Shown here: in pieces, positions 1 to 64,000 of the stretch | Position numbering within the stretch: the first letter of the stretch is position 1 | Layout: each line of letters opens with the position of its first letter | NCBI RefSeq assembly: GCF_000718555.1 | Contig: NZ_JOAN01000020.1 | Location: forward strand, 53,515 to 117,514 | Source of the DNA: Micromonospora chokoriensis | GTDB lineage: Bacteria > Actinomycetota > Actinomycetes > Mycobacteriales > Micromonosporaceae | Length of the DNA: 64,000 nt | Direction: 5' to 3' | Position numbers and translations under genes: made by a program | Notes under the pieces: model-generated | Database searches by the model: none | The model's input: the letters and a program-made list of their open reading frames with translations, nothing else | What the model was told of the DNA's origin: nothing

Positions 1-441
1 GCGGGTGCCCGCGGCGATGACGATCTTGTCAAAGGTCACCTTGGACTCGCGGCCGGAGCCGCCGTCGACCCAGATCGAGTGCGCGTCGGCGAAACGCCCG
101 GTGCCGGTGATCATCGCGACCCGGTTGCGGGCCAGTTGATTGCGGATGACGTCGGTCTGCCGGGTGATCACGTGCTGGGTTCGGGCGGCCAGATCGCTGA
201 CCGTGATCTCCTCCTTGACCCGGTAGCTGCTGCCGTAGAGGTCTCGCTGGCTCAGGCCGGTCAGGTAGAGCACGGCCTCACGCAGCGTCTTGGAGGGGAC
301 GGTGCCGGTGTTGATGCACACCCCACCGATCATGTCGCGTCGTTCCACGATGCCGACCCGCCTGCCGAGCTTGGCGGCGGCGATCGCGGCCTTCTGACCG
401 CTGGGTCCGGAGCCCAGCACCAACAGGTCGTAGTCATACAC
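1..441 (-). CDS. sthA: Si-specific NAD(P)+ transhydrogenase, N-terminal part (runs off the window)
   Basis: The N-terminal 147 residues of a flavoprotein disulfide-reductase-family enzyme. The FAD-binding loop GSGPSGQ lies near residue 11, followed by the [13 protein letters not shown] segment. In dihydrolipoamide dehydrogenase and glutathione reductase this segment carries CxxxxC; here the second cysteine is threonine, which is typical of the soluble transhydrogenase (SthA/UdhA) that moves hydride between NADPH and NAD+ in the cytoplasm. The start is a GTG at 441 giving V-Y-D-Y-D-L. No strong ribosome binding site is visible. The C-terminal NAD and dimerisation domains lie outside the window, so the redox partner cannot be checked. 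Confidence 0.8.
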
Positions 442-494
442 AACCGCTAGCGTCGCAAGATGTCGTGGCCGGCGCCAGACCCCGGACTGGAGCG

Positions 495-1517
495 TTATTC
501 GTCTGCCACCACACAGAGGCCGCCGTTCAGCGTGATCTCCTGCGGCAGTTGCGTGCCGCTGGCGACGAGCCCCAGCGACACCGAGCCGCCCGGCGGGATC
601 ACCGCGTTGTGGCCGGTGTTGCGCACCCGTAGGTAGCTGTTGTTGACACGGTCGACGACCTTCGCGCCCCAGATGCCGTGGACCTGCTGGCTGGCCCAGA
701 ACCGCCACGTCATCGTCCACCCGTCGATAGCCGTGGTGCCGGTGTTCTTGACGACGAGGTGCGCCACGAAGCCGTCCGACCACTGCCGCACGACGGACCG
801 GACCGCGCAACTCGGCGGCGGTGGCAGGGTGGTCACGGTGACCGGTGCGGACAGTGGGGACAGGTGTCCGACCTCGTCGCGGGCCTGCACGACGAAGGTG
901 TACGTGGTGTTCGGCGCCAACCCGCTGATCTGGGCACTGTTGACGGGCGGGTACTGGGACACCTCACGGACCCGGGTGAGAAGGCCGCCAGCGTCGACCC
1001 GGAACACCTCGTACCGGTCGAGCACGACGTTCTCCACCGAGTGCGCCCATCGCAGCCAGACCACAGTGGCGGCGACGTCGTACGCCACCGGTTGACCCGG
1101 CGCGCTCGGCGGTTGGTCGTCCCCCGGTGGCATGGTCAGCCGCAGGGTCGGGTTCGACACTGAGCTGTTGCCGGCCGCGTCCAGAGCCCACACCGAGATG
1201 GTGTACGTGCGCGAGGGCCGCACGTCGGTGATCCGGATGCTGTTGGTGTCGGTCGAATACTGGGCGCCGAAATCCTCGAATCGCGCGCCGACCGAGTAGC
1301 GGACCACGCCCACGTTGTCGGTCGAGGCCGTCCAGGTCAGCTCGACTGAGGTGGTATCGATGGCGACGACCGTGATCGGGCCGGGGGCGGTGGGGCGTTC
1401 GGTGTCGTCGTCGGCGGCGTACGCCGGGGTCGAGCCGGCGGCGACCAGGGTCACCGCCAGCGCGCACGCGGCCAGCGCGGCGGCCCTGGACCAGATTCCT
1501 CGGAACGGATGATGCAC
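495..1517 (-). CDS. Secreted protein with two FN3 domains and a C-terminal CBM2-like domain
   Basis: A predicted exported protein of 340 residues. The GTG at 1517 is preferred because GAGGA lies 8 bases upstream; a reading frame 13 codons longer exists but has no such site. The order is signal peptide (about residues 1-35, ending near PAYA), FN3 domain 1 (about 45-130), FN3 domain 2 (about 135-230) and a C-terminal domain of about 100 residues starting SCAVRSVV. The last has the aromatic, two-cysteine pattern of cellulose-binding CBM2 modules (GWTMTW, NSYLRV). No catalytic domain is present, so it may bind polysaccharide or act as a spacer/adhesin. The annotation rests on domain patterns; the ligand is unknown. 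Confidence 0.8.
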
Positions 1518-1606
1518 GATGAATTCCTCGCTTCCGAAATCACCGCAGCGGACCACACATAGACTGCCCTAAATGGTAAGGCGGTTGTGGTCAGGGCGTT
1601 GTCCCG

Positions 1607-2245
1607 TCAGCCGACGAGTCGGCGTTCCCAGGCCCAGGCGGCGATCTCCACCCGGTTACGGGCCTTGAGCTTCATCTGCACGCTCGCCAGGTGGGTCTTG
1701 ACGGTGCCGACGGCGATGAAGAGCCCGGCGGCGATCTCGGCGTTGGTCAGGCCCCGGGCGACGAGCTTCACCACGTCGAGTTCCCGGGGTGACAGGCCAC
1801 TGTCGTCGCGCGCAGGGGCGGGGGAGCTGAGGTGCTCCAACAGCCGTACCGTGATCGAAGGGCTGATCAGCGCGTCACCGGACACGGCCGCGCGGACCGC
1901 CTCCACCAGCAGGGCCGGGCCGGAGTCCTTGAGCAGGAAGCCGCACGCGCCGTTGGAGAGCGCGGTATGCACGTACTCGTCGAGGTCGAAGGTCGTCACG
2001 ACGACCACCCGGATCGGGTCGGCGACGCCCGGTCCGGCGAGCAGCCGCAGTGCCTCCAGACCGTCGAGGCGGGGCATCCGGATGTCCAGCAGCACCACGT
2101 CCGGGCGTAGTCGTCGGGCCAACTCGACGGCGTGCACCCCGTCGGCGGCCTCGCCGACCACCTCCATGTCCGACTGGGCGCCGATGATCATGCCGAAGCC
2201 GGTCCGGACCATGGCCTGGTCGTCGGCGATCAGCACCCGGATCAC
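1607..2245 (-). CDS. LuxR/NarL-family response regulator
   Basis: A cytoplasmic DNA-binding response regulator of 212 residues. The receiver domain (residues 1-120) has the acidic pair D8/D9, the phospho-acceptor D54 in LLDIRMP, and the lysine in LLKDSG. The C-terminal LuxR helix-turn-helix lies around 145-205 (LSPRELDVV, NAEIAAGLF, VGTVKTHL). The GTG start overlaps the stop of the histidine kinase gene by 4 bases, so the two are translationally coupled partners. The pair is divergent from an ABC exporter operon at 3582-6868; in Gram-positive bacteria such systems usually sense an envelope-active compound and induce the exporter, which is the likely role here. Confidence 0.92.
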   Translation of the reverse strand: MIRVLIADDQAMVRTGFGMIIGAQSDMEVVGEAADGVHAVELARRLRPDVVLLDIRMPRLDGLEALRLLAGPGVADPIRVVVVTTFDLDEYVHTALSNGACGFLLKDSGPALLVEAVRAAVSGDALISPSITVRLLEHLSSPAPARDDSGLSPRELDVVKLVARGLTNAEIAAGLFIAVGTVKTHLASVQMKLKARNRVEIAAWAWERRLVG

Positions 2246-3435
2246 CGCGCCACCGCCAGGTGCAGCGGGAACGCCGCGTCGAGCACCCAGCCGCCGGCGA
2301 CGCCGGGCCCGGCGGTGATCGTGCCGCCCAGGGCACGTACCCGCTCGGTGAGGCCGATCAGGCCGAAGCCGTGCCCCCGAGCCGGCGCGGTGCGCGGCGA
2401 CGCGCCGTCGTCGGCCACCCGGACCAACAGCCAGTCGGGGGTACGCCGCACAGCGACCTGCACGGACCGCGCGTCCGGCGCGTGCTGGCGGGTGTTGGTC
2501 AGCCCCTCCATCACCACCCGGTACGCCGACGTCGAGACCTCCACCGGCAGCCCGCCCAGGTCGCCGTCGACGTGCAGTCGTGCCGGCGCGCTCGCCGCGC
2601 CGTTGAACCCCGCCAGCAGCGGCTCCAGCTCGGTCACGCCGGCCAGTGGGGCCAGCGGGGCGTCCGGTGGCGCGTCCGGGTTGCGCAGGATCCCGACCAT
2701 CCGCCGCATCGAGGCCATCGTCTCCGCGCCGGCCCGCTCGATCTGCTCCAGGGCGACGATCACCCGCTGTGGGTCCTGCTCGGCGACGAACCGGGCGCCC
2801 TGCGCCTGCACCACGATGCCGGTGACGTGGTGGGCGATGAAGTCGTGCAGGTCGCGGGCAAACTCGGTGCGTTGCTCGGCCCGCACCAGCGCGATGGCCC
2901 GCTCTCGGCCGGCGGCCATGACCCGCAGGTAGAGGCCCACCCCGGCGGCGCCAGCCGCGGCGATCACCTGGAGCAGACCGAAGATCACCAGCAGGTTCTC
3001 GGTGCCGGCGCGCAGCGGCAACGCGGCGACGGCGAGCCCGGCGGCCACCGCCGCCCACGGGGCGAGCCGGGGCGTGCCCCAGCGGGCCACCACGAAGACC
3101 ACCCCGATCAGCCCGGCCGACTCGGCGAGCCCCCAGCTGCCGCCGATCAGGTAGTGGCCGTCGGAGAGGACCAGGATCGCCGCGGTCACCGCCAGTGAGG
3201 CGCAGGCGAGCACCAGCGCGGCCAGCGGCAGTAGCCGCGAACCCAGCCGGTGCGCCGGCAGCCAGAGTGGCACGGTGGCCACCGCCAGCCCCATCCGCAC
3301 CAACAGCAGCAGCAGACCTGCCATGCTCTCCGGCGCGCCGCGCCGCAGGTCGAAGAGGGTGAGCAGCCCCATGGCCACCAGTCCGGCGGCCTGGGCCAGG
3401 CGTACCCACCATCGTCGAAGATCCGGCGTGCTCAT
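2242..3435 (-). CDS. NarL-type sensor histidine kinase
   Basis: A 397-residue membrane histidine kinase. About five or six hydrophobic segments fill residues 10-170, with no large extracellular sensor domain, so it may sense through the membrane or through its cognate transporter. The HisKA_3 dimerisation/phosphoacceptor motif is ARDLHDFIAHH, with H197 as the phosphorylated histidine. The HATPase G-box region contains DDGAS and GHGFGLIGL. The ATG at 3435 (M-S-T-P-D-L) is chosen over an upstream in-frame start at 3588, which would run into the divergent ABC gene and add a non-membrane, low-complexity extension. Its stop overlaps the response regulator start. Confidence 0.9.
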   Translation of the reverse strand: MSTPDLRRWWVRLAQAAGLVAMGLLTLFDLRRGAPESMAGLLLLLVRMGLAVATVPLWLPAHRLGSRLLPLAALVLACASLAVTAAILVLSDGHYLIGGSWGLAESAGLIGVVFVVARWGTPRLAPWAAVAAGLAVAALPLRAGTENLLVIFGLLQVIAAAGAAGVGLYLRVMAAGRERAIALVRAEQRTEFARDLHDFIAHHVTGIVVQAQGARFVAEQDPQRVIVALEQIERAGAETMASMRRMVGILRNPDAPPDAPLAPLAGVTELEPLLAGFNGAASAPARLHVDGDLGGLPVEVSTSAYRVVMEGLTNTRQHAPDARSVQVAVRRTPDWLLVRVADDGASPRTAPARGHGFGLIGLTERVRALGGTITAGPGVAGGWVLDAAFPLHLAVAR

Positions 3436-3581
3436 GGTGACCCAGCGTAGCCAGCCGGGCGGAGCTGCCGGATCGGCCAAAAGGCAGACCCGGTGGCGGC
3501 GATACCCGGCCCCGGACCGATGCGCCCACCCGCCGGTGCCGGCGACGCTTTCCGGGTCACCACGCAGCCACTGGAGGAACG

Positions 3582-4340
3582 ATGACAACCCACGCCCCGC
3601 CGCAGACCAGCCACGCCGCGGTCGCCGCGGTCGACCTGGTGAAGGTGTACGGCAGCGGCGACACCGCCGTCCGTGCCCTGGACGGGGTCTCGGTCGGCTT
3701 CGGCCGGGCCGAGTTCACCGCGATCATGGGCTCGTCCGGGTCCGGCAAGTCGACCCTGATGCACTGCCTCGCCGGCCTCGACACGGCCACCTCCGGTCGC
3801 GTCCTGCTCGGCGGCACCGAGCTGACCGGCCAGTCGGACCGGACCCTGACCCGGGTACGCCGCGAGCGGGTCGGGTTCGTCTTCCAGTCCTTCAACCTGC
3901 TGCCGCAGCTCACCGCCGCGCAGAACATCACCCTGCCGCTGGACCTCGCGGGCCGGCAGCCCGACGCGGAGCTCCTCGCGCACCTGGTGCGGGTGCTGGG
4001 CCTCGCTGACCGCCTGAACCACCGGCCCAGCGAGCTGTCCGGGGGCCAGCAGCAGCGGGTGGCGCTGGCCCGGGCCCTGGTGGCGCGGCCCGAGGTGGTC
4101 TTCGCCGACGAGCCGACCGGCAACCTCGACTCGCGCTCCGGCGCGGAGGTGCTCACCATCCTGCGCGACTCGGTACGCGACCTCGGCCAGACCGTCGTCA
4201 TGGTCACCCACGACCCGATCGCCGCCGCGTACGCCGACCGGGTGGTGCTGCTCGCCGACGGGCGGCTGGCCGGCGAGATCGACAAGCCGGACCAGGTGTC
4301 GGTCACCGACGCCCTGCGTGATCTGGCGGCCCGCGCATGA
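3582..4340 (+). CDS. ABC transporter ATP-binding protein (MacB/LolD-like)
   Basis: A 252-residue ATPase subunit with Walker A GSSGSGKST (residues 50-58), Q-loop FVFQSFNLLPQ (about 99-109), signature LSGGQQQR (152-159) and Walker B VVFADEP (172-178) followed by TGNLDS. This TGNLDS form is characteristic of the MacB/LolD/FtsE group that pairs with FtsX-like permeases and pulls substrates out of the membrane rather than importing nutrients. GAGG sits just upstream of the ATG. Its stop overlaps the permease start (ATGA). The gene is divergent from the kinase/regulator pair, which probably controls it. The substrate is unknown; a lipid-II-binding or other envelope-active peptide is a common case for this arrangement. 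Confidence 0.92.
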   Translation: MTTHAPPQTSHAAVAAVDLVKVYGSGDTAVRALDGVSVGFGRAEFTAIMGSSGSGKSTLMHCLAGLDTATSGRVLLGGTELTGQSDRTLTRVRRERVGFVFQSFNLLPQLTAAQNITLPLDLAGRQPDAELLAHLVRVLGLADRLNHRPSELSGGQQQRVALARALVARPEVVFADEPTGNLDSRSGAEVLTILRDSVRDLGQTVVMVTHDPIAAAYADRVVLLADGRLAGEIDKPDQVSVTDALRDLAARA

Positions 4341-6868
4341 GGGCGACCGTGCTGCGTACCCAGACGGCCGCCGCGGCCCGACGGCCCGGTCGGCTGATCC
4401 TGACCGGCCTGGCGATCCTGGTCGCGTCCTTCGTCGTCTTCGGCACCGTGCTGGTGCAGCAGATCACCGAGCAGACCGTGCGGGACAACCTCAGCGGCAC
4501 CCCGGCCGTCACCGATCTGGTGATCGGCAGCGTCGACGTGCCGCCGCCCACCGTGACGGACGTGCAGCAGATCCGGGCCGTGCCCGGTGTCGCCGAGGCG
4601 GTGGCCCGGGTCTCGACCGGGGTCTCGATCGGCGAGGGGTACCTCAACCTCCAGGCCGATCCGGGCACCGGCCCGCTGACCACGGTCCGGCTGATCGAGG
4701 GCAGCTACCCGGACCAGCCCGGCCAGATCGCGATCACCCCGCGCACCGCCGAGCGGCTCGGGCTCTCGGTCGGCACCACCACCAGCGGTACCGGCGGTGA
4801 ACTCACCACGCCCGCCCCACTCACGGTGACCGGCGTGGTGGAGGCCGGCGCCGACGCCGGCTACGACGCGTACGCCCCGGAAAGCGCCGTGATCGCCTGG
4901 GCGCACCTGACCGCCGTGGAGCGTGTCGACGTGCGGGTGGCTCCCGGCACGTCGGCGGATGTCGTCCGACAGCGGATGTCCACGGCGGTCGCCGGCCAGC
5001 CGATCCGCTCCGGGGCCGAGGTGCGCGAGGCGGAAGCCAACGCGGCGGCCGAGCAGGTCGGGAGACTCTTCATCCTGGTCGGCATGTTCGTCTCCATCGC
5101 GGTCGTCGCGGCCGCGCTGGTGGTCACCTCGACGTTCCGCATCGTCTTCGCCCAGCGGATGCGGCAGCTCGCGCTGCTGCGCGCGGTCGGCGCGGGTCGG
5201 GGCACCCTGGTGGGGGCCCTGATCGCCGAGGGAGCCCTGACCGGGCTGGTCGCCGGCGTCGTCGGGGTCGCCAGCGCCCTCACCCTCGGCTACACGCTGC
5301 CGGCGATCCTTCGCGCCACCGGCCATTCGGTCTCCTCGCCGGGTCTGCCATTGGCGGCGGCGGTCGCGGTGGTGATCGGCGCCGTAGTGATCACCGTGCT
5401 GGCCGTGCTGGCGCCGGCGCTCTCGGCCGCCCGGGTCTCCCCGCTGGAGGCGCTGCGGGCGGCGAGTACCACCGCCTCTCGGCGCGGTATCGGGGTGCTG
5501 CGTCTGGTGTTCGGCCTGCTCCTGGCCGTCGGCGCGGTCCTGGCCGCGGTCGCGACGATCAGCAAACTGCCGAAGCCGGAACAGTCGATGTACGACCCGA
5601 CAGTGCCGCTGTTCCTGCTTGTCGGGTCCGGTGCGCTGGCGTTCTTCGCGCTGGTGGCCCTCGGTCCGCTGCTGGTGCGTCCGGTGCTGGCCGTGGTGGG
5701 TTGGCCGCTGCGCCAGCTCGGCCCGCTCGGGAAAATGTCGGTCGGCGGGATCGGCGGGGTGCCGCGTCGGGCGGCTGCGGTCTCCGTGGTGGTCGCGCTG
5801 GGCGTGACCCTGATCTCCGGGGTGGTCATCGGCGGCGCGTCGTTGCAGATCCTCGCTGACCGCGAGATGGCGCTCTCGGCCCCGACCGACTTCGAGGTCA
5901 CCAGCAACGGTGGAACGCTGCCGCCGGCCGTCGTGACCCGGGCCGAGGCGGCCCACGGCGCGCTGGCCCGGGTAGTGCCGTACCGGAGGGTCGCCGAGGC
6001 CGTGCTGCTGCGCGGCGCCGACAAGCTCGGCGACGTCGAGTCCGGTTATCCGACAAGCGACCTGGACCTGGCGGCGTTGCCGAGCACCGGTGACCTGGAC
6101 GTGGCCCAGGGCACTCTGGCCGATCGCGGCCCCGGCCGGATCGTGCTCAACAGTTGTGTCGCCCGGGACACGGGTCTGCGGGCCGGCGACACCGTCACGC
6201 TCGCCGTCGACACCCGCAGGGTCGACGTGCGGGTGGCCGCGGTACTGCCCGGCGACGGGCCGCTGCACGCGGGCATCCTCAGCGATCCGGCCGACCTGGA
6301 CCGGCTCGGCGTGCCGGCCGCGTACACCGGTCTGTTGGCCGATGCGGCCGGCTCCGGCGAGGACGGTCGCACCGCCGGCGTGCGGGCGCTGCGGCAGGCG
6401 ATCGGGGGCAGCGACGGGGTGGGCCTCGCGGTGCTCGCCGACGAGCGGGACCGCAACGACTCGTTGGTGCGCACCCTGGTCTGGATCGTGGTCGGCCTGG
6501 TCAGCCTGACCGTGCTGATCGCGGTCGTCGGCGTGGGCTCCACGACCGCGCTCTCGGTGGTCGAGCGGGTACGCGAGTCCGGGTTGCTCCGGGCGATCGG
6601 GCTGTCCCGGACCGGCCTGCGCACCATGCTGACCGTCGAGTCCGGCCTGTACGGGTTGATCGGCGCGACCATCGGCCTGGTGCTGGGCATCCCGTACGCC
6701 TGGTTGGCGGTCCAGGCCCTCGGGATCGAGGCGCCGCTGATCGCGCCGCTGCTGCCGCTGGCCGGGCTCTTCGTGGCGCTGGTCGTGCTGACCGCGCTGG
6801 CCGGGGTGCTGCCGGCCCGCCGGGCGTCGCGGGTCAGCCCGGTGGTGGCACTGGGGGCCGACGGTTGA
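4337..6868 (+). CDS. ABC transporter permease with FtsX/MacB domains
   Basis: An 843-residue permease. One N-terminal helix (about 20-40) is followed by a MacB-like extracellular domain, then two FtsX modules with three or four helices each: the first after about residue 240 (QVGRLFILVGMFVSIAVV) and the second near the C terminus (LVWIVVGLVSLTVLIAVV), with further helices between. Both modules end with the family pattern of alanine/arginine-rich 'PARRASRVSPVVAL'-like sequence. This duplicated layout is usual for actinobacterial exporters that act as a single large permease with one ATPase partner. The start overlaps the ATPase stop by 4 bases. A very strong hairpin lies just downstream. Confidence 0.9.
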   Translation: MRATVLRTQTAAAARRPGRLILTGLAILVASFVVFGTVLVQQITEQTVRDNLSGTPAVTDLVIGSVDVPPPTVTDVQQIRAVPGVAEAVARVSTGVSIGEGYLNLQADPGTGPLTTVRLIEGSYPDQPGQIAITPRTAERLGLSVGTTTSGTGGELTTPAPLTVTGVVEAGADAGYDAYAPESAVIAWAHLTAVERVDVRVAPGTSADVVRQRMSTAVAGQPIRSGAEVREAEANAAAEQVGRLFILVGMFVSIAVVAAALVVTSTFRIVFAQRMRQLALLRAVGAGRGTLVGALIAEGALTGLVAGVVGVASALTLGYTLPAILRATGHSVSSPGLPLAAAVAVVIGAVVITVLAVLAPALSAARVSPLEALRAASTTASRRGIGVLRLVFGLLLAVGAVLAAVATISKLPKPEQSMYDPTVPLFLLVGSGALAFFALVALGPLLVRPVLAVVGWPLRQLGPLGKMSVGGIGGVPRRAAAVSVVVALGVTLISGVVIGGASLQILADREMALSAPTDFEVTSNGGTLPPAVVTRAEAAHGALARVVPYRRVAEAVLLRGADKLGDVESGYPTSDLDLAALPSTGDLDVAQGTLADRGPGRIVLNSCVARDTGLRAGDTVTLAVDTRRVDVRVAAVLPGDGPLHAGILSDPADLDRLGVPAAYTGLLADAAGSGEDGRTAGVRALRQAIGGSDGVGLAVLADERDRNDSLVRTLVWIVVGLVSLTVLIAVVGVGSTTALSVVERVRESGLLRAIGLSRTGLRTMLTVESGLYGLIGATIGLVLGIPYAWLAVQALGIEAPLIAPLLPLAGLFVALVVLTALAGVLPARRASRVSPVVALGADG

Positions 6869-6871
6869 GCA

Positions 6872-6915
6872 CCGCCGTGGGTCGGCGTCGAGTCCTCGAC
6901 GTCGACCCACGGCGG
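6872..6915. terminator. Bidirectional terminator hairpin
   Basis: Two 21-base arms (6872-6892 and 6895-6915) are complementary except for one G-T pair. The hairpin sits between the convergent ABC permease and alginate-lyase-like genes, so it can end transcription from both sides. No long T tract follows, as is common in high-GC actinomycetes. Confidence 0.85.
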
Positions 6916-6920
6916 CCTGG

Positions 6921-8534
6921 TCAGTTGGGGTTGTTGGCGTGGGTAAGCGTCTCCCAGGCGACGAAGAGGTTGTTGCTGCCGGCCGGACGTTGTTGCAGCG
7001 TGAGGGTCTGCGTATTGGTCATGACGTTGCCCAACCGGGTGCTCATCGCGTTGAAGCCGACCTCGGTGATCGGGCCGAGGCCCCGGGTGAGGCTGCCGCC
7101 GCAGAGCCAGGAGGGCGGCGCTTCGCCGAGCTGGTAGCGCGAGTGGAAGCCGAGCGCCTGCCGCAGCCGCTCACCCACCTGTGGGTACAGGTCCCGTCCC
7201 TGGATCCGGGAGGTCTCCGCGACGTGCGAGATGGCGGAGATCCCGTACCCGGTGTGGACGAAGTCGCGGCAGGTCTCCTGGGCGAGACCGGCGACGAAGG
7301 TGGACTGACCCTGCCAGTAGCCGATGATCTCGGCACTGGTGTCCAGGCCGCTGCCGGGCATCGTGTACGGCAGTGCGCCATCGCTGGGCAGGTAGACGAA
7401 GGCCCGGGTGCGGTTGAGGAAGCGGCTGACCGCCGCGTCGTAGGCGGACCGGTCCTCCAGGAAGACCGAGATGCCGACCGCCGCCTCCATCATGGTCAGT
7501 TCCCAGTTGCCGTTGCTGTTCGAGCCGTTACGCACCATCGGCAGGTAGACGTTGCGCAGCATGGTGGCGAAGCGGTTGGCGTTGGGCCAACTCGTGTACG
7601 TGTACTTGATGATCTCGGCGGCCCGGGGCCAGACCGAGGCCGCCCAGCCGGTCTGCAGCGGGGCGTTGCTGCCGGTGTGCGCGGTGATCGTGGCCGACCA
7701 CGCGTCCATGATCTGGATCGACTTCTGCGCGTACCGGGCATCCCCGGTGAAGTACCAGGCGAGCGCGTCGGTGTACGCGGCGATCGCGTCCTCCCGCTCG
7801 TCGGTGCAGCCGTTGTTGGGGTTGGAGTATGAGCCGCACTCGACCACCGATCGGGGCGCCGGAGTGCGCGACAGGGAGGCGTACCGGCTGCTCATCATCT
7901 GGTTGTACGCCGCCGCCCACGGCTGCGCGCCGGCTTGCACCCGGCCGCGGACGAAGTCGAGCTGACCACGGCTGACCAGCACGCCGGGGTGGACGAAGCC
8001 GCCCGACGGCGGTGGGGTGGTGCCGCCGCCGGTGGGCAGCGTCCACGTCTGGTTGGCGGTGCCGGTGCAGCTCCAGATCTGCAGCGGGGTGCCGTCTGCC
8101 GAGCTGGGGCCGGTCGCGTCGAGGCACTTGCCGGAGGCCGGGTTGACCAGTTGCCCGGCGCTGGGTGACCACTGCTGCGCCCCGGTGCCGTTGCAGTCGT
8201 AGATCTGCACCCGGGCGCCGTTGGCGGTGCTGGCGGCGGCGATGTCGAGGCATTTGCCCAGCGCCCGGATCGTGCCGTCGTCGGCCACCGTCCACTGTTG
8301 CGCGTTCGATCCGTTGCAGGTGTAGAGCTGGACCGGCGTGCTGTTGGCGGTGCTGGCGGCGGCCACGTCGACGCACTTGCCGCCGTAGCCGGTGATGGCG
8401 CCGGTCGCGGCCGCCGTCGCGGGCGAGGCGCCGACGACCAGGCCGATCGGTACGGCGAGCAGCGCCGCGGCGAGTGCGGAGGTCAATCTGATGCGGGGAC
8501 GGCGGGGTCTGGGCCCGGCCACTCGTCGCGCCAT
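6921..8534 (-). CDS. Secreted ricin-type lectin / alginate-lyase-family enzyme
   Basis: A 537-residue exported protein. An RR-containing signal peptide (about 1-42) is followed by a beta-trefoil ricin domain (about 45-170) with three QxW repeats (QQWTV, QQWSP, QTWTL). A short T/P/G linker leads to a C-terminal alpha-helical domain of the alginate lyase PF05426 type, with features such as YWQGQSTFVAG and ELTMMEAAVG. The likely job is extracellular cleavage of a uronic-acid polysaccharide, anchored to sugars by the lectin module; the exact substrate is not readable from sequence. The ATG at 8534 has GGAAGG upstream, and the promoter region carries a perfect inverted repeat (8560-8590). Confidence 0.82.
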   Translation of the reverse strand: MARRVAGPRPRRPRIRLTSALAAALLAVPIGLVVGASPATAAATGAITGYGGKCVDVAAASTANSTPVQLYTCNGSNAQQWTVADDGTIRALGKCLDIAAASTANGARVQIYDCNGTGAQQWSPSAGQLVNPASGKCLDATGPSSADGTPLQIWSCTGTANQTWTLPTGGGTTPPPSGGFVHPGVLVSRGQLDFVRGRVQAGAQPWAAAYNQMMSSRYASLSRTPAPRSVVECGSYSNPNNGCTDEREDAIAAYTDALAWYFTGDARYAQKSIQIMDAWSATITAHTGSNAPLQTGWAASVWPRAAEIIKYTYTSWPNANRFATMLRNVYLPMVRNGSNSNGNWELTMMEAAVGISVFLEDRSAYDAAVSRFLNRTRAFVYLPSDGALPYTMPGSGLDTSAEIIGYWQGQSTFVAGLAQETCRDFVHTGYGISAISHVAETSRIQGRDLYPQVGERLRQALGFHSRYQLGEAPPSWLCGGSLTRGLGPITEVGFNAMSTRLGNVMTNTQTLTLQQRPAGSNNLFVAWETLTHANNPN

Positions 8535-8559
8535 GTCGGGGTCCTTCCGGGCGGCGAAA

Positions 8560-8590
8560 CAACTGTAAAGTGTGTTAATCATTACAGTTG
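8560..8590. promoter_or_regulatory. Inverted-repeat operator upstream of the lyase gene
   Basis: CAACTGTAA (8560-8568) and TTACAGTTG (8582-8590) form perfect 9-base arms around a 13-base spacer, 26-56 bases upstream of the lyase ATG. The AT-rich block stands out sharply from the surrounding GC-rich DNA and would cover the core promoter. This is the expected layout for a carbohydrate-responsive repressor site; the regulator is not in this window. Confidence 0.6.
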
Positions 8591-8628
8591 TACGCATCGA
8601 TATCAATGTCTTCGTCGCCCGGATGCCG

Positions 8629-9051
8629 TTACGGGTGCATGGACGCGCCCTTGAGCACCTTGTCCACCACGTTGCGCGGCGCGTGCAGCGCCAGGCCCAC
8701 CAGGTCGAGCTTCTCCCGCCCGACCGCCTCGACGGCGGCGCGGTTGTCCCGGTCGTTGCCGGTGGCGAACAGCTCGGACGTGAAGACCGCCAGCCGCAGA
8801 CCGCGGGCGAGGGCACGCGAGTGCGCGCCGACCAGCGCCGCCCGGTCCCCGGCGAAGACCAGTACCGGCTGGCCGAACATCGGCAGGTAGCGGGTGCCGT
8901 CCGCGTCGCGGTACTCCTCGCCGAGCAACTCCGGCAGCGCGTTGGCGATGCCGCTGATGAGAAAGGCGGTGGCGTTCAGCCGCTGCCAGCTCGCCAGGTC
9001 GTTGCGGAGCAGCACGGCGATCTTGGTGGGAAATCGGATCGGTTCGGTCAT
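8629..9051 (-). CDS. DUF2000 family protein
   Basis: A 140-residue cytoplasmic protein of the DUF2000 family, recognised by the N-terminal KIAVLLRNDLASWQ pattern and the later DLVGLALHAPRNVVDKV segment. No catalytic function is established for the family. It is divergent from an AraC-type regulator with only 49 bases between the two starts, a pairing that suggests the regulator controls it. The ATG at 9051 is chosen because the upstream extension of the frame runs into the regulator. Confidence 0.75.
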   Translation of the reverse strand: MTEPIRFPTKIAVLLRNDLASWQRLNATAFLISGIANALPELLGEEYRDADGTRYLPMFGQPVLVFAGDRAALVGAHSRALARGLRLAVFTSELFATGNDRDNRAAVEAVGREKLDLVGLALHAPRNVVDKVLKGASMHP

Positions 9052-9100
9052 GGCGTCGAGCCTGCCGCCTCGACGCCGACCGGTCTTGTACGTTCTTAGC

Positions 9101-9904
9101 GTGGCCACCCGTCCGGCGGGCTCGCACGTCAACGCGTGGCGACCTGCGGTAGCCGGGGTCGCCGAGGTCTTCCACGCCCATTTCGTCGACCACGCCTACC
9201 CCCGGCACATCCACGAGGTGTGGACGCTGTTGATCGTCGACGACGGCGCGGTCCGCTTCGACCTGGACCGGCACCGGCACGGCGCGCTGCGCACGTCGGT
9301 CACCCTGCTGCCGCCGTACGTGCCGCACGACGGGCGCTCCGCCACACCGGCCGGCTTCCGTAAGCGGGTCCTGTACCTCGACACCTCGGCGCTCGACGCC
9401 GAGCTGGTCGGCCGGGCCGTCGATGATCCGGACCTGGCCGATCCGCAGCTTCGGGACCGGATCCACCACCTGCACCAGGTGCTCGCCGGGCCCGGAGACG
9501 AGTTCGAGGCGGAGAGTCGGCTCGCGTTCATCCTGGACCGGCTGCGCCGCCAGCTCCGCCAGCGCCCCCCGGTCAGCGGTCAACCGGCCGGACGTGGCCT
9601 TGCGGTCCGACTACGGGAGCTGCTGGACGCCCGGACCGTCGAGGGCGTCACGCTGGGGGAGGCCGCCGAGCTGCTGCACGCCCACCCGACCCACCTGGTC
9701 CGGACGTTCACCCAGGTGCACGGCGTGCCACCGCACGCGTACCTGACCGGTCGCCGGGTCGAGCTGGCACGTCGCCTGCTCCTCGCCGGGCAGCGGCCCG
9801 CGGAGGCCGCCGTCGCGGCCGGGTTCTTCGACCAGGCGCACCTGAGCCGCCACTTTCGGCGCTACCTGGGCGTCAGCCCGGCCCGCTTCCCGGCCCGGAG
9901 TTGA
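9101..9904 (+). CDS. AraC-family transcriptional regulator
   Basis: A 267-residue regulator. The N-terminal cupin-like AraC ligand domain (about 15-130) contains YPRHIHEVWTL and PPYVPHDGR. The C-terminal double helix-turn-helix (about 175-265) contains VTLGEAAELLHAHPTHLVR and the second helix AAVAAGFFDQAHLSRHFRR, ending in the family's LGVSPARF. The GTG at 9101 is chosen because it begins right after the divergent promoter region; longer in-frame starts would overlap the DUF2000 gene. It probably regulates that neighbour and itself. The effector is unknown. Confidence 0.88.
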   Translation: MATRPAGSHVNAWRPAVAGVAEVFHAHFVDHAYPRHIHEVWTLLIVDDGAVRFDLDRHRHGALRTSVTLLPPYVPHDGRSATPAGFRKRVLYLDTSALDAELVGRAVDDPDLADPQLRDRIHHLHQVLAGPGDEFEAESRLAFILDRLRRQLRQRPPVSGQPAGRGLAVRLRELLDARTVEGVTLGEAAELLHAHPTHLVRTFTQVHGVPPHAYLTGRRVELARRLLLAGQRPAEAAVAAGFFDQAHLSRHFRRYLGVSPARFPARS

Positions 9905-9907
9905 TCG

Positions 9908-10756
9908 TCAGACGAGTTGGCCGCCGATGACGGTGAGCAGCCGCAGCTTCTCGTCGCTCGGCGACCCGGGCACGGCGGTGAAGACCAACAGTGTCTGCGA
10001 CTGGTCGGGGTCCAGCAGCGTCTGGCAGTGCAGCTCCAGCGCGCCGACCTCCGGGTGCACGAAGTGCTTCGCCGGGCAGTAGCCGGCTGGCACCGGGTGC
10101 TCCCGCCACAGCCGCGCGAACTCCGGGCTGCGGGCCAGCAGGTCGTCGACGAGCGTCGCGGCCCGCGAGCCGCGCCCATCGCGGGTGTACGACGCGTGCA
10201 GGTGCGCCACCAGCAGTCGGCTCTGCGTTGCGTGCTCCTGGGCCGGGTGCAGCTGCCGAGCGGTCGGGTCGGTGAACCAGCGGTGGTGCGCGCTGCGCGC
10301 CAACCCGGTGTACCGGGTCTCGTCCCCGAGCAGGGCGACGGCCGGTGCGGTCTGCGCCAGGGTCTCGCCGAGGTGGTTCACCACCTGGGCCGGGGTGTCG
10401 TGCATCCGGTCGAGGATCCGCATCATTCCCGGGTTGACGTGGTCGGCCCGTACCGCGCGGTGCGGCACGGCGTGGCCGGCGAGTTGGAACAGGTGGTCCC
10501 GTTCGGCCAGGGATAGCCGCAGGCCGCGAGCGAGGGCGGCGAGCATCTGCTCCGAGGGGTGCGGACCGCGCTGCTGCTCCAACCGGCTGTAGTAGTCGGT
10601 GGACATCCCGCTCAACGTGGCGACTTCCTCGCGCCGTAGCCCTCCGGTGCGCCGACGCGGACCCCGGGGCAACCCGACGTCCTCAGGCTGGAGCGCCGCA
10701 CGGCGGGTGCGCAGGAAGCTGGCGAGTTGGGCGCGATCCACGGCGTCTCCGATCAC
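9908..10756 (-). CDS. XRE-type regulator with MmyB-like ligand domain
   Basis: A 282-residue helix-turn-helix regulator. Residues 5-85 hold the XRE domain typical of this actinobacterial group (RRTGGLRREEVATLSGMS, YYSRLEQQRGPHPS). The rest is the MmyB-like PAS-related ligand-binding domain (AQTAPAVALLGDE, HPEVGALELHCQTLL). Relatives bind fatty-acid-like ligands in some cases, but no ligand can be assigned here. The GTG at 10756 (V-I-G-D-A) is chosen because the extension upstream is arginine-rich noise. The gene ends 3 bases from the convergent AraC gene. Its natural target is probably a neighbouring oxidoreductase gene, as is usual for this family, but nothing here proves it. Confidence 0.85.
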   Translation of the reverse strand: MIGDAVDRAQLASFLRTRRAALQPEDVGLPRGPRRRTGGLRREEVATLSGMSTDYYSRLEQQRGPHPSEQMLAALARGLRLSLAERDHLFQLAGHAVPHRAVRADHVNPGMMRILDRMHDTPAQVVNHLGETLAQTAPAVALLGDETRYTGLARSAHHRWFTDPTARQLHPAQEHATQSRLLVAHLHASYTRDGRGSRAATLVDDLLARSPEFARLWREHPVPAGYCPAKHFVHPEVGALELHCQTLLDPDQSQTLLVFTAVPGSPSDEKLRLLTVIGGQLV

Positions 10757-10918
10757 GAAATGCCGGCGGCGGCGCGGCACGTCCGTTGCAACAAGCGAGC
10801 CCAGGGGCGGTGTTCCGCCCGCCCCAAGATCGCACCGGATCCTGGTTGTAGTGGTGTGCCGGGAGTTCGAGGCCACTGCATCCATGATCCAGCACGATCT
10901 TGAGACGGGGTGGGCCGG

Positions 10919-12343
10919 TCAGCGCTGGATGGACTTGGTCTCCAGGAACTCCTCCAGGCCCATCCGGCCGAACTCGCGGCCGTTGCCGGAGTGCTTGTAG
11001 CCGCCGAACGGAGCGAGCGGGTTCCAGTGGCCAGCGTTCACGTCGACCTGGCCCACCCGCAGCCGCCGGGCAACCTCCAGGGCGTGCTCCGGCTCGCCGA
11101 AGACTCCGCTGGTCAGGCCGTACAGGGTGCCGTTGGCGATGGCCACGGCCTCGTCCTCGTCGGCGTAGCCGATGATCGTCAGCACCGGGCCGAAGATCTC
11201 TTCCTGGGCGACCGCGGAGGTCGGGTCGACGTCGGCGAAGATCGTCGGCTGGACGTAGGCCCCGACGGTCAGCCCCTCGGGCCGCTCCGGGCCGCCGAAC
11301 ACGAGCCGGGCACCGTCGGCGATGGCCCGCTCGATGTACCCGACGACCTTCTGCCGGTGGGCCTCGGACGCCATCGGGCCGATCCGGGTGGCCTCGTCGT
11401 TCGGGTCGCCGACGGTGTACTGCTTCGCGGCCGCGACGGCCAACGCCACGACCTCGTCCTGACGAGAGGCGGGCACCAGCATCCGTGGCCACGCGCCGCA
11501 GACCTGACCGCCGTTGGAGAACGCCATCATGAGGCCCCGATCGACCGCGGTGGGCAGATCGGCATCGTCGAGGATGATGTTCGCGCCCTTGCCGCCCAGC
11601 TCCAGGGCCACCCGCTTGACGGTCGCGGCGGCCACCGCAGCGATGCGCTGCCCGGCGCGGGTGGAGCCGGTGAACGAGATCATGTCGATGTCCGGGTGGG
11701 CGGAGATCGCCTCCCCGACGGTCGCGCCGGTGCCGTACACGACGTTGAAGACGCCCGCCGGTACGCCGGCCTCGGCGGCTGCCTCGGCGAGCAGCCGCGC
11801 GGTCAGCGGCGCGTTCTCGGACGGCTTGAAGACCATCGTGTTGCCGGCGAGCAGGGCCGGCGCCAGCTTGGAGACGATCTGCTGGAGCGGGAAGTTCCAC
11901 GGCGTGATCGCGCCGACCACACCGATCGGCTCGCGGACGATCAGCGAGTTGCCGACCTCCTCTGTCCAGGCGAAGTCGTCGGCCAGGCCGGCGATGGACT
12001 CGAGCACCGCGGCCGGGAACGCGACCTGGGCGGTCCGGGACATCCCGATCGGCGAGCCCATCTCGGCGGTGATCGCCTGGGCGATCTGCTCGGTGCGGGC
12101 GGCGAGGCCGGCGCCGAGGCGGCGCAGCACGTCCGCCCGGTGCTGCGGGGTGGTCGCCGACCACGCAGGGAAGGCCGCCCGGGCGGCGGCGACGGCGCGG
12201 TCGACGTCGGCGGCGGTGCCCGCCGGGGTCTCGGCGACGACGTCGCCGGTGGCCGGGTTCACGACGGGCAGGGTGCCGGCCGAGCCGGTGACGGTCTCGC
12301 CGCCGATCCACTGGCCGGTGACGATGTAGGTGGAAGGTGTCAT
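10919..12343 (-). CDS. NAD(P)-dependent aldehyde dehydrogenase
   Basis: A 474-residue enzyme of the ALDH superfamily that oxidises an aldehyde to the acid with NAD(P)+. The oxyanion asparagine is in ITPWNFPLQQ, the general-base glutamate in LELGGKGANI and the catalytic cysteine in NGGQVCGAW, with the coenzyme motif FTGSTRAGQ between. The length is standard. It is the last gene of the minus-strand catabolic unit, separated from the upstream oxidoreductase gene by a hairpin (12368-12419), so it may be expressed at a different level. The aldehyde is unknown; the context suggests an aromatic side chain or ring-cleavage intermediate. Confidence 0.9.
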   Translation of the reverse strand: MTPSTYIVTGQWIGGETVTGSAGTLPVVNPATGDVVAETPAGTAADVDRAVAAARAAFPAWSATTPQHRADVLRRLGAGLAARTEQIAQAITAEMGSPIGMSRTAQVAFPAAVLESIAGLADDFAWTEEVGNSLIVREPIGVVGAITPWNFPLQQIVSKLAPALLAGNTMVFKPSENAPLTARLLAEAAAEAGVPAGVFNVVYGTGATVGEAISAHPDIDMISFTGSTRAGQRIAAVAAATVKRVALELGGKGANIILDDADLPTAVDRGLMMAFSNGGQVCGAWPRMLVPASRQDEVVALAVAAAKQYTVGDPNDEATRIGPMASEAHRQKVVGYIERAIADGARLVFGGPERPEGLTVGAYVQPTIFADVDPTSAVAQEEIFGPVLTIIGYADEDEAVAIANGTLYGLTSGVFGEPEHALEVARRLRVGQVDVNAGHWNPLAPFGGYKHSGNGREFGRMGLEEFLETKSIQR

Positions 12344-12367
12344 GGACCGACCGTCGCACCGCTCCGG

Positions 12368-12419
12368 AACCCCAACCAGGTGCGGTTTATCCAGGGTCCC
12401 GCGATCCCTGGCTGGGGTT
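12368..12419. terminator. Hairpin between oxidoreductase and aldehyde dehydrogenase genes
   Basis: Arms 12368-12380 and 12407-12419 pair over 13 bases with one G-T pair. An alternative inner stem (CCAGGG/CCCTGG) is also possible. It lies in the 85-base gap inside a run of same-strand genes, so it may be a partial terminator, an RNA-processing site or an attenuator. Confidence 0.5.
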
Positions 12420-12428
12420 TCGGTGCGG

Positions 12429-13394
12429 TCAGATGGCGAGGACGATCCGGCCGGCGGTGGTGCCCGCGTCCTGCCGGGCCCAGGCGTCCGTGATGGCGTC
12501 GAACGGCACGATCTCGTGGTCGACGGTGAGTCGACCGGCCGCCGCGTGCCCGGCCACCACGGCCAGCGCCGCCGCCCGCTCGTCGGTCGACAATCCGTTG
12601 TTTGTGTAGCCGACCATCCGCAACGCGCCACTGCGCAGCACGGCGGACTCGATGGGTGCGGTCGCGCCGGCCGCGCTGCCCAGGTTGACAAGTCGCCCAC
12701 CCGGGCGCAGCACCCGCAGCGCCGCCGCGGCCGGGACACCGAAGACCGGGTCGAGGACGAGGTCGACCGGCCCGTCGGCGGCGTGGCGTAGCCGGTCGGC
12801 CATCGACGCGACGTCGTCGTCGGGGAGCAGCGGGATGGCGACGGCGGCACCGAACTCCTCGGCGCGGGCCCGTGCCGCGGCCGACCGGGCCACGGCGATG
12901 ACGCGGCGAGCGCCGCCGAGCAGCGCGAGCTGGACGGCGGCCTGCCCGACCACACCCCCGGCCCCCAGCACGATGACCTGTTCGCCGGTCGCCAGGCCGC
13001 CGGCACGGGTCAGCGCCGCGTGGGCGGCGACCGCGGAGAGACCGAGGGCCGCGAGCAGGGTCAGCGGTACGTCGGCCGGCAGCGCCACCACGTCGACGGC
13101 GGGCACCGTCACCGTGGTCGCCATGCTGCCGTCGACACCGGCCCGCATCCCGGCGGACGTGCCGAACCAGACCGGGGAGCCGTCGGCGAGCCGGCCGACC
13201 CCCTGCACACCCGGCACGTACGGGGTGGTTGGCGTGCCGAAGTAGCTGGTGCCGCTGGCGCAGAGCACGTCCAGCGGGGTGATCGGCACGGCCTCGACGG
13301 TGACGGTCACCTCGCCGTCGGCCGGCACGGGGGTCGGTCGCTCGACGATCGTCGGTGCGGTGCCGCAGGTGGTGACCAGGGCCGCGCGGGTCAC
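12429..13394 (-). CDS. Zinc-independent medium-chain dehydrogenase/quinone oxidoreductase-like
   Basis: A 321-residue MDR-superfamily oxidoreductase. The GroES-like N-terminal domain contains VPGVQGVGRL where zinc alcohol dehydrogenases carry a GHE motif, so the catalytic zinc ligands are missing; this fits the NADPH:quinone oxidoreductase/enoyl-reductase branch. The Rossmann fold starts near residue 145 with VIVLGAGGVVGQAAVQLA. The GTG start overlaps the LigA-like gene stop by 4 bases, placing the two in one translationally coupled unit. It probably reduces a double bond or carbonyl of a ring-derived intermediate. Confidence 0.82.
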   Translation of the reverse strand: MTRAALVTTCGTAPTIVERPTPVPADGEVTVTVEAVPITPLDVLCASGTSYFGTPTTPYVPGVQGVGRLADGSPVWFGTSAGMRAGVDGSMATTVTVPAVDVVALPADVPLTLLAALGLSAVAAHAALTRAGGLATGEQVIVLGAGGVVGQAAVQLALLGGARRVIAVARSAAARARAEEFGAAVAIPLLPDDDVASMADRLRHAADGPVDLVLDPVFGVPAAAALRVLRPGGRLVNLGSAAGATAPIESAVLRSGALRMVGYTNNGLSTDERAAALAVVAGHAAAGRLTVDHEIVPFDAITDAWARQDAGTTAGRIVLAI

Positions 13395-13753
13395 GTCGCG
13401 ATGTCCGGGTAGGGCATCGAGAAGTGGGCCAGCCGCGCGCCGTAGGACTTCTGGTACTCCAACGGCTCGGTGTTGTCCCGCTCGAAGAGGGCGATGAAGA
13501 GGGTCAGGGTGAGGAACGGGTGCGCGCCCAGCTCGAAGAGCTTCACGTGGTCGTGGGTGGCCAACGCCTCCCGCTCCACGTCGTCGAAGCGCAGCCAGGT
13601 GCTCGCCTCGCCGGTGTGGCAGTTCAGCACCGTGTTGGCGTGCTCGGCCTCCCACCAGGCGACCAGCTCACGCGGCTCGTCGCGGTAGCGCTCAACCAGC
13701 TCCGGGTCCCGGTCGACCATGAAGAGGAACTTGTTCAGCAGGTACTTGCTCAT
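13391..13753 (-). CDS. LigA-like small subunit of a class III extradiol dioxygenase
   Basis: A 120-residue helical protein matching the LigA (alpha) subunit of protocatechuate 4,5-dioxygenase and relatives, with patterns YLLNKFLFMVDRDPELV and LFELGAHPFLTLTLFIA. The alpha subunit caps the active site of the LigB subunit. It overlaps LigB upstream (ATGA) and the oxidoreductase downstream (GTGA), so a stoichiometric complex is likely. It is short, as in stand-alone LigA proteins rather than LigAB fusions. Confidence 0.82.
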   Translation of the reverse strand: MSKYLLNKFLFMVDRDPELVERYRDEPRELVAWWEAEHANTVLNCHTGEASTWLRFDDVEREALATHDHVKLFELGAHPFLTLTLFIALFERDNTEPLEYQKSYGARLAHFSMPYPDIAT

Positions 13754-14613
13754 GCCGGCGCTCCGTTCGGGTACCAGGTGAAGTACGCCTCCATGGTGTG
13801 GAACAGATCGAGGGTGTCGACGTAGTCGGCCTTCACGCCGGCGCCGGCCACACCCATCATGAGCATGAAGTCCATGAAGCCGTGGGTGGCGTTGCCCGGC
13901 GAGTGCAGGCTGTCCAGGGTGACCTCGCGCAGGCACCCGTCCAGGTCGCCGTTGGCGATCCACTCGACGGCCCGCCTGTCGAACTCCGGGTCCGGGCCGT
14001 GCGGGCCGAACTGCCGGGGGCCGCCCAGCTCCAGCGAGAGGTGGCCGGTGCCGATGACGGCCACCCGCAGGTGCGACGGCCACGACTCGACGATCTCCCG
14101 GATGGTCTGGCCGAGCTGGACGAAGCGCTTCGGCTGGGGCAGCGGCGGCGCGAAGATGTTCGTGTAGATCGGCACGATCGGCAGGTCGGCCTCGGGCCGC
14201 AGCGTGATGATCGGGCAGGTGATGCTGTGGTCGATGCGCAGCTCGTTGCTGAACGCGAGGTCGAAACCGGCGTCGAGCCCGGCCCGCAGGATGTGCCCGG
14301 ACAGGTCCTCCTGGCCCTTGAGCAGCATCCGGGGCAGCCCGAACTCGCGCTCCTCGTTGTACCAGTTGGCGTCGTAGAAGGGCGCCTTGCCGACCAGGAA
14401 CTGTGGCATGTTGTCCAGCCAGAGCTGGTGGAAGTGGTCGGAGCCGACCATCACCAGCACGTCGGGTCGAGCCCGGGTCAACGTCTCCCGGAAGGCCAGG
14501 ATCTTGCGCGTCCACTCGTCGGCGAACGGGGGTCGATCCTCGCCGGTGGCCGTGCTGGCCCGGTAGTAGAAGGGGTGGTGGGTGGAGGCGATGACCGCGA
14601 CGATGGAGGCCAT
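13750..14613 (-). CDS. LigB-like catalytic subunit of a class III extradiol dioxygenase
   Basis: A 287-residue catalytic subunit of the LigB fold, which uses Fe(II) and O2 to cleave an aromatic ring next to paired hydroxyls. Likely iron or base histidines are in ASTHHPF (H12/H13) and GSDHFHQ (about 60), with a further conserved GTGHLSLELGG segment near 180. The ATG at 14613 has AGGAG 6 bases upstream; a GTG two codons earlier is the alternative. It overlaps the LigA-like gene. The substrate is probably a catechol-type carboxylate (protocatechuate or gallate class), but it cannot be fixed from sequence. Confidence 0.85.
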   Translation of the reverse strand: MASIVAVIASTHHPFYYRASTATGEDRPPFADEWTRKILAFRETLTRARPDVLVMVGSDHFHQLWLDNMPQFLVGKAPFYDANWYNEEREFGLPRMLLKGQEDLSGHILRAGLDAGFDLAFSNELRIDHSITCPIITLRPEADLPIVPIYTNIFAPPLPQPKRFVQLGQTIREIVESWPSHLRVAVIGTGHLSLELGGPRQFGPHGPDPEFDRRAVEWIANGDLDGCLREVTLDSLHSPGNATHGFMDFMLMMGVAGAGVKADYVDTLDLFHTMEAYFTWYPNGAPA

Positions 14614-14643
14614 TCCCACTCCTTTCGGGGGCGAAGAGGGGGA

Positions 14644-15414
14644 TCAGGGTTCGTAGACGGCGTTGCGGTCGACGGCCCGGTAGATGTCCATGCCGAGCGG
14701 GCGACGCCGCTCCTCGGCGAGGTGCCCGAGCAGCCCCGCCGCGCGGGCCAGCAGGGCGAACCCGCGCAGCATCTCGACAGGGAGCCCGAGGTCGGCGAGG
14801 GCCGCGCCGCAGACACCGGCGCCGTTGAGCGGCAGGGTACGGCCGAGCACCTGCGGGTGTACGCGTCCGATCGCCTCGAACAACCGCAGGTGCGGGCCGT
14901 GCAGACCCTCCTCGGTGGCGATCCGGATCAGCACCGGTGTGCGCGGGTCCTGCTCCTTGTGCACCGGGTGCCCGAGCCCGGGGACCAACCGACGCTCCTG
15001 CTTGGCCCGGGTGACCGCGTCGAGCGCCACCGCGTCGTAGTCGGTCACCTCACCGGCCCCCGCGAGCGTGTCGGCGAGGAAGCGTCCACAGTCCTCGGTG
15101 ACGCCGAGGAAGCGGGAGCCGCCGCCGAGCAGGCCGGCGGCGAGCGCGCCCTGCAACGACTCGGGCGCCGACAGGTACGTCAGTCGGGCCGCGATCGCCG
15201 TCGGGGTGAAGCCGTGGTCGGCGAGCGCCACCAGCACCGCCTCGAAGACCCGTACCTCACCGTGGGTGGGGCGGCGGCCGGCGACCAGCCAGTACGCCAG
15301 CTCGCCGAAGCCCACCTTGCCCATCAGGTCGGCGGCCAGGTCCTGCCCGAGCAGGGAGATGGTGGTCGGGTCGGAGGTGCCGATCCCGGTCGGGAAGCTC
15401 AGTTCTTCAGCCAC
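14644..15414 (-). CDS. Citryl-CoA lyase / citrate-synthase-like enzyme
   Basis: A 256-residue enzyme of the citrate synthase superfamily, much shorter than true citrate synthases (about 370-430). It keeps the CoA/substrate loops: the histidine in PGLGHPVHKEQDP, PLNGAGVCGAALADLG, and the terminal RPLGMDIYRAVDRNAVYEP. Proteins of this form are classed as citryl-CoA lyases, which split a 3-hydroxy-3-carboxyacyl-CoA into acyl-CoA and a 2-oxoacid. The GTG start overlaps the CoA-transferase gene by 16 bases, which strongly implies the two act in sequence: the transferase activates an acid as CoA thioester and this enzyme cleaves it. Confidence 0.78.
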   Translation of the reverse strand: MAEELSFPTGIGTSDPTTISLLGQDLAADLMGKVGFGELAYWLVAGRRPTHGEVRVFEAVLVALADHGFTPTAIAARLTYLSAPESLQGALAAGLLGGGSRFLGVTEDCGRFLADTLAGAGEVTDYDAVALDAVTRAKQERRLVPGLGHPVHKEQDPRTPVLIRIATEEGLHGPHLRLFEAIGRVHPQVLGRTLPLNGAGVCGAALADLGLPVEMLRGFALLARAAGLLGHLAEERRRPLGMDIYRAVDRNAVYEP

Positions 15415-16535
15415 GCGCGGATCTCCTCGCCGTGTTCGTCGAGCCCGGGCGGCGGCAGCTCGTACCGGGCCGGGGTGTCGGAGAAGGTGATGGGGTTGCG
15501 GACACCGGGCACGTCACCGACGGTGACGACCGGGTCGAGCCCCAGCTCCTCGGCGAGCGCCACGCCGCCGTCGATGGTGTTGATCGGCGCGCACGGGACG
15601 CCGGCGGCGAGCAGGTCACGGAACCACTCGTCCTTCGTCCGCTTGGCGAGTCGTTCGACCAGCAGGGGCCGCAGTTCCTCGCGGTTGGCCGTGCGGTCCT
15701 GGTTGCGCCCGAAGCGCGGGTCGTCGGGCAGGCCGGGCAGGTCGAGCACCTGGCAGAGCTTACGGAACTGCCCATCGTTGCCGGCAATGACGATCAGCTC
15801 GCCGTCGGCGGTGGGCAGTGGCTCGTACGGGAAGAGGCTGGGGTGCGCGTTGCCCATCCGGAACGGAACGGTGCCGCCGGCGACGTAGCCGCTGGAGTGG
15901 TTGACCAACCCGGACAGCGCCGAGCTGAGCAGGTTGACCTCGACGTGCTGACCTCGTCCGGTCTCTCCGCGGTGGTGCAGCGCGGCGAGGATGCCGATGC
16001 TGGCGTGCAGCCCGGCCATCACGTCGAAGACGGAGATCCCGGCCCGGTACGGCGAGCCGTCCGGGTCGCCGGTGAGGCTCATCAGGCCCGAGATGGCCTG
16101 CACCATGAGGTCGTAGCCGGGGAAGTCCCGACCGGCGCCGGTGCCGAAGCCGCTGATGCTCGCGTACACGATCTTCTCGTTGCTCGCGGTGACGGTGTCG
16201 TAGTCGAGGCCGAAGCGGGCGAGGCCACCGGGTCGGAAGTTCTCGATCAGCACGTCGGCGCGGCGGGCCAGCTCCTGTGCGGCGGCCAGGTCGTCGGGCT
16301 TCTTGAGGTCCAGGGCGACCGACCGCTTGTTGCGGTTGATGCCGAGATAGTACGTCGAGACACCGTCGCGGGTGGGCGGCATCCAGGTGCGGGTGTCGTC
16401 GCCACCGGGGCTCTCCACTTTGATCACCTGTGCGCCCAGGTCGGCCAGGAGCATCGTCGCGTACGGCCCGGCGAGGATCCGGGAGAAGTCCGCGACGAGC
16501 AGGCCGGCCAACGGCCCCGTTGATTGCTGCACCAT
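15399..16535 (-). CDS. Class III (CaiB/BaiF) CoA transferase
   Basis: A 378-residue family III CoA transferase, which moves CoA between two carboxylic acids through an enzyme-bound aspartyl anhydride. Family marks are LLVADFSRILAGPYATMLL at the N terminus, VIKVESPGGDDTR, NRNKRSVALDLK, and the region around GYDLMVQAISGLMSLTG that holds the catalytic aspartate. The length is standard. It heads the minus-strand operon and is divergent from the amidohydrolase, with shared palindromes in the 198-base gap. The acceptor acid is unknown; the paired lyase suggests a citrate- or citramalate-like acid. Confidence 0.88.
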   Translation of the reverse strand: MVQQSTGPLAGLLVADFSRILAGPYATMLLADLGAQVIKVESPGGDDTRTWMPPTRDGVSTYYLGINRNKRSVALDLKKPDDLAAAQELARRADVLIENFRPGGLARFGLDYDTVTASNEKIVYASISGFGTGAGRDFPGYDLMVQAISGLMSLTGDPDGSPYRAGISVFDVMAGLHASIGILAALHHRGETGRGQHVEVNLLSSALSGLVNHSSGYVAGGTVPFRMGNAHPSLFPYEPLPTADGELIVIAGNDGQFRKLCQVLDLPGLPDDPRFGRNQDRTANREELRPLLVERLAKRTKDEWFRDLLAAGVPCAPINTIDGGVALAEELGLDPVVTVGDVPGVRNPITFSDTPARYELPPPGLDEHGEEIRAWLKN

Positions 16536-16550
16536 GTTTCCGCCCGTTCT

Positions 16551-16566
16551 GCGGACACCTGTCCGC
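16551..16566. promoter_or_regulatory. Palindromic operator upstream of the CoA-transferase operon
   Basis: GCGGACA and TGTCCGC form perfect 7-base arms around a CC spacer, 15 bases from the CoA-transferase start. It is a good candidate for binding by the IclR protein at 18174-18977, which has similar-size palindromic sites in other catabolic clusters. Confidence 0.5.
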
Positions 16567-16630
16567 CGGGACAGCTTGCGATACCGAACGGTGCCTGTCA
16601 ACGGTTCCTTCATAGAGCGGAAACACGTCC

Positions 16631-16659
16631 TTGACACGAATCGTGACCGGGGCCACACT
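16631..16659 (+). promoter_or_regulatory. Promoter of the amidohydrolase gene with embedded palindrome
   Basis: A -35-like TTGACA (16631-16636) and a -10-like CACACT (16654-16659) are 17 bases apart and point towards the amidohydrolase gene. The perfect palindrome CACGA-A-TCGTG (16635-16645) overlaps the -35 end, so a bound protein would block or recruit polymerase. Confidence 0.5.
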
Positions 16660-16733
16660 TGCGCCACTCGGGCTGGCCGCACAGCGGACAACAGTCCGAA
16701 CCCCCCTCGTACCCCGGAAAGGAATGGGTGGCG

Positions 16734-18170
16734 ATGAGCGCAACCGACCGGCCGGTGGTCTTCCGCAACGGCCTGGTTCTCACCATGGACGACGCGCACA
16801 CGGTGCTGCCCGGCGCCGACGTGCTGGTCATCGGCGACCGGATCGCGGAGGTCGGCGTCGGCCTCACCGCACCCGACGACGCCCTGGAGATCGACGCTAC
16901 CGACGGCATCCTCATGCCGGGCATGGTCGACACCCACCGACACCTGTGGCAGACCGCCATGCGCGGGTACGGCGCCGACTGGACCCTGACGCAGTACTTC
17001 GTCTGGTACTACCTCGAATCGGGCAAGCTGTTCCGGCCCGAGGACGTCTACGCCGGCAACCTGCTCGGCGCGATCGAAGCGATCGACGCGGGCGTCACCA
17101 CCACCGTGGACTGGTCGCACGGATTGCAGACGCCCGAGCACGCCGACGCCGCCGTGGACGCCCTGGAGGCGGTCGACGGACGGTTCGTGCTCGCCTACGG
17201 CAACATCCAGCAGGGGCCGTGGCAGTGGGCCACCTCGCCGGAGTTCCGCGACTTTCACCGCCGCCGCATCGACGGTGGCAAGCTGGCCGGCTTCCAGATG
17301 GCGTTCGACGTCACGGGCGACCCCGCCTTCCCGGAGCGGGCCGCGTTCGAGGTGGCCCGGGAGTTGGGTGCCCCGGTGACCACCCACGCGGGCGTGTGGG
17401 GTGCCACCAACGACGACGGCATCCGGCTGATGCACGAGAACGGGTTCATGACCCCGTCGACCGTCTACGTGCACGCGGCGACGCTCACCCACGACTCGTA
17501 CAACCGGATCGCCGCGACCGGCGGCTCGGTCTCCGTCTCGACCGAGAGTGAGCAGAGCGCCGGCCAGGGCTACCCGCCCACCTGGCAGCTGCGCCACCAC
17601 GACATCCCGGTGTCGCTGTCGATGGACACCAGCGTGTGGTGGAGCGGCGACCTCTTCTCCGCCATGCGGAGCACGCTCGGCGCGGACCGCTCCCGAGAGC
17701 ACCTGGAGGCACACGCCAAGCAGGAGACCATCACCCACTGCCACCTGCGCGCCGAGCAGGTCGTCGAGTGGGCCACCCGGGGCGGCGCACGCGCGCTCGG
17801 CATGGACTCCACGATCGGCGCCCTCACCCCGGGCCGGCAGGCCGACGTCGTCCTGATCAAGAACGACGCCTCGCCGGCGATGTTCCCGATCCTGAACCCG
17901 CACGGTCACGTCGTCTTCCAGGCCCAGCGTGCCGACGTGCACACCGTGCTGGTGGGCGGCCGGGTCGTGAAGCGCGACGGCCGCCTGGTCGGCGTCGACC
18001 TCGCCGCCGCGCGGGCTCGGGTAGCGGCGACAATCGACCACCTGCGCGAAACGATGGGGGAGCAGGCGTGGCAGCGGGGCATGAACCCGGACATCCCCGA
18101 GACCGCGATCCTGGAGAACCCGTACCAGTACACCGAGTGGGACGCCGGCTCAGCGCAATGGAAGCATTGA
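16734..18170 (+). CDS. ATZ/TRZ-type amidohydrolase
   Basis: A 478-residue metal-dependent hydrolase of the amidohydrolase superfamily, in the AtzA/TrzN/guanine-deaminase-like branch. The first metal motif is DTHRHLWQ (H68, H70). Others follow in order: THAGVWG, YVHAATLTHD and the terminal aspartate region SMDTSVWW. The enzymes in this branch remove amino, chloro or similar groups from nitrogen heterocycles or cleave cyclic amides. The ATG at 16734 is 10 bases from AAAGGA; an in-frame GTG at 16728 is the alternative. It is followed after 3 bases by the IclR gene, so it is the inducible partner of the divergent ring-cleavage operon. Confidence 0.82.
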   Translation: MSATDRPVVFRNGLVLTMDDAHTVLPGADVLVIGDRIAEVGVGLTAPDDALEIDATDGILMPGMVDTHRHLWQTAMRGYGADWTLTQYFVWYYLESGKLFRPEDVYAGNLLGAIEAIDAGVTTTVDWSHGLQTPEHADAAVDALEAVDGRFVLAYGNIQQGPWQWATSPEFRDFHRRRIDGGKLAGFQMAFDVTGDPAFPERAAFEVARELGAPVTTHAGVWGATNDDGIRLMHENGFMTPSTVYVHAATLTHDSYNRIAATGGSVSVSTESEQSAGQGYPPTWQLRHHDIPVSLSMDTSVWWSGDLFSAMRSTLGADRSREHLEAHAKQETITHCHLRAEQVVEWATRGGARALGMDSTIGALTPGRQADVVLIKNDASPAMFPILNPHGHVVFQAQRADVHTVLVGGRVVKRDGRLVGVDLAAARARVAATIDHLRETMGEQAWQRGMNPDIPETAILENPYQYTEWDAGSAQWKH

Positions 18171-18173
18171 GGC

Positions 18174-18977
18174 ATGAGTGACAACGGAAGGGGCGCCGGG
18201 CCCGACTTCATCGAGGCCCTCGCCCGTGGCCTGGACGTCCTGCGCTCCTTCCGTCCCGCCTACCCCTCGATGACGCTCAGCGAGATCGCCGCCGCCACCG
18301 GCCTGGCCCGCCCCACCGTCCGGCGCATCCTCATCACGCTCGAGTCGCTGGGCTACGTCCGCGCGGTCGGCCGGGGCCACACCCTCACCCCGCGCGTCCT
18401 GGAGCTGGGGATGGCGTACGTCAACGCGCTGAACATGTGGGACGTGGCCCGCCCGCACATGGAGAAGCTCGTGGCGCAGACCAACGAGTCGACCTCGATG
18501 GCCCAGCTCGACGGCAGCGACATCGTCTACGTCGCCCGGGTGGCCGTCCCCAAGATCGTCACGCTCGGTGTCACTATCGGCACTCGCTTCCCCGCGCACG
18601 CGACGTCGATGGGCAAGGTGCTGCTCGCGGCGCTGCCGCCGCAGACCCTGGCCGCCGTCCTCGCCGAGCCCAGCCGCTCCGGCATCACACCGCGCTGGCA
18701 GCCCTCGCCCGGCGACCTCGACGCCGCGTTGCGCGAGGTCCGGGCGAAGGGCTGGGCGCTCGCCGACCAGGACCTGGCGCCGGGAATCCGGTCCGTCGCC
18801 ACCGGCGTACGCGACGGCGACGGGCGGGTCGTCGCCGCCATCAACGTGACCGTGCACGCGGCCGAGACGTCGCTGGAGACCCTGCGCGAGGAGCACCTTC
18901 CGAGGCTGCTGCGCGCCGCCGCCGACATCGGGCACGACTGGGCGCTCACCGCTGCCGTACCGGTGGTCACCGCCTAG
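18174..18977 (+). CDS. IclR-family regulator (PcaR/PcaU-like)
   Basis: A 267-residue IclR regulator. The winged helix-turn-helix occupies about 10-75 (MTLSEIAAATGLARPTVRRI) and the effector domain about 85-255, with FPAHATSMGKVLLAAL and GIRSVATGVRDGDGRVVAAINV. It most resembles the PcaU/PcaR/PobR subgroup that controls aromatic-acid catabolism, which matches the dioxygenase genes next door. It starts 3 bases after the amidohydrolase gene and is probably co-transcribed with it. Likely targets are the palindromes in the 16536-16733 divergent region. Confidence 0.88.
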   Translation: MSDNGRGAGPDFIEALARGLDVLRSFRPAYPSMTLSEIAAATGLARPTVRRILITLESLGYVRAVGRGHTLTPRVLELGMAYVNALNMWDVARPHMEKLVAQTNESTSMAQLDGSDIVYVARVAVPKIVTLGVTIGTRFPAHATSMGKVLLAALPPQTLAAVLAEPSRSGITPRWQPSPGDLDAALREVRAKGWALADQDLAPGIRSVATGVRDGDGRVVAAINVTVHAAETSLETLREEHLPRLLRAAADIGHDWALTAAVPVVTA

Positions 18978-19121
18978 ACGAGCAAGACCTCAATTCGGGT
19001 TGGCCGGGGCCCAGATGATTGGCAGGCCGGATGGCGCGGCCCAGGGCATATCCTGCCGATCGTGGGCTTCGCGGATCGTCCGGGCCAGCGCCGACACCCA
19101 GTCGGATGCCATAGTGCCGCG

Positions 19122-19697
19122 ATGAAGGCAGACCTGCACAGTTACTTGAAGGGCGGCCGCGACTCGCTGCTGTGGAAGCTCGACGGGCTCGGCGAATACG
19201 ATATTCGGCGTCCGTTGACCCCGACCGCGACCAACTTGCTCGGTCTGGTGAAGCACGCGGCGGTCATGGAGATCCTCTACTTCGGCGTCGTGTTCGGCCG
19301 ACCGTTCGAGCAGGAGCTGCCGTACGTCGGCGACGGGGCGGAGACCAATGCCGACATGTGGGCGAGCGCGGATGAGACCCGCGAGGAGATCGTCGCACTG
19401 TACCGCCGCGCGATCGCCCACGCCGACACCGCCATTGACGCCCTTGCGCTGGATGCGGTAGGTCGCGTGCCGTGGTGGGGCGACGCGGCGGTCACGTTGC
19501 ACCACGTCCTGGTCCACGTGATCGCGGAAACCCAACGGCACGCCGGCCACGCCGACATCGTGCGCGAACTCATCGACGGCGCGGCCGGGCTGCTGTCCAG
19601 GAACGACAACCTGCCGCCCGTGGACGAGTCATGGTGGTTGGAGCACCGCCAGCGAGTGGAGCAGGCTGCTCTCGACGCCAGCAAACGCAGCAACTAG
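19122..19697 (+). CDS. DinB-family protein
   Basis: A 191-residue four-helix-bundle protein of the DinB/DUF664 group. Metal-binding histidines of the family are seen in LVKHAAVMEI, TLHHVLVHVIAETQRHAGHADIV. Family members include mycothiol- or bacillithiol-dependent transferases and proteins of unknown role, so a thiol-transferase-like activity is possible but unproven. The ATG at 19122 is chosen because the upstream extension is not conserved in character. No operon partner is apparent. Confidence 0.8.
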   Translation: MKADLHSYLKGGRDSLLWKLDGLGEYDIRRPLTPTATNLLGLVKHAAVMEILYFGVVFGRPFEQELPYVGDGAETNADMWASADETREEIVALYRRAIAHADTAIDALALDAVGRVPWWGDAAVTLHHVLVHVIAETQRHAGHADIVRELIDGAAGLLSRNDNLPPVDESWWLEHRQRVEQAALDASKRSN

Positions 19698-19780
19698 TCC
19701 TTTGTCGATCATGGCAACCAGATCGCCGGCCTGCCGCCGGGGCCGGGCCCTCCGCGGATCGATCATGATGACTGAAGTTG

Positions 19781-19796
19781 TCGTACACCTGTTCTA
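19781..19796. promoter_or_regulatory. SOS-box-like LexA site
   Basis: TCGTACACCTGTTCTA matches the actinobacterial/Gram-positive LexA consensus TCGAAC-N4-GTTCGA at 10 of 12 fixed positions. It ends 10 bases before the ATG of the HNH gene, so LexA binding would repress that gene. Confidence 0.45.
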
Positions 19797-19806
19797 GTCT
19801 CGGGTC

Positions 19807-21041
19807 ATGGTTGACGGGTTGGCGCAGGCGGAGGATGCCATCGCGGCCTGCGCCGACACGGCCGCCTGGGCACTGCCCGAGGGTGAGCTGATCGCCGCGC
19901 TCGACACCGCGCACCGCATCGAGCGGCGTCTCGCCGCAGTGAAGCTGGCCCTGATCCGTGAGCTTGACGGTCGAGGCACCGCCACCACGCAGGGTGCCTC
20001 CTCCACCGCGGTCTGGCTCCGCGAACGGTTACGCCTCACCATCCCGGCCGCCCGCCGCCTCGTCGACCTCGCCGCGGTCCTGGACACCGGCACCCCCGGG
20101 GTACGCCACGCACTGGCCGGTGGCCACATCACCGTGGACCAGGCCCGGATCATCGCCGACACGGTCGACAGCGTGCAGACCGCCGCCGGTCCCGAGGCCG
20201 CTGACAGAGCCATCGGAGTGCTCGTCGAGTGGGCCGGGCAATTCGATCCCACCCTCTTACGCAAACTCAGCACCCGCATCCTCGACCACGTCGCACCCGA
20301 CATCGCCGACGCCGCTGCCAAGGCCGCCCTGGACGCCGAAGCCGCCCGCGCCACCCGCGACCGCCACCTCACCCTCTCCGCCCTCACCGACGGCCGCCTG
20401 CGACTCACCGGCATCCTCGACACCGAGACCGCCGGGCTGCTCCGCGCCGCCATCGACCCGCTCGGCGCACCCGCGGGCCCTGACGACAAGCGCTCTCCCG
20501 GGCAACGCCGGCACGACGCCCTCGGCGACGTGTGCCGCCTCGCCCTGCGCAGCGGCGAGTTGCCCGAGCACGGCGGTGATCCCGCCCAGATCGTCGTCAC
20601 CACCAGCTACGACGAGCTGACCCGACAACTGGGCAGTGGCGCCCTCGACACCGGCCTGCACCTCACCCCCGAGGCCGTGCGCCGCCTCGCCTGCGACGCC
20701 GCCATCCTCAGCGGAGCAGGCCTTCCACTCGACCTCGGCCGACGACGCCGTCTCATCACCGGCCCACTCCGGCGAGCGCTGGTGCTGCGGGACCGGGGCT
20801 GCGCCTCCCGGGCTGCGACCGACCACCGCGCTGGTGCGACGCCCACCACATCCACCACTGGGCTGACGGCGGCGACACCAGCCTCACCAACGCCGTCCTG
20901 CTCTGCGGCCACCACCGGCACCTGCACCACAGCGACTGGGCCGTGCGATTGGCAGGCGACGGCCACCCCGAATTCGTGCCACCGGCCTGGCTCGACCCCG
21001 AACAACTTCCCCGCCGCAACCACTACCACCTACGGACGTAG
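19807..21041 (+). pseudogene. DUF222/HNH endonuclease (13E12-like), frameshifted
   Basis: The first 333 codons encode an intact DUF222 domain. Around 20806-20808 one base is missing, apparently a T in a TTC codon. The unshifted frame then becomes threonine-rich nonsense and runs to 21126. The frame starting at 20808 resumes the family sequence exactly: PGCDRPPRWCDAHHIHHWAD, then an HHHRHLHHSDW-like HNH core, ending LRT at a TAG (21039-21041). The repaired protein would be 411 residues. Either the gene recently lost its nuclease domain or the base is a sequencing error. A LexA-like box precedes it, as in related genes often linked to DNA damage. Confidence 0.85.
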
Positions 21042-21344
21042 GCACTACCAACGGACATCGACCACCTCGGTCAGCGGGCCGACCGAGTGCCCAGCCCGGC
21101 ATGCTCTTGTTCCACGCGGCCACTGAGGCGGTGAGAGGCGCGCGGCCAGGGTCCGGCACGCCCCCACTCTCGCCCCGCTGCCAGGACGGAATGAGGGCCT
21201 GCCAGGACGGAATGAGGGCCTGCAGGGACGGAATGAGGGCCTGCCGGACAGGGGCGGGAGTGGCCTACGCGCGGATCGCCCGGCCGGCCTCGTGCGCGGC
21301 GCCCCCGCCCTTGCCGCGGTCCACGGGCTCGGCGGACCGGTTGA
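21042..21344. other. Intergenic region between HNH gene and SDR gene
   Basis: About 300 bases with no convincing gene. Apart from the three 21-base tandem repeats (21181-21243) it holds GC-rich sequence without a clear promoter. The two flanking genes converge here. Confidence 0.6.
21181..21243. repeat. Three tandem 21-base repeats
   Basis: Copies 21181-21201 and 21202-21222 are identical; 21223-21243 differs at two positions near its start. The shared core is GGACGGAATGAGGGCCTG. The repeat lies in the convergent gap downstream of the HNH gene. Confidence 0.9.
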
Positions 21345-22076
21345 TCACCAGGGCACCACGCCGGCGTCCTCGAAGAACCCGCCGGTCGGCCCGTCGTCGG
21401 GCAGGGTCGCGAGGCGGATCGCGATCGCCGCGCCCTGTTCGGGTGTGCGGACGCCGCGGAAGCCGTTGAGGTCGGTCGCGACGAAGCCGGGGCAGGCGGC
21501 GTTGATCAGGATGTTCGTGTCGCGCAGCTCCTTGGCGTACTGAAGCGTGACCGCGTTGAGGAACGTCTTCGACGGCGCGTACGCGACCGACAACGGGCCA
21601 GTCACGAACGGGTCGGTGGAGGCGGCCTGCCGGGTGAGGGAGCCGACGCCGCTGGACATGTTCACGATCCGCGGTGACGCCGAGCGGCGCAGCAGCGGCA
21701 GCATGGCGTTGATGACGCGGATGACGCCGATGACGTTGGTCTCCACCGCCGCCCGTACGGCCGCCAGGTCGACCGTGGTGGGCTCCTGCGGCACACCGCC
21801 GGTCACGCCGGCGTTGTTGACGAGCACGTCGAGGCCGCCGGCACGCTCCTCGACGAGCCGGGCGGCGGCGGCCGCACTCGCATCGTCGGTCACGTCCAGC
21901 GGCACACCGAACGCGTCCACCCCGGCCGCGCGCAGCTTCTGCACCGCGGCTTCCCTGCGCGCGTCGTCGCGGGCGCCGACCCCGACCGTCCAGCCGAGGG
22001 CGCCCAGGCCGGCGGCGATCTCGTACCCGATTCCCTTGTTCGCGCCGGTGACCAGCGCGGTTGTCGTTTCACTCAT
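21345..22076 (-). CDS. Short-chain dehydrogenase/reductase
   Basis: A 243-residue classical SDR. The cofactor motif TGANKGIG lies near residue 10, NNAG near 95, the catalytic serine in NMSSGVGS and YxxxK in AYAPSKTFLN. An arginine/basic region after the second strand suggests NADPH preference. The ATG at 22076 has AGGA 8 bases upstream. It is divergent from a LysR regulator with a symmetric T-N11-A box between them, so it is the probable regulated gene. The carbonyl substrate is unknown. Confidence 0.88.
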   Translation of the reverse strand: MSETTTALVTGANKGIGYEIAAGLGALGWTVGVGARDDARREAAVQKLRAAGVDAFGVPLDVTDDASAAAAARLVEERAGGLDVLVNNAGVTGGVPQEPTTVDLAAVRAAVETNVIGVIRVINAMLPLLRRSASPRIVNMSSGVGSLTRQAASTDPFVTGPLSVAYAPSKTFLNAVTLQYAKELRDTNILINAACPGFVATDLNGFRGVRTPEQGAAIAIRLATLPDDGPTGGFFEDAGVVPW

Positions 22077-22130
22077 GCATCGATCCTGTCCGCGCCTCGG
22101 CAGGGCACCAACACCGTCTGAGTCGGCATT

Positions 22131-22147
22131 GATACCGCGCGGGTATC
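22131..22147. promoter_or_regulatory. LysR-type T-N11-A box
   Basis: GATACC (22131-22136) and GGTATC (22142-22147) are perfect inverted 6-base arms with a 5-base spacer. The inner ATACC-N5-GGTAT fits the T-N11-A rule for LysR-family sites. It lies between the divergent SDR and LysR genes. Confidence 0.65.
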
Positions 22148-22213
22148 CATCGCGAGCCCCGGGGCGGGTGCGCGCAGGGGCGACACGGGTCGTGCCGCCA
22201 GTACCGTTGCGGC

Positions 22214-23062
22214 ATGGAGACGCGTGAGCTGCGGTACTTCGTCGCCGTTGCCGAGGAGTTGCACTTCGGGCGGGCCGCACAGCGGCTCGGGATCGCGCAG
22301 CCACCACTGTCGCGGGCGATCGCGCAGCTCGAACGGCGGCTCGGGGTGGCGCTGCTGGAGCGCACCAGCCGCACCGTCGCGCTTACCCGGGCCGGCTCGG
22401 TGCTCCTGATCGAGGGCCGGGCGGCCCTCGACGCGGTCGACGCCGCAGACCGGCGTACCCGCCGCGCCGCCCTCGCCACGACCGGCCATCCCGGCCTGGT
22501 CCTCGTCACGAAGGCCGGAGCGTCCGGCGAGTTGCTGGCGAAGCTTCTCGACGCGTACGCGTCCGAACCCGATGCGGTCCCCGTCGACGTGCTGCTGTGC
22601 GGGATCGGCGAGCAGGAACGGATGCTGCGCGACGGGCGGGCGGACGTGGCGCTGCTGCACCGGCCGTTCGACTCGACGGTCGGGCTGGACTGCGAGGAGC
22701 TACGCACGGAGGGGCAGGTCGTGGTCCTGCCGGCCGGGCACCCCCTCACCGCGCAGGACGAGGTGCGGATGGCCGACGTCGCCGAGCTGCCCGGCCTGCC
22801 GCCGCCTCGCCGCCGCGGCCCCGACGGCACGTACCCGGACGGACCCGGCCCGGAGGTACGAGACACCACACAGCTGTACCAGCTGATCGCGCTGAGCCGG
22901 ACATCGGCGATCCTGCCCGAGTCTTGCCGGGCCGACCTGCGCCACGACCTCGCCGCCGTGCCGGTGGTGGACGCGCCGAGGGTGACGACGGTGATCGCGT
23001 GGCCGCCGCACAGTCGATCCCTGGCCCTCGCCGCGCTGATCCGGACCGCGACCCGCCTCTAG
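22214..23062 (+). CDS. LysR-family transcriptional regulator
   Basis: A 282-residue regulator. The N-terminal helix-turn-helix (residues 1-60) has the classic LRYFVAVAEELHFGRAAQRL and QPPLSRAIAQLERRLG. The substrate-binding domain follows, with DVALLHRPFDS and LPAGHPLTAQDEV. It probably senses a small molecule and regulates the divergent SDR gene through the T-N11-A box in the 137-base gap. The effector is unknown. Confidence 0.9.
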   Translation: METRELRYFVAVAEELHFGRAAQRLGIAQPPLSRAIAQLERRLGVALLERTSRTVALTRAGSVLLIEGRAALDAVDAADRRTRRAALATTGHPGLVLVTKAGASGELLAKLLDAYASEPDAVPVDVLLCGIGEQERMLRDGRADVALLHRPFDSTVGLDCEELRTEGQVVVLPAGHPLTAQDEVRMADVAELPGLPPPRRRGPDGTYPDGPGPEVRDTTQLYQLIALSRTSAILPESCRADLRHDLAAVPVVDAPRVTTVIAWPPHSRSLALAALIRTATRL

Positions 23063-23293
23063 CTCGCCGTGCCGGTGGTCACCGCCTGATCGCCACCCCG
23101 ACGACCGGTCAGAGTCGCACGGCCGATCGGTCCCGACGCCCGGACGGGCGCTAATCCGGCGGCGAACTGTCACATCCGCCCGTTACTCTTCCTGCGCGCG
23201 TCGTTGTCCTGGCACGTCGCGCCCCGCGCCAGTCGGCGCGGCACCGCCGCCACCGCCCACCGCTGGCCGGCTCAATCAACTTCAGGAGAGTTA

Positions 23294-24874
23294 GTGACAC
23301 AGCAATCCGTCGCGACATCGGACAAACTCGACGCTGCGGTGCTCAAGGTGGCGGGCGTCGTCGTCCTTGGCGCGATCATGTCGATCCTCGACGTGACAGT
23401 GGTCAGCGTGGCGCTGCCCAAATTCCAGGACGAGTTCGACGCGTCCTACGCCCGCGTCGCCTGGACCATGACCGCCTACACCCTGGCGCTGGCCACCGTG
23501 ATCCCGCTCAGCGGGTGGGCGGCCGACCGGTTCGGCACCAAGCGGCTCTACATGGTGGCGCTGGCCCTGTTCACCATCGGTTCGGGGCTCTGCGCCACCG
23601 CCGACTCGATCGGCGAGCTGATCGGCTACCGGGTCCTGCAGGGCCTCGGCGGCGGCATGCTCATGCCGCTGGGCATGACCATCATGACCCGGGCCGCCGG
23701 CCCGCACCGGATCGGTCGGTTGATGGCCGTCCTGGGCATCCCGATGCTGCTCGGCCCGATCGGCGGCCCGATCCTCGGTGGCTGGCTGATCGACACCGCG
23801 AGCTGGCACTGGATCTTCCTGATCAACCTGCCGATCGGTGTGGTCGGGCTGATCTACGCGCAGATGGCGCTCCCGAAGGACGCCCCCGAGCCGTCGGAGT
23901 CGTTCGACTTCGTCGGCATGCTCATGCTCTCGCCGGGCCTCGCCCTCTTCCTCTACGGCATCTCGTCGCTGCCGGAGGTGGGCACCTTCACCGCGGCCAA
24001 GGTGTGGGCTCCGATGCTGGTCGGCGGCGCGCTTGTGGTGGCGTTCGTGCTCTACTCGTTCAAGCCCCGGCACCCGCTGCTCGACCTGCGGCTGTTCCGC
24101 AACCGCAGCCTGACCATCGCCTCGGTGACGATGTTCGTCTTCATCATCGCGTTCATGGGCGCCGGCCTGCTGTTCCCGAGCTACTTCCTGCAGGTGCGCG
24201 GCGAGTCGACGCTGGCCGCCGGCCTGCTGATGGCCCCGCAGGGCATCGGCGCGATGATCACCATGCCGATCGCCGGCACGCTCGCCGACCGGGTGCCGAT
24301 CGGGCGCACCGTTCCGTTCGCGCTGGCGCTCATCGTCGCCGGGTTCTTCGGCTTCACCCAGGTCGACCCGCAGACCTCGTACTGGCTGCTCGGTGGGTCG
24401 CTGTTCGTGATGGGTCTGGGCATGGGCGGCACGATGATGCCGATCATGACCTCGGCCCTGCGGACGTTGTCGGCCAACGACGTGGCGCGCGGCTCGACGC
24501 TTGTCAACATCCTCCAGCAGATCGGCGGCTCGGTCGGCGCCGCCGTGATGTCGGTGATCCTCACCAACGAGCTGAACGGCTCCCGGCCGATCCCCGGCCT
24601 GGTGGACGAGAGCGGCAAGCCGATCACCGAGGCCGGGCTGGCCATCGCCTCCCAGCAGCGCCCGGAGCTGCTCCAGCAGATGCCGGTGGACCCGTCGCTC
24701 ATCGAGCGCGGGCTCGACTTCGCCGCCAAGTCGTTCGCCACCACGTTCTGGGTCGCGTTCGCGCTGGTCGTGCTCACGATCATCCCGGCGGCGTTCCTGC
24801 CGCGCCGACGTCAGCCGGCGCAGCTCGACGACCCGCAGGGCGAGCTGGTCAAGACGCCCGTCGTCATCCACTGA
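23294..24874 (+). CDS. DHA2-family MFS drug exporter (EmrB/QacA-like)
   Basis: A 526-residue, 14-helix proton-coupled exporter. The first helix carries MSILDVTVVSVALP, the family's D-T-(V/I)-V-N/S-V-A-L-P motif, and GWAADRFGTKRLY is the loop 2-3 motif A. Antiporter motif C is seen around GIPMLLGPIGGPILGGWL. The GTG at 23294 has AGGAG 6 bases upstream and is preferred over an earlier in-frame start that adds a basic, non-membrane extension. It stands alone between LysR and a strong terminator, so it is probably monocistronic. The substrate is unknown. Confidence 0.9.
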   Translation: MTQQSVATSDKLDAAVLKVAGVVVLGAIMSILDVTVVSVALPKFQDEFDASYARVAWTMTAYTLALATVIPLSGWAADRFGTKRLYMVALALFTIGSGLCATADSIGELIGYRVLQGLGGGMLMPLGMTIMTRAAGPHRIGRLMAVLGIPMLLGPIGGPILGGWLIDTASWHWIFLINLPIGVVGLIYAQMALPKDAPEPSESFDFVGMLMLSPGLALFLYGISSLPEVGTFTAAKVWAPMLVGGALVVAFVLYSFKPRHPLLDLRLFRNRSLTIASVTMFVFIIAFMGAGLLFPSYFLQVRGESTLAAGLLMAPQGIGAMITMPIAGTLADRVPIGRTVPFALALIVAGFFGFTQVDPQTSYWLLGGSLFVMGLGMGGTMMPIMTSALRTLSANDVARGSTLVNILQQIGGSVGAAVMSVILTNELNGSRPIPGLVDESGKPITEAGLAIASQQRPELLQQMPVDPSLIERGLDFAAKSFATTFWVAFALVVLTIIPAAFLPRRRQPAQLDDPQGELVKTPVVIH

Positions 24875-24879
24875 CCGAC

Positions 24880-24922
24880 CCCGCCGCGCTCGGCACTGGC
24901 GTGAAGTGCCGAGCGCGGCGGG
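24880..24922. terminator. Bidirectional terminator hairpin
   Basis: Perfect 18-base arms (24880-24897 and 24905-24922) with a 7-base loop lie between the convergent exporter and DUF5709 genes. Confidence 0.9.
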
Positions 24923-24929
24923 TACGGCG

Positions 24930-25391
24930 TCAGCGCAACGGACCGTCGCCGGGCCCGTCCGGGTCCTCGACCAGATGGACCGCCGCCTCCTCCGCGCTGG
25001 CGGCACCCGCGTCGATGCCGACGTCCCACGCCACCGACTCGGCCTCGTCGTCCTCGCGGACGCCCTCGTCGAAGGCGACGAGACGGCCGGCGCGCGCCTC
25101 CGCCTCGTACCCCCGGCGGGTCAGCTCGTCCTCGTCGTCGCCACCCTCGGCGTACGGGTCGACATCCGGCACCTCCTGGGCAAGGTGTTGCTCCAGGGAC
25201 TCGCCCGCGCGTTCCTCGGCGGGCGTGGTGCCGAACCGGTTGGCGGCCGTCCAGTGGTCCTCGGCGATGATGCCGGTGTCGAGGGGGTCGCCGACGCGGT
25301 CGTCGTCGAGGGTGTCGGAGGCGTCCAGGACGCCGTCGTCCTCTGCCACGTTCCACTCGTCGACGGAATCCATCCGTTCGGTCTGGCTCAC
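24930..25391 (-). CDS. DUF5709 acidic protein
   Basis: A 153-residue, very acidic protein of unknown function, recognised as DUF5709 by its D/E-rich run (DTLDDDRVGDPLDTG, EDHWTAANRFGTT) and the conserved alternating pattern. No signal peptide or membrane helix. The GTG at 25391 has GAGGAG upstream. It is likely a soluble actinobacterial protein of widespread but uncharacterised role. Confidence 0.72.
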   Translation of the reverse strand: MSQTERMDSVDEWNVAEDDGVLDASDTLDDDRVGDPLDTGIIAEDHWTAANRFGTTPAEERAGESLEQHLAQEVPDVDPYAEGGDDEDELTRRGYEAEARAGRLVAFDEGVREDDEAESVAWDVGIDAGAASAEEAAVHLVEDPDGPGDGPLR

Positions 25392-25496
25392 GGCGGTCTC
25401 CTCTTCGTCACGGTGCACCAAAGTGATCAGCCTATGACCGTTCAACGCGACCGCATCTTGAGAGCTGCCCGCTGTGACGAACGGACCTGGGGGCGG

Positions 25497-26381
25497 TCAA
25501 CGCTGCAGTAGCCCCACCACGGCCGCGGTGAACTCCGCCGGCTGCTCGATGTGGGCGAAGTGCCCGCTGTGCTCCAGCACCACCAGGCGCGAGTCCGGAA
25601 GGCCCGCGTGCAGCTGCTCGGCAAAACGGGGACCGCAGATGAAGTCGTGCGCCCCCACGATGACCACGGCGGGTGCGGTGATCTCGCCGAAGTTGTCCCG
25701 TACGTCGAAGGGCGTGGGGTCCTGCGCGCCCGCCGGCCCCGACCAGATCCGCACGGCTGCCTGGAACTCGGCGAACTCGTCCTGTCGACCCCAGAAGTCC
25801 GCGAAGTACGCGGGAAGGGCCGCGCGCAGGGCGGCCACCAACGACTCGTCGTCGGTCGCGGCGCCGATCTGCGCGAAGGCGGCCGGGACCTCCGCCGCCT
25901 CCGGCCGGTCCGGGTGCCGCTGCGGGTACGCGGCGAGGCCGGCCATCGCCTCGGCCCAGAACTCGGCGCCGGTGACGGGGGAGGTGTCGTACAGGGCGAG
26001 GCCGGCGACCCGGTCTGGGTAGGCGAGGGCGTACCGCTGGACGACGAAACCGCCGTGCGAGTGCCCGAGGAGATACACCCGACCTTCCCCGAGGTGCGCG
26101 ACGATGGCGTGCAGGAAACGGACATACCTGTCGAGACGGTATTCGCTGGGGTCGTTGAGCTGTCCCGACGCACCCGTGCCCACCGGCTCGACGTAGACCA
26201 TGGTGAAGTGCGCCTCAAGGCTGGGCGTGCGCAGGTAGGCCCACTCGATGCCCGGGCCGCCGGGGTGCGCCACGCACACCGGGCCGGTGCCGGCGACGTG
26301 GTAGACCTGCCGAACGCCATCGACGGTGAACGTGTGGGCGCCGGGTGCGAGGGCGCTGACGTCGTGGCTGGTGGAACCCAT
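25497..26381 (-). CDS. Alpha/beta hydrolase (proline-iminopeptidase-like)
   Basis: A 294-residue alpha/beta hydrolase. The oxyanion strand is CVAHPGGPG (about 36-44), the nucleophile elbow GHSHGG carries the catalytic serine, and the histidine is in LEHSGHFAHIE; the acid is probably in VIVGAHDFICGP. The HPGGPG motif is typical of the proline iminopeptidase/S33 group. It follows the ECF sigma gene on the same strand after 113 bases and may be part of its regulon. The substrate is unassigned. Confidence 0.85.
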   Translation of the reverse strand: MGSTSHDVSALAPGAHTFTVDGVRQVYHVAGTGPVCVAHPGGPGIEWAYLRTPSLEAHFTMVYVEPVGTGASGQLNDPSEYRLDRYVRFLHAIVAHLGEGRVYLLGHSHGGFVVQRYALAYPDRVAGLALYDTSPVTGAEFWAEAMAGLAAYPQRHPDRPEAAEVPAAFAQIGAATDDESLVAALRAALPAYFADFWGRQDEFAEFQAAVRIWSGPAGAQDPTPFDVRDNFGEITAPAVVIVGAHDFICGPRFAEQLHAGLPDSRLVVLEHSGHFAHIEQPAEFTAAVVGLLQR

Positions 26382-26494
26382 GAGCTATCTCCCGATCTGA
26401 GACCCGCGCGGCGTCTGCCGACACGGTCACTGGTGCATGACGCAGGCCAGATGCACGGGGCGGGGGAGAAGTTCGCTCGGTCGGGGAAGTTTTT

Positions 26495-27418
26495 TCAGAC
26501 CAGCGCGGGGGCGGGGTGGAACAGGGTCAGTTGGCGCACGCGGCCCTCACGCAGCACCTGCAACCACAGCGCCGCCGGCGGGCAGTGCTCCGGGTTGTCG
26601 GGCGGGCTGATCAGGTCGGTTTCCCAGATCAGCACGTCGCCGCTGGCCACCACGTTGCGCAGCTGCTGGCGTACCCCGGCGGTCAGGTCGCAGTTCATGC
26701 CATTGATCGCCAGGTCACGGCCGCCGCGCGGGCCACCCGGCACGATCATCTCGGCGTCCGGCCACCAGCTCTCGCGGACCACCCGCTCGAAGTCGCCGCC
26801 CATCGCAGCGGTGATCATGTCGCGGCCCTCTCGCCAGCGCGAGTCGTTCGCGGCGGCGACGTCGGTGTGCGCCGTGGTCGCCGCCGTTCGGAGGCCGCCG
26901 GCGAGCGCTCGGCGGGCGTGGCTGAGGCGGCTGCGGACGGTGCCGACCGGCACGCCACACAGGGCCGCGATCTGCTCGTACGAGGATGCGTCGCTGAAGT
27001 ACCGCAGCAGCGTGACGAGCCGGTCCGGCTCGGACAGCTGCCCGATGGAGTGCCACACCCAGTCGCGCATGGCGCCCCGGTCCAGTGCCTCCTCTGGGGT
27101 GGGTGTGTCGGCGGGGCGGGCGAACCACTCCGGTTCGGCGACCGGGACGGCGTGCGGGCCGCGCAACGCCATCCGGCTGTTGTTTCGCACGATGGCCCGC
27201 AACCAGGGGCCGATGGCGGCCGGGTCGCGGACCTCGCCGATGCGACGCAGGGCGACGACCATCGCGTCCTGCACCGCGTCCTCGGCGTCCGGCCGGTAGC
27301 CGAGGACGCTCAGCGCGACGGCCCGCATCCCGGCCTCGTGCCGCGCCAGCAGCGCCCCGAGCGCAGCCGCGTCTCCCGCCTGCGCGAGCACGACCAGCTC
27401 CGCGTCGCTCTGCGTCAC
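26495..27418 (-). CDS. ECF sigma factor with C-terminal SnoaL-like domain
   Basis: A 307-residue RNA polymerase sigma factor. Region 2 lies around 10-75 (GYRPDAEDAVQDAMVVALRR) and region 4 around 115-170 (SYEQIAALCGVPVGTVRSRLSHARR). The remaining 120 residues form a SnoaL/NTF2-like domain, as in sigma factors of the ECF41/ECF56 type where the tail replaces a separate anti-sigma factor. No anti-sigma gene is next to it, which fits. The GTG start has AGGAGG 8 bases upstream. The downstream hydrolase is a candidate target. Confidence 0.86.
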   Translation of the reverse strand: MTQSDAELVVLAQAGDAAALGALLARHEAGMRAVALSVLGYRPDAEDAVQDAMVVALRRIGEVRDPAAIGPWLRAIVRNNSRMALRGPHAVPVAEPEWFARPADTPTPEEALDRGAMRDWVWHSIGQLSEPDRLVTLLRYFSDASSYEQIAALCGVPVGTVRSRLSHARRALAGGLRTAATTAHTDVAAANDSRWREGRDMITAAMGGDFERVVRESWWPDAEMIVPGGPRGGRDLAINGMNCDLTAGVRQQLRNVVASGDVLIWETDLISPPDNPEHCPPAALWLQVLREGRVRQLTLFHPAPALV

Positions 27419-27455
27419 GCGTACATCCTCCTACGTCCCCGGGAACGCGATTGGA

Positions 27456-28088
27456 TCATGCTTCGGGTGGGCGGACCTGCGGTGCTGGCCCCTGGAGAGG
27501 GGTGCGTCCGGGGGCGCGCATGCCGTCGAGCAGGACCATGACGACTCGACGCCACCCGTCGGGCCCCGCGTCCACGCCGAGGCAGTGGTCGGTGTCCAGC
27601 GCTGCCCGTGAGCAGAGCAGGACGTCCTGCCAGGTTACGTCCGCACGGAGATCACCCGCCGCGTGTGCCCGCTCGGTGAGCTGGGCAACGGCCTCCTGGA
27701 GCGCGACGGTGCGCTGCGCGAGCTCGGGTGTCGGCGGCCTTTCGCAGGCGGCGGTGACCTCGGCCAGGCCGCGGCTGTCCCGGTGGGCCCCGGCCAGCTC
27801 CAGCACGAACTCCGCCATTGCGTCCCACGGATCCGGGCGCTCCAGGCAGGCCCGCGCGGTGTCGCACAACTCGTCGTAGAGGCCGAGCACCGCGTAGTCG
27901 AGCAGCGCTTCCTTGGTGCCGAAGCGCCGGTACAACGTGCCCACCCCCACGCCGGCCGCAGTGGCGATGTCCAGAGCCGAGACGTCGAGCCCGCGGGCGG
28001 CGATCGCCTCCCGGGTCGCGATGATCAGCTGGCGTCGGTTCTGCCGCGCGTCCGCGCGGACGCCAGACGCCGGATCCAGATCAGGCAT
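27456..28088 (-). CDS. TetR-family repressor
   Basis: A 210-residue TetR regulator. The N-terminal helix-turn-helix (about 15-65) has LDIATAAGVGVGTLYRRFGTKEALL. The ligand domain follows. A perfect 11-base-arm inverted repeat lies 15-41 bases upstream of its ATG, and the same core recurs twice before the SDR/exporter operon at 30502-28206. It therefore very likely represses itself and that exporter operon, with a compound exported by it as inducer. The promoter may be leaderless (a TAGGCT lies 8 bases before the ATG). Confidence 0.9.
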   Translation of the reverse strand: MPDLDPASGVRADARQNRRQLIIATREAIAARGLDVSALDIATAAGVGVGTLYRRFGTKEALLDYAVLGLYDELCDTARACLERPDPWDAMAEFVLELAGAHRDSRGLAEVTAACERPPTPELAQRTVALQEAVAQLTERAHAAGDLRADVTWQDVLLCSRAALDTDHCLGVDAGPDGWRRVVMVLLDGMRAPGRTPLQGPAPQVRPPEA

Positions 28089-28102
28089 CCGGAAAGCCTA
28101 GC

Positions 28103-28129
28103 ACAATCGGACGCATATCGTCCGATTGT
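28103..28129. promoter_or_regulatory. TetR operator (self)
   Basis: ACAATCGGACG and CGTCCGATTGT form perfect 11-base arms around CATAT. It is 15 bases upstream of the TetR start, covering the promoter. Confidence 0.85.
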
Positions 28130-28205
28130 TCTCCGCGACGGTCGGCGGATGCCTGTCAGCTCCCGCCCTCAGGAGAGTCGGGAGCTGACGCGGCGGCGCC
28201 GTCGC

Positions 28206-29699
28206 TCAGTGGGCGGGCACCGCGACGGCGGCCGGGACGGCGTCGTCCGACGCCGAGGTCGGCAGATGCTCCGGCTTGCCGGCGTTCACCAGGATCGCGG
28301 AGACTAGCGCCGCAGCCACGACGAAGATTGTGGCCAGCCAGTACGCGGCCGAGTAGCCGTGCATCAGCGCCTGGTTCTGGACGTGGACGGGGGCCGCCGT
28401 ACCGCCGTGGGTGACCAGGTAGGAGGCGGTGGAACTGGTCGCGACGGTGTTGAGCAGAGCGACGCCGATCGACCCCCCGACCTGTTGCGACGAACTGATC
28501 ATCGCGGAGGCGACACCGACGTCGGTGGGCTCGACGCCGTGGGTGGAGATGCTCATCGCCGGCGTGAACGCGGCGCCGACGCCAATTCCGACCACGGCCT
28601 CGGCGATCGCGATCTCCAGGAAGCTGCTGTCGGCGTCGAGGAGGGCGAGCAGGACCAGGCCGGCCGCGCTGACGAGGTAGCCGCCGACCATGATTGGCCG
28701 TGGCGCGATCCGGTGCGCGAGCCGGGCGCCGACCTGCGTGGCCCCGAGCGCCTGCAGCACCGCCATCGGCATGAACGCCAGGCCGGCCAGGACCGGCGGC
28801 CAGCCCTTGACCTGCTGGAAGTAGTAGCTCAGCAGGAGGAACATCCCGAACATGCTGACAATTGCGAGGCCCACCGACAGGTAGGCGGCTGCCCGGTTGC
28901 GTTCGCTCAGGACTCGCAGCGGGAGCAGCGGCGCCTGCACCCGTGACTGCACCACGATGAAGGCCGCCAGAAGCAGAACCCCGGCGACGAAGGATCCGAC
29001 AGTCGTACCCGCCGACCAACCGTGACTCTCCGCGGCGCTGAAACCGTAGACCAGACTGACGAGGCCGAGGCTGGCCAGCAGCACCCCGGGAATGTCGAGC
29101 CGGGAGCGGTGCCGCTCACCGTCGTCGTGGACCGTGGAGATGGCGCCCACAATCCCGACGACCGCGATCGGAACCAGAATGAACATCGCGAAACGCCAGT
29201 TCAGGTACTGAGTGAGCAGACCGCCGGCGATCAGACCGACGGCGCCACCGGCGATCGAGACCGCGGCGAACACGCCGAAGGCCTTCGCTCGTTCCCGCGG
29301 CTGGGTGAACAACAGGGAGATCAGCGAGAGCGCGGCCGGCGCGAGCAGCGCCGCGAACGCTCCCTGCAGTGCCCGGGCGATCAGCAGCATCGCCGCGTTG
29401 ACCGCCAGGCCGCCGATCGCCGAGGCGATCGCGAAGCCCGCCAGGGCGAGCAGGAAGACGCGCTTGCGCCCCACCATGTCACCGATCCGGCCGCCGACCA
29501 GCAGGAGACCACCAAAAGCGAGACCGTACGCGGTGACCACCCACTGACGACTTCCGTCGGTGAAGTGCAGCGCCTGCTGCGCCGAGGGGAGGGCGATGTT
29601 CATGACGGCGCCGTCGAGAACGACCATCAGTTGGGCGATCGAGATGAATAGCAGGGCTCTCCACCGCTGCGAGTTCGGTGCGGCGTGCCGAGTGGGCAT
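28206..29699 (-). CDS. DHA2-family MFS drug exporter
   Basis: A 497-residue, 14-helix proton-coupled exporter of the EmrB/QacA type. The first helix contains QLMVVLDGAVMNIALP, and motif A is GGRIGDMVGRKRVFLL. The ATG at 29699 has AAGGA 8 bases upstream. It is the second gene of an operon with the SDR at 30502 (38 bases apart), under the TetR operators at 30568-30622. The compound exported is unknown; a xenobiotic or self-made metabolite modified by the SDR is plausible. Confidence 0.9.
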   Translation of the reverse strand: MPTRHAAPNSQRWRALLFISIAQLMVVLDGAVMNIALPSAQQALHFTDGSRQWVVTAYGLAFGGLLLVGGRIGDMVGRKRVFLLALAGFAIASAIGGLAVNAAMLLIARALQGAFAALLAPAALSLISLLFTQPRERAKAFGVFAAVSIAGGAVGLIAGGLLTQYLNWRFAMFILVPIAVVGIVGAISTVHDDGERHRSRLDIPGVLLASLGLVSLVYGFSAAESHGWSAGTTVGSFVAGVLLLAAFIVVQSRVQAPLLPLRVLSERNRAAAYLSVGLAIVSMFGMFLLLSYYFQQVKGWPPVLAGLAFMPMAVLQALGATQVGARLAHRIAPRPIMVGGYLVSAAGLVLLALLDADSSFLEIAIAEAVVGIGVGAAFTPAMSISTHGVEPTDVGVASAMISSSQQVGGSIGVALLNTVATSSTASYLVTHGGTAAPVHVQNQALMHGYSAAYWLATIFVVAAALVSAILVNAGKPEHLPTSASDDAVPAAVAVPAH

Positions 29700-29737
29700 C
29701 GTTGTTTTCCTTCGAGGGAAGTGGTGGCAGTGGGCCG

Positions 29738-30502
29738 TCAGGCGGCGGTCAGGCCGCCATCGATCGCGAGAGCGGCGCCGGTGATGAAGGGGGCTTCGTC
29801 GCTCAGCAGGAAGGCCGCGAGCGCGGCGATCTCGTCGGGCCGCCCGATCCGTCCCACGGGGTGCATGGCGTTGCCCATCTGGAGGGCCTCGTCCGGGTTC
29901 GGGCCCAGGTTTCGCCGCAGGAGAGGGGTGTCGACGCCGCCGGTGACGAGCGCGTTGATCCGTACACCCGTGGCGGCCACCTCGAGAGCCGCCGACCGGG
30001 TGAGCCCGACGACGCCGTGCTTGGCGGCGCTGTAGGAGGCCAGGCCGGCGGACCCGGTGACGCCGCTGACGGAGGCGTTGTTCACGATCGAGCCGCCGCC
30101 AGCGGCCTGCAGCGCGGGGATCTGGTGCTTGAGCCCGAAGAAGACGCTGCTCAGGTTGAGCGCCATCTCGGCGTCCCAGGCGTCCGGGCCGATCTCGGTG
30201 ATCGGACCGAGCGCGGTGGCCGCGCCCACGTTGTTGAACACGCCGTCGAGCCGGCCGTAGTGGTCGACCGCCCGCTGCACCAGCGTCGCCATCTCGGCCT
30301 CGACCGTCACATCTGTCGGCACGAAGATCGCGGCTCTTCCGGCGGAGCGCAGGGTGGCGGCGAGTGCCTCGCCAGCTTCCTTGCCGCGTGCCGCCAGGAC
30401 GACCTTCGCGCCTTCGGCGGCGACTCGTTCCACGAGGGCCTGCCCCATGCCGGAGGTGGCGCCGGTGACCAGAATGACCTTGTTTGCGAAGCGCGTGGAC
30501 AT
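29738..30502 (-). CDS. Short-chain dehydrogenase/reductase (operon with exporter)
   Basis: A 254-residue classical SDR with TGATSGMG (about 13-20), NNVG (about 90), NNASVSG with catalytic serine and the YxxxK motif in SYSAAKHG. The C-terminal ITGAALAIDGG is typical. The ATG at 30502 has AAGGA 6 bases upstream. It is co-transcribed with the downstream exporter and controlled by two TetR-type sites. It may detoxify or convert the exporter's substrate. Confidence 0.88.
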   Translation of the reverse strand: MSTRFANKVILVTGATSGMGQALVERVAAEGAKVVLAARGKEAGEALAATLRSAGRAAIFVPTDVTVEAEMATLVQRAVDHYGRLDGVFNNVGAATALGPITEIGPDAWDAEMALNLSSVFFGLKHQIPALQAAGGGSIVNNASVSGVTGSAGLASYSAAKHGVVGLTRSAALEVAATGVRINALVTGGVDTPLLRRNLGPNPDEALQMGNAMHPVGRIGRPDEIAALAAFLLSDEAPFITGAALAIDGGLTAA

Positions 30503-30567
30503 GGTTGTTCCTTTTCTGGGCGTAGAGGCTGGGTGTTTCGGCGGGTGAGCACGAACGGTCATCCGCA

Positions 30568-30622
30568 GCGGACGACCATCGTCCGCATCAGTGAAGCTAG
30601 TTCAAGGGGACGAGCATCGTCC
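30568..30622 (-). promoter_or_regulatory. Twin TetR operators flanking the SDR/exporter promoter
   Basis: Site 1 GCGGACG-ACCAT-CGTCCGC (30568-30586) and site 2 GGACG-AGCAT-CGTCC (30608-30622) share the core GGACG-N5-CGTCC with the TetR operator at 28103-28129. On the minus strand TTGAAC (30605-30600) and GACGAT (30583-30578), 16 bases apart, form a promoter: site 1 covers the -10 and site 2 lies just upstream of the -35. Confidence 0.8.
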
Positions 30623-30758
30623 ACTTCTGCTAGCGGTCGGCGGAGTGACCCTGACCATCCCCGCCCCAGGAACAAGACTGATCCGCCACCAGCCAGAACG
30701 TCTCGCCCGACGGGTGCGCGGCCCCGGGAAAGGGCCGTGGGCGGGGCAGGATGACGGG

Positions 30759-31523
30759 GTGGACATCGAGCCGGTCGACGCGGCGCCCCAGGAGACGCTT
30801 CCACGAGCGATTCTGCGGCAGCGCTGGGAGAACCTCACCTTCCTGCACTGGGCCGTCGCTCCGGCGCTCGTCGCGCCGTTGCTGCCCGCCGGCACCCGCC
30901 CGGACACGCTGGAAGGCGTCAGCTACGTCGGCCTGATCGGTTTCCGGATGGTCGGGCTCGGCTTCGGCCGTGGCCCCGCGGTGCCCTACTTCGGCACCTT
31001 CTGGGAGACCAATGTCCGGCTCTACTCCGTCGACGACGCCGGCCGACGAGCGGTGGTGTTCCGGTCGCTCGACGCGTCACGCCTGGTGCCGGTGCTGGTG
31101 GCGCGGGCGACGCTGCGCCTGCCGTACCTGTGGTCGTCGATGCGGTTGGACCGCGACGGCGACCGTCGCACCTACCGCTGCCGGCGGCGTTGGCCGGGGC
31201 CGGCGGGCGCGACGAGCCGGATGGTGGTGCGGGTGGGGGAGCGGATCGCCGAACCGACGCCGCTCGAACACTTCGTCACTGCCCGCTGGGGCCTGCACAC
31301 CCGGGCGTACGGTCGTACGCTGCACCTGCCGAACTGGCATCCGAGTTGGCCACTGCACCGGGCTGAGCTGCTACGCCTGGACGACGAGCTGGTCGCCGCC
31401 GCCGGGCTGCCGGCACCGGTCGGGCCGCCGGTCAGCGTGCTCTACTCGCCCGGTGTCGGGGTCAGGTTCGGTCCGCCGGTGGCGGCCCGGTCGCACGCCG
31501 CCGGGCCGCCGGAGTCTCAGTAG
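30759..31523 (+). CDS. DUF2071 (YqjF-like) protein
   Basis: A 254-residue soluble protein of the YqjF/DUF2071 family, recognised by LRQRWENLTFLHWAVAP, GVSYVGLIGFRMVG and PYFGTFWETNVRLYSVD. No biochemical function is firmly assigned to the family. The GTG at 30759 (V-D-I-E-P) has AGGA 9 bases upstream; the longer open frame from 30591 lies in the divergent regulatory region and would overlap operator DNA. Its 3' end overlaps the convergent aldo/keto reductase gene by 7 bases. Confidence 0.8.
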   Translation: MDIEPVDAAPQETLPRAILRQRWENLTFLHWAVAPALVAPLLPAGTRPDTLEGVSYVGLIGFRMVGLGFGRGPAVPYFGTFWETNVRLYSVDDAGRRAVVFRSLDASRLVPVLVARATLRLPYLWSSMRLDRDGDRRTYRCRRRWPGPAGATSRMVVRVGERIAEPTPLEHFVTARWGLHTRAYGRTLHLPNWHPSWPLHRAELLRLDDELVAAAGLPAPVGPPVSVLYSPGVGVRFGPPVAARSHAAGPPESQ

Positions 31524-32494
31524 CGGCCACCCTCGGGTGCGGGCAGCGCATCCAGGTCGGCCAGGTCCTCGGCGCTGAGCCGCACCTCGCCTGCCGCGCA
31601 GTTGTCCACCAGGTACTTCGGGGTCTTGGTGCCGGGGATCGGAATGACCTGGTCGCCCTGGGCGACCACCCAGGCGAGGGCGACCTGCGCGGGGCTGACC
31701 CCGGCCCGGTCGGCGATCTCGGCGACCCGGGCGACGATGGCGAGGTTGGCGCGCAGCGCGTCCTGTTGGAAGCGCGGCAGGCCGCGACGGAAGTCGTCGG
31801 CGGGCAGGTCGTCGAAGGAGGTGAACCGGCCGGCGAGGAAACCGCGACCGAGCGGGGAGAAGGGCAGGAAGGCGACGCCCTGCGTGGCGCAGTACGGCAG
31901 TACCTCGGTCAGCGGGTCGCGGGTCCACAGTGACAGCTCGGACTGCACCGACGCCACCGGGTGCACCGCCTGGGCCCGCACGATCTGGGTCACCGTAACC
32001 TCGGACAGCCCGATCTGCCGAGCCTTGCCCGCCGCCACGACCTCGGCCATCGCACCCCAGGACTCCTCGATGGGCACCTCCGGGTCGACCCGGTGCAGTT
32101 GGTAGAGGTCGACGTGGTCGGTGCCGAGCCGGCGCAGGCTCTCGTCGATCGCCGCGTGGATGTGCTCCGGGCGGCCGTTGTTGCCGATCTTCGGTGAGTT
32201 GCCGGGGCCGCCGGTGGGGGAGGTGGCGACCAGGCCGACCTTCGTCGCCAGCACGGCCCGTTCCCGGTGACCGCCGGCCAGCGCCCGCCCGACCAGCTCC
32301 TCGTTGGTGTACGGCCCGTACACGTCCGACGTGTCGATAAGCGTCGCGCCCAGGTCCAGTGCCTGTCGGATGACGGAGATCGACGTCTCGTCGTCGCGCG
32401 GGCCGGTGATGTCGTAGCCGTGGCTCATTCCCATGCAGCCGAGGCCGATGACGCCGACCTCGGGGCCGGTGCTGCCCAGCGTGGTGGTTCGCAT
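31517..32494 (-). CDS. Aldo/keto reductase
   Basis: A 325-residue NADPH-dependent oxidoreductase of the AKR superfamily. The catalytic tetrad is visible as D and Y in IDTSDVYGPYTNEE, K in ATKVGLV and H in YQLHRVD. The C-terminal cofactor region is PIPGTKTPKYL. The length and motifs fit the AKR11/13-like bacterial branch. The ATG at 32494 is preferred over a start three codons upstream. Convergent overlap of 7 bases with the DUF2071 gene. The substrate is unknown. Confidence 0.88.
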   Translation of the reverse strand: MRTTTLGSTGPEVGVIGLGCMGMSHGYDITGPRDDETSISVIRQALDLGATLIDTSDVYGPYTNEELVGRALAGGHRERAVLATKVGLVATSPTGGPGNSPKIGNNGRPEHIHAAIDESLRRLGTDHVDLYQLHRVDPEVPIEESWGAMAEVVAAGKARQIGLSEVTVTQIVRAQAVHPVASVQSELSLWTRDPLTEVLPYCATQGVAFLPFSPLGRGFLAGRFTSFDDLPADDFRRGLPRFQQDALRANLAIVARVAEIADRAGVSPAQVALAWVVAQGDQVIPIPGTKTPKYLVDNCAAGEVRLSAEDLADLDALPAPEGGRY

Positions 32495-32638
32495 GCGCCC
32501 CACGCTACGACCGGCGCGGGCATCCCGCCCGCCGGGCCTCGTGGTTCACGCGCGCCGGTCTGCACTCAGCGTCACGGGAACGTATGGTCCGGCGTGGTGA
32601 CTGCTGTCTCTGTCCTGCGACTGGGAAGGAGCCGTGAC

Positions 32639-33259
32639 GTGGCAAGCAAACTGGTGGTGGGGACGTTCCTGTCCCTGGACGGTGTGATGCAGGGCCCCGG
32701 TGGGCGTGGTGAGGACGACTCCAACGGATTCCCGCACGGCGGCTGGCTGCCGCCGCACGTCGACGAGGGGTTCGGCGAGATCATGGGCGGCGTGTTCGAA
32801 CGGGCCGACGGCATGCTGCTGGGCCGTAAGTCCTATGACACCCTCTCCGCGCACTGGCCCCACGTCTCCGACGAGGACGGCGGGGCAAAGATCAACAGCA
32901 TGCCGAAGTACGTGGCGACGCGCAGCCCGATGACCGCCGACTGGCGCAACACCGAGGTTCTGGTGGGTGAGGCCGCCGAGACGGTCGCGGCGCTCAAGCT
33001 GCGCACCGACGGCGAGCTGCTCGTGCAGGGCAGCAGCGACCTGCTGCGTACGCTGCAGAAGGCTGGCCTGGTCGACGAGTACCGTCTGCTGATCTTCCCG
33101 GTCGTCCTCGGGCAGGGGAAGCGGCTGTTCGCCGAGGGGACCACCCCGGCGGGGCTGAGGTTGACCGGGTCGCGCACCACCGAGGCCGGCGTCGTCTACG
33201 CCACGTACGACGTGGCGGGCGAGCCCTCGTGCGGCAGTGTCCTGCACGCGGCATCGTGA
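32639..33259 (+). CDS. Dihydrofolate-reductase-like (RibD C-terminal) protein
   Basis: A 206-residue protein with the DHFR/RibD_C fold, seen in TFLSLDGVMQGPGG, MLLGRKSYDTLS, the late GELLVQGSSDLLRTL and DEYRLLIFPVVLGQGKRLF. True folate-binding residues are not all evident, so a general NADPH-dependent reductase role is safer than DHFR. The GTG at 32639 has AAGGAG 8 bases upstream. Its stop overlaps the GNAT gene start (GTGA), so the two are coupled. A paralogue lies at 34598-35200. Confidence 0.84.
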   Translation: MASKLVVGTFLSLDGVMQGPGGRGEDDSNGFPHGGWLPPHVDEGFGEIMGGVFERADGMLLGRKSYDTLSAHWPHVSDEDGGAKINSMPKYVATRSPMTADWRNTEVLVGEAAETVAALKLRTDGELLVQGSSDLLRTLQKAGLVDEYRLLIFPVVLGQGKRLFAEGTTPAGLRLTGSRTTEAGVVYATYDVAGEPSCGSVLHAAS

Positions 33260-33693
33260 TCCACGTTCGTGAGTTCGGGTGGCACGACTACGAGGGCGTC
33301 GCGGCGCTGTGGACCGCGACGCAACGGGATGTGCTGCCCCGCGCGGAGCTGACGGCGAAGCTCACGCGGGATCCGCAGCTGTTCCTGGTCGCCGAGGTCG
33401 ACCAGGCGCTCGCCGGGGTCGTGCTGGGCACGTACGACGGCCGGCGCGGGATGATCCTGCGCCTTGCCGTGGATCCGGCGCATCGCCGACGAGGTCTCGC
33501 CACCCTGCTGGTCGCCGAGTTGGAGAAGCGGTTCGTGGCGCTCGGCTGCCCACGGGTGAACCTGCTGGTCCTGCCGAAGGACACGGCCGCGCTCCGGTTC
33601 TGGCAGGCGCTGGGCTATCTGCCCCAGCCCGATGTGCTCTGCACCAAGCCGATGGGCGCCGCCCCGAGCCGGGTCGAGGACGTAGATCCGTGA
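33256..33693 (+). CDS. GNAT-family N-acetyltransferase
   Basis: A 145-residue acetyltransferase. The acetyl-CoA-binding motif is VDPAHRRRGLATLLVAELE, and the C-terminal strand-loop contains AALRFWQALGY. The small size and motif fit the RimI-like GNAT branch that acetylates amines on proteins or small molecules. It is translationally coupled to the upstream reductase-like gene. The amine substrate is unknown. Confidence 0.87.
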   Translation: MIHVREFGWHDYEGVAALWTATQRDVLPRAELTAKLTRDPQLFLVAEVDQALAGVVLGTYDGRRGMILRLAVDPAHRRRGLATLLVAELEKRFVALGCPRVNLLVLPKDTAALRFWQALGYLPQPDVLCTKPMGAAPSRVEDVDP

Positions 33694-33712
33694 GCGCGTG
33701 ATCGCTGTCGGT

Positions 33713-33756
33713 TTGACGTCGGTCGCGCCGGGTGCAATAGTTAGGCATATGCCTAA
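33713..33756 (+). promoter_or_regulatory. Leaderless promoter and palindromic operator of the ArsR-type gene
   Basis: TTGACG (33713-33718) and AATAGT (33736-33741) are 17 bases apart. The perfect 16-base palindrome TTAGGCATATGCCTAA (33741-33756) contains the ATG start (33749-33751), and the predicted transcription start is about at the A of this ATG. Binding of the encoded repressor would cover the start point and the first codons. Confidence 0.75.
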
Positions 33757-34099
33757 GCATTCGGATGGGACGGGCGGCGCACTGGATGGTGTGTTCCACG
33801 CGCTCTCCGACCCCACGCGCCGCCAGGTCGTGGAGCGCCTCGCTCAGGGGCCAGCCACGACCAGCGACCTGGCTCGTCCGTTTGACATGGCACTCCCGTC
33901 GTTCACCCAGCACCTGCACGTCCTCGAGCGCGCCGGTCTGGTGACCTCGGAAAAGACGGGTCGGGTGCGCACCTACCGGCTCGTACCCCAGCCGTTGGAC
34001 CACCTCGACACCTGGCTCGCCGCGCAGCGCACGCTGTGGACCCGACGCCTGGACCAACTCGACGCACTTCTCTACGACCTGAAGGAGCAACAGCAATGA
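33749..34099 (+). CDS. ArsR-family winged-helix regulator
   Basis: A 116-residue ArsR-type repressor of the subgroup that pairs with SRPBCC proteins. The wHTH reads [19 protein letters not shown], then [22 protein letters not shown] and [21 protein letters not shown]. It lacks the cysteine metal-binding motif of ArsR/SmtB metal sensors, so it probably senses another signal. The ATG at 33749 lies inside its own operator and the mRNA appears leaderless. Its stop overlaps the SRPBCC gene start (ATGA). Confidence 0.9.
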
Positions 34100-34578
34100 C
34101 CGTCTACACCGTGAACCCCGAGCTCGACCTCGTCCTGGAGCGCACCGTCGACGTGGCGCCCGAGCTGGTCTGGCGGGCCTGGACCACGCCCGAGCTGCTC
34201 ATGCAGTGGTTCACTCCGAAGCCGTGGTCGACCGTCGCCTGCGAGATCGACCTGCGGCCCGGCGGCAGGTTCGACAACACGATGCGCTCGCCCGAGGGTC
34301 AGGAGTTCCCGCACAGCGGGTGCATCCTGGTGGCCGAGGAGGGCAAGACGCTTGTCTTCACCTCCGCCCTCGGCCCTGGCTTCCGCCCGCAGATCGTTCA
34401 GGAGGGTTTCGCGTTCACCGCGGTGGTTCGGATCGAGCCTGACGGCACCGGCACGAAGTACACTGCCATCGCCATCCACCCCGACGCGGCGGCGAAGAAG
34501 TCGCACGAGGAGATGGGCTTCCACGAGGGCTGGGGCGCAGCCCTGGACCAGCTGGTCGACCTCATGAAGTCCCACTGA
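34096..34578 (+). CDS. SRPBCC (AHSA1-like) ligand-binding protein
   Basis: A 160-residue START/SRPBCC-fold protein of the AHSA1 type, with [43 protein letters not shown] and the C-terminal [11 protein letters not shown] helix. Such proteins hold a hydrophobic ligand and are routinely paired with the ArsR subgroup upstream, with which it overlaps by 4 bases. The ligand is unknown. Confidence 0.88.
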
Positions 34579-34597
34579 GCAGACCAGGGGGCGATCG

Positions 34598-35200
34598 ATG
34601 GCAAGGGTGACGACCGGGGCGACGATGTCGTTGGACGGCTACATCGCAAACGCGTCCCACGGTGGATTCGAGTACCTCTTCCAGTGGTACAGCAACGGTG
34701 ACGTCGAGACGCCGACGGCCGATCCCAAGATGACCTTTCGGACGTCCGCCGCGAGCGCCCGGCACCTGCACGATCTCAATGAGCGCACCGGCGCGCTCGT
34801 CGTCGGCCGGCGGCTGTTCGACATGACCAAGGGGTGGGGCGGCCGGCACCCGATGGACCTGCCCGTCGTGGTGGTCACGCACAGCGTGCCGGAGGGCTGG
34901 GAGCCGGAGAGCGACTCCTTCGTCTTCGTCACCGACGGCATCGCCAGCGCCATCGCCCGGGCGAAGGCGCTCGCCGGTGACAAGGAGGTCGGTGTCAACG
35001 GCGGCACGATCGCGGCCCAGGTCATCGAGGCCGGTCTGCTCGACGAGGTGCACGTCGACCTCGTCCCGGTGGTGCTGGGCGCGGGTATCCCGCTCTTCGC
35101 CGACCTGAAGATCGCGCCACTTCAGCTCGACGGCCCGTTCCGCGTCGTCGAGGGCGACGGTGTCACCCACCTGGCCTACCGGGTACGCCCAGCGGCCTGA
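34598..35200 (+). CDS. Dihydrofolate-reductase-like (RibD C-terminal) protein
   Basis: A 200-residue RibD_C/DHFR-fold protein, with GATMSLDGYIAN, ALVVGRRLFDMTKGW, VGVNGGTIAAQVIEAGLLDEV and VPVVLGAGIPLF. It is the third gene of the ArsR-SRPBCC unit (19 bases after the SRPBCC stop), so it is probably under the same repressor. It is a paralogue of the gene at 32639. Likely an NADPH-dependent reductase; substrate unknown. A hairpin terminator follows at 35310-35334. Confidence 0.86.
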   Translation: MARVTTGATMSLDGYIANASHGGFEYLFQWYSNGDVETPTADPKMTFRTSAASARHLHDLNERTGALVVGRRLFDMTKGWGGRHPMDLPVVVVTHSVPEGWEPESDSFVFVTDGIASAIARAKALAGDKEVGVNGGTIAAQVIEAGLLDEVHVDLVPVVLGAGIPLFADLKIAPLQLDGPFRVVEGDGVTHLAYRVRPAA

Positions 35201-35309
35201 ACGCCGTGGGGACCGGCCTGCTCGGGTCGGTCCCCGGTACGCCCGGCGGCGCGGGATCCTGGCGGTCGCGGCGGCCACCGCCAACCGGGTCGTCTCGGCC
35301 ATCGAGTAA

Positions 35310-35334
35310 CGGGCGCGTCACCTTAACGCGCCCG
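35310..35334 (+). terminator. Terminator hairpin after the ArsR operon
   Basis: Perfect 9-base arms CGGGCGCGT/ACGCGCCCG with a 7-base loop lie between the reductase-like gene and the GCS2 fusion gene. Confidence 0.75.
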
Positions 35335-35406
35335 AAACACCCCCGGTACCAACCCTGGGAACGCTCGTCGGACAGTCGAGTGCACGACACGCGAACCGGG
35401 GTGACC

Positions 35407-38073
35407 ATGGCCGACAACACCACGAACGCGCCGACGTACGACGGGGCGATGGGCCGGTCCGGCAACGGCCGGACGGTGCCCACCCCTCGCCCGAGCGCAA
35501 TCGTCGCGCTCGACGACGACCCGGCGGACCTGGCAACGATCGGCGTGGAGGAGGAGTTCCACGTCGTCGACCTACACACCCGGGAGCTGGTGCCCCGCGC
35601 CGGGGAGCTGCTCGACCGGCTGCCGGCCGCCTCGTTCACCGCCGAGCTGCACCGCAGCGTCGTCGAGACCAACACCGCGGTCTGCCGCACCCTGGACGAG
35701 ATCCGCGCCGAGCTGACCCGGCTGCGTCAGGCGGCCGTCCAGGTCGCCGACCGGGCTGGGCTGGGCATCGTGGCGGCCGGTACGGTGCCGCTGCGCGCCG
35801 ACGGCGACCCCAGCGTCACACCCACCTCCCGCTATCGGCGGATGCTCGACGAGTATCAGATGCTCGCCCGGGAGCAGCTGATCTGCGGCGCGCAGGTGCA
35901 CGTCGGAGTCTCCGACCGGGATCTGGCGGTGGCGGTCACCCGCCGGGTCCAGCCGTGGCTGCCGGTGCTGCTCGCCCTCTCCACCAGCTCGCCGTACTGG
36001 ATGGGCCAGGACAGCGGCTACGCGAGCGTCCGGTCGCTGGTCTGGCAGCGTTGGCCCACCGCCGGTGATCCGGGCGAGGTGAGCAGCGCGGCGGATCACG
36101 AGGCGCTGGTCGCCGAGCTGATCTCCTCCGAGACCATCACCGACCCCGCCATGATCTATTTCGATGTCCGGCCGTCGGCGCACGTGCCCACCGTGGAGCT
36201 GCGGATCACCGACGCCAACGCCGATGTCGAGACCATCGTCCTGCTCACCGGCCTGTTCCGGGCGCTGGTCCGAAGGGAGGTCGCCGCCCTGCGCGCCGGG
36301 GTGGAGCGCACAGCGGTACGCCCGCCGGTGCTGCGCGCCGCTGTGTGGCGGGCGGCCCGCTCCGGGCTGGAAGGCGACCTGCTCGACCTGCCGCGATCGG
36401 CCCGACCGGTGCCGGCCGGCGAGGCGGTCCGCCGTCTGGTGACCGACCTGCGCTCGCAGTTGGAGGCGACCGGGGACTGGGAGCAGGTCAGCGAGCTGAC
36501 CCGGTACGCGCTGGAGCACGGCAGCTCAGCGGCGCGGCAACGGCGGGCGTACGAGCGGCGTGGCCGGTTGGCCGACGTGGTCGACCTGCTGCTCGACGAG
36601 ACCCGGGGCCGGGTCCGAGGGCCGCTGCCAGGTGCGCCGACACCGCCAGCGCTGCCCACCTACGCCGACGCCGGGGACGAGGTCTTCGGGCTGGCCGGGC
36701 CGCAACCGGCGTACGCCCCGATGCTCGCGGCCCTGCGTCAGCTCGGCGCCGGCGCCCTGCGTCAACGGGAGCACGACCGGGACGAGGAACAGCGGGCCCG
36801 GGGAGTGACGTTCAGCGTGGCCGGCGAGGCGAGCACCCGGCTCTTCCCGGTCGACCTGGTGCCCCGGGTGGTGCCCGCCGCCGACTGGCGGGCCCTGCGT
36901 ACCGGCCTGGTGCAACGTGCCCGCGCGCTCGACGCGTTCCTGCGCGACGTCTACGCCGACCGGGCCGTGGTGGCCGACGGGGTGGTGCCGGCGTGGGTGG
37001 TGGAGTCCTCACCCGGGCTGCGCCCGACCGGGGCGTTGATGGGCCGGCGGGGCACCCGGGCCCAGGTGTCCGGGACCGACCTCGTCCGGGACCCGGACGG
37101 CGGCTGGTACGTGCTGGAGGACAACCTGCGGGTGCCCTCCGGGATCGGCTACGCGGTGCAGAACCGTCGGCTGACCCAGGCGGTGCTGCCGGAGCTGCCG
37201 GTGCCGGAGGATCTGCTGCCCGCCGACGAGACGCCGGCGATGCTGTACCGGGCGCTGGTCGCCGCCGCGCCTGCCGCGGCCGACGACCCCGCCGTGGTGG
37301 TGCTCAGCAGTGGGCCGGGTGACCCGGCCTGGTTCGAGCATCGGCTGCTCGCCGACGAGATGGGTGTGCCGCTGACCGAGACCAGCGACCTGCTGGTGGA
37401 GGAGGGCCGGGTTCGGCTGGTCCGCGCGGGCTGCCGCAGCGAGGTCGACGTGATCTACCTGCGGATGGACGAGGAGGCGCTGCTGCACGCGCCGGGCGCC
37501 GACGGGGTGCCGCTGGGTTGGCCGCTGCTCGCCGCGGTGCACGCCGGGCGTCTCACGCTGGCCAACGCGTTGGGCAACGGTGTCGGCGACGACAAGGCGC
37601 TGTACGCGTACGTGCCCCGGCTGATCGAGTACTACCTGGGCGAGAAGCCGCTGCTGGGGGACGTGCCGACGTACCTGTGTGGGCTGCCCGAGCAGCGAGC
37701 CGAGGTGCTGGGCCGGCTCGACGAGTTGGTGCTCAAGCCGGTCGACGGGTACGGCGGTGACCGGGTGGTGATCGGCCCTCGGGCCGAGGCGGAGGAGTTG
37801 GACGCAGTCCGGGAGCAGATCCTCGCGGCTCCGCACCGCTGGATCGCCCAGGAGATGATCGCGCTCACCACCCACCCGGTCTTCGACGGCACGGCCCTCG
37901 CTCCCCGCCACGTCGACCTGCGGGCCTTCGTGTTCCTCGGTGACATCGCCGAGGTCGCGCCGGTGGCGCTGACCCGGGTGGCGCCGGCCGGCAGCATGAT
38001 CGTCAATTCGTCGCGCGGCGGTGGGTCGAAGGACACCTGGCTGCTCGGTGGAGCCGACGAGCAGCCGGTGTAA
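35407..38073 (+). CDS. GCS2 carboxylate-amine ligase fused to a circularly permuted ATP-grasp domain
   Basis: An 888-residue fusion of two amide-bond-forming modules. Residues about 40-400 are a glutamate-cysteine-ligase type 2 (YbdK/EgtA-like) domain with IGVEEEFHVVD, GAQVHVGVSD and PTVELRITDANAD. Residues about 430-880 are a circularly permuted type 2 ATP-grasp domain, with PRVVPAADWRALRTGL, LEDNLRVPSGIGYAVQNRR and LKPVDGYGGDRVVIG. Both use ATP to join a carboxylate to an amine. The fusion precedes an AsnO-like amidotransferase and an S9 peptidase, which suggests assembly of a short peptide. It could replace the Ngg synthetase of the NAGGN pathway. The ATG at 35407 is chosen because residues before it are low-complexity. 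Confidence 0.85.
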   Translation: MADNTTNAPTYDGAMGRSGNGRTVPTPRPSAIVALDDDPADLATIGVEEEFHVVDLHTRELVPRAGELLDRLPAASFTAELHRSVVETNTAVCRTLDEIRAELTRLRQAAVQVADRAGLGIVAAGTVPLRADGDPSVTPTSRYRRMLDEYQMLAREQLICGAQVHVGVSDRDLAVAVTRRVQPWLPVLLALSTSSPYWMGQDSGYASVRSLVWQRWPTAGDPGEVSSAADHEALVAELISSETITDPAMIYFDVRPSAHVPTVELRITDANADVETIVLLTGLFRALVRREVAALRAGVERTAVRPPVLRAAVWRAARSGLEGDLLDLPRSARPVPAGEAVRRLVTDLRSQLEATGDWEQVSELTRYALEHGSSAARQRRAYERRGRLADVVDLLLDETRGRVRGPLPGAPTPPALPTYADAGDEVFGLAGPQPAYAPMLAALRQLGAGALRQREHDRDEEQRARGVTFSVAGEASTRLFPVDLVPRVVPAADWRALRTGLVQRARALDAFLRDVYADRAVVADGVVPAWVVESSPGLRPTGALMGRRGTRAQVSGTDLVRDPDGGWYVLEDNLRVPSGIGYAVQNRRLTQAVLPELPVPEDLLPADETPAMLYRALVAAAPAAADDPAVVVLSSGPGDPAWFEHRLLADEMGVPLTETSDLLVEEGRVRLVRAGCRSEVDVIYLRMDEEALLHAPGADGVPLGWPLLAAVHAGRLTLANALGNGVGDDKALYAYVPRLIEYYLGEKPLLGDVPTYLCGLPEQRAEVLGRLDELVLKPVDGYGGDRVVIGPRAEAEELDAVREQILAAPHRWIAQEMIALTTHPVFDGTALAPRHVDLRAFVFLGDIAEVAPVALTRVAPAGSMIVNSSRGGGSKDTWLLGGADEQPV

Positions 38074-38172
38074 CCCACGCTTGACCCACCCGTCATCGGG
38101 ACGCAACCCGGTCCGCCAAGCCTGGACCGGTCAGCGGACCCAGCGGACCTGAGCCGATGAGAGGTGCGTGAC

Positions 38173-39951
38173 ATGTGCGGTATCGGAGGCGAACTCCGCC
38201 TCGACGGGGCACCATCGGACCTGGCCGCCGTCGAGCGGATGCTCGCGGACCTGACCCCCCGAGGCCCGGACGGCGAGGGTCGGTGGCAGCACGGGCCGGT
38301 GGCCCTGGTGCACCGCCGGCTGCGCATCATCGACCTGTCCGACGCGGGCGCCCAGCCGATGGTCGACGACGAGTTGGGTCTGGCCCTGGTCTTCAACGGC
38401 TGCATCTACAACTACCGGGAGCTGCGCGACGAGCTGACCGCGGCCGGGTACTCGTTCCGGTCCACCTCGGACACCGAGGTGATCATCAAGGCGTACCACA
38501 GGTGGGGGGCGGCCTGCGTCGAGCGGTTCTACGGGATGTTCGCCTTCGCCCTGGTCGAGCTGGCCACGCACACGCTGGTGTTGGCCCGGGACCGACTCGG
38601 CATCAAGCCGCTCTACCTGGCCGAGGGTCCGGGCCGGGTGCGCTTCGCCTCGACCCTGCCGGCGTTGCTCGCCGCCGGCGACGTGGACACCGACCTCGAC
38701 CCGGTGGCCCTGCACCACTACATGAGCTTCCACTCGGTCGTCCCGCCACCGCGCACGATCCTCGCCGGGGTCCGCAAACTGCCGCCGGCCACCGTACGGG
38801 TGATCACCGCGGACGGCCGAAGCACCGACACCACCTACTGGCGGCCGGAGTTCAATCGGGCCGCGGCCGATCCGATGTCCGCCGACGAGTGGCAGGAACG
38901 GATGATGGCGGCGTTACGCACCGCCGTACGCCGACGGATGGTCGCCGACGTGCCGGTCGGCGTGCTGCTCTCCGGCGGTCTCGACTCCAGCCTGATCGTC
39001 GCCCTGCTGGCCGAGCAGGGCCAGCGAGGGCTGGCCACCTTCAGCATCGGCTTCGAGGCGGCGGCCGGGGAGAGCGGCGACGAGTTCCACTACTCCGACC
39101 TGGTGGCCCGGCACTTCGGCACCGACCACCAGCAGATCCGCATCGATGCCCAGCGATTCGTCCCGGCCGTGCACCAGGCCATCGCGGCGATGAGCGAGCC
39201 GATGGTCAGCCACGACTGCGTCGCGTTCCACCTGCTCTCCGAGGAGGTCTCGCAGCGGATCACGGTGGTGCAGTCCGGGCAGGGTGCCGACGAGATCCTC
39301 GCCGGCTACGACTGGTACCCCCCGATGGCCAACGTGGCCCGTGCGGACGCCGTCGAGGCGTACGCCCGGGTGTTCTTCGATCGTCGCCACGATGCGCTCG
39401 GCGGGCACCTGGCGCCCGAGTGGATGCTCGACCACGATGCCAGCCTGGAGTTCGTCGCCGCGCATTTCGGCATGCCCGGCGCGGACACCGCGCTGGACGC
39501 GGCGCTGCGCCTGGACAGCCTGGTGATGCTTGTCGACGACCCGGTCAAGCGGGTCGACAACATGACGATGGCCTGGGGGCTGGAGGCCCGCGTGCCGTTC
39601 CTCGATCACGAGGTGGTCGAGCTGGCCGCCGCCTGTCCACCCGCCATGAAGCTGGCGCAGGGCGGCAAGGGCGTGCTGAAGGCGGCGAGCCGGGGCATCG
39701 TCCCGGACGAGGTGATCGACCGGCCGAAGGGCTACTTCCCGGTGCCCGCCATCCGGCACCTCTCCGGCCCACTGTTCGACGACGTGCGGGACGCGCTGAC
39801 CGCCCGACCGGCGCGCGAGCGGGGCCTGTTCCGCAAGGACTACCTGGAGGAGTTGCTGGACGGGCCGAACGCCCAGCGGACCACGCTGGGCTCCAACGCG
39901 CTCTGGCAGCTCGGGCTGCTGGAGCTCTGGTTGCAGCGGATCGGGGTTTAG
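38173..39951 (+). CDS. Class II amidotransferase like N-acetylglutaminylglutamine amidotransferase (AsnO)
   Basis: A 592-residue asparagine-synthetase-type enzyme. Cys2 follows the initiator Met (MCGIGGE), giving the Ntn glutaminase nucleophile that releases ammonia; the start is fixed by this. The synthetase half has the pyrophosphatase loop SGGLDSS (about 267-273) that adenylates a carboxylate. The later DDPVKRVDNMTMAWGLEARV and RPKGYFPVP segments are marks of the AsnO-type amidotransferases that form N-acetylglutaminylglutamine amide, a compatible solute. It lies 99 bases after the GCS2/ATP-grasp fusion and directly before the S9 peptidase, matching the synthetase-amidotransferase-peptidase cassette. 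The exact product here is an inference. Confidence 0.86.
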   Translation: MCGIGGELRLDGAPSDLAAVERMLADLTPRGPDGEGRWQHGPVALVHRRLRIIDLSDAGAQPMVDDELGLALVFNGCIYNYRELRDELTAAGYSFRSTSDTEVIIKAYHRWGAACVERFYGMFAFALVELATHTLVLARDRLGIKPLYLAEGPGRVRFASTLPALLAAGDVDTDLDPVALHHYMSFHSVVPPPRTILAGVRKLPPATVRVITADGRSTDTTYWRPEFNRAAADPMSADEWQERMMAALRTAVRRRMVADVPVGVLLSGGLDSSLIVALLAEQGQRGLATFSIGFEAAAGESGDEFHYSDLVARHFGTDHQQIRIDAQRFVPAVHQAIAAMSEPMVSHDCVAFHLLSEEVSQRITVVQSGQGADEILAGYDWYPPMANVARADAVEAYARVFFDRRHDALGGHLAPEWMLDHDASLEFVAAHFGMPGADTALDAALRLDSLVMLVDDPVKRVDNMTMAWGLEARVPFLDHEVVELAAACPPAMKLAQGGKGVLKAASRGIVPDEVIDRPKGYFPVPAIRHLSGPLFDDVRDALTARPARERGLFRKDYLEELLDGPNAQRTTLGSNALWQLGLLELWLQRIGV

Positions 39952-41799
39952 ATGAGCGTACGGACCGAGGCGCCGCGCACCACCCGGCGGGCCCGACCCG
40001 CGAACCACCGGCCGGTGTCGCCACCGGTGCCCGTGGGCGAGGACTTCGCCCCCGCGCCGTCCCCCGACGGCCGCCGGGTGGCGTTCCTCTCCGACCGGGC
40101 GGGAACGCCCGGGGTCTGGGTCGCCGAGGTCGACGCGGGTGCGCCCGTCGCGTTGCCGGTCGGCGACGAGCCGGTGCTCGCGTTGAGCTGGTCTCCGGAC
40201 GGCCAGTGGCTGGCCTGCGTCGTCGCCCCCGGTGGTGCGCCCCGCACCGAGCTGTGGGCCGTGAGTCCGGACGGGACGCGACGCCACCAGATCGCCGGGT
40301 TCGGCCGCCGCAGCGCCGCGTTGGCCGGCTGGTTGCCCGGCGGCGCGCTGATGGCGGTCACCGAGACCGACGAGCACGGGCAGGCCCTGCTGGTCGATGC
40401 GACCACCGGGCACCGGCGGGTGCTCGCCGAGGGTGACCTGCTCACGCTCCTGGACGTCACCCCGGACGCCGGTGCGGCACTGCTGCGCCGCGGCCCGCGC
40501 AACGCCCGCTGGCTGGAGCTGCTCGACGTGGCGACAGGCGTTCGACGGCGGCTGCTCCCGGACACCGGGCGGGGCAGCACCGACCAGGGGTGGTTCGGCC
40601 CGGACGGCACGAGCGTGCTGGCCCGCACCGACGCGTACTCCGAGCTCGCCGCGCTGGTGCGGGTCGACCTGACCCGCCCGGAGCTGGCGCCGACCCGGCT
40701 CGCCGGGCGACCCGACGCCGAGTTGGAGCACGTGACGCCGAGCGCGGACGGGCAGCGCGGCGCGCTGCTGTGGAACACCTACGGCGGGCGCAGCGAGCTG
40801 AGCCTGCTCGACTTCGCCAGCGGTGTGCAGCGGGCCGTCACCGCACCCGGTGAGGTGCTCGGCGACGCCGTCTTCGCCGCCGACGGCGGTCTGCTCTGCC
40901 TCACCGCGCAGGGGCCGGTACAGCCCCGGGAGGTGTGGCTTGTCGACCCGTCGACCGGGGCGCTGCGCCCGCTGCGGTCGGACACCGTCGGCCCGCGTAC
41001 GGACGACGCCGGTGTCGCGCCGCAACTTGTCGACCTGCGTGCCCGCGACGGGTTGGCGCTCTCCGGCTGGCTCTACCGCCCGGCCGGTCCGGGCCCCTGG
41101 CCGACCGCGATCAGCCTGCACGGTGGCCCGGAGGCGCAGGAGCGCCCCGGCTACAACCCGCTGTTCCAGGCCCTCGTGGCGCAGGGCGTCGCGGTCTTCG
41201 CGCCAAACGTACGCGGGTCGTCCGGGTTCGGCCGGTCGTTCGTCGCCGCCGACAACCTCGCCGGCCGCTACGGTGCGATCGCCGACGTGGCGGCCTGCGC
41301 CGACTTCCTCGTAGACGCCGGCGTCGCCCGGCCCGATCAGCTCGGCTGTCTGGGCCGCTCCTACGGCGGTTACCTGGTCCTCGCGGTGCTGGTGAACTTC
41401 CCCGGGTTGTTCGCCGCCGGGGTCGCCGAGTGCGGCATCTCCGACTTCCGGACCTTCTTCGCCGGCACCGAGCCGTGGATCGCCGCCGCCGCCGTCAGCA
41501 AGTACGGCGACCCGCAGCGGGACGCCGAACTGCTGCGCGACCTCTCCCCGCTTACCCACATCGACCGGCTGGACGTGCCGGTGCTGCTGATCCACGGCGC
41601 GAACGACACAAACGTGCCGGCCGGCGAGTCAGCACAGGTCGCCCAGGCCCTCGCTGCCCGGGGCGTGCCGCACGAGCACCTGGTGCTCGTCGGGGAGGGG
41701 CACGACTTCCTGGCGCGGGCCAACGCCGAAGCGGCCCGTACCGCCACCACCGCCTGGCTGACCCGGCACCTCGCCGCGACTGCGGCCGTCGTCGGCTGA
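39952..41799 (+). CDS. S9-family (prolyl-oligopeptidase-like) serine peptidase
   Basis: A 615-residue peptidase. The N-terminal 350 residues are a beta-propeller of PD40/WD-type repeats (SPDGRRVAFLSDRAG, SWSPDGQWLACVV). The C-terminal hydrolase domain has S470 in GRSYGG, D552 in HGANDTNVP and H584 in GEGHDF, a complete triad. No signal peptide is seen, so it is cytoplasmic. Its ATG directly follows the amidotransferase stop, so it is translationally coupled. It may hydrolyse the peptide made by the two upstream enzymes, as the peptidase of the NAGGN cassette is thought to, though that one is a metallopeptidase. Confidence 0.9.
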   Translation: MSVRTEAPRTTRRARPANHRPVSPPVPVGEDFAPAPSPDGRRVAFLSDRAGTPGVWVAEVDAGAPVALPVGDEPVLALSWSPDGQWLACVVAPGGAPRTELWAVSPDGTRRHQIAGFGRRSAALAGWLPGGALMAVTETDEHGQALLVDATTGHRRVLAEGDLLTLLDVTPDAGAALLRRGPRNARWLELLDVATGVRRRLLPDTGRGSTDQGWFGPDGTSVLARTDAYSELAALVRVDLTRPELAPTRLAGRPDAELEHVTPSADGQRGALLWNTYGGRSELSLLDFASGVQRAVTAPGEVLGDAVFAADGGLLCLTAQGPVQPREVWLVDPSTGALRPLRSDTVGPRTDDAGVAPQLVDLRARDGLALSGWLYRPAGPGPWPTAISLHGGPEAQERPGYNPLFQALVAQGVAVFAPNVRGSSGFGRSFVAADNLAGRYGAIADVAACADFLVDAGVARPDQLGCLGRSYGGYLVLAVLVNFPGLFAAGVAECGISDFRTFFAGTEPWIAAAAVSKYGDPQRDAELLRDLSPLTHIDRLDVPVLLIHGANDTNVPAGESAQVAQALAARGVPHEHLVLVGEGHDFLARANAEAARTATTAWLTRHLAATAAVVG

Positions 41800-41816
41800 G
41801 GCGATATCCTGCGCCG

Positions 41817-42356
41817 GTGGAGGTCGTGGCGCAGGGCGAGCGGTTGGCCGCGGACCTGAGCCGCTGGCTGGCCGAGGTGACCTTCGTCGACCTGGACACC
41901 GACGAGGTCACCGCGTTGGTGATCGACTCGGTGGTGCGGTGGGCCGAGGCCCACCGCTGGCGGGTCTACCGGCGCGCGCCGAGCGTGTTGCCGTTGCCGC
42001 CGCCGCTGGAGCAGCGGCACTCGGTCCTCGACGTGGCATGTGCCCGTCCGGACGGCCCGCCGGTCGTGGTGGAGGTCGACCACACCGACCGGGCCCGTAC
42101 GGTGCAGAAGTTGCGCGCGGAGGCGGATGCCGGCCGGATCCCGATCTGGGTGCGGTGGGGCGTCGGACGTTTCACCGTGCCGCCACCGCCGGTGCGGATG
42201 GTGACCGTCGAGGTGACCCGGCGGGCCGGGCCGGCCGGGCGGGGGCGTCTGCACAGCCGCGGCGGTGACCGCCCCGCCCCGGCCCACTCGACCGGTGGCG
42301 GCACCGCGGACGCGCAGGCACTACCGATCCCCCTTACCGATCCGGATCAGGGCTGA
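41817..42356 (+). CDS. Uncharacterised protein, possible PD-(D/E)XK-like fold
   Basis: A 179-residue protein with no confident family. The start is a GTG at 41817 (V-E-V-V-A-Q-G), 18 bases after the peptidase gene. A central segment, SVLDVACARPDG followed by VVVEVDHTDRARTVQKL, has the D...ExD...K spacing and strand pattern of PD-(D/E)XK nuclease folds, but the match is loose. The last 45 residues are low-complexity, rich in P, G and R. It may be the fourth member of the peptide cassette or an unrelated gene. Confidence 0.6.
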   Translation: MEVVAQGERLAADLSRWLAEVTFVDLDTDEVTALVIDSVVRWAEAHRWRVYRRAPSVLPLPPPLEQRHSVLDVACARPDGPPVVVEVDHTDRARTVQKLRAEADAGRIPIWVRWGVGRFTVPPPPVRMVTVEVTRRAGPAGRGRLHSRGGDRPAPAHSTGGGTADAQALPIPLTDPDQG

Positions 42357-42371
42357 CGCGGGGAGCGCACC

Positions 42372-43862
42372 TCACAGCAGCCGGCTTTTCGGTGCCTGCC
42401 GGAACCGGCGCGGCGGCAGGACGGCGCGGAGTTTGTCGGCGGCATCAGCGAAGTCCGAGATCCTGGTGACGCAGCCGTGGCCGAGGTGGGCGAGCCAGAG
42501 CGCACCGAACCGCTCGGCCACGAGCGCCTCAGACAGCGGCACGGTGTGCGCGGTGCCGTCACCATCCACCGTGGAGATCGTATCGGTGCCGATGACCAGC
42601 GAGCCCTTGTTGCCGAGCCGCTTCAGCAGTGGCGGTCTGATGACCTCACCGGCCGGCACGAAGCGGGTGCGGGGGCACGAATCGTCGGTGACGCCGGGAA
42701 GGTTCGGCTGCGACCCGTACGGCACGACGATCATTGCCGAGGAGAGCCAGTTGGACATCACGTCCCGCGCCGCCTCCGGAGTGAATCCCGCCAGCTCGGT
42801 GAGCCGATCCGAGTAGTACAGCTCGGCCGTCCCGAAGAGCTCCTGCTGCACGGCGGAATCGACCTTCTCGATGGGCTTCGCCCAGGCGCGGCTCTCGAAG
42901 AGGGGCACCAGACTCGCTGGTATGGGCACGTCCTCGGGCGACAGGAAGTCCGCTATCTCCTCCGGATCAGGCCCGCTATGGACAAGTCTTAGTAGTTCGG
43001 TCCAGATCGCCTCCGCGGCGACGGCCGCGTCGAAGCTCTTCGCCTTCCTGCCATCCCCGGGGATGACCCGTATCCCGAGTTCGTGCCGCGTGCCGTCGAT
43101 GACCTCGGACATCAGCTCGGCGAGTTCGGCGACCCCGGCCTGCTCGACAGCTCGCACGACCCGCGAGCGCAGCATCGACATCAGCAGGACCGCCTCCACG
43201 CTGGGTTCGACGCCGACGACCAGAGCGACGCCGTGCACCTCATCGGCGTACCAGACCGGGCCGAACCGGTGGTGGGCCAGCGTGGTGTCGTGGGTGGGTC
43301 GCGGACCAGCGGGCAGTCCGAGTCGCATCGCCTGCGGCGCGTCGGCGGTCACGGAGAGGACGGCGTTGTCGTTGGTGAAGAACCTCTGCACATGCCGTCG
43401 GACCTCGTCAGCCGTGAGCAGCTCGTAGTCCACCGCGGGCCAGCGCGACAGACCGTGTCCGCGCGGCCCGTACCGTCGGGCCAGTAGTGATCCCCAGGGG
43501 TCGAGCAGGCCATCGTCGATGTTCGAGACGTACAGGCTGTCCGCGTCGAGGTCCGCGACGGCATCGGACAGATCCTTCGGCGGCAGCCGGCTGACAGCCG
43601 CGCAGATGTCGGTGAAACGCGCCGCGACCTGGTCCGGTGGGCCGGCGGCGGTGAACGAGGTCTCGATCACCCAGACGTTGTCCTCGGACTGCTCGGTGAC
43701 GTGCAGCTCGTCCCAGTGCACCAGGTGCTGCACCAGATGGGTCAGGCCGATCGAGTCGATCTCATCGTCGCGGGAACCGCAACCGAACGTCAGCGACGCG
43801 GCCAGTGGACCAGGCGAATCGCGTTGAATGACCAGCACTCTGTCTATCTCCGTGCGCGGCAT
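42372..43862 (-). CDS. M16 peptidase-like protein with altered active site
   Basis: A 496-residue protein with the two-lobe pattern of M16 (insulinase/mitochondrial processing peptidase) proteins. The zinc motif HxxEH of active M16 enzymes is replaced by H42-L-V-Q45-H46, so the catalytic glutamate is glutamine; later glutamate ligands are not clear. It probably binds peptides or acts as a partner chain rather than as a protease. No signal peptide. It converges with the 41817 gene and is divergent from the secreted beta-helix gene. No partner active M16 gene is in the window. Confidence 0.68.
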   Translation of the reverse strand: MPRTEIDRVLVIQRDSPGPLAASLTFGCGSRDDEIDSIGLTHLVQHLVHWDELHVTEQSEDNVWVIETSFTAAGPPDQVAARFTDICAAVSRLPPKDLSDAVADLDADSLYVSNIDDGLLDPWGSLLARRYGPRGHGLSRWPAVDYELLTADEVRRHVQRFFTNDNAVLSVTADAPQAMRLGLPAGPRPTHDTTLAHHRFGPVWYADEVHGVALVVGVEPSVEAVLLMSMLRSRVVRAVEQAGVAELAELMSEVIDGTRHELGIRVIPGDGRKAKSFDAAVAAEAIWTELLRLVHSGPDPEEIADFLSPEDVPIPASLVPLFESRAWAKPIEKVDSAVQQELFGTAELYYSDRLTELAGFTPEAARDVMSNWLSSAMIVVPYGSQPNLPGVTDDSCPRTRFVPAGEVIRPPLLKRLGNKGSLVIGTDTISTVDGDGTAHTVPLSEALVAERFGALWLAHLGHGCVTRISDFADAADKLRAVLPPRRFRQAPKSRLL

Positions 43863-43968
43863 GAGCGCAGCGTAGGGCGGCCGGTCAAGCTGGTTATCGA
43901 TCAGCGTCGTCGCCCGACACCATTCGCGGATAGCGTGCGGCCGATCTTACGGGTAGAAACAGGGGTCA

Positions 43969-43980
43969 GAGAGCGCTCTC
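43969..43980. promoter_or_regulatory. LacI-type palindromic operator
   Basis: GAGAGCGCTCTC is a perfect 12-base palindrome 53 bases upstream of the beta-helix gene. It resembles operators of actinobacterial LacI-family sugar regulators of the CebR type (core GAGCGCTC). No LacI gene is in the window. Confidence 0.55.
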
Positions 43981-44032
43981 ACCGCCCAGCTGCGCCGGGG
44001 AACACGTCCGGTCAGCGGAGAGGACGAACCAC

Positions 44033-45886
44033 ATGACAAGCCCGTCCCGTCGAACCCTCATTCTTGCCCTGCTGGTGGTCACCGCCGTCACGACGACAAG
44101 CACGGCAGCCGCCGCCGGTCGCCCGACGCACGGCGGCCCCGACTTCGGCCCGAACGTAACGATCTTCGACCCGTCCATGCCGGTCAGCGAGATCCAGCAG
44201 ACCCTCGACGCGGCGCACGCCCGGCAGGTCGACAACGAGATGGGCGCCGCGCGGCACGCATACCTGTTCAAGCCCGGCGCGTACGGCACGACCGAGCAGC
44301 CGTTGCAGGCCAAGGTCGGCTACTACACCGAGGTATCCGGCCTGGGCGCCTCGCCCACCGATGTCGCGATCAACGGCAAGCTCGAGGTCTACAACCGCTG
44401 CCTCGCCGACGGCGGCACCGGCAACTGCCTGGCGCTTGTCAACTTCTGGCGCACCCTGTCCAACCTCTCGCTCACCATCAACGCCGCCGGCCAGGACGGC
44501 TGCCGGTCGTCGGCGAACTTCTGGGCGGTGTCGCAGGCGGTGTCGATGCGCCGGCTGAACATCGGCGGCGGCTCTCTGTCGCTGATGGACTACTGCACCG
44601 CCGGCCCGCAGTACGCCAGCGGCGGGTTCATCGCCGACTCACGGCTGCCGGCCACGACGAACGGCTCGCAGCAACAGTGGCTGACCCGCAACAGCGAGGT
44701 CGGCAGTTGGTCCAACGCGGTGTGGAATCAGGTGTTCGCGGGGGTCGAGGGCGCACCGGACGACGCCACCTTCCCCGACCCGCCGTACACCACCCTGGAG
44801 ACCACGCCGCTCAGCCGGGAGAAGCCGTATCTCTTCGTCGACGGCAAGGGTCGGTACCAGGTGCGGGTGCCCGCCGCGCAGCGCGACAGCCGGGGCGTCT
44901 CCTGGGCCGAGGGCATGACGCCGGGGCGGACCATTCCGATCGGCGACTTCTTCATCGCCAAGCCGACCGACTCGGTGCGCGTCATCAACAGTCACCTCGC
45001 GCGCGGCAAGCACCTGCTGCTCACCCCCGGCACGTACGACATCGCGCGCAGCATCGAGGTCAAGCGGCCCGACACGGTGGTGCTCGGGATCGGGCACGCC
45101 ACCCTCACCGCCGTGAACGGCGCGATCCCGCTGGACGTCGCCGGCGTCCCCGGTGTGATCGTCGCCGGTGTCACGATCGACGCCGGCCGCGTCGAGTCGC
45201 CGGTCCTGCTGCGGGTCGGCCGCCAGCACGGCCACAACGCGAGCACCCCGCACAACCCGACCACGCTCTCCGACGTGTACTTCCGCGTCGGCGGCCCGCA
45301 CATCGGGCGGACCAACACCGCGCTGGAGGTCAACAGCGACAACGTGCTCATCGACCACACCTGGGTGTGGCGCGGCGATCACGGCGTCGAGGGCTTCACC
45401 GAGGGCGTCAACGGCGACACCGACCGCTGGCGCACCAACACCGGTCGCTACGGCGCCGTCATCAACGGCGACCACGTGACCGCGACCGGCCTCTTCGTCG
45501 AGCACTTCCAGCGCTACAACACGGTCTGGAACGGCGAGCACGGCACCACGATCCTCTACCAGAACGAGCTGCCGTACGACCCGCCGACGCAGGCCGACTG
45601 GATGAACGGGCCGGTCGAGGGCTGGGCCGGGTACAAGGTCGGCGACCGGGTGCGGCACCACACCCTGTACGGCGGCGGGGTGTACGTCTTCAACCAGAAC
45701 AACCCGTCGATCCACACCGAGAACGGCTTCGAGGTGCCGAACCGGCCGGGCGTGCGACTGCACCACGTCATGACCGTCAACCTCAGCGCCGGCACGATCG
45801 ACCACGTGGTCAACGGCGTGGGCGAGGCGGCCGACATGACCAAGGTCGGCGCTCCGGTCTACCTGACCCAGTACCCGACCCCGTAG
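44033..45886 (+). CDS. Secreted right-handed beta-helix protein
   Basis: A 617-residue exported protein. A signal peptide (about 1-28, ALLVVTAVTTTSTAAAA) is followed by a region with repeated short beta-strands typical of right-handed beta-helix (pectate-lyase-like/GH55-like) folds: VEVKRPDTVVLGIGHAT, GVPGVIVAGVTIDAG, ALEVNSDNVLIDHTWVW, VTATGLFVEHF. No catalytic residues can be assigned with confidence. The LacI-type palindrome upstream suggests sugar control, and the likely role is binding or cleavage of extracellular polysaccharide. A strong terminator follows. Confidence 0.72.
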   Translation: MTSPSRRTLILALLVVTAVTTTSTAAAAGRPTHGGPDFGPNVTIFDPSMPVSEIQQTLDAAHARQVDNEMGAARHAYLFKPGAYGTTEQPLQAKVGYYTEVSGLGASPTDVAINGKLEVYNRCLADGGTGNCLALVNFWRTLSNLSLTINAAGQDGCRSSANFWAVSQAVSMRRLNIGGGSLSLMDYCTAGPQYASGGFIADSRLPATTNGSQQQWLTRNSEVGSWSNAVWNQVFAGVEGAPDDATFPDPPYTTLETTPLSREKPYLFVDGKGRYQVRVPAAQRDSRGVSWAEGMTPGRTIPIGDFFIAKPTDSVRVINSHLARGKHLLLTPGTYDIARSIEVKRPDTVVLGIGHATLTAVNGAIPLDVAGVPGVIVAGVTIDAGRVESPVLLRVGRQHGHNASTPHNPTTLSDVYFRVGGPHIGRTNTALEVNSDNVLIDHTWVWRGDHGVEGFTEGVNGDTDRWRTNTGRYGAVINGDHVTATGLFVEHFQRYNTVWNGEHGTTILYQNELPYDPPTQADWMNGPVEGWAGYKVGDRVRHHTLYGGGVYVFNQNNPSIHTENGFEVPNRPGVRLHHVMTVNLSAGTIDHVVNGVGEAADMTKVGAPVYLTQYPTP

Positions 45887-45901
45887 CGGGATCGGGCGTA
45901 C

Positions 45902-45939
45902 CGACGGTGCCGGAGTCGGCGATGGCTCCGGCACCGCCG
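45902..45939 (+). terminator. Terminator of the beta-helix gene
   Basis: GGTGCCGGAG (45906-45915) and CTCCGGCACC (45926-45935) pair perfectly and extend outward with one mismatch, around a 10-base loop. It starts 16 bases after the stop codon. Confidence 0.8.
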
Positions 45940-45978
45940 TAGGGGTGTCACGCGTGGAGAATCCACGTGTCAACGGTC

Positions 45979-46007
45979 TTGAATTCCTATCGTGTCGGTA
46001 GGAAAAT
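45979..46007 (+). promoter_or_regulatory. Promoter with overlapping operator before the leader peptide
   Basis: TTGAAT (45979-45984) and GAAAAT (46002-46007) are 17 bases apart. Between them TTCCTATCG and CGGTAGGAA (45984-46004) form 9-base arms with one mismatch and a TGT spacer, a repressor-site layout. A second perfect repeat, CGTGGA-GAA-TCCACG, lies just upstream (45953-45967). The predicted start point coincides with the leader ATG at 46014. Confidence 0.65.
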
Positions 46008-46013
46008 ACGTGA

Positions 46014-46106
46014 ATGCCGGTTGGTCCGCTCCTCACCTCGCGTCGGGTCGTCGACCTGATGCGGACCGCCAGCGAGCTCTGTCCGGGCGCACTGGTCACC
46101 GACTGA
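46014..46106 (+). CDS. Putative cysteine-type leader peptide
   Basis: A 30-residue peptide beginning at the predicted transcription start (leaderless). Its sequence contains LTSRRVVDLMRTASELCPG, matching the actinobacterial pattern R-R-x-V-D-L-x-R-x-x-S-x-x-C found in leader peptides before sulfur-assimilation genes. The single cysteine codon near the end fits ribosome stalling when cysteinyl-tRNA is scarce. It is followed by a strong hairpin directly before the next gene. This is a regulatory peptide candidate, not a likely functional protein. Confidence 0.7.
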   Translation: MPVGPLLTSRRVVDLMRTASELCPGALVTD

Positions 46107-46211
46107 GCACCGCCGCACCGCATTCCTCCTCCGGCCGCACCGCCGGATCACGCGTCGACTCGTGACCCCTGCGCACCGGCGCGGCTCCGCACGCTCGTCA
46201 CCGCACTTCCG

Positions 46212-46236
46212 ACCGATCCGGCAGCGCCGGATCGGT
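46212..46236 (+). promoter_or_regulatory. Attenuator hairpin in the YeiH leader
   Basis: CCGATCCGGC (46213-46222) and GCCGGATCGG (46226-46235) form a perfect 10-base stem with an AGC loop, one further A-T pair outside. It lies 10-20 bases before the GGAGG of the small membrane gene, so it can act as terminator or block ribosome binding, controlled by translation of the leader peptide. Confidence 0.65.
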
Positions 46237-46257
46237 TCACAACCATGGAGGTACGCC

Positions 46258-46404
46258 ATGACCACCGATTCGTCACCGCCCACCCCGGAGACCGCCGGGG
46301 AGTCCCGGCTCGCGTTCAACGAGGACTGGGTGGCCACCATCCTCGGCCTGGCACTGCTCGCTCTGGTCCTGCTCGGTGCCATCCCCGCCGGGCTGGTGCC
46401 CTGA
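46258..46404 (+). CDS. Small membrane protein before the YeiH gene
   Basis: A 48-residue protein with a hydrophilic N-terminal half and one helix (about 25-46, VATILGLALLALVLLGAIPAG). The ATG has GGAGG 6 bases upstream. It overlaps the YeiH-family gene by 1 base (TGATG), so it may be a small subunit or stabiliser of that transporter. No family recognised. Confidence 0.7.
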   Translation: MTTDSSPPTPETAGESRLAFNEDWVATILGLALLALVLLGAIPAGLVP

Positions 46405-47555
46405 TGACCGCCGACGCGACCCGTACCGGCAATGAGCCCGACACGGCCGGCCCCGCCGATCCGACGAGCGTGGCGCGCGGCGGTGCGTTCTGGGCCTGGA
46501 CCGCGCTGGGCCTGGTGATCGTGGTCGGTCTCGCCGCGCTTACCCGCTACCTGGAGCAGAACGTCCCCACCTGGGCGGAGGGCACCGCCATCGAGGACAT
46601 CGGGGCGGCCGTCGAGTACCCGGTCTACGCGATCCTGCTCGGCCTGCTCGGCAACGTCGCCGTCACCCTGCTCGGGTGGCGGGACCGGATCGCCGCCGCG
46701 TTCCGGACCGAGTTCTTCATTAAGACCGGTCTGGTGCTGCTCGGCGCGTCGATCAACCTGGCCGTCATCGCCAGCGCCGCCGGCCCGGCGATCGCCCAGG
46801 CGATCCTGCTGATCAGCGGGGTGTTCCTGTTCACCTGGTGGTTGGCCGGCCGGTTCGGTCTCGACGACAAGCTGCGGGCGCTGCTCGCGTCGGCGGTGTC
46901 GATCTGCGGGGTCAGCGCGGCGATCGCCGCCGCCGGCGCGGTGCGGGCCCGCCGCGAGCAGTTGGCCTACACGGCGAGTCTGGTCATCGTCTTCGCGCTG
47001 CCGTCCATCTTCATCCTGCCCTGGCTGGCCGACGTGTTCGGGCTCTCCGACGCGGTGGCCGGGGCCTGGATCGGCGGCAACATCGACACCACGGCCGCGG
47101 TCACCGCGGCGGGGGCGCTCGCCGGTGAGGAGGCGCTGCAGATCGCCAGCATCGTCAAGGTCACCCAGAACGCGCTGATGGGCGTGGTGGCGGTCGCGCT
47201 GACCGCGTACTTCACCTTGCGGGTGGAACGACGGCCCGGCGCGGCCCGACCGGGCCTCGGCGAGCTGTGGACGCGGTTTCCCAAGTTCGTGCTGGGCTTC
47301 ATCGCGGCCTCGGTCATCGCCACCTGGTACCTCGACGGAGCTGGTGCGGACGGCAAGGCCACCATCGCCATCGTCAACGACCTGCGGGTCTGGTTCCTGA
47401 TCCTGGCCTTCGTCAGCATCGGCCTGGAGGTGCGGGTCGCGTCGCTGCGGGAGGCTGGTTGGCGGCCGGTGGCGGTGTTCGCCAGTGCCACCGTGTTCAA
47501 CCTGGCGTTGGCGCTCGGCCTGGCGTCCCTGCTGTTCCGCAACTTCTCGGCCTGA
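46404..47555 (+). CDS. YeiH/UPF0324-family putative sulfate exporter
   Basis: A 383-residue membrane protein with about ten helices of the YeiH family, which are predicted sulfate (or sulfite) exporters. Family marks include FFIKTGLVLLGASINLAVI, ISGVFLFTWWLAGRFG, VSICGVSAAIAAAGAV and GAWIGGNIDTTAAVTAAGAL. The start overlaps the small membrane gene by 1 base. The upstream leader peptide and attenuator support a link to sulfur or cysteine status. The direct substrate has not been shown for this protein. Confidence 0.88.
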   Translation: MTADATRTGNEPDTAGPADPTSVARGGAFWAWTALGLVIVVGLAALTRYLEQNVPTWAEGTAIEDIGAAVEYPVYAILLGLLGNVAVTLLGWRDRIAAAFRTEFFIKTGLVLLGASINLAVIASAAGPAIAQAILLISGVFLFTWWLAGRFGLDDKLRALLASAVSICGVSAAIAAAGAVRARREQLAYTASLVIVFALPSIFILPWLADVFGLSDAVAGAWIGGNIDTTAAVTAAGALAGEEALQIASIVKVTQNALMGVVAVALTAYFTLRVERRPGAARPGLGELWTRFPKFVLGFIAASVIATWYLDGAGADGKATIAIVNDLRVWFLILAFVSIGLEVRVASLREAGWRPVAVFASATVFNLALALGLASLLFRNFSA

Positions 47556-47587
47556 TCGGGCGGTCGCCCGCACCCGGGCGGACGTGC

Positions 47588-47616
47588 GGGGTCGGAGCCA
47601 CGCTGGCCCCGACCCC
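47588..47616. terminator. Convergent terminator hairpin
   Basis: Perfect 8-base arms GGGGTCGG/CCGACCCC with a 13-base loop lie between the YeiH and acyltransferase genes. A second short hairpin (47557-47570) precedes it. Confidence 0.6.
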
Positions 47617-47623
47617 GTCGCCG

Positions 47624-49108
47624 TCACCCCGGTGGTGTCGTCGGCGCGCGGTGCGACCCGCCCGCTCGGGCGTGCGAGGTGGGCGTGGTCACCGGCACGA
47701 ACGGGAGGTCCTTCTTGTTCTTCGTCCGATCGGGCACCGCCAGGAACGACGCCGCGGTCTCGTTGCGCCGCTTGGCACGGCGCGGTGCGGTCGCCGACGC
47801 CGGGGTGTTGTTCTTCGTCGACCGGCTGTGCCGGGCACCGGCCTTGTGTCGGCCGGGGCCGCTCGTGCCAGCGCGCGCCTCGGCGCCGGCGACGGTCACC
47901 GGGTTGGGGATCAGCGCGGGGCGTGGGCTGGCGGTGCGGCCCGCGCGGCGGTGCCGTGCACGCCCGCTGCCGGTCTTGAACCCGAGGGCGGGACGTTCCA
48001 CCAGGTGCCAGGAGAGGACGGCGCACAGCAGGGCGCCGAGCAGGCTCAGCACGATGTAGCCGGCCATCCCGAACCGGGCGCCGCCGAGCAGGGCGATCAT
48101 CTGCTGCACCGGGAAGCCGTAGATGTAGATGCCGTACGTGTAGTCGTGCCGGCGGCTGATGCCGGACCACCGCTTCGGCAGCGCGACCGCCGCGAACAGC
48201 ACCAGGTAGGCGAACGCCAGCAGGCCGACCGCGAAGAACCCGCCCAGCCACAACGAGCCGACCAGCGTGACGGAGGCCAGCACGGCCAACGTCGAGGTCA
48301 TCGGGATGCGGTGCGCGTACAGGCGTGCGGCGGCACCCAGCAGGAACAGGAAGCCGAGCATCAACGTCCAGTCGGCGGCGAAGGCCCCGATCAGCGGGAA
48401 CGGCCCGATCGCGCCGTGCTGCGGCGGCCGGGAGCTCCAGGTCGGCGCCGTGAAGAAGTCCGCCAGGATCAGCGCGTAACAGACGGCGGTCAGGACGAGC
48501 ACGGCACGTGGGGCCCGGTGCAGCACCGAGGTCACCACGAGGATGCCGACGATGCCGTAGAACGCCAGGTCGTAGCGGAGCGTCCACAGTGATCCGTCGA
48601 ACGCGCTGGGTCCGCCGACGATCTGTCCGTACGGGGTGTCGGCCAGCAGTCCGGAGATGGGGAACTGCTCCATCGAGGCGACGAAGTTCGTGGTGACGTA
48701 GTCGAAGGGGCCCTCGGGGTGTCCCCAGAACCCGTCGAGGTTGCCGTTCTCGTAGAGCGCCGCCAGTGGGGCGAAGACGAACGCGGTGACCAGCAGGCAG
48801 ACCCACAGCCCCGGGAAGACCCGCAGCAGGCGGGCACGGACGTACTGGCGCAGCGTGGAGCGCAGGGCGCTGTCGGTGATGAGGTATCCGGAGATCAGGA
48901 AGAATCCGTACAGGCACATGGTGCCGAGGTCACTCTGCCGGCCGAACGTCGCCGCCCCGATGTTGGCCTCACCGAAGCCCAGCGGCCCGGCGTGCGCGAT
49001 GATCACGCCGCACGCCATCGCCAGGCGAAGCACGCCGAAGGCGTTGTACTGGGCCGAGTATCTGCCCTGCAGAGTCGGGGACCGCTGCCCGTTGAACCAC
49101 GCCTGCAC
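47624..49108 (-). CDS. Membrane acyltransferase (acyltransferase 3/OafA family)
   Basis: A 494-residue protein with about ten helices of the acyltransferase 3 family, which transfer acetyl or other acyl groups onto surface sugars or lipids. Family marks are LRLAMACGVIIAHAGPLGFG, GFFLISGYLIT, RARLLRVFPGLWVC and the last helices near SWHLVERPALGF. The C-terminal 110 residues are basic and disordered. The GTG at 49108 has GAGGAG 7 bases upstream. It sits at the edge of the glycan locus and may O-acylate the surface polysaccharide. Confidence 0.86.
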   Translation of the reverse strand: MQAWFNGQRSPTLQGRYSAQYNAFGVLRLAMACGVIIAHAGPLGFGEANIGAATFGRQSDLGTMCLYGFFLISGYLITDSALRSTLRQYVRARLLRVFPGLWVCLLVTAFVFAPLAALYENGNLDGFWGHPEGPFDYVTTNFVASMEQFPISGLLADTPYGQIVGGPSAFDGSLWTLRYDLAFYGIVGILVVTSVLHRAPRAVLVLTAVCYALILADFFTAPTWSSRPPQHGAIGPFPLIGAFAADWTLMLGFLFLLGAAARLYAHRIPMTSTLAVLASVTLVGSLWLGGFFAVGLLAFAYLVLFAAVALPKRWSGISRRHDYTYGIYIYGFPVQQMIALLGGARFGMAGYIVLSLLGALLCAVLSWHLVERPALGFKTGSGRARHRRAGRTASPRPALIPNPVTVAGAEARAGTSGPGRHKAGARHSRSTKNNTPASATAPRRAKRRNETAASFLAVPDRTKNKKDLPFVPVTTPTSHARAGGSHRAPTTPPG

Positions 49109-49249
49109 CTGACGACTCCTCTGATCACTGACCTGCGTGGACCGACAGATCGCAACGCTGCCGATCGGCACTTCGATGAGCCAAGTATCAGTGGAGAAGG
49201 GGCATTTGTCCGGTTAACTCCATGATTGTCGGGATCGACTGGGCGGGGT

Positions 49250-50413
49250 TCAGGTGGCGGCGGCGACGGGGCGGCGGCGAGGCTGGACCAGCCGACCGGC
49301 CGGTACGTTCAGCAGCTCCGCGATCGCCACCACCGAGCGCTCGCCGGCCCGTCCGTCGCCGAACGGTGAGCCGACCGCACCAGCCCGCCCTGCGGCGAGG
49401 TGACGAAGCCCGGCCGACACGAGCCGTTCGGGATCGGTGCCCACCAACTCGCCGCGGCCCGGTGTCAGGGCCTCCGGACGTTCCGTGGTGTCCCTGGTGA
49501 CCAACAATGGCACCCCCAGGGTGGCGGCCTCCTCCTGGAGCCCGCCCGAGTCGGTGACGACCAGGTCTGCCGCTCGCAGCAGCCCGACCATCTGCGGGTA
49601 GGGCAGCGGTGGGGTGACCCGGGCGTTGGTGATGCCCGCCAGGCCCGTGGTGACCTGCGCGCTGAGCTGCGGATTAGGGTGGGCGACCAGGACGATCTGG
49701 ACGTCCGGGCACTGCCGCGCCAGGCGGCGAAGCCCGTCCACCGTGGCGGCCACACCGTGGCCCCAGTTCTCCCGGCGGTGCACGGTGGCCACCACCAGCT
49801 TGCGGGCCGGGTCGACCCAGGCCGGTGCCTGCGCCGTGCCGCGCTCGACGAGGTCCTGAAGTGCGTCCACGACGGTGTTGCCGGTCACCACGATCGCATC
49901 GGAGCGAATGCCCTCACCGATGAGGTTCGCCCGGGCCGCCGGGGTCGGCGCCAGGTGCAGCGCCGCGATTCGCGCGAGCATCGCCCGGTTGGCCTCCTCT
50001 GGGAACGGCCGGTCCAGGTCGTTGGTCCGCAGCCCGGCCTCCAGGTGTACGACCGGGACGCGCCGCCAGAACGCTGCCGTCCCGCCGGCCAGGGCGGTCG
50101 TGGTGTCCCCTTGCACCACGACCGCCGCTGGACGGTGGCGTGTGAGCAGGTCGTCGATCCCCGTGATCAGGGCCGCCGCCAGCTCGGCGAGCGAGCCGGT
50201 ACGCCGTTGCGGGCGCAGGCTCACCTCCGGGCAGAGGTCGAACGGGGCGAGTGCCTCGGTGACGCGTCCCGGCTGTTGACCGGTATCCGCCACCCGTACC
50301 GTGAACCTCGGATCATCGAGGAGACGGCGGATCAGAGGCGCGGTCTTCACTCCTTCCGGCCTGGTGCCGGCCAGGATCAGGACCTCTCGCGGTGTCGACC
50401 TGCTCGCACACAT
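49250..50413 (-). CDS. wecB: UDP-N-acetylglucosamine 2-epimerase (non-hydrolysing)
   Basis: A 387-residue enzyme that converts UDP-GlcNAc to UDP-ManNAc for cell-surface glycans. The family motifs are visible: GTRPEGVKTAPL, HLEAGLRTNDLDRPFPEEANR, ATVHRRENWG and VVTDSGGLQEEAATLGVPLL. The start is 7 bases from the stop of the anchored secreted protein gene, so it is the last gene of the 53521-49250 operon. The enzyme is cytoplasmic and presumably feeds the glycosyltransferases of the locus. Confidence 0.92.
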   Translation of the reverse strand: MCASRSTPREVLILAGTRPEGVKTAPLIRRLLDDPRFTVRVADTGQQPGRVTEALAPFDLCPEVSLRPQRRTGSLAELAAALITGIDDLLTRHRPAAVVVQGDTTTALAGGTAAFWRRVPVVHLEAGLRTNDLDRPFPEEANRAMLARIAALHLAPTPAARANLIGEGIRSDAIVVTGNTVVDALQDLVERGTAQAPAWVDPARKLVVATVHRRENWGHGVAATVDGLRRLARQCPDVQIVLVAHPNPQLSAQVTTGLAGITNARVTPPLPYPQMVGLLRAADLVVTDSGGLQEEAATLGVPLLVTRDTTERPEALTPGRGELVGTDPERLVSAGLRHLAAGRAGAVGSPFGDGRAGERSVVAIAELLNVPAGRLVQPRRRPVAAAT

Positions 50414-50419
50414 GTCGGG

Positions 50420-51283
50420 TCAGCTCCTGGCGGCCGCGCGGCGACGCCGGTAGAGCGAGAACCCGCCGGTGGTGCCGGCCACGAGCGCGCCGATACCGAG
50501 CGCGAGCGGTGCCCCGGCGAGCGGGATCACCGGAATGGGCGGGGCGATGGCGTTGGCGCCGCAGCTGGACGTGCCGATGGTGACTCCCGCCAGCGCTCCA
50601 CCGAGCGCCGTCAGGTTCAGCGCCGTGACGGTGAGCTGACCGACGCCCGAGCTGGTCTGGCCGTTGAGGGTCAGGTCGATCAGCCCCGGGATGCTCAGGC
50701 CGGTGTTCGGCGCCGGGTTGAGCGGCAGGCTGAGCAGGGTCGTCTCGATGCCCAGGAGCGTCGAGACGATCCGGGCGTTGACCAGGCTCGCGGTGCCCGT
50801 CGCCGACGGGCTGCTGGTGGCGGTGCATGAGGAGTAGATGGCGTCGGCGACGAGTGAGATCGTGGCGAGGCCGCTGGTCCCGAGGGTCAGCGTCACCCCG
50901 GCGCCCGGCGTGACGAGGCAGGACCCACCGGGACCGATGGTGATCGTGCCGCCCGTGCCGAGCACACCGGCGCAGGCCGCCGAAGTGCCGTCGTTGAACG
51001 CCCGGACGTTCTGGCCCAGCACACCCGCGGTGATCACGGTCTGCGCGCCGAGCACGGCCAGTGGGGGATTCTGGTTACCGGAGATCGACTCGGTGGTGCC
51101 GTCGTTGGTGGCCGACGCGGTGCCGGAGCTGGCGAGGCCGCCACCGAGCAGGCTGATCTGTAGCGCCGAGGCGGAGGACTGGGAGGTGTCGGCCATCGCC
51201 GGAGAGGCTGCCAGGACGACCATGGCGAGGCCACCGGCCAGCACCGCGGCGGTGCGGGCGAGACCGGATCTAACTCGTGGCAT
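50420..51283 (-). CDS. Secreted protein with C-terminal membrane anchor (choice-of-anchor type)
   Basis: A 287-residue exported protein. A signal peptide (about 1-31, ending PAMA) is followed by a S/T/G-rich extracellular region with several cysteines (SAACAGVLG, GGSCLVTPG, YSSCTATSS, GTSSCGANA). The end is tripartite: a proline-rich linker (PPIPVIPLAG), a 20-residue helix (LALGIGALVAGTTGGF) and a basic tail (YRRRRAAARS). This resembles sorting signals. It lies 6 bases from the membrane glycosyltransferase gene and 7 from the epimerase gene. It is a candidate substrate of the nearby exosortase-like protein; sortase-independent anchoring is the alternative. Confidence 0.78.
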   Translation of the reverse strand: MPRVRSGLARTAAVLAGGLAMVVLAASPAMADTSQSSASALQISLLGGGLASSGTASATNDGTTESISGNQNPPLAVLGAQTVITAGVLGQNVRAFNDGTSAACAGVLGTGGTITIGPGGSCLVTPGAGVTLTLGTSGLATISLVADAIYSSCTATSSPSATGTASLVNARIVSTLLGIETTLLSLPLNPAPNTGLSIPGLIDLTLNGQTSSGVGQLTVTALNLTALGGALAGVTIGTSSCGANAIAPPIPVIPLAGAPLALGIGALVAGTTGGFSLYRRRRAAARS

Positions 51284-51289
51284 AGATGT

Positions 51290-52843
51290 CTACTTTCTGA
51301 TGTGGGCGATAGCGGGGCGGTCTGTGGTGGGGGTGGTCAGGTGGGCGAGGTGGCTGAGGTGCCGGGGCGGTCTGATCGACCGTGGTCCGTCGTTGCGGCC
51401 CGACCGGCGTGCGGGCTGCGCCCGACGCGGCTGGGCTGGGACTGCCGCTCGACCCACGGCCGGCGAACCGACTGTCACTCGACCCACGGCCCGCGGGGTC
51501 GGTTGTGGCTGCGGATCGGCGGCACGGGCGGTCTTCTGCCAGTCGGTGCGGGCGGTCACCATCCGGCCGAAGGCCAGCCAGACCGCCAGTGACTGGGCGT
51601 AGCTGTAGAGCCAGTGGCAGACGCCGAGCAGCAGCGCCTTGGGCACCGACAGGTGCGGCTCACAACGGATCCGGTAGACGATGCCCCAGAGGGCGAACGG
51701 TCCGATGCCGAAGAAGAGCACCAGCGGGGGTACGCCCCAGCCGCCGCTGCTCCACCAGCCGCGCAGTCCGCCGGCGGTGTTGTCGATGTAGTAGGACATC
51801 ACCACCAGGCAGGCGACATAGATCGGCGTGCCGAGCAGTTGGGCCCACGGCGCGGACAGGAAGTGGGCGATCTCCAGGGTGGCCGAGTTGCGGATTCGCG
51901 GCGAGCGCAGCACCTTGCCGAGGTAGCGGCCACACTGCATCGACCCCTGGGCCCACCGGGTGCGCTGGCGCACCAGCGGGCGGATCCGGGTCAACGCCTC
52001 CTGGGCCACCCAGCTCTCCGGGCAGTACTCGGTGCGTCCACCGGCCAGCAGGATGTGCAGGCCCAGCTCGAAGTCCTCCAGCAGGGCGCCGTGCCACGGT
52101 GTGCCGTGCTGGTCGGCGATCTCGTTGAGCAGGGACAGCCGGGTGAACTGCCCGTTGCCGCCCATCGCGACGCTGCCGGTGCGCCGCCGCAGCGACTGCA
52201 TGGCGGCGATCGGCGCGCGGAACTCCATGTCCTGTAGCCGGATCAGCAGCCGTCCCCAGCGGCTGACCTGGGTCTTCGGGGCGTACCGGCGCGGCGCGCA
52301 CTGGAGCATCCGCACCTCCACCTGCACGGCCCCGACCTCGGCCGCGCCGAAGTACTGACGGCCGGAGAGGGCGACCGGACCCTGCGGGTCGAGTCGGCTG
52401 TCCGCGTCCAACACGCCGACGATCACCCGCGTCCGGTCGGCGTTGGCGGGCAGCGACTGCTCGATGCCTCGCCAGGCGGCGTTGAGCGCGGCGCCCTTGC
52501 CCTGCCGCGCGTCCGGCAGTTGACGCTGGACCACGTGTACCCGAGGCTGGTCGGCGAAGGCCGCCAGCTCAGCGAGGGTGCCGTCGTCGGACGCGTCGTC
52601 GACGCACCAGACGGTCGCCTGGGGGAAGTCGCACAGCAGTCGTCGCACGGTGTCGCCGATGACCGACGCCTCGTTGCGGCACGGCACGATGATGTGCCAG
52701 TCGAAGCCGTCCGGACTACCGCCCCGGCTGCGCCCGCTCTTCAGGTGGAAGACCAGGATGCTCAGCACGTACGCGCAGAAGCTGACGCAGAGCAGGAAAG
52801 CCGCCGTGTTGAGCAGGGCGAGAGACTGGGTCTCAGTGGACAC
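51290..52843 (-). CDS. Membrane-bound family 2 glycosyltransferase
   Basis: A 517-residue processive-type GT2 enzyme. One helix (about 10-35) precedes the catalytic domain: HIIVPCRNEAS, VDDASDDGT, the DxD in GVLDADS, EDFELG and the RQRTRW motif of the (Q/R)xxRW type. Three or four C-terminal helices follow (about 320-420), then a disordered P/R-rich tail of about 90 residues. This layout is that of cellulose/hyaluronan-synthase-like polymerases that extrude the chain. Its start overlaps the exosortase-like gene by 11 bases. The sugar used is unknown; UDP-ManNAc or UDP-GlcNAc is plausible given the epimerase downstream. Confidence 0.88.
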   Translation of the reverse strand: MSTETQSLALLNTAAFLLCVSFCAYVLSILVFHLKSGRSRGGSPDGFDWHIIVPCRNEASVIGDTVRRLLCDFPQATVWCVDDASDDGTLAELAAFADQPRVHVVQRQLPDARQGKGAALNAAWRGIEQSLPANADRTRVIVGVLDADSRLDPQGPVALSGRQYFGAAEVGAVQVEVRMLQCAPRRYAPKTQVSRWGRLLIRLQDMEFRAPIAAMQSLRRRTGSVAMGGNGQFTRLSLLNEIADQHGTPWHGALLEDFELGLHILLAGGRTEYCPESWVAQEALTRIRPLVRQRTRWAQGSMQCGRYLGKVLRSPRIRNSATLEIAHFLSAPWAQLLGTPIYVACLVVMSYYIDNTAGGLRGWWSSGGWGVPPLVLFFGIGPFALWGIVYRIRCEPHLSVPKALLLGVCHWLYSYAQSLAVWLAFGRMVTARTDWQKTARAADPQPQPTPRAVGRVTVGSPAVGRAAVPAQPRRAQPARRSGRNDGPRSIRPPRHLSHLAHLTTPTTDRPAIAHIRK

Positions 52844-53375
52844 CGGCCACCGCCTGAGGGGCCCGCTTGGTCCGGCTGACCAAGACCACGAACAGGATCG
52901 TGACGGCGATCAGACCAGCGGTGGTGATCACCGAGCCGATCAGCACGTGGCTGCGTTCGTAGCCGAGCCGGAAGCCCCAGGTCTGCATCGAGACCACCAC
53001 GGCCCCGAGCCTGATCTGGTTCACCGTGACCAGTAGTACGACGGCCATCGCCAGCGCGTTCAGACCACGCGTCAACGAGATGCGCCGGAACCCGATAAGC
53101 GTCGAGGCCAGCACGATCGGCGGGATCAGCAGCATGGCGACCGAGCAGCCGCTGGACACCATGAAGCCGACCCAGCGCTCATCGAGCGGGAAGATCACGG
53201 CCGCGCCGATGGACTTGGTGTCGGCCAACCCGACCGCGTTGACCAGCTGAGCGTTCAGCCACGCCTCGCCGCTGGCGATGTCGTGCCAGCGCCAGAGCGT
53301 GGCGGCGGCGATGACGACACCGACCAGGCCGCCTGCGCAGGCGCGCAACCACGACCCCCGTCGGGAAACTGTCAT
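52833..53375 (-). CDS. Small exosortase/archaeosortase-like transpeptidase
   Basis: A 180-residue membrane protein with about five helices. It carries the three residues that define the exosortase/archaeosortase family in the right order and setting: C77 in VSSGCSVAML, R122 in VNQIRLGAVV and H143 in ERSHVLIGSV. The family cleaves C-terminal tripartite sorting signals and anchors the protein to a lipid or glycan. It is shorter than most exosortases, lacking extra N-terminal helices. The ATG overlaps the miniprotein stop (ATGA), and the glycosyltransferase gene overlaps its end. The partner substrate is likely the miniprotein or the anchored secreted protein. Confidence 0.8.
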   Translation of the reverse strand: MTVSRRGSWLRACAGGLVGVVIAAATLWRWHDIASGEAWLNAQLVNAVGLADTKSIGAAVIFPLDERWVGFMVSSGCSVAMLLIPPIVLASTLIGFRRISLTRGLNALAMAVVLLVTVNQIRLGAVVVSMQTWGFRLGYERSHVLIGSVITTAGLIAVTILFVVLVSRTKRAPQAVAGVH

Positions 53376-53521
53376 CGTTCGCGGCCCAACATGGCGACGA
53401 GCCACAGCGCCACGCCCAGCACGACCAGACCGACGCCGACCAGCAACCAAGACTGGATGGCAACCCCCGTGGCGGCCAGGCCACCACCGATGTGCGGTCC
53501 CTTGGTGGGTACTCCGTACAT
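53372..53521 (-). CDS. 49-residue miniprotein with LAATG motif and one membrane helix
   Basis: A short protein: about 14 polar residues, then LAATG (15-19), a helix (about 24-45, WLLVGVGLVVLGVALWLVAM) and the basic tail GRER. This is the make-up of a sortase-type sorting signal with almost nothing in front of it, and no signal peptide. The ATG at 53521 has GGGAG 5-6 bases upstream and is preferred to a TTG at 53575 without such a site. It overlaps the exosortase-like gene by 4 bases. It could be a substrate, a pilus-like subunit or an accessory subunit of the enzyme. Confidence 0.7.
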   Translation of the reverse strand: MYGVPTKGPHIGGGLAATGVAIQSWLLVGVGLVVLGVALWLVAMLGRER

Positions 53522-53700
53522 GCCAACTCCCTCGCTAAACCCGAAGGCCAGAATGGCATTGGGCAATTCGGGCAAAGAGGATAAAGCGGCATAGAAACCC
53601 TAAAGAGTGATTAAATGCTTCACGGGTGGGTGTTGTCAGCTGCATCCCTTGCCCCGCAACGGGTTCAGGCGTCCAGACGGTTCGTTCAGAGGTGGTCAAG

Positions 53701-54759
53701 ATGGTGACCGGTATCCCCAGCCGCGCGGTCCCGCCGGCGACGTCGACGTCGAGGTGGCGGGCGATGGCGGGGTGGAAGAAGGCGGCCATCAGCCTGCTCC
53801 TGCTGCTCGCCGTGCTCTGCGCGGGCCTGGTCGCCGTCGGCTTCGGCCTCAAGCACCGGTACGAGGGCCGCGTGCAGCGCGAGGACATCCTGGGTCAGGG
53901 CACCGGCGCCCACGACGACCGGCGGTGGGAGTCGGGACCGCTCAACCTCCTGCTGCTCGGGTCGGACTCCCGCGACGGCGAGCCGGACCAGGGCCTCTAC
54001 CCGGGGCAGCGGTCGGACACCATCATGCTGGTGCACGTCAACGCCGCGCGGGACGGAGCCACAGTCGTCTCCATCCCCCGTGACAGCTACGTCGAGGTGC
54101 CCGCGGCGGGGCAGACCTGGGCCGGCGGCCTCAACAAGATCAATGCCGCGTTCGCGTTCGGCGGGGCCGCGCTGGCCGCCGAGACGGTCGCCAAGCTCAC
54201 CGGCCTGCCACTCGACGGCGTGCTGGTGGCCAACTTCGCCGCCGTCCGCAAGCTCGTGGACGCGGTGGAGGGGATCAACGTCTGCCTGCCGTACACCGTG
54301 AAGTCCTCGGACACCGGCGTCACCTGGCCCACCGGCTGCCACGACCTGGACGGTAAGGCGGCCGACGACCTGATGCGGCAGCGGCACGGCGTGCCCGGCG
54401 GCGACTTCGGCCGCATCTACGACCAGCAGCTGGTGGTCCGTGCCCTGGCCGAGCGGGTCACCGCGACGAGTCTGCTCACCAGCCCGACTCGACTCGACCG
54501 GGTGCTTACCACGGCGGCCGAATCGTTGGTCGTCGACCGTGACCTGAACCTGGCCGACCTCGCCCTCGTGCTGCGCAAGGTGAAGCCGGAGACGGTCCAG
54601 TTCGTCACCGTCCCGTTCAGTGACGCCAATCTGCAGACCCCGGCCGGGTCCGCGGTGCGGCTGGACGAGGCCCGGGCCCCGGCGCTCTTCGCCGCACTGC
54701 GCGAGGACCGGGTGGCGCAGTGGCTCACGGCCAACCCGCAGACACCGCCGGCCAACTGA
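53701..54759 (+). CDS. LytR-CpsA-Psr (LCP) family glycan ligase
   Basis: A 352-residue membrane protein. One helix near residues 25-48 anchors an extracellular LCP domain with LLLLGSDSRDG, RSDTIMLVHVNA, SIPRDSYVEVP, and KINAAFAFGG. LCP enzymes transfer undecaprenyl-linked glycans to peptidoglycan. The ATG at 53701 follows GAGG by 8 bases; a longer frame start at 53626 is less likely because it lies in the divergent promoter. It is divergent from the exosortase operon (179-base gap) and fits the attachment step of the glycan locus. Confidence 0.9.
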   Translation: MVTGIPSRAVPPATSTSRWRAMAGWKKAAISLLLLLAVLCAGLVAVGFGLKHRYEGRVQREDILGQGTGAHDDRRWESGPLNLLLLGSDSRDGEPDQGLYPGQRSDTIMLVHVNAARDGATVVSIPRDSYVEVPAAGQTWAGGLNKINAAFAFGGAALAAETVAKLTGLPLDGVLVANFAAVRKLVDAVEGINVCLPYTVKSSDTGVTWPTGCHDLDGKAADDLMRQRHGVPGGDFGRIYDQQLVVRALAERVTATSLLTSPTRLDRVLTTAAESLVVDRDLNLADLALVLRKVKPETVQFVTVPFSDANLQTPAGSAVRLDEARAPALFAALREDRVAQWLTANPQTPPAN

Positions 54760-54789
54760 GCCGACGCCGACCCGGACCCTGGGCACGAA

Positions 54790-54829
54790 GACGGCGGGTG
54801 GGAGATCCTCGGACCTCCCACCCGCCGTC
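54790..54829. terminator. Bidirectional terminator hairpin
   Basis: Perfect 15-base arms (54790-54804 and 54815-54829) with a 10-base loop lie between the convergent LCP and methyltransferase genes. Confidence 0.9.
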
Positions 54830-54844
54830 GGTGTCGGCGCAGGT

Positions 54845-55708
54845 CTAGCGCGACCGCCGCCAGTAGCGGCACGTCCAGTCCACCTGGTGCAGCTCGTCGA
54901 CGATGCCGTGCTCGGCCCGGAAGTCGTCGACGGCCTGCTTGCAGCCGCGTACCGCGTGGTAGTCGTCGATGATCACGTAGCCCCCGATGGAGAGCTTCGG
55001 GTAGAGCGAGCGCAGCGCCACCATCGTCGAGTCGTAGAGATCCCCGTCGAGCCGCATCACCGAGATCCGCTCCACCGGCGCGGTCGGCAGGGTGTCGGAG
55101 AACCAGCCCTTGAGGAACCGGACCTGGTCGTCGAGCAGCCCGTACCGCTCGAAGTTCGCCTTCACCTGCTCCAACGACACGGCCAGGAAGGGCACCTGCC
55201 AGAGCGCGTCCTCGACGTCCTCGACCCGGTGCGCAGCCGGCTTCGGCAGGCCGCGGAACGAGTCGGCGACCCACACCGTGCGGTCCCGGTCGCCGTAGGC
55301 GCGCAGCATCCCGCGCATGAAGATGACCGCCCCGCCCCGCCACACGCCGGTCTCGATCAGGTCACCGGGCACACCCCGCTCCAGCACGTCCTTGACGCAT
55401 CGCTCCAGGTTGTCCAACCGACGCAACCCGATCATGGTCTCGGCCTCCGGCGGCCAGTCCCGGCCGGTGGCCCGTGCCTCCGCGTCGAAGGGGAACTGGA
55501 GCACCAGTTCCAGCCCCTTGCGTTGCAGCAGGTGCCGGCCGTGCTGGAGGATCCGGCCGTGCAGGGAGCCTTGGCGCGGCTGGTAGGGCATCCACGTCTC
55601 GCGGAAGACGTACCGGGTCAGCGCCTTCTTGAGTAGGTCGCAGTAGAGCGCGCGGGGGTCGTCCAGCGACGGCTCGGATGCCTGTGTCGGTACCAACATC
55701 TCACTCAT
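54845..55708 (-). CDS. TylF/MycF-family O-methyltransferase
   Basis: A 287-residue SAM- and metal-dependent methyltransferase of the TylF type, which methylates sugar hydroxyls on macrolides or surface glycans. SAM-binding marks are DLIETGVWRGGAVIFM and VADSFRGLP. The metal ligands are in RLDGDLYDS and VIIDDYH. The ATG at 55708 has AAGGAG 8 bases upstream. It is the last gene of the minus-strand glycan operon, 57 bases after the Wzz-like gene, and probably methylates a sugar residue of the polysaccharide. Confidence 0.86.
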   Translation of the reverse strand: MSEMLVPTQASEPSLDDPRALYCDLLKKALTRYVFRETWMPYQPRQGSLHGRILQHGRHLLQRKGLELVLQFPFDAEARATGRDWPPEAETMIGLRRLDNLERCVKDVLERGVPGDLIETGVWRGGAVIFMRGMLRAYGDRDRTVWVADSFRGLPKPAAHRVEDVEDALWQVPFLAVSLEQVKANFERYGLLDDQVRFLKGWFSDTLPTAPVERISVMRLDGDLYDSTMVALRSLYPKLSIGGYVIIDDYHAVRGCKQAVDDFRAEHGIVDELHQVDWTCRYWRRSR

Positions 55709-55765
55709 CGGCCAATCTCCTTGTCAGTGTCGTACGTAGTCATCTGGGCAGTCCGTCGGCTGTCG

Positions 55766-57727
55766 TCACTGCCAGCGATCGGTGTCGCCGACGGCCACGG
55801 CTCGCCGCAGCACGACAGACCCGGGGGAGAGCCGTTCCGCGCTCGATCGCCCGGCTGCCAGCAACTCCGGCCCGAAGACCGGCCAGCGGTCCACCAGATT
55901 GCCGATCGGCGCGTCCGGGGACGGCTGCGGCAGCGTTGCCTCCGCCACCGGCGGCCTCCGGACCGCCTCGGGCCGGGCCAGCGGCCGGCCGAGGACACCC
56001 ACGACGGCGGGAGCACCCCAGACCGGAGCCGCGGGCTCGGGCTGGGCACTTGGCGTGTGCGTCTGTTCGGCCTGGTTCGGGACGTCCGTCACTACCGGGT
56101 TCGGCTGGGTGATGGCATCCTCGACCCGGGTCGGCCCGGCCGGCGCCTCGGCGGGAGCGGGCACGGTGCCGACCGGTGTGCGCTCGGCCGGCTGATGTTC
56201 GACGGGCTTGCGCTCGACCGTCGTGCCCTCGACCGTCCTGCCGTCCGCGACCGACTCGCCCGGTTTCTGGGTCTGCCGGCGGTGGCGTCCCGGTGTCCCG
56301 GACTTGTCCTCGATGAGGGCGCTGACCAGCTCACGGATGACCGCGCCCTGGGTGCCCGCCTTCGTCGTCGGCAGCGACAGCGACAGGGCGTCCTGCGCCA
56401 CGCTCGGTGCCAGGGCCGGCTGCTCGCTGCCCGGCCGGTGATCGGTCCGGGGCACCGCACCGATCACCACGACACCGGCCAGCGGGAGCCCGAGCTGTTG
56501 GACCAGTCGGGCCGCCCTCGTGCTGTCGTCCAGGTTCGTCCGGCCGGCCCGGACGACAAGCAGCACGCCGTCCGCGTGCTGGGCGAACGCCGAGATCTCC
56601 CGCCCGGCCAGGATCGGCGGCGCGTGGACGATCACGCAGTCCTCGTCCTCGCCCAGCGCGTTGAGCAGCCCACCCAACTCGTGCAGGGCCTCGGTGTCGG
56701 CGCCCTCGCGAGGCTCGGCCGGCAGCACGGTCAGAGTGGGGAAGTCGACCAGACGCACCGGCGGGCATTTCTGGGTCAGCACCTGCTGCCAGGTGTGCGG
56801 CGCCTCCGGGAAGTGGCCCGACAGCACCGGGTCGCGGACCGCCCCGTCGACAAGAGTGGCCCGGCAGTGCTCGTCGGCCATGCCGAGCCCGAGCAGGGCG
56901 GTCACCAGCGCCTTTCCGTCGTCGTCGTGTGCGCTGGTGATCAGCAGCCGTCGACGAGGCAGGGGAGCGGTGAGGACACTGAGCGTCGAGATCGTGGCGC
57001 GCACGGCGTCGGCGACGTCGGTGCGAGCGTACAGCGCGGCGGCGTGATGGCGGGCGAAGCGGCGCGGCAGCTTCGGCAGCACCCCGATGACCGGCAGGCC
57101 CAGCCGTGCCTCGATCTGGCCGATGTCGCGTAGCCGGCTGTCGAACCGGTCGCGGAGCATGGTCACGCCCCAGCCGGCCAGTAGCCCGGCCAGGGCGCCG
57201 AGCGCCCCGTTGAGCAGCGGCTTCGGGAAGGCGGGCCGGGTCGGTGGGCTGGCGGTGTCGAGCACCCGGGCGTTGATGCGGTTGGAGCCGCCGATGTCCA
57301 GCCGACTCAGCTGTTGGCTGACAGCGTGGGAGGCCGCGTTCGCGATCGCGGCGGCCTGCGCGCCGGTGCCGGCGTTCGCGTGCACGGTGATGATCTGAAG
57401 ACCGAGTTCGTACTCGCCGCTGACGTGGCCGAGCACCGCCCGCTCGGGCAGTTGCAGCGAACGCGACGCTTCCAGCGCGACCTCCCGGGACCCGACCAGC
57501 CGGGCGATGGTCGGCGTGAGGTTCTGCGCGAGAGCCAGATCCGCCGGTCGGTCCGCGTCGGTCTGCTCCGCGCTGACCAGCACGGAGGCCTGCGCCTCGT
57601 AGCGCGCGGGGAGGAGCTGGGTGACCCCCTGGGCGGCGGCCAGGCCCGCGCACAGGCCGAGCAGCGGTACGCCCACCCGGCGCCAGGAGACACCGAGCAG
57701 GCTCTTGACATCTATCGACGCGCTCAT
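55766..57727 (-). CDS. Wzz-like polysaccharide co-polymerase with degenerate kinase domain
   Basis: A 653-residue protein. Two helices (about 15-35 and 175-195) bracket a Wzz extracellular domain; the second is preceded by the proline-rich ASPPTRPAFPKP. The cytoplasmic BY-kinase-like domain follows but its motifs are damaged: Walker A reads SAHDDDGKAL (the S/T after GK is A), and the Walker B region reads CVIVHAPPILAG, with H where active kinases have D. The last 170 residues are P/E/R-rich and have no tyrosine cluster. It likely sets chain length or export without kinase activity. It overlaps the upstream glycosyltransferase gene by 1 base. Confidence 0.85.
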   Translation of the reverse strand: MSASIDVKSLLGVSWRRVGVPLLGLCAGLAAAQGVTQLLPARYEAQASVLVSAEQTDADRPADLALAQNLTPTIARLVGSREVALEASRSLQLPERAVLGHVSGEYELGLQIITVHANAGTGAQAAAIANAASHAVSQQLSRLDIGGSNRINARVLDTASPPTRPAFPKPLLNGALGALAGLLAGWGVTMLRDRFDSRLRDIGQIEARLGLPVIGVLPKLPRRFARHHAAALYARTDVADAVRATISTLSVLTAPLPRRRLLITSAHDDDGKALVTALLGLGMADEHCRATLVDGAVRDPVLSGHFPEAPHTWQQVLTQKCPPVRLVDFPTLTVLPAEPREGADTEALHELGGLLNALGEDEDCVIVHAPPILAGREISAFAQHADGVLLVVRAGRTNLDDSTRAARLVQQLGLPLAGVVVIGAVPRTDHRPGSEQPALAPSVAQDALSLSLPTTKAGTQGAVIRELVSALIEDKSGTPGRHRRQTQKPGESVADGRTVEGTTVERKPVEHQPAERTPVGTVPAPAEAPAGPTRVEDAITQPNPVVTDVPNQAEQTHTPSAQPEPAAPVWGAPAVVGVLGRPLARPEAVRRPPVAEATLPQPSPDAPIGNLVDRWPVFGPELLAAGRSSAERLSPGSVVLRRAVAVGDTDRWQ

Positions 57728-58926
57728 CAGGCGATCGCCTCTCTGGTTGGGTGCCCGGCCTCGGCGGGCGATGTGCGAAGGGACCCGGTCGAGGACCGCA
57801 GCCCACGCCAGGTCGTGCAGAGGGTGTCGGCGATGCGATCCCAGCCGAACTCGATGCCGGCGCGGGCCAACCCCCGGTTGGCCAGCTGGCCGGCGAGCGC
57901 GGGGTCGTCGCGCAGCCGGGCGAGGCGGGCGGCCAGCGCGGGGACGTCGCCGGCCGGAAAGACGAGACCGGCGTCGCCCACCACGTACGGGATCTCGCCG
58001 ACGTCGCTGCCCACGACGGGTACGCCGCAGGCCATCGCCTCGACCAGCACCCGGCCGAACTGTTCGCGCAGCGGGATGCCGATCCACGGCAGGGTGTTGC
58101 GCTGCACCACCTCGACCGACGGCATCGCCAACACGTCCATGTCGTTGAGCAGCGCGGGCAGCTCGGCGTGCCCGGCCCAGCCGTGCCGGTGCACCCGGCC
58201 GGGCCGGCGCGCGGCGGCCCGCTCGATCTCGCCGCTCAGGCTGCCGTCCCCGACCAGCGACACGTCGCAGTCGACCAGCTCGGCGGCGCGCAGCAGGTCG
58301 ACGACGCCCTTGTGCGGCTCGAACCGCCCGACGAAGCCGACCGTGAACGGATGCGCCGTCGGATCGGTGGGCAGCGGGCGGAAGACTCGGGTGTCCACGC
58401 CGAGCGGCACGATCGTCGCCGGTCCCCGGTAACCCTTGATCCGCAGCACGTTCAGGGCTGCGGGCGTGATCGGGAAGGCGTGGTTGACGGAGAGGTAGGA
58501 CTGTCGCTCGATCCGGGGGAACGGCACCGGAAAGCGGGTGACCACGTTCTGCGCGGCGTACAACGTGGTGGGCACCCCGGCCCAGCAACGTTGACGCAGC
58601 CGCAGGGCCTGCCAGGTGGTGAGGTACGCGGCCTCGCCGATGACGTGCAGGATGTTCGGGCGAGCGGTGGTCACGTCGTGCTGGCCGGGGAGCCGGAACA
58701 GCACCGAGGCCATGTGCCCGGTCAACGACTCACCGAGCAGGTGCGGAACGACGTAGTACCGCAGCCGGGGGTGTCGGCGGGCCAGTCGGGCCAGCTCGCG
58801 TCGTGTCGTCGGGGACACGTCCGCGGCGAGCACGGTGAGGGTGACGTCCGGCTGTTCGCACAGGACGTCGAACAGGTCCGTCCAGTGTTCGGTGCGTTTG
58901 CCGACGACAGTTGTCAGGACGTGCAT
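57727..58926 (-). CDS. GT4-family glycosyltransferase
   Basis: A 399-residue GT-B glycosyltransferase. The nucleotide-sugar-binding C-terminal half has TVGFVGRFEPHKGVVDLL, LVGDGSLSGEIE, EQFGRVLVEAMACGVPVVGS and the EX7E-type region (E in EQFGRVLVE). The N-terminal half starts MHVLTTVVGKRTEHW. The ATG at 58926 is 6 bases from GAGGAGG and overlaps the upstream gene's stop. It is part of the tightly overlapping glycan operon. The sugar donor is unknown. Confidence 0.88.
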   Translation of the reverse strand: MHVLTTVVGKRTEHWTDLFDVLCEQPDVTLTVLAADVSPTTRRELARLARRHPRLRYYVVPHLLGESLTGHMASVLFRLPGQHDVTTARPNILHVIGEAAYLTTWQALRLRQRCWAGVPTTLYAAQNVVTRFPVPFPRIERQSYLSVNHAFPITPAALNVLRIKGYRGPATIVPLGVDTRVFRPLPTDPTAHPFTVGFVGRFEPHKGVVDLLRAAELVDCDVSLVGDGSLSGEIERAAARRPGRVHRHGWAGHAELPALLNDMDVLAMPSVEVVQRNTLPWIGIPLREQFGRVLVEAMACGVPVVGSDVGEIPYVVGDAGLVFPAGDVPALAARLARLRDDPALAGQLANRGLARAGIEFGWDRIADTLCTTWRGLRSSTGSLRTSPAEAGHPTREAIA

Positions 58927-59873
58927 CACGCTCCTCCTCTCGTTTCATGTCGGTTGACCGCGATCCGGCCGACGCGGGTCCAGGCGCGCATTCGGGCTGT
59001 CCCGGCTCGGGGTTGCAGGGGCATCCGCACCCCGGCCAGTCCGATACCGATCAGCGCGCGCAGCAGCACGGCGCCGCGTACGGCGCGCAGGGTGCCGGCT
59101 CGGTGGCGGGCGAAGAACCGCAGCATGCTGCGGTACAGGTGGGGCCAGATCCAGGCCGGGTCGGAACTGCTCGCCCCGCCGGTGTGCACGGCGGTCACCG
59201 AGGGCACGTAGAGCACCTCGGCGCCGCGCCGGGCCGCCTGCAGGCACAGCTCCTCGTCCTCGTAGTACAGGAAATAGCCCTCGTCGAGCCCGCCGACCGC
59301 CTCGAACAGCTCCCGCCGCACCGCCAGGCAGGCACCGGAGAGCCAGTCCACGGCCACCGGCTCCGCCCCGCGCACACAGGCGTCGTACGCGGCCCGGCGC
59401 TGCCGGCCGCTGAGCAGCCGCCGCAGCGAAACCGGCACCAGGGCCCCACCGAACCGGCTGGCCAGCACCGTGACGAGGGACTCGAACCGGTGGGCGCTTA
59501 TCGCGATCCGGCCGTGCGCGTCGATGAGCCGCGGCCCGGCGATGCCTACCGACGGTCGGCTGCGGATGACCCGGACCAACTCCGCCACCGTGCCGGGGGT
59601 GACCACGCAGTCCGGGTTGACCAGGAGCACGACGTCGGTGTCGACTCCGGCAGCGGCCTGGTTCACGGCGGTGGCGAAACCGGTGTTCGTGGGGCTGGCG
59701 AGCACCGTCACCTCCGGGAAGCGGCGCCGGACGAGGTCGACAGTGCCGTCGGTGGAGGCGTTGTCCACCACTCGTACCGGCACCTCCGACTTTCGCAGCG
59801 CGGTCAGGGCGGCGACGATCTGCTGCTCCGAGTTGTGGGTGACCACCACGGCGGTGGCGTCGGCTGGCCTCAT
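58926..59873 (-). CDS. GT2-family glycosyltransferase (rhamnosyltransferase-like)
   Basis: A 315-residue GT-A glycosyltransferase. The donor site reads AVVVTHNSEQQ and VVDNASTDGT, the DxD equivalent is VNPDCVV, and the acceptor side has LSGACLAVRRELFEAVGG and DEGYFLYYEDEELCLQ. This is the pattern of WbbL-type rhamnosyltransferases and related enzymes. It overlaps both neighbours by 1 and 4 bases. Sugar not assignable with confidence. Confidence 0.88.
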   Translation of the reverse strand: MRPADATAVVVTHNSEQQIVAALTALRKSEVPVRVVDNASTDGTVDLVRRRFPEVTVLASPTNTGFATAVNQAAAGVDTDVVLLVNPDCVVTPGTVAELVRVIRSRPSVGIAGPRLIDAHGRIAISAHRFESLVTVLASRFGGALVPVSLRRLLSGRQRRAAYDACVRGAEPVAVDWLSGACLAVRRELFEAVGGLDEGYFLYYEDEELCLQAARRGAEVLYVPSVTAVHTGGASSSDPAWIWPHLYRSMLRFFARHRAGTLRAVRGAVLLRALIGIGLAGVRMPLQPRAGTARMRAWTRVGRIAVNRHETRGGA

Positions 59874-61186
59874 GCCGCGACTCCCGTTCGGGGCAGGGCG
59901 CCGCGCCGGAGCGGTGGCCGGGCGAGTCGCCGCAGCCGCGCGCTGTCGTGGTGTGCCGTGAGGAGGGTCAGCGCCGGCAGCAGGCCCAGCTCCCAGTGCC
60001 CGTCGGTCGGTGCCGCGAAGAGAGCGGCGGCCAGGAAACCGCAGGACAGCGCGGCGAACGGCAGGGCGATCCCGTCTCGACTGTGCAGGCCGACGCGGAC
60101 GCTGCGCAGGATCGGCCAGAGAACCAGCAGGAGGCCGACCAGACCGAGGTTGGCAAGCACGGTGACGTAAAAGGCGTGGTAGACCGGCCCGACGTCGGTG
60201 AAGGTGAAGCCGGACAGGTAGATGTCCGGCGTGGTCTGCCCGAGGCCGGCCCCGACCAGCGGCTGGTCGGCGAAGACGCCCAGACCCACCTCGGACTCCA
60301 CGCCCCGATAACCGGCGGACTGCTGGAACCCCTTGGTGATCTCGCCGGCCCGCTCCCGTACCCCTGGTTGCAGGGCGAGGATCCCGGCCACCGCGATCGC
60401 GGCGGCGGCGGTGGCGGCCAGGCCGGTGCGGACGGTGCGTCCGCCGCGCACCAGCATGATCAGCGCGGTCAGCGCGGCGGCGAGCCAGATGCCCCGGTAC
60501 GACGCGAGGAGCACGTCGACGGCGAAGAACCCGCCGAGCAGGAGTGCGCCGGCTCGACGCCAGCCCCGCACCCGACCGGCGATCCAGATCAGCGCCGGGA
60601 TCGCCATGAGGGTGATGAGCCCGCCGTGCCGCCCCGGAGCCGCCACCGAGATGGCGGTGAAGATGCCCGCCAGCACCACGTACAGGATGCCGGCGGCCAA
60701 AATCCGACGGCTCGAGGTGAGGGTGTGGGTGGCGACGAAGAAGTACACCGGGATCGTGGCCACCTGGTACGCGGCGACCAGCACCTCCGCCGGGAGGTTG
60801 TCGACGGCCAGTCCGTAGGTCGCCGCCACCACGGTCAATCCGATCAGGCCCAGCATCCCCAGGTCGGCGACGGTGCGGCGCGGGGCCGCCTCCACCCCCA
60901 GCCAGTGGCGCACGGCCAGCGCCGCGCCGCCGGCGGCCAGCAGCAGCACCTTCACCGCGATGTAGCCGCGCACGTCGCCGCCACTGAGCAGGGCGCCGAC
61001 CACGGCGCCGCCGATGATGCCGACCGGCAGCACGGCCCAGGGCCAGAGCAGGAACGCGCCGGCACACAGCACCCCGATGGCGGCGGCCAGACCGACCGGC
61101 CCGGGGAGCAGGGTGACCACGGTGACCACGCCACCCAGCCCGGCCCCGGCGAGCAGCACACTCGGCGCGACGATCGGCATCCTCAT
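59870..61186 (-). CDS. O-antigen-ligase/polymerase-like membrane protein
   Basis: A 438-residue protein with about 12 helices of the Wzy/WaaL O-antigen polymerase or ligase type, including the large periplasmic loop with GYRGVESEVGLGVFADQPLVGAG and VYHAFYVTVLANLGLVG that carries the family's arginine and histidine. It would polymerise lipid-linked repeat units outside the membrane. It overlaps both neighbouring genes by 4 bases. Whether it is polymerase or ligase is unclear; the LCP protein may do the ligation. Confidence 0.84.
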   Translation of the reverse strand: MRMPIVAPSVLLAGAGLGGVVTVVTLLPGPVGLAAAIGVLCAGAFLLWPWAVLPVGIIGGAVVGALLSGGDVRGYIAVKVLLLAAGGAALAVRHWLGVEAAPRRTVADLGMLGLIGLTVVAATYGLAVDNLPAEVLVAAYQVATIPVYFFVATHTLTSSRRILAAGILYVVLAGIFTAISVAAPGRHGGLITLMAIPALIWIAGRVRGWRRAGALLLGGFFAVDVLLASYRGIWLAAALTALIMLVRGGRTVRTGLAATAAAAIAVAGILALQPGVRERAGEITKGFQQSAGYRGVESEVGLGVFADQPLVGAGLGQTTPDIYLSGFTFTDVGPVYHAFYVTVLANLGLVGLLLVLWPILRSVRVGLHSRDGIALPFAALSCGFLAAALFAAPTDGHWELGLLPALTLLTAHHDSARLRRLARPPLRRGALPRTGVAA

Positions 61187-62343
61187 CGCGGCAACCCCGC
61201 CAACAGCGAGCGCAGCTGGATACCCCGGGCGGACCAGCTGTTGCCGGCGGCGACCTCGCGGCGCCGGGCCGCCTCGTCCGGTGCGTCGGCACGCTCCAGC
61301 GCGTCGGCCAGCGCCGCGCCGAAACTCGTCGGGTCGGCGGCGAGGGCGATGGTGTCGGCAAGCGTCCGCAGCGCCGGCAGTGGCGTCGCGACGACGGGTT
61401 TGCCGAGAGCGAGGTACTCGTAGCACTTCTTCGGGTGCACGTAGTCGATCAACCCGCCCACCCGGTACGGGATGATCGTGACGTCGCAGGCCCGCAGGAT
61501 GCTTGGCACGTCCGCGAAGCGGACGGCGTCGACCAGCTGCACATTGGACAGCCCGGCCAGCGGAGCGCGACCGGCCCGGGTGGACGGGCCGATCAGCAGG
61601 AACGTCCACTCGGGGTGGGCCCGCGCCACGGCGGCGACCAGTTCCGCGTCGAACGCCCGGGTGTCGACCGCCCCGCTGTAGCCGATCAGTGGCCGGCGCA
61701 GCCCGAGTAGCCAGGGCGCGACCGGGCCGTCCGGCGAGAAGCGTTCCGGGTCGCATCCGTTGGCCAGCACCACCGGCGCCGGGTCGGAGGCGGGCATCCG
61801 CTCCGGCAGCGCGGTGGACGAGGCGAGGACGAGGTCTGCCGCGCCGACGGCGGAGCGCAGCGCGCGGCGCAGGTGCCCACGGTTCCAGCGCCGGGTGAAC
61901 GTCCAGTCCAGGTCGGTGGCGTCGTACACGACGGCGGACGCGTCCAGCCGGGCGGCGACCGGCGCGGCCAGGTCCTCGTCGAGCCACAGCAGACGTAGCG
62001 ATGCCGCCTGCCGCCGGAACCACCGGCGCAGCAGGCGTGCGGCGAGCCAGCGGTTGGCCCGGTTGACCGGGGGCAGGTGCCGGCCGAGCGGCAACAGCGC
62101 CGGCCCGGCGCACTGCCACAGGCCGTCGGCCACCTGCCGGATCTCCACGCGCCAGCGAGGAAGGTGCCCGGCCGGGTCGACGAAGAGCACTCGGTGGTCG
62201 ACGGTCAACTCGCGGGCCAGGGCGTGCTGCCGGTGAGCGCCGTTCGCCCACGGCGTGCCGCTGAAGATGACCACCCAGTCCCGGTCGTCGGCAGGGGCGA
62301 CGACCGTCGGGGCCGCCGGTCGCTCAATCGTCTGCTCAGCCAC
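61183..62343 (-). CDS. GT-B glycosyltransferase, group 1 type
   Basis: A 386-residue GT-B enzyme. The N-terminal half begins with RDWVVIFSGTPW and includes VLFVDPAGHLPRWRVEI; the C-terminal half has LIGYSGAVDTR, LLIGPSTRAG and YVHPKKCYEYLALGKPVVATPL. The N-terminal half is clearly related to the extra C-terminal domain of the neighbouring GT2 protein at 62336-63643. The GTG at 62343 overlaps that gene by 8 bases. A sugar transferase of the polysaccharide pathway; donor unknown. Confidence 0.86.
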   Translation of the reverse strand: MAEQTIERPAAPTVVAPADDRDWVVIFSGTPWANGAHRQHALARELTVDHRVLFVDPAGHLPRWRVEIRQVADGLWQCAGPALLPLGRHLPPVNRANRWLAARLLRRWFRRQAASLRLLWLDEDLAAPVAARLDASAVVYDATDLDWTFTRRWNRGHLRRALRSAVGAADLVLASSTALPERMPASDPAPVVLANGCDPERFSPDGPVAPWLLGLRRPLIGYSGAVDTRAFDAELVAAVARAHPEWTFLLIGPSTRAGRAPLAGLSNVQLVDAVRFADVPSILRACDVTIIPYRVGGLIDYVHPKKCYEYLALGKPVVATPLPALRTLADTIALAADPTSFGAALADALERADAPDEAARRREVAAGNSWSARGIQLRSLLAGLPR

Positions 62344-63643
62344 GGCCCGACCGCTCCATCGGCCGAGGCGCTGCGGCGGGCAGCAGCTCGTCCTCGCCGA
62401 GTCGGCCGAGCACCGGGCGGGCTCGCTCGTCGTCGAGTCGCAGCAGGCGTGCGCCGGCGTGCCGGTCCAGCCAGCCCCGCAGAGCGCTGGCCGCGATCCG
62501 CCGGTTGATCCAGTTGACAAGCGGCACCGAGTCGCCCAGCGGCAACGCGGTCGGCGCGACGGCGTGCCAGGCCGTGGAGCCGATCGGGGTCACCGCGCAG
62601 CGCCAGCGCGGCCGGCGTCCCGGCGGGTCGACGAAGAGCAACCGTTGCCTGGGCGCCAACTGGTCCAGCACCGCCGGATGCCCGTCGACCGACCAGCGGG
62701 CACGGCTGAACAGCACCACCCAGTCGCGGGTGTCCCCGTCGGGCAGCGGGCCGACGTCGCCGCGCAGCGCGGCGAGCAGGTCGGTCAGACCCAGCTGTAC
62801 GGATCGACCGAAGAGTCGCTTGACCAGGTGGTCGGCGAGCAGGACGGCCCGGAACACCGGCATTCGGTACCGGGGCTGGGTCAGCCGCAGGTATCCGACC
62901 AGGCTGCCCAGCAGGTGGCGGAAGCGGATGGTCGGCCCGAGCAGCCGGCAGGACGCCCCCCGGCTGTGCGTCACCACCGCGTCCGGGATCATCCACAGCT
63001 CGTGCCCGGCCTGGTCGAGCTGCCGGGCGAGGACCGCGTCGTTCCAGTAGACGGGGAAGGTCTCGTCGAAGATGGTCTGCTGCCCGAGCACCGTGCGGCG
63101 CAGCAGCATGCAGCTGCCGGAGGCGAGTTGCCGGGGGCGGCTGAAATCCTCCCCCCGCATCTGGAACCGGTGCAGCGCCTGGCGGAATCCGGGCAGTCGG
63201 CGCAGCGCGGTCACCAGCGCGATGGTGGCGGCGAAGCTGGGCTGTTGGACGTAGTGCTGCTGGAAGGTGCCGTCCGGGTTGAGGTACAGCGGGCTGACCC
63301 CGGCGGCCTCCGGTCGCTCCCGCAGATAGTCGATCATCCGGGACAGCGCGCCTGGGTGGAATCGGATGTCGCTGTTGAGCAGCAGGATCAGCTGCCCGTT
63401 CGCCCGGCGGTACGCCTGGTTCACGGCGGCGGCGAACCCGGTGTTGTGGTTGTTGCGGATCAGGCGGACCCGGGGTTGGTCGGCGAGCATGGCTGCCGAG
63501 CCGTCGGACGAGCCGTTGTCGACGGCCACCACCTCGTAGTCCAGCTCGGCGTCGGCGGTGGCGGCCAGCGACTCCAGGCACTGCCGGGTCTGCTCGCGGG
63601 TGTTCCAGCTGATCAGCAGCACCGACAGCAGGGGAGCGCCCAT
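62336..63643 (-). CDS. GT2 glycosyltransferase with extra half GT-B domain
   Basis: A 435-residue protein. Residues 1-290 are a complete GT2 (rhamnosyltransferase-like) enzyme: SVLLISWNTREQT, VAVDNGSSDGS, the LNSDIRF motif, GSCMLLRR and ETFPVYWNDAVLARQ. Residues about 315-420 (RDWVVLFSRARW, LLFVDPPGRRPRWRCAV) repeat the N-terminal half of the next gene's GT-B enzyme. The half domain lacks the donor-binding lobe, so it cannot act alone; it may bind an acceptor or the partner enzyme. The start is ATG at 63643 or GTG at 63646, both overlapping the methyltransferase stop. Confidence 0.85.
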   Translation of the reverse strand: MGAPLLSVLLISWNTREQTRQCLESLAATADAELDYEVVAVDNGSSDGSAAMLADQPRVRLIRNNHNTGFAAAVNQAYRRANGQLILLLNSDIRFHPGALSRMIDYLRERPEAAGVSPLYLNPDGTFQQHYVQQPSFAATIALVTALRRLPGFRQALHRFQMRGEDFSRPRQLASGSCMLLRRTVLGQQTIFDETFPVYWNDAVLARQLDQAGHELWMIPDAVVTHSRGASCRLLGPTIRFRHLLGSLVGYLRLTQPRYRMPVFRAVLLADHLVKRLFGRSVQLGLTDLLAALRGDVGPLPDGDTRDWVVLFSRARWSVDGHPAVLDQLAPRQRLLFVDPPGRRPRWRCAVTPIGSTAWHAVAPTALPLGDSVPLVNWINRRIAASALRGWLDRHAGARLLRLDDERARPVLGRLGEDELLPAAAPRPMERSGRG

Positions 63644-64000
63644 CACGACACCACCCGGTCGTCGCGGCGGGCGAAGATCCGCAGCAGGTCGCCGAGCTGC
63701 GGGTGCGTGACCCGGGGCGAGTGGCTGGCGGCCACGTCGGCGACCAGCAGGTCGCGCGCGTTGCGCATCCGTGCTGCCGGCTGCCAGTAGAACCGTGAGA
63801 ACACCGTGTCGTGGGAGATCACCCGGAAACCGGATTCCACGAGCATCCGGCTCAGCGTGTGGGGGCTGAAGTGCCAACGGTGGTACGCGGGAGCGATCGC
63901 GGGCCAGTCGGTGCCGAGTCGGTTGGCGGCGGCGGAGGCGATGTTGGGTACTTCGAGGGCGAGCCAGCCGCCGGGGGTGAGGGCGTTGTGGGCGGCGTGG
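63643..64000 (-). CDS. Class I SAM-dependent methyltransferase, C-terminal part (runs off the window)
   Basis: The last 119 residues of a class I methyltransferase. The visible sequence has ALTPGGWLALEVPN (the strand 4/5 region after the SAM site) and HRWHFSPHTLSRMLVESGF, which is typical of sugar or lipid methyltransferases of glycan loci. The N-terminal SAM motif I lies beyond the window. It overlaps the GT2 gene start by 1 base. Confidence 0.78.
   Translation of the reverse strand, partial: HAAHNALTPGGWLALEVPNIASAAANRLGTDWPAIAPAYHRWHFSPHTLSRMLVESGFRVISHDTVFSRFYWQPAARMRNARDLLVADVAASHSPRVTHPQLGDLLRIFARRDDRVVS

What the first reader, a model, noticed from the sequence alone, without database searches (positions are those of the whole stretch)
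49250..53521. Compact exosortase-like operon with its own putative substrates and a glycan synthase
Five minus-strand genes overlap or are 6-11 bases apart: a 49-residue LAATG/helix/basic-tail protein, a 180-residue protein with the Cys77-Arg122-His143 triad of exosortases, a processive membrane GT2, a secreted protein with a tripartite C-terminal anchor, and UDP-GlcNAc 2-epimerase. Exosortases are mostly described in Gram-negative bacteria and archaea with PEP-CTERM-type substrates and EPS genes; here the whole set is in an actinobacterium with a very small substrate. The inference is a dedicated system that attaches one or two surface proteins to a co-made polymer or lipid.
Basis: partly seen in the sequence, partly recalled or inferred. 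Interest (0 to 1): 0.75.

Follow-up and report, generated by a model that had tools for sequence, protein, structure and literature searches.

The report
Exosortase operon plus sugar-polymer sorting-signal miniprotein
A soil actinobacterium carries a five-gene surface-assembly operon that joins an exosortase and its one likely anchored protein to a sugar-polymer enzyme, and the tiny sorting-signal protein in it turns out to travel with sugar-polymer enzymes even where no exosortase is found.

Summary
In detail: five tightly packed minus-strand genes encode a 49-residue LAATG miniprotein, a 180-residue exosortase-like protein with Cys77/Arg122/His143, a membrane GT2, a C-anchored secreted protein and a WecB-type epimerase, in a Micromonospora. 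The kind is known: NCBIfam has exosortases P/R/S, an 'XrtP-associated glycosyltransferase' and 'choice-of-anchor P' proteins, and an exosortase-G-plus-glycosyltransferases set in lactobacilli is in print. This exosortase scores below each P/R/S cut-off.

Comparing 85 loci splits the operon into two modules. Exosortase and secreted protein go together (substrate in 22 of 24 exosortase loci, 0 of 61 others). The miniprotein is commoner with the exosortase (19 of 24 against 16 of 61) but does not need it. In glycosyltransferase-blind searches all 19 miniprotein hits examined outside exosortase loci lay beside a GT2 gene, 11 of these outside the operon's GT family. In one clade it is fused to the exosortase N-terminus (29 of 34 proteins).

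So 'very small exosortase substrate' is not the best reading. More likely the miniprotein is a dedicated GT2 partner with a transpeptidase-type signal, and the secreted protein is the exosortase substrate. Biochemistry is inferred. Most novel reading: the miniprotein is a peptide tether for a GT2-made glycan.

The parts
53372..53521 (-). 49-aa miniprotein: short N-terminal segment (MYGVPTKGPHIGGG), LAATG, one helix, basic tail
   Evidence: NCBIfam NF058583 'LAXTG motif-containing small protein' 28.6 bits, cut-off 65
53465..53479 (-). LAATG codons of the miniprotein (residues 15-19)
   Evidence: sequence; an L[PA]xTG motif is found in each of 23 diverse miniproteins (A7)
52833..53375 (-). exosortase-family protein (180 aa), Cys77 at 53145-53147, Arg122 at 53010-53012, His143 at 52947-52949
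   Evidence: AF2 model mean pLDDT 88.3
51290..52843 (-). membrane GT2, NF053846 'XrtP-associated glycosyltransferase' 506 bits against cut-off 520
50420..51283 (-). secreted 'choice-of-anchor P' protein, likely exosortase substrate
   Evidence: NF040603 33 bits over cut-off 27; one match in the genome
50420..50542 (-). C-terminal anchor PPIPVIPLAG-helix-RRRR of the secreted protein; no L[PA]xTG
   Evidence: sequence; compared
49250..50413 (-). non-hydrolysing UDP-GlcNAc 2-epimerase (WecB type)
   Evidence: TIGR00236 323 bits over cut-off 210

Best explanation
This is an exosortase-polysaccharide locus of the XrtP/XrtG kind, built from two separable modules. Module 1 (GT2, WecB-type epimerase, LxxTG miniprotein) makes an N-acetylhexosamine-containing polymer at the membrane; the epimerase supplies UDP-ManNAc, and the miniprotein is the GT2's dedicated small membrane partner, displayed N-out, whose LAATG signal can be cut by a transpeptidase. 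Module 2 (exosortase, choice-of-anchor P protein) cuts the P-x-x-P-type C-terminal anchor of the one secreted protein and moves it to a surface acceptor, lipid or polymer. Shown by computation: gene content, conserved triad, co-occurrence, the miniprotein's occurrence without the exosortase and its recurrent place beside GT2 genes. Inferred: sugar identity, processivity, topology, cleavage, acceptor.
For: Exosortase only in GT-bearing genomes in 250 Micromonosporaceae: 14 of 75 against 0 of 175. Substrate in 22 of 24 exosortase loci and 0 of 61 others (5 of the 22 assigned by eye). Epimerase in 77 of 85 loci. Short L[PA]xTG miniprotein upstream of the GT in 16 of 40 fetched exosortase-less Micromonosporaceae loci. 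GT-blind miniprotein profile: 17 of 17 examined Micromonosporaceae hits outside exosortase loci (13 with open frame under 120 aa, 4 more matching from profile position 1 in longer frames) and 2 of 2 new class-level small-frame hits lie beside a GT2. Exosortase loci without a miniprotein keep the substrate (5 of 5). A homologue that has lost Cys and His (P0022) comes from a contig of the same length, and the same strain, as a kept miniprotein (P0036).
Against: The miniprotein is enriched at exosortase loci (19 of 24 against 16 of 61, p 1.5e-5), is fused to the exosortase in one clade (29 of 34 proteins), and overlaps it by 4 bases in the window, so a direct exosortase link exists. The 20 fetched GT loci of genus code g29 have no miniprotein at that GT, so it is not obligatory for the GT. 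Associations are clade-structured: 2 independent pairs on starred branches, so no kinship-corrected test can reach significance. Whether the GT is processive and what it makes is not shown.
Confidence: 0.6

Rival explanations
1. One reading: the miniprotein is itself a substrate of the exosortase, so one dedicated enzyme anchors two proteins to a co-made polymer or lipid.
For: In the same locus as, or fused to, 19 of 24 exosortases, against 16 of 61 exosortase-less loci; LxxTG-helix-basic has the tripartite layout of a sorting signal.
Against: Present beside GT2 genes where no exosortase was detected; not found in 5 exosortase loci; its motif (LxxTG) differs from the substrate's anchor (P-x-x-P type); a substrate fused one-to-one to its enzyme would be a poor turnover substrate (inference).
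Confidence: 0.15
2. The miniprotein is an ordinary substrate of a housekeeping (class E) sortase and its place in the operon is incidental to the GT and the exosortase.
For: The genome has 7 sortase-domain matches. Class E sortases take LAXTG (PMC5148588, passages) and the Actinoplanes SrtE seems to take LPVTG (PMC13251363, passages); the miniprotein has LPVTG in 12 of the 16 exosortase-less GT loci.
Against: Its place beside GT2 genes is unlikely to be incidental (19 of 19 examined in GT-blind searches). In the window genome the two classical substrates examined end LPVTG and LPLTG, the miniprotein LAATG; but this does not discriminate, since miniproteins in a genome without a detected exosortase (L212) and at an exosortase-less locus (L149) also have LAATG.
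Confidence: 0.12
3. The miniprotein is a pure structural subunit of the GT2 or the exosortase (as the small partner of poly-GlcNAc synthases is; recalled), never cleaved.
For: Positional coupling with GT2; fusion to the exosortase; longer single-helix proteins (66-123 aa, 10 of 14 starting Met-Tyr) upstream of the GT in 14 exosortase-less class-level loci, where the LxxTG-like motif, if any, is far from the helix.
Against: The LxxTG motif kept just before the helix in the short forms is unexplained by a purely structural role.
Confidence: 0.13

Closest known systems
XrtP / CoaP system (NCBIfam NF012139, NF053845, NF053846, NF040603)
   Same: exosortase, choice-of-anchor P protein and the same GT2 family in one locus
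   Different: window exosortase 53 bits against a cut-off of 200, GT 506 against 520, no CoaP_CTERM match at E<=1; the closest of the three exosortase models is XrtR (73 of 150)
Exosortase G (XrtG) system of Lactiplantibacillus plantarum (PMC12854382, one passage read)
   Same: Gram-positive exosortase next to a C-terminal-anchor protein and glycosyltransferases
   Different: two GTs, Firmicu-CTERM protein; no LxxTG miniprotein or epimerase named in that passage. Lactococcus lactis was the one control genome of 14 hit by NF053846 at E<=1e-40
PEP-CTERM/EpsH exosortases (PMC1569441, search listing only; PMC12188702, passages)
   Same: exosortase tied to exopolysaccharide genes and tripartite C-terminal signals
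   Different: described there for Gram-negative bacteria with a PEP signal; here a PVIPLAG-type anchor in a Gram-positive
LAXTG motif-containing small protein NF058583
   Same: near full-length alignment of the miniprotein (1-48 of 49 to 1-50 of 54)
   Different: 28.6 bits against cut-off 65; the model's description gives no function or context
Class E sortase substrates (PMC5148588, PMC13251363, passages)
   Same: LAXTG/LPVTG, helix, basic tail
   Different: no signal peptide seen and only 14 residues before the motif; the classical-looking proteins examined have open frames of 163-609 aa

Membership tests
exosortase/archaeosortase superfamily | Cys/Arg/His triad | tested here: met
   29 of 30 close sequences (P0022 lacks Cys and His); invariant in 37 diverse ones, P0022 not included
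exosortase/archaeosortase superfamily | over the TIGR04178 signature cut-off | tested here: not met
   22.4 against 23 for the window protein; 9 of 10 tested relatives pass with 28.5-39.5, L056 does not (20.4)
exosortase/archaeosortase superfamily | fold match to a solved member | tested here: inconclusive
   good AF2 model but no significant PDB match (best E 0.17; fusion 0.052); no solved sequence matched better than E 0.11
XrtP, XrtR or XrtS | curated score cut-off of each family | tested here: not met
   53 of 200, 73 of 150, 63 of 145 bits
XrtP-associated glycosyltransferase NF053846 | cut-off 520 bits | tested here: not met
   506 bits; same-family relative G120 531
choice-of-anchor P NF040603 | cut-off 27 bits | tested here: met
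   33 bits
CoaP C-terminal domain NF053845 | match to the CoaP sorting domain | tested here: not met
   no hit at E<=1; L064's protein passes with 41.7 against 35
sortase-type sorting signal | pentapeptide, helix, basic tail | tested here: met
   but the TIGR01167 domain model is not passed (12.4 against 15.9)
sortase-type sorting signal | cleavage between T and G | not testable with these tools
   needs protein chemistry
LAXTG small protein NF058583 | cut-off 65 bits | tested here: not met
   28.6 bits
WecB epimerase TIGR00236 | cut-off 210 bits | tested here: met
   323 bits
XrtG system | match to XrtG and its GT models | not tested
   no XrtG model appeared among the hits; no separate test was run

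The most novel reading that the evidence does not exclude
Actinobacterial LxxTG miniproteins are genetically encoded peptide tethers: a membrane GT2 builds or loads its glycan on the short exposed N-terminal segment (position 2 is Tyr or Ser in all 23 of A7, and Tyr in all 11 beside GT2s outside the operon's GT family), and a sortase or exosortase then cuts the LxxTG and staples the glycopeptide to the envelope. The exosortase fusions would be the same device in one chain.
Probability: 0.2. Interest if true: 0.88.

Novelty: new variant of a known kind. Interest (0 to 1): 0.58.

Why it matters
It gives a compact Gram-positive exosortase system with a single likely substrate, which would make the open question of what exosortases attach their proteins to directly testable. 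It also points to a rule I did not find described: tiny proteins consisting of almost nothing but a sorting signal sit beside membrane GT2 genes, with or without an exosortase. If they are tethers, that would be a protein-based way of fixing polysaccharides to a wall.

Tried and rejected
Fold search: two AF2 models (window exosortase pLDDT 88.3; fusion P0039 pLDDT 78.2) gave no significant PDB match. In the fusion model residues 1-25, which hold LPYTG, are below 50, so the model says nothing on docking of the motif at the active site.

Idea that the A or P of LxxTG tells exosortase from sortase use: rejected. L212, in a genome without a detected exosortase, and exosortase-less locus L149 have LAATG; exosortase-bearing L061 has LPVTG.

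Idea that Tyr2 is a strict glycosylation site: weak. Ser occurs in one clade, Leu and Ser once each in the 29 fusions, His or Phe in some long forms.

Genome-contig scan with the exosortase gave 4 loci. Paper searches: exosortase with XrtP found 0 papers; in the capped lists no title or printed start of an abstract described this actinobacterial set or GT2-linked LPXTG miniproteins. Four papers were looked into by passages only; the rest were not opened, so absence from print is not shown.

Corrections: miniprotein wrong frame (protein 1); L061 wrong frame in A3, put right in A6; script failed and was rerun. In A7 the L080 motif is misaligned (LPQTG lies upstream). The DUF2334 count uses a short protein motif as proxy, checked by Pfam in 4 proteins. 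Five substrate assignments (L061, L070, L080, L084, L087) were made by eye from C-terminal anchors. In one search's automatic list, hits in 8 of the 61 exosortase-less loci looked like other proteins and were not counted as substrates. The under-120-aa rule for GT-blind hits was set after seeing the list and uses stop-to-stop frames; on re-checking I added the 4 printed matches outside exosortase loci that start at profile position 1 in longer frames, and they agreed. Printed matches starting at later profile positions in long frames were mostly left alone; 15 of the 20 stretches read hold such proteins and these look like classical long LPxTG proteins.
Full report
What is there. The five genes are real and packed as described. 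NCBIfam names two outright: WecB-type UDP-GlcNAc 2-epimerase (323 bits over 210) and choice-of-anchor P family protein (33 over 27). It nearly names the GT ('XrtP-associated glycosyltransferase', 506 against 520) and places the 180-residue protein among exosortases R, S and P without reaching a cut-off (73 of 150, 63 of 145, 53 of 200). The nearest named homologues are from Micromonospora and Plantactinospora. In the window genome the searches found one exosortase match, one choice-of-anchor P match and 7 sortase-domain matches.

The exosortase. In the 30 close sequences (window included) only P0022 departs from the triad: Cys to Tyr, His to Leu, Arg kept. Its contig length and strain equal those of miniprotein P0036, so the same contig probably keeps the miniprotein. 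In 37 diverse sequences without P0022, E37, C77, N119, R122, G134, H143 and G147 are invariant. AlphaFold2 gives four long helices (5-28, 30-48, 101-133, 135-167), two short ones and three strands (54-72) just before Cys77 (pLDDT 88.3). Nothing solved resembles it significantly.

Distribution. In 250 Micromonosporaceae genomes the exosortase profile matches 14 and the GT family at E<=1e-40 matches 75; all 14 lie within the 75 (Fisher p 2e-8, not corrected for kinship). In 394 class genomes XrtS matches 11, none over its cut-off. Nine of these, the window included, are at NF053846-type GT loci that I fetched; the two others (G282, G289; L222, L221) lie near an epimerase-like and a GT2-like gene judged by eye.

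Two modules. I compared 85 loci: the window, 4 named loci, 40 of the first fetches and 40 exosortase-less Micromonosporaceae GT loci. The last 40 are 40 of the 64 exosortase-less GT matches listed; the 24 left out all belong to genus code g29. The class-level part covers 30 of the 37 GT matches of 176 bits or more listed, window included. The exosortase is in 24 of 85. A substrate-type secreted protein is in 22 of the 24 and in 0 of the 61 others; L067 and L088 lack one. A short L[PA]xTG miniprotein is in the same locus in 18 of the 24 and fused in one more (L070). It is usually next to the exosortase, but in L064 it lies on the other strand beyond the GT. In L056-L060 none was found. It also stands directly upstream of the GT in 16 of the 40 exosortase-less Micromonosporaceae loci. 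All 20 fetched g29 loci lack it there, so 16 of 64 is the fairer fraction if the rest of g29 is alike. A longer single-helix protein (66-123 aa, 10 of 14 starting Met-Tyr) lies upstream of the GT in 14 exosortase-less class-level loci. On the GT tree the exosortase needs 4 changes and the miniprotein (long forms included) 7. DUF2334-type proteins, detected by a motif proxy, are in 39 of 61 exosortase-less loci and 0 of 24 exosortase loci (p 1e-8), as if one replaces the other. With kinship taken into account these associations cannot be tested: 2 independent pairs.

The miniprotein follows GT2. A profile of 14 miniproteins from exosortase loci, blind to the GT, was run over the 250 genomes. 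It matches classical long LPxTG proteins in nearly every genome (247 of 250 at E<=1e-3). Among the printed matches (the list is cut), 23 have an open frame under 120 aa: 10 at exosortase loci and 13 elsewhere. All 13 lie beside a GT2 gene: 8 beside the NF053846-type GT and 5 beside a GT2 outside that match set (L209-L213; Pfam). Four more printed matches begin at profile position 1 in longer stop-to-stop frames; each is a Met-Tyr miniprotein 2-26 bases after a Pfam-confirmed GT2 (L223-L226). Two of these four are g29 genomes, whose fetched NF053846-type GT loci have no miniprotein. A profile from 23 miniproteins over 394 class genomes gave 12 matches in 12 genomes at E<=1e-8. Nine are small frames, 7 of them at known exosortase loci and 2 new (G350, G312); both new ones lie beside a Pfam-confirmed GT2. 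The three others are long frames. In sum 19 of 19 examined; all 11 beside GT2s outside the NF053846 set start Met-Tyr.

Fusion. A search with the L070 protein gave 34 proteins, its own record P0039 included; 29 begin with M-(27 with Y)...L[PA]xTG-helix fused to the exosortase, 22 of them LPFTG or LPYTG. In the alignment all 34 keep C, N, R and H. So the miniprotein can work in cis with an exosortase, yet each also occurs without the other.

Reading. The secreted protein, with its PVIPLAG-helix-RRRR end, is the likely exosortase substrate. The miniprotein is better seen as a partner of the membrane GT2 that carries a transpeptidase-type signal. LAXTG and LPXTG peptides are both cleaved by SrtE1 of Streptomyces (PMC5148588, passages), and the Actinoplanes SrtE seems to use LPVTG (PMC13251363, passages), so a sortase could serve where no exosortase exists. 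I do not show that any cleavage occurs. The polymer's sugar is inferred from the epimerase (77 of 85 loci).

Known or new. Exosortase, anchor protein and GTs in a Gram-positive is reported for XrtG in Lactiplantibacillus plantarum (PMC12854382, one passage) and modelled for XrtP in NCBIfam. Exosortase tied to exopolysaccharide is old (PMC1569441, listing only; PMC12188702, passages). Not met in the listings: the below-cut-off exosortase clade, the module split, the miniprotein-exosortase fusions and the miniprotein-GT2 pairing. NCBIfam NF058583 shows that small LAXTG proteins as such have been noticed.

Noticed in passing
L209 6232-7602, L210 4392-5786, L211 6523-8112, L212 297-1715, L213 6373-7627, L218 5931-7169, L219 4571-5824, L223 1752-3508, L224 1848-3307, L225 2360-3597, L226 1871-3351: LxxTG miniproteins, each starting Met-Tyr, paired with GT2 genes outside the NF053846 match set.
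   Followed up: partly
85 GT loci: DUF2334-type proteins (motif proxy) and the exosortase never share a locus (0 of 24 against 39 of 61).
   Followed up: partly
P0022 and P0036 (Micromonospora sp. DT233): Exosortase homologue with Cys to Tyr and His to Leu, miniprotein kept on a contig of the same length.
   Followed up: no
window 53626-54759 +: Divergent LytR-CpsA-Psr gene next to the operon; among the 45 loci searched only L002, L003 and L051 also have it. Such enzymes attach polymers to the wall (recalled).
   Followed up: no
window 47624-49171 -: Acyltransferase-3 membrane protein just downstream; homologues near L002, L003, L005, L051, L054 and L055.
   Followed up: no
L080 8702-11098: Three similar C-anchored proteins in tandem beside the exosortase.
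   Followed up: no
L213 2272-3631: A second GT2-miniprotein pair (MSANQELPLTG...) in the same locus; GT2 confirmed by Pfam.
   Followed up: partly
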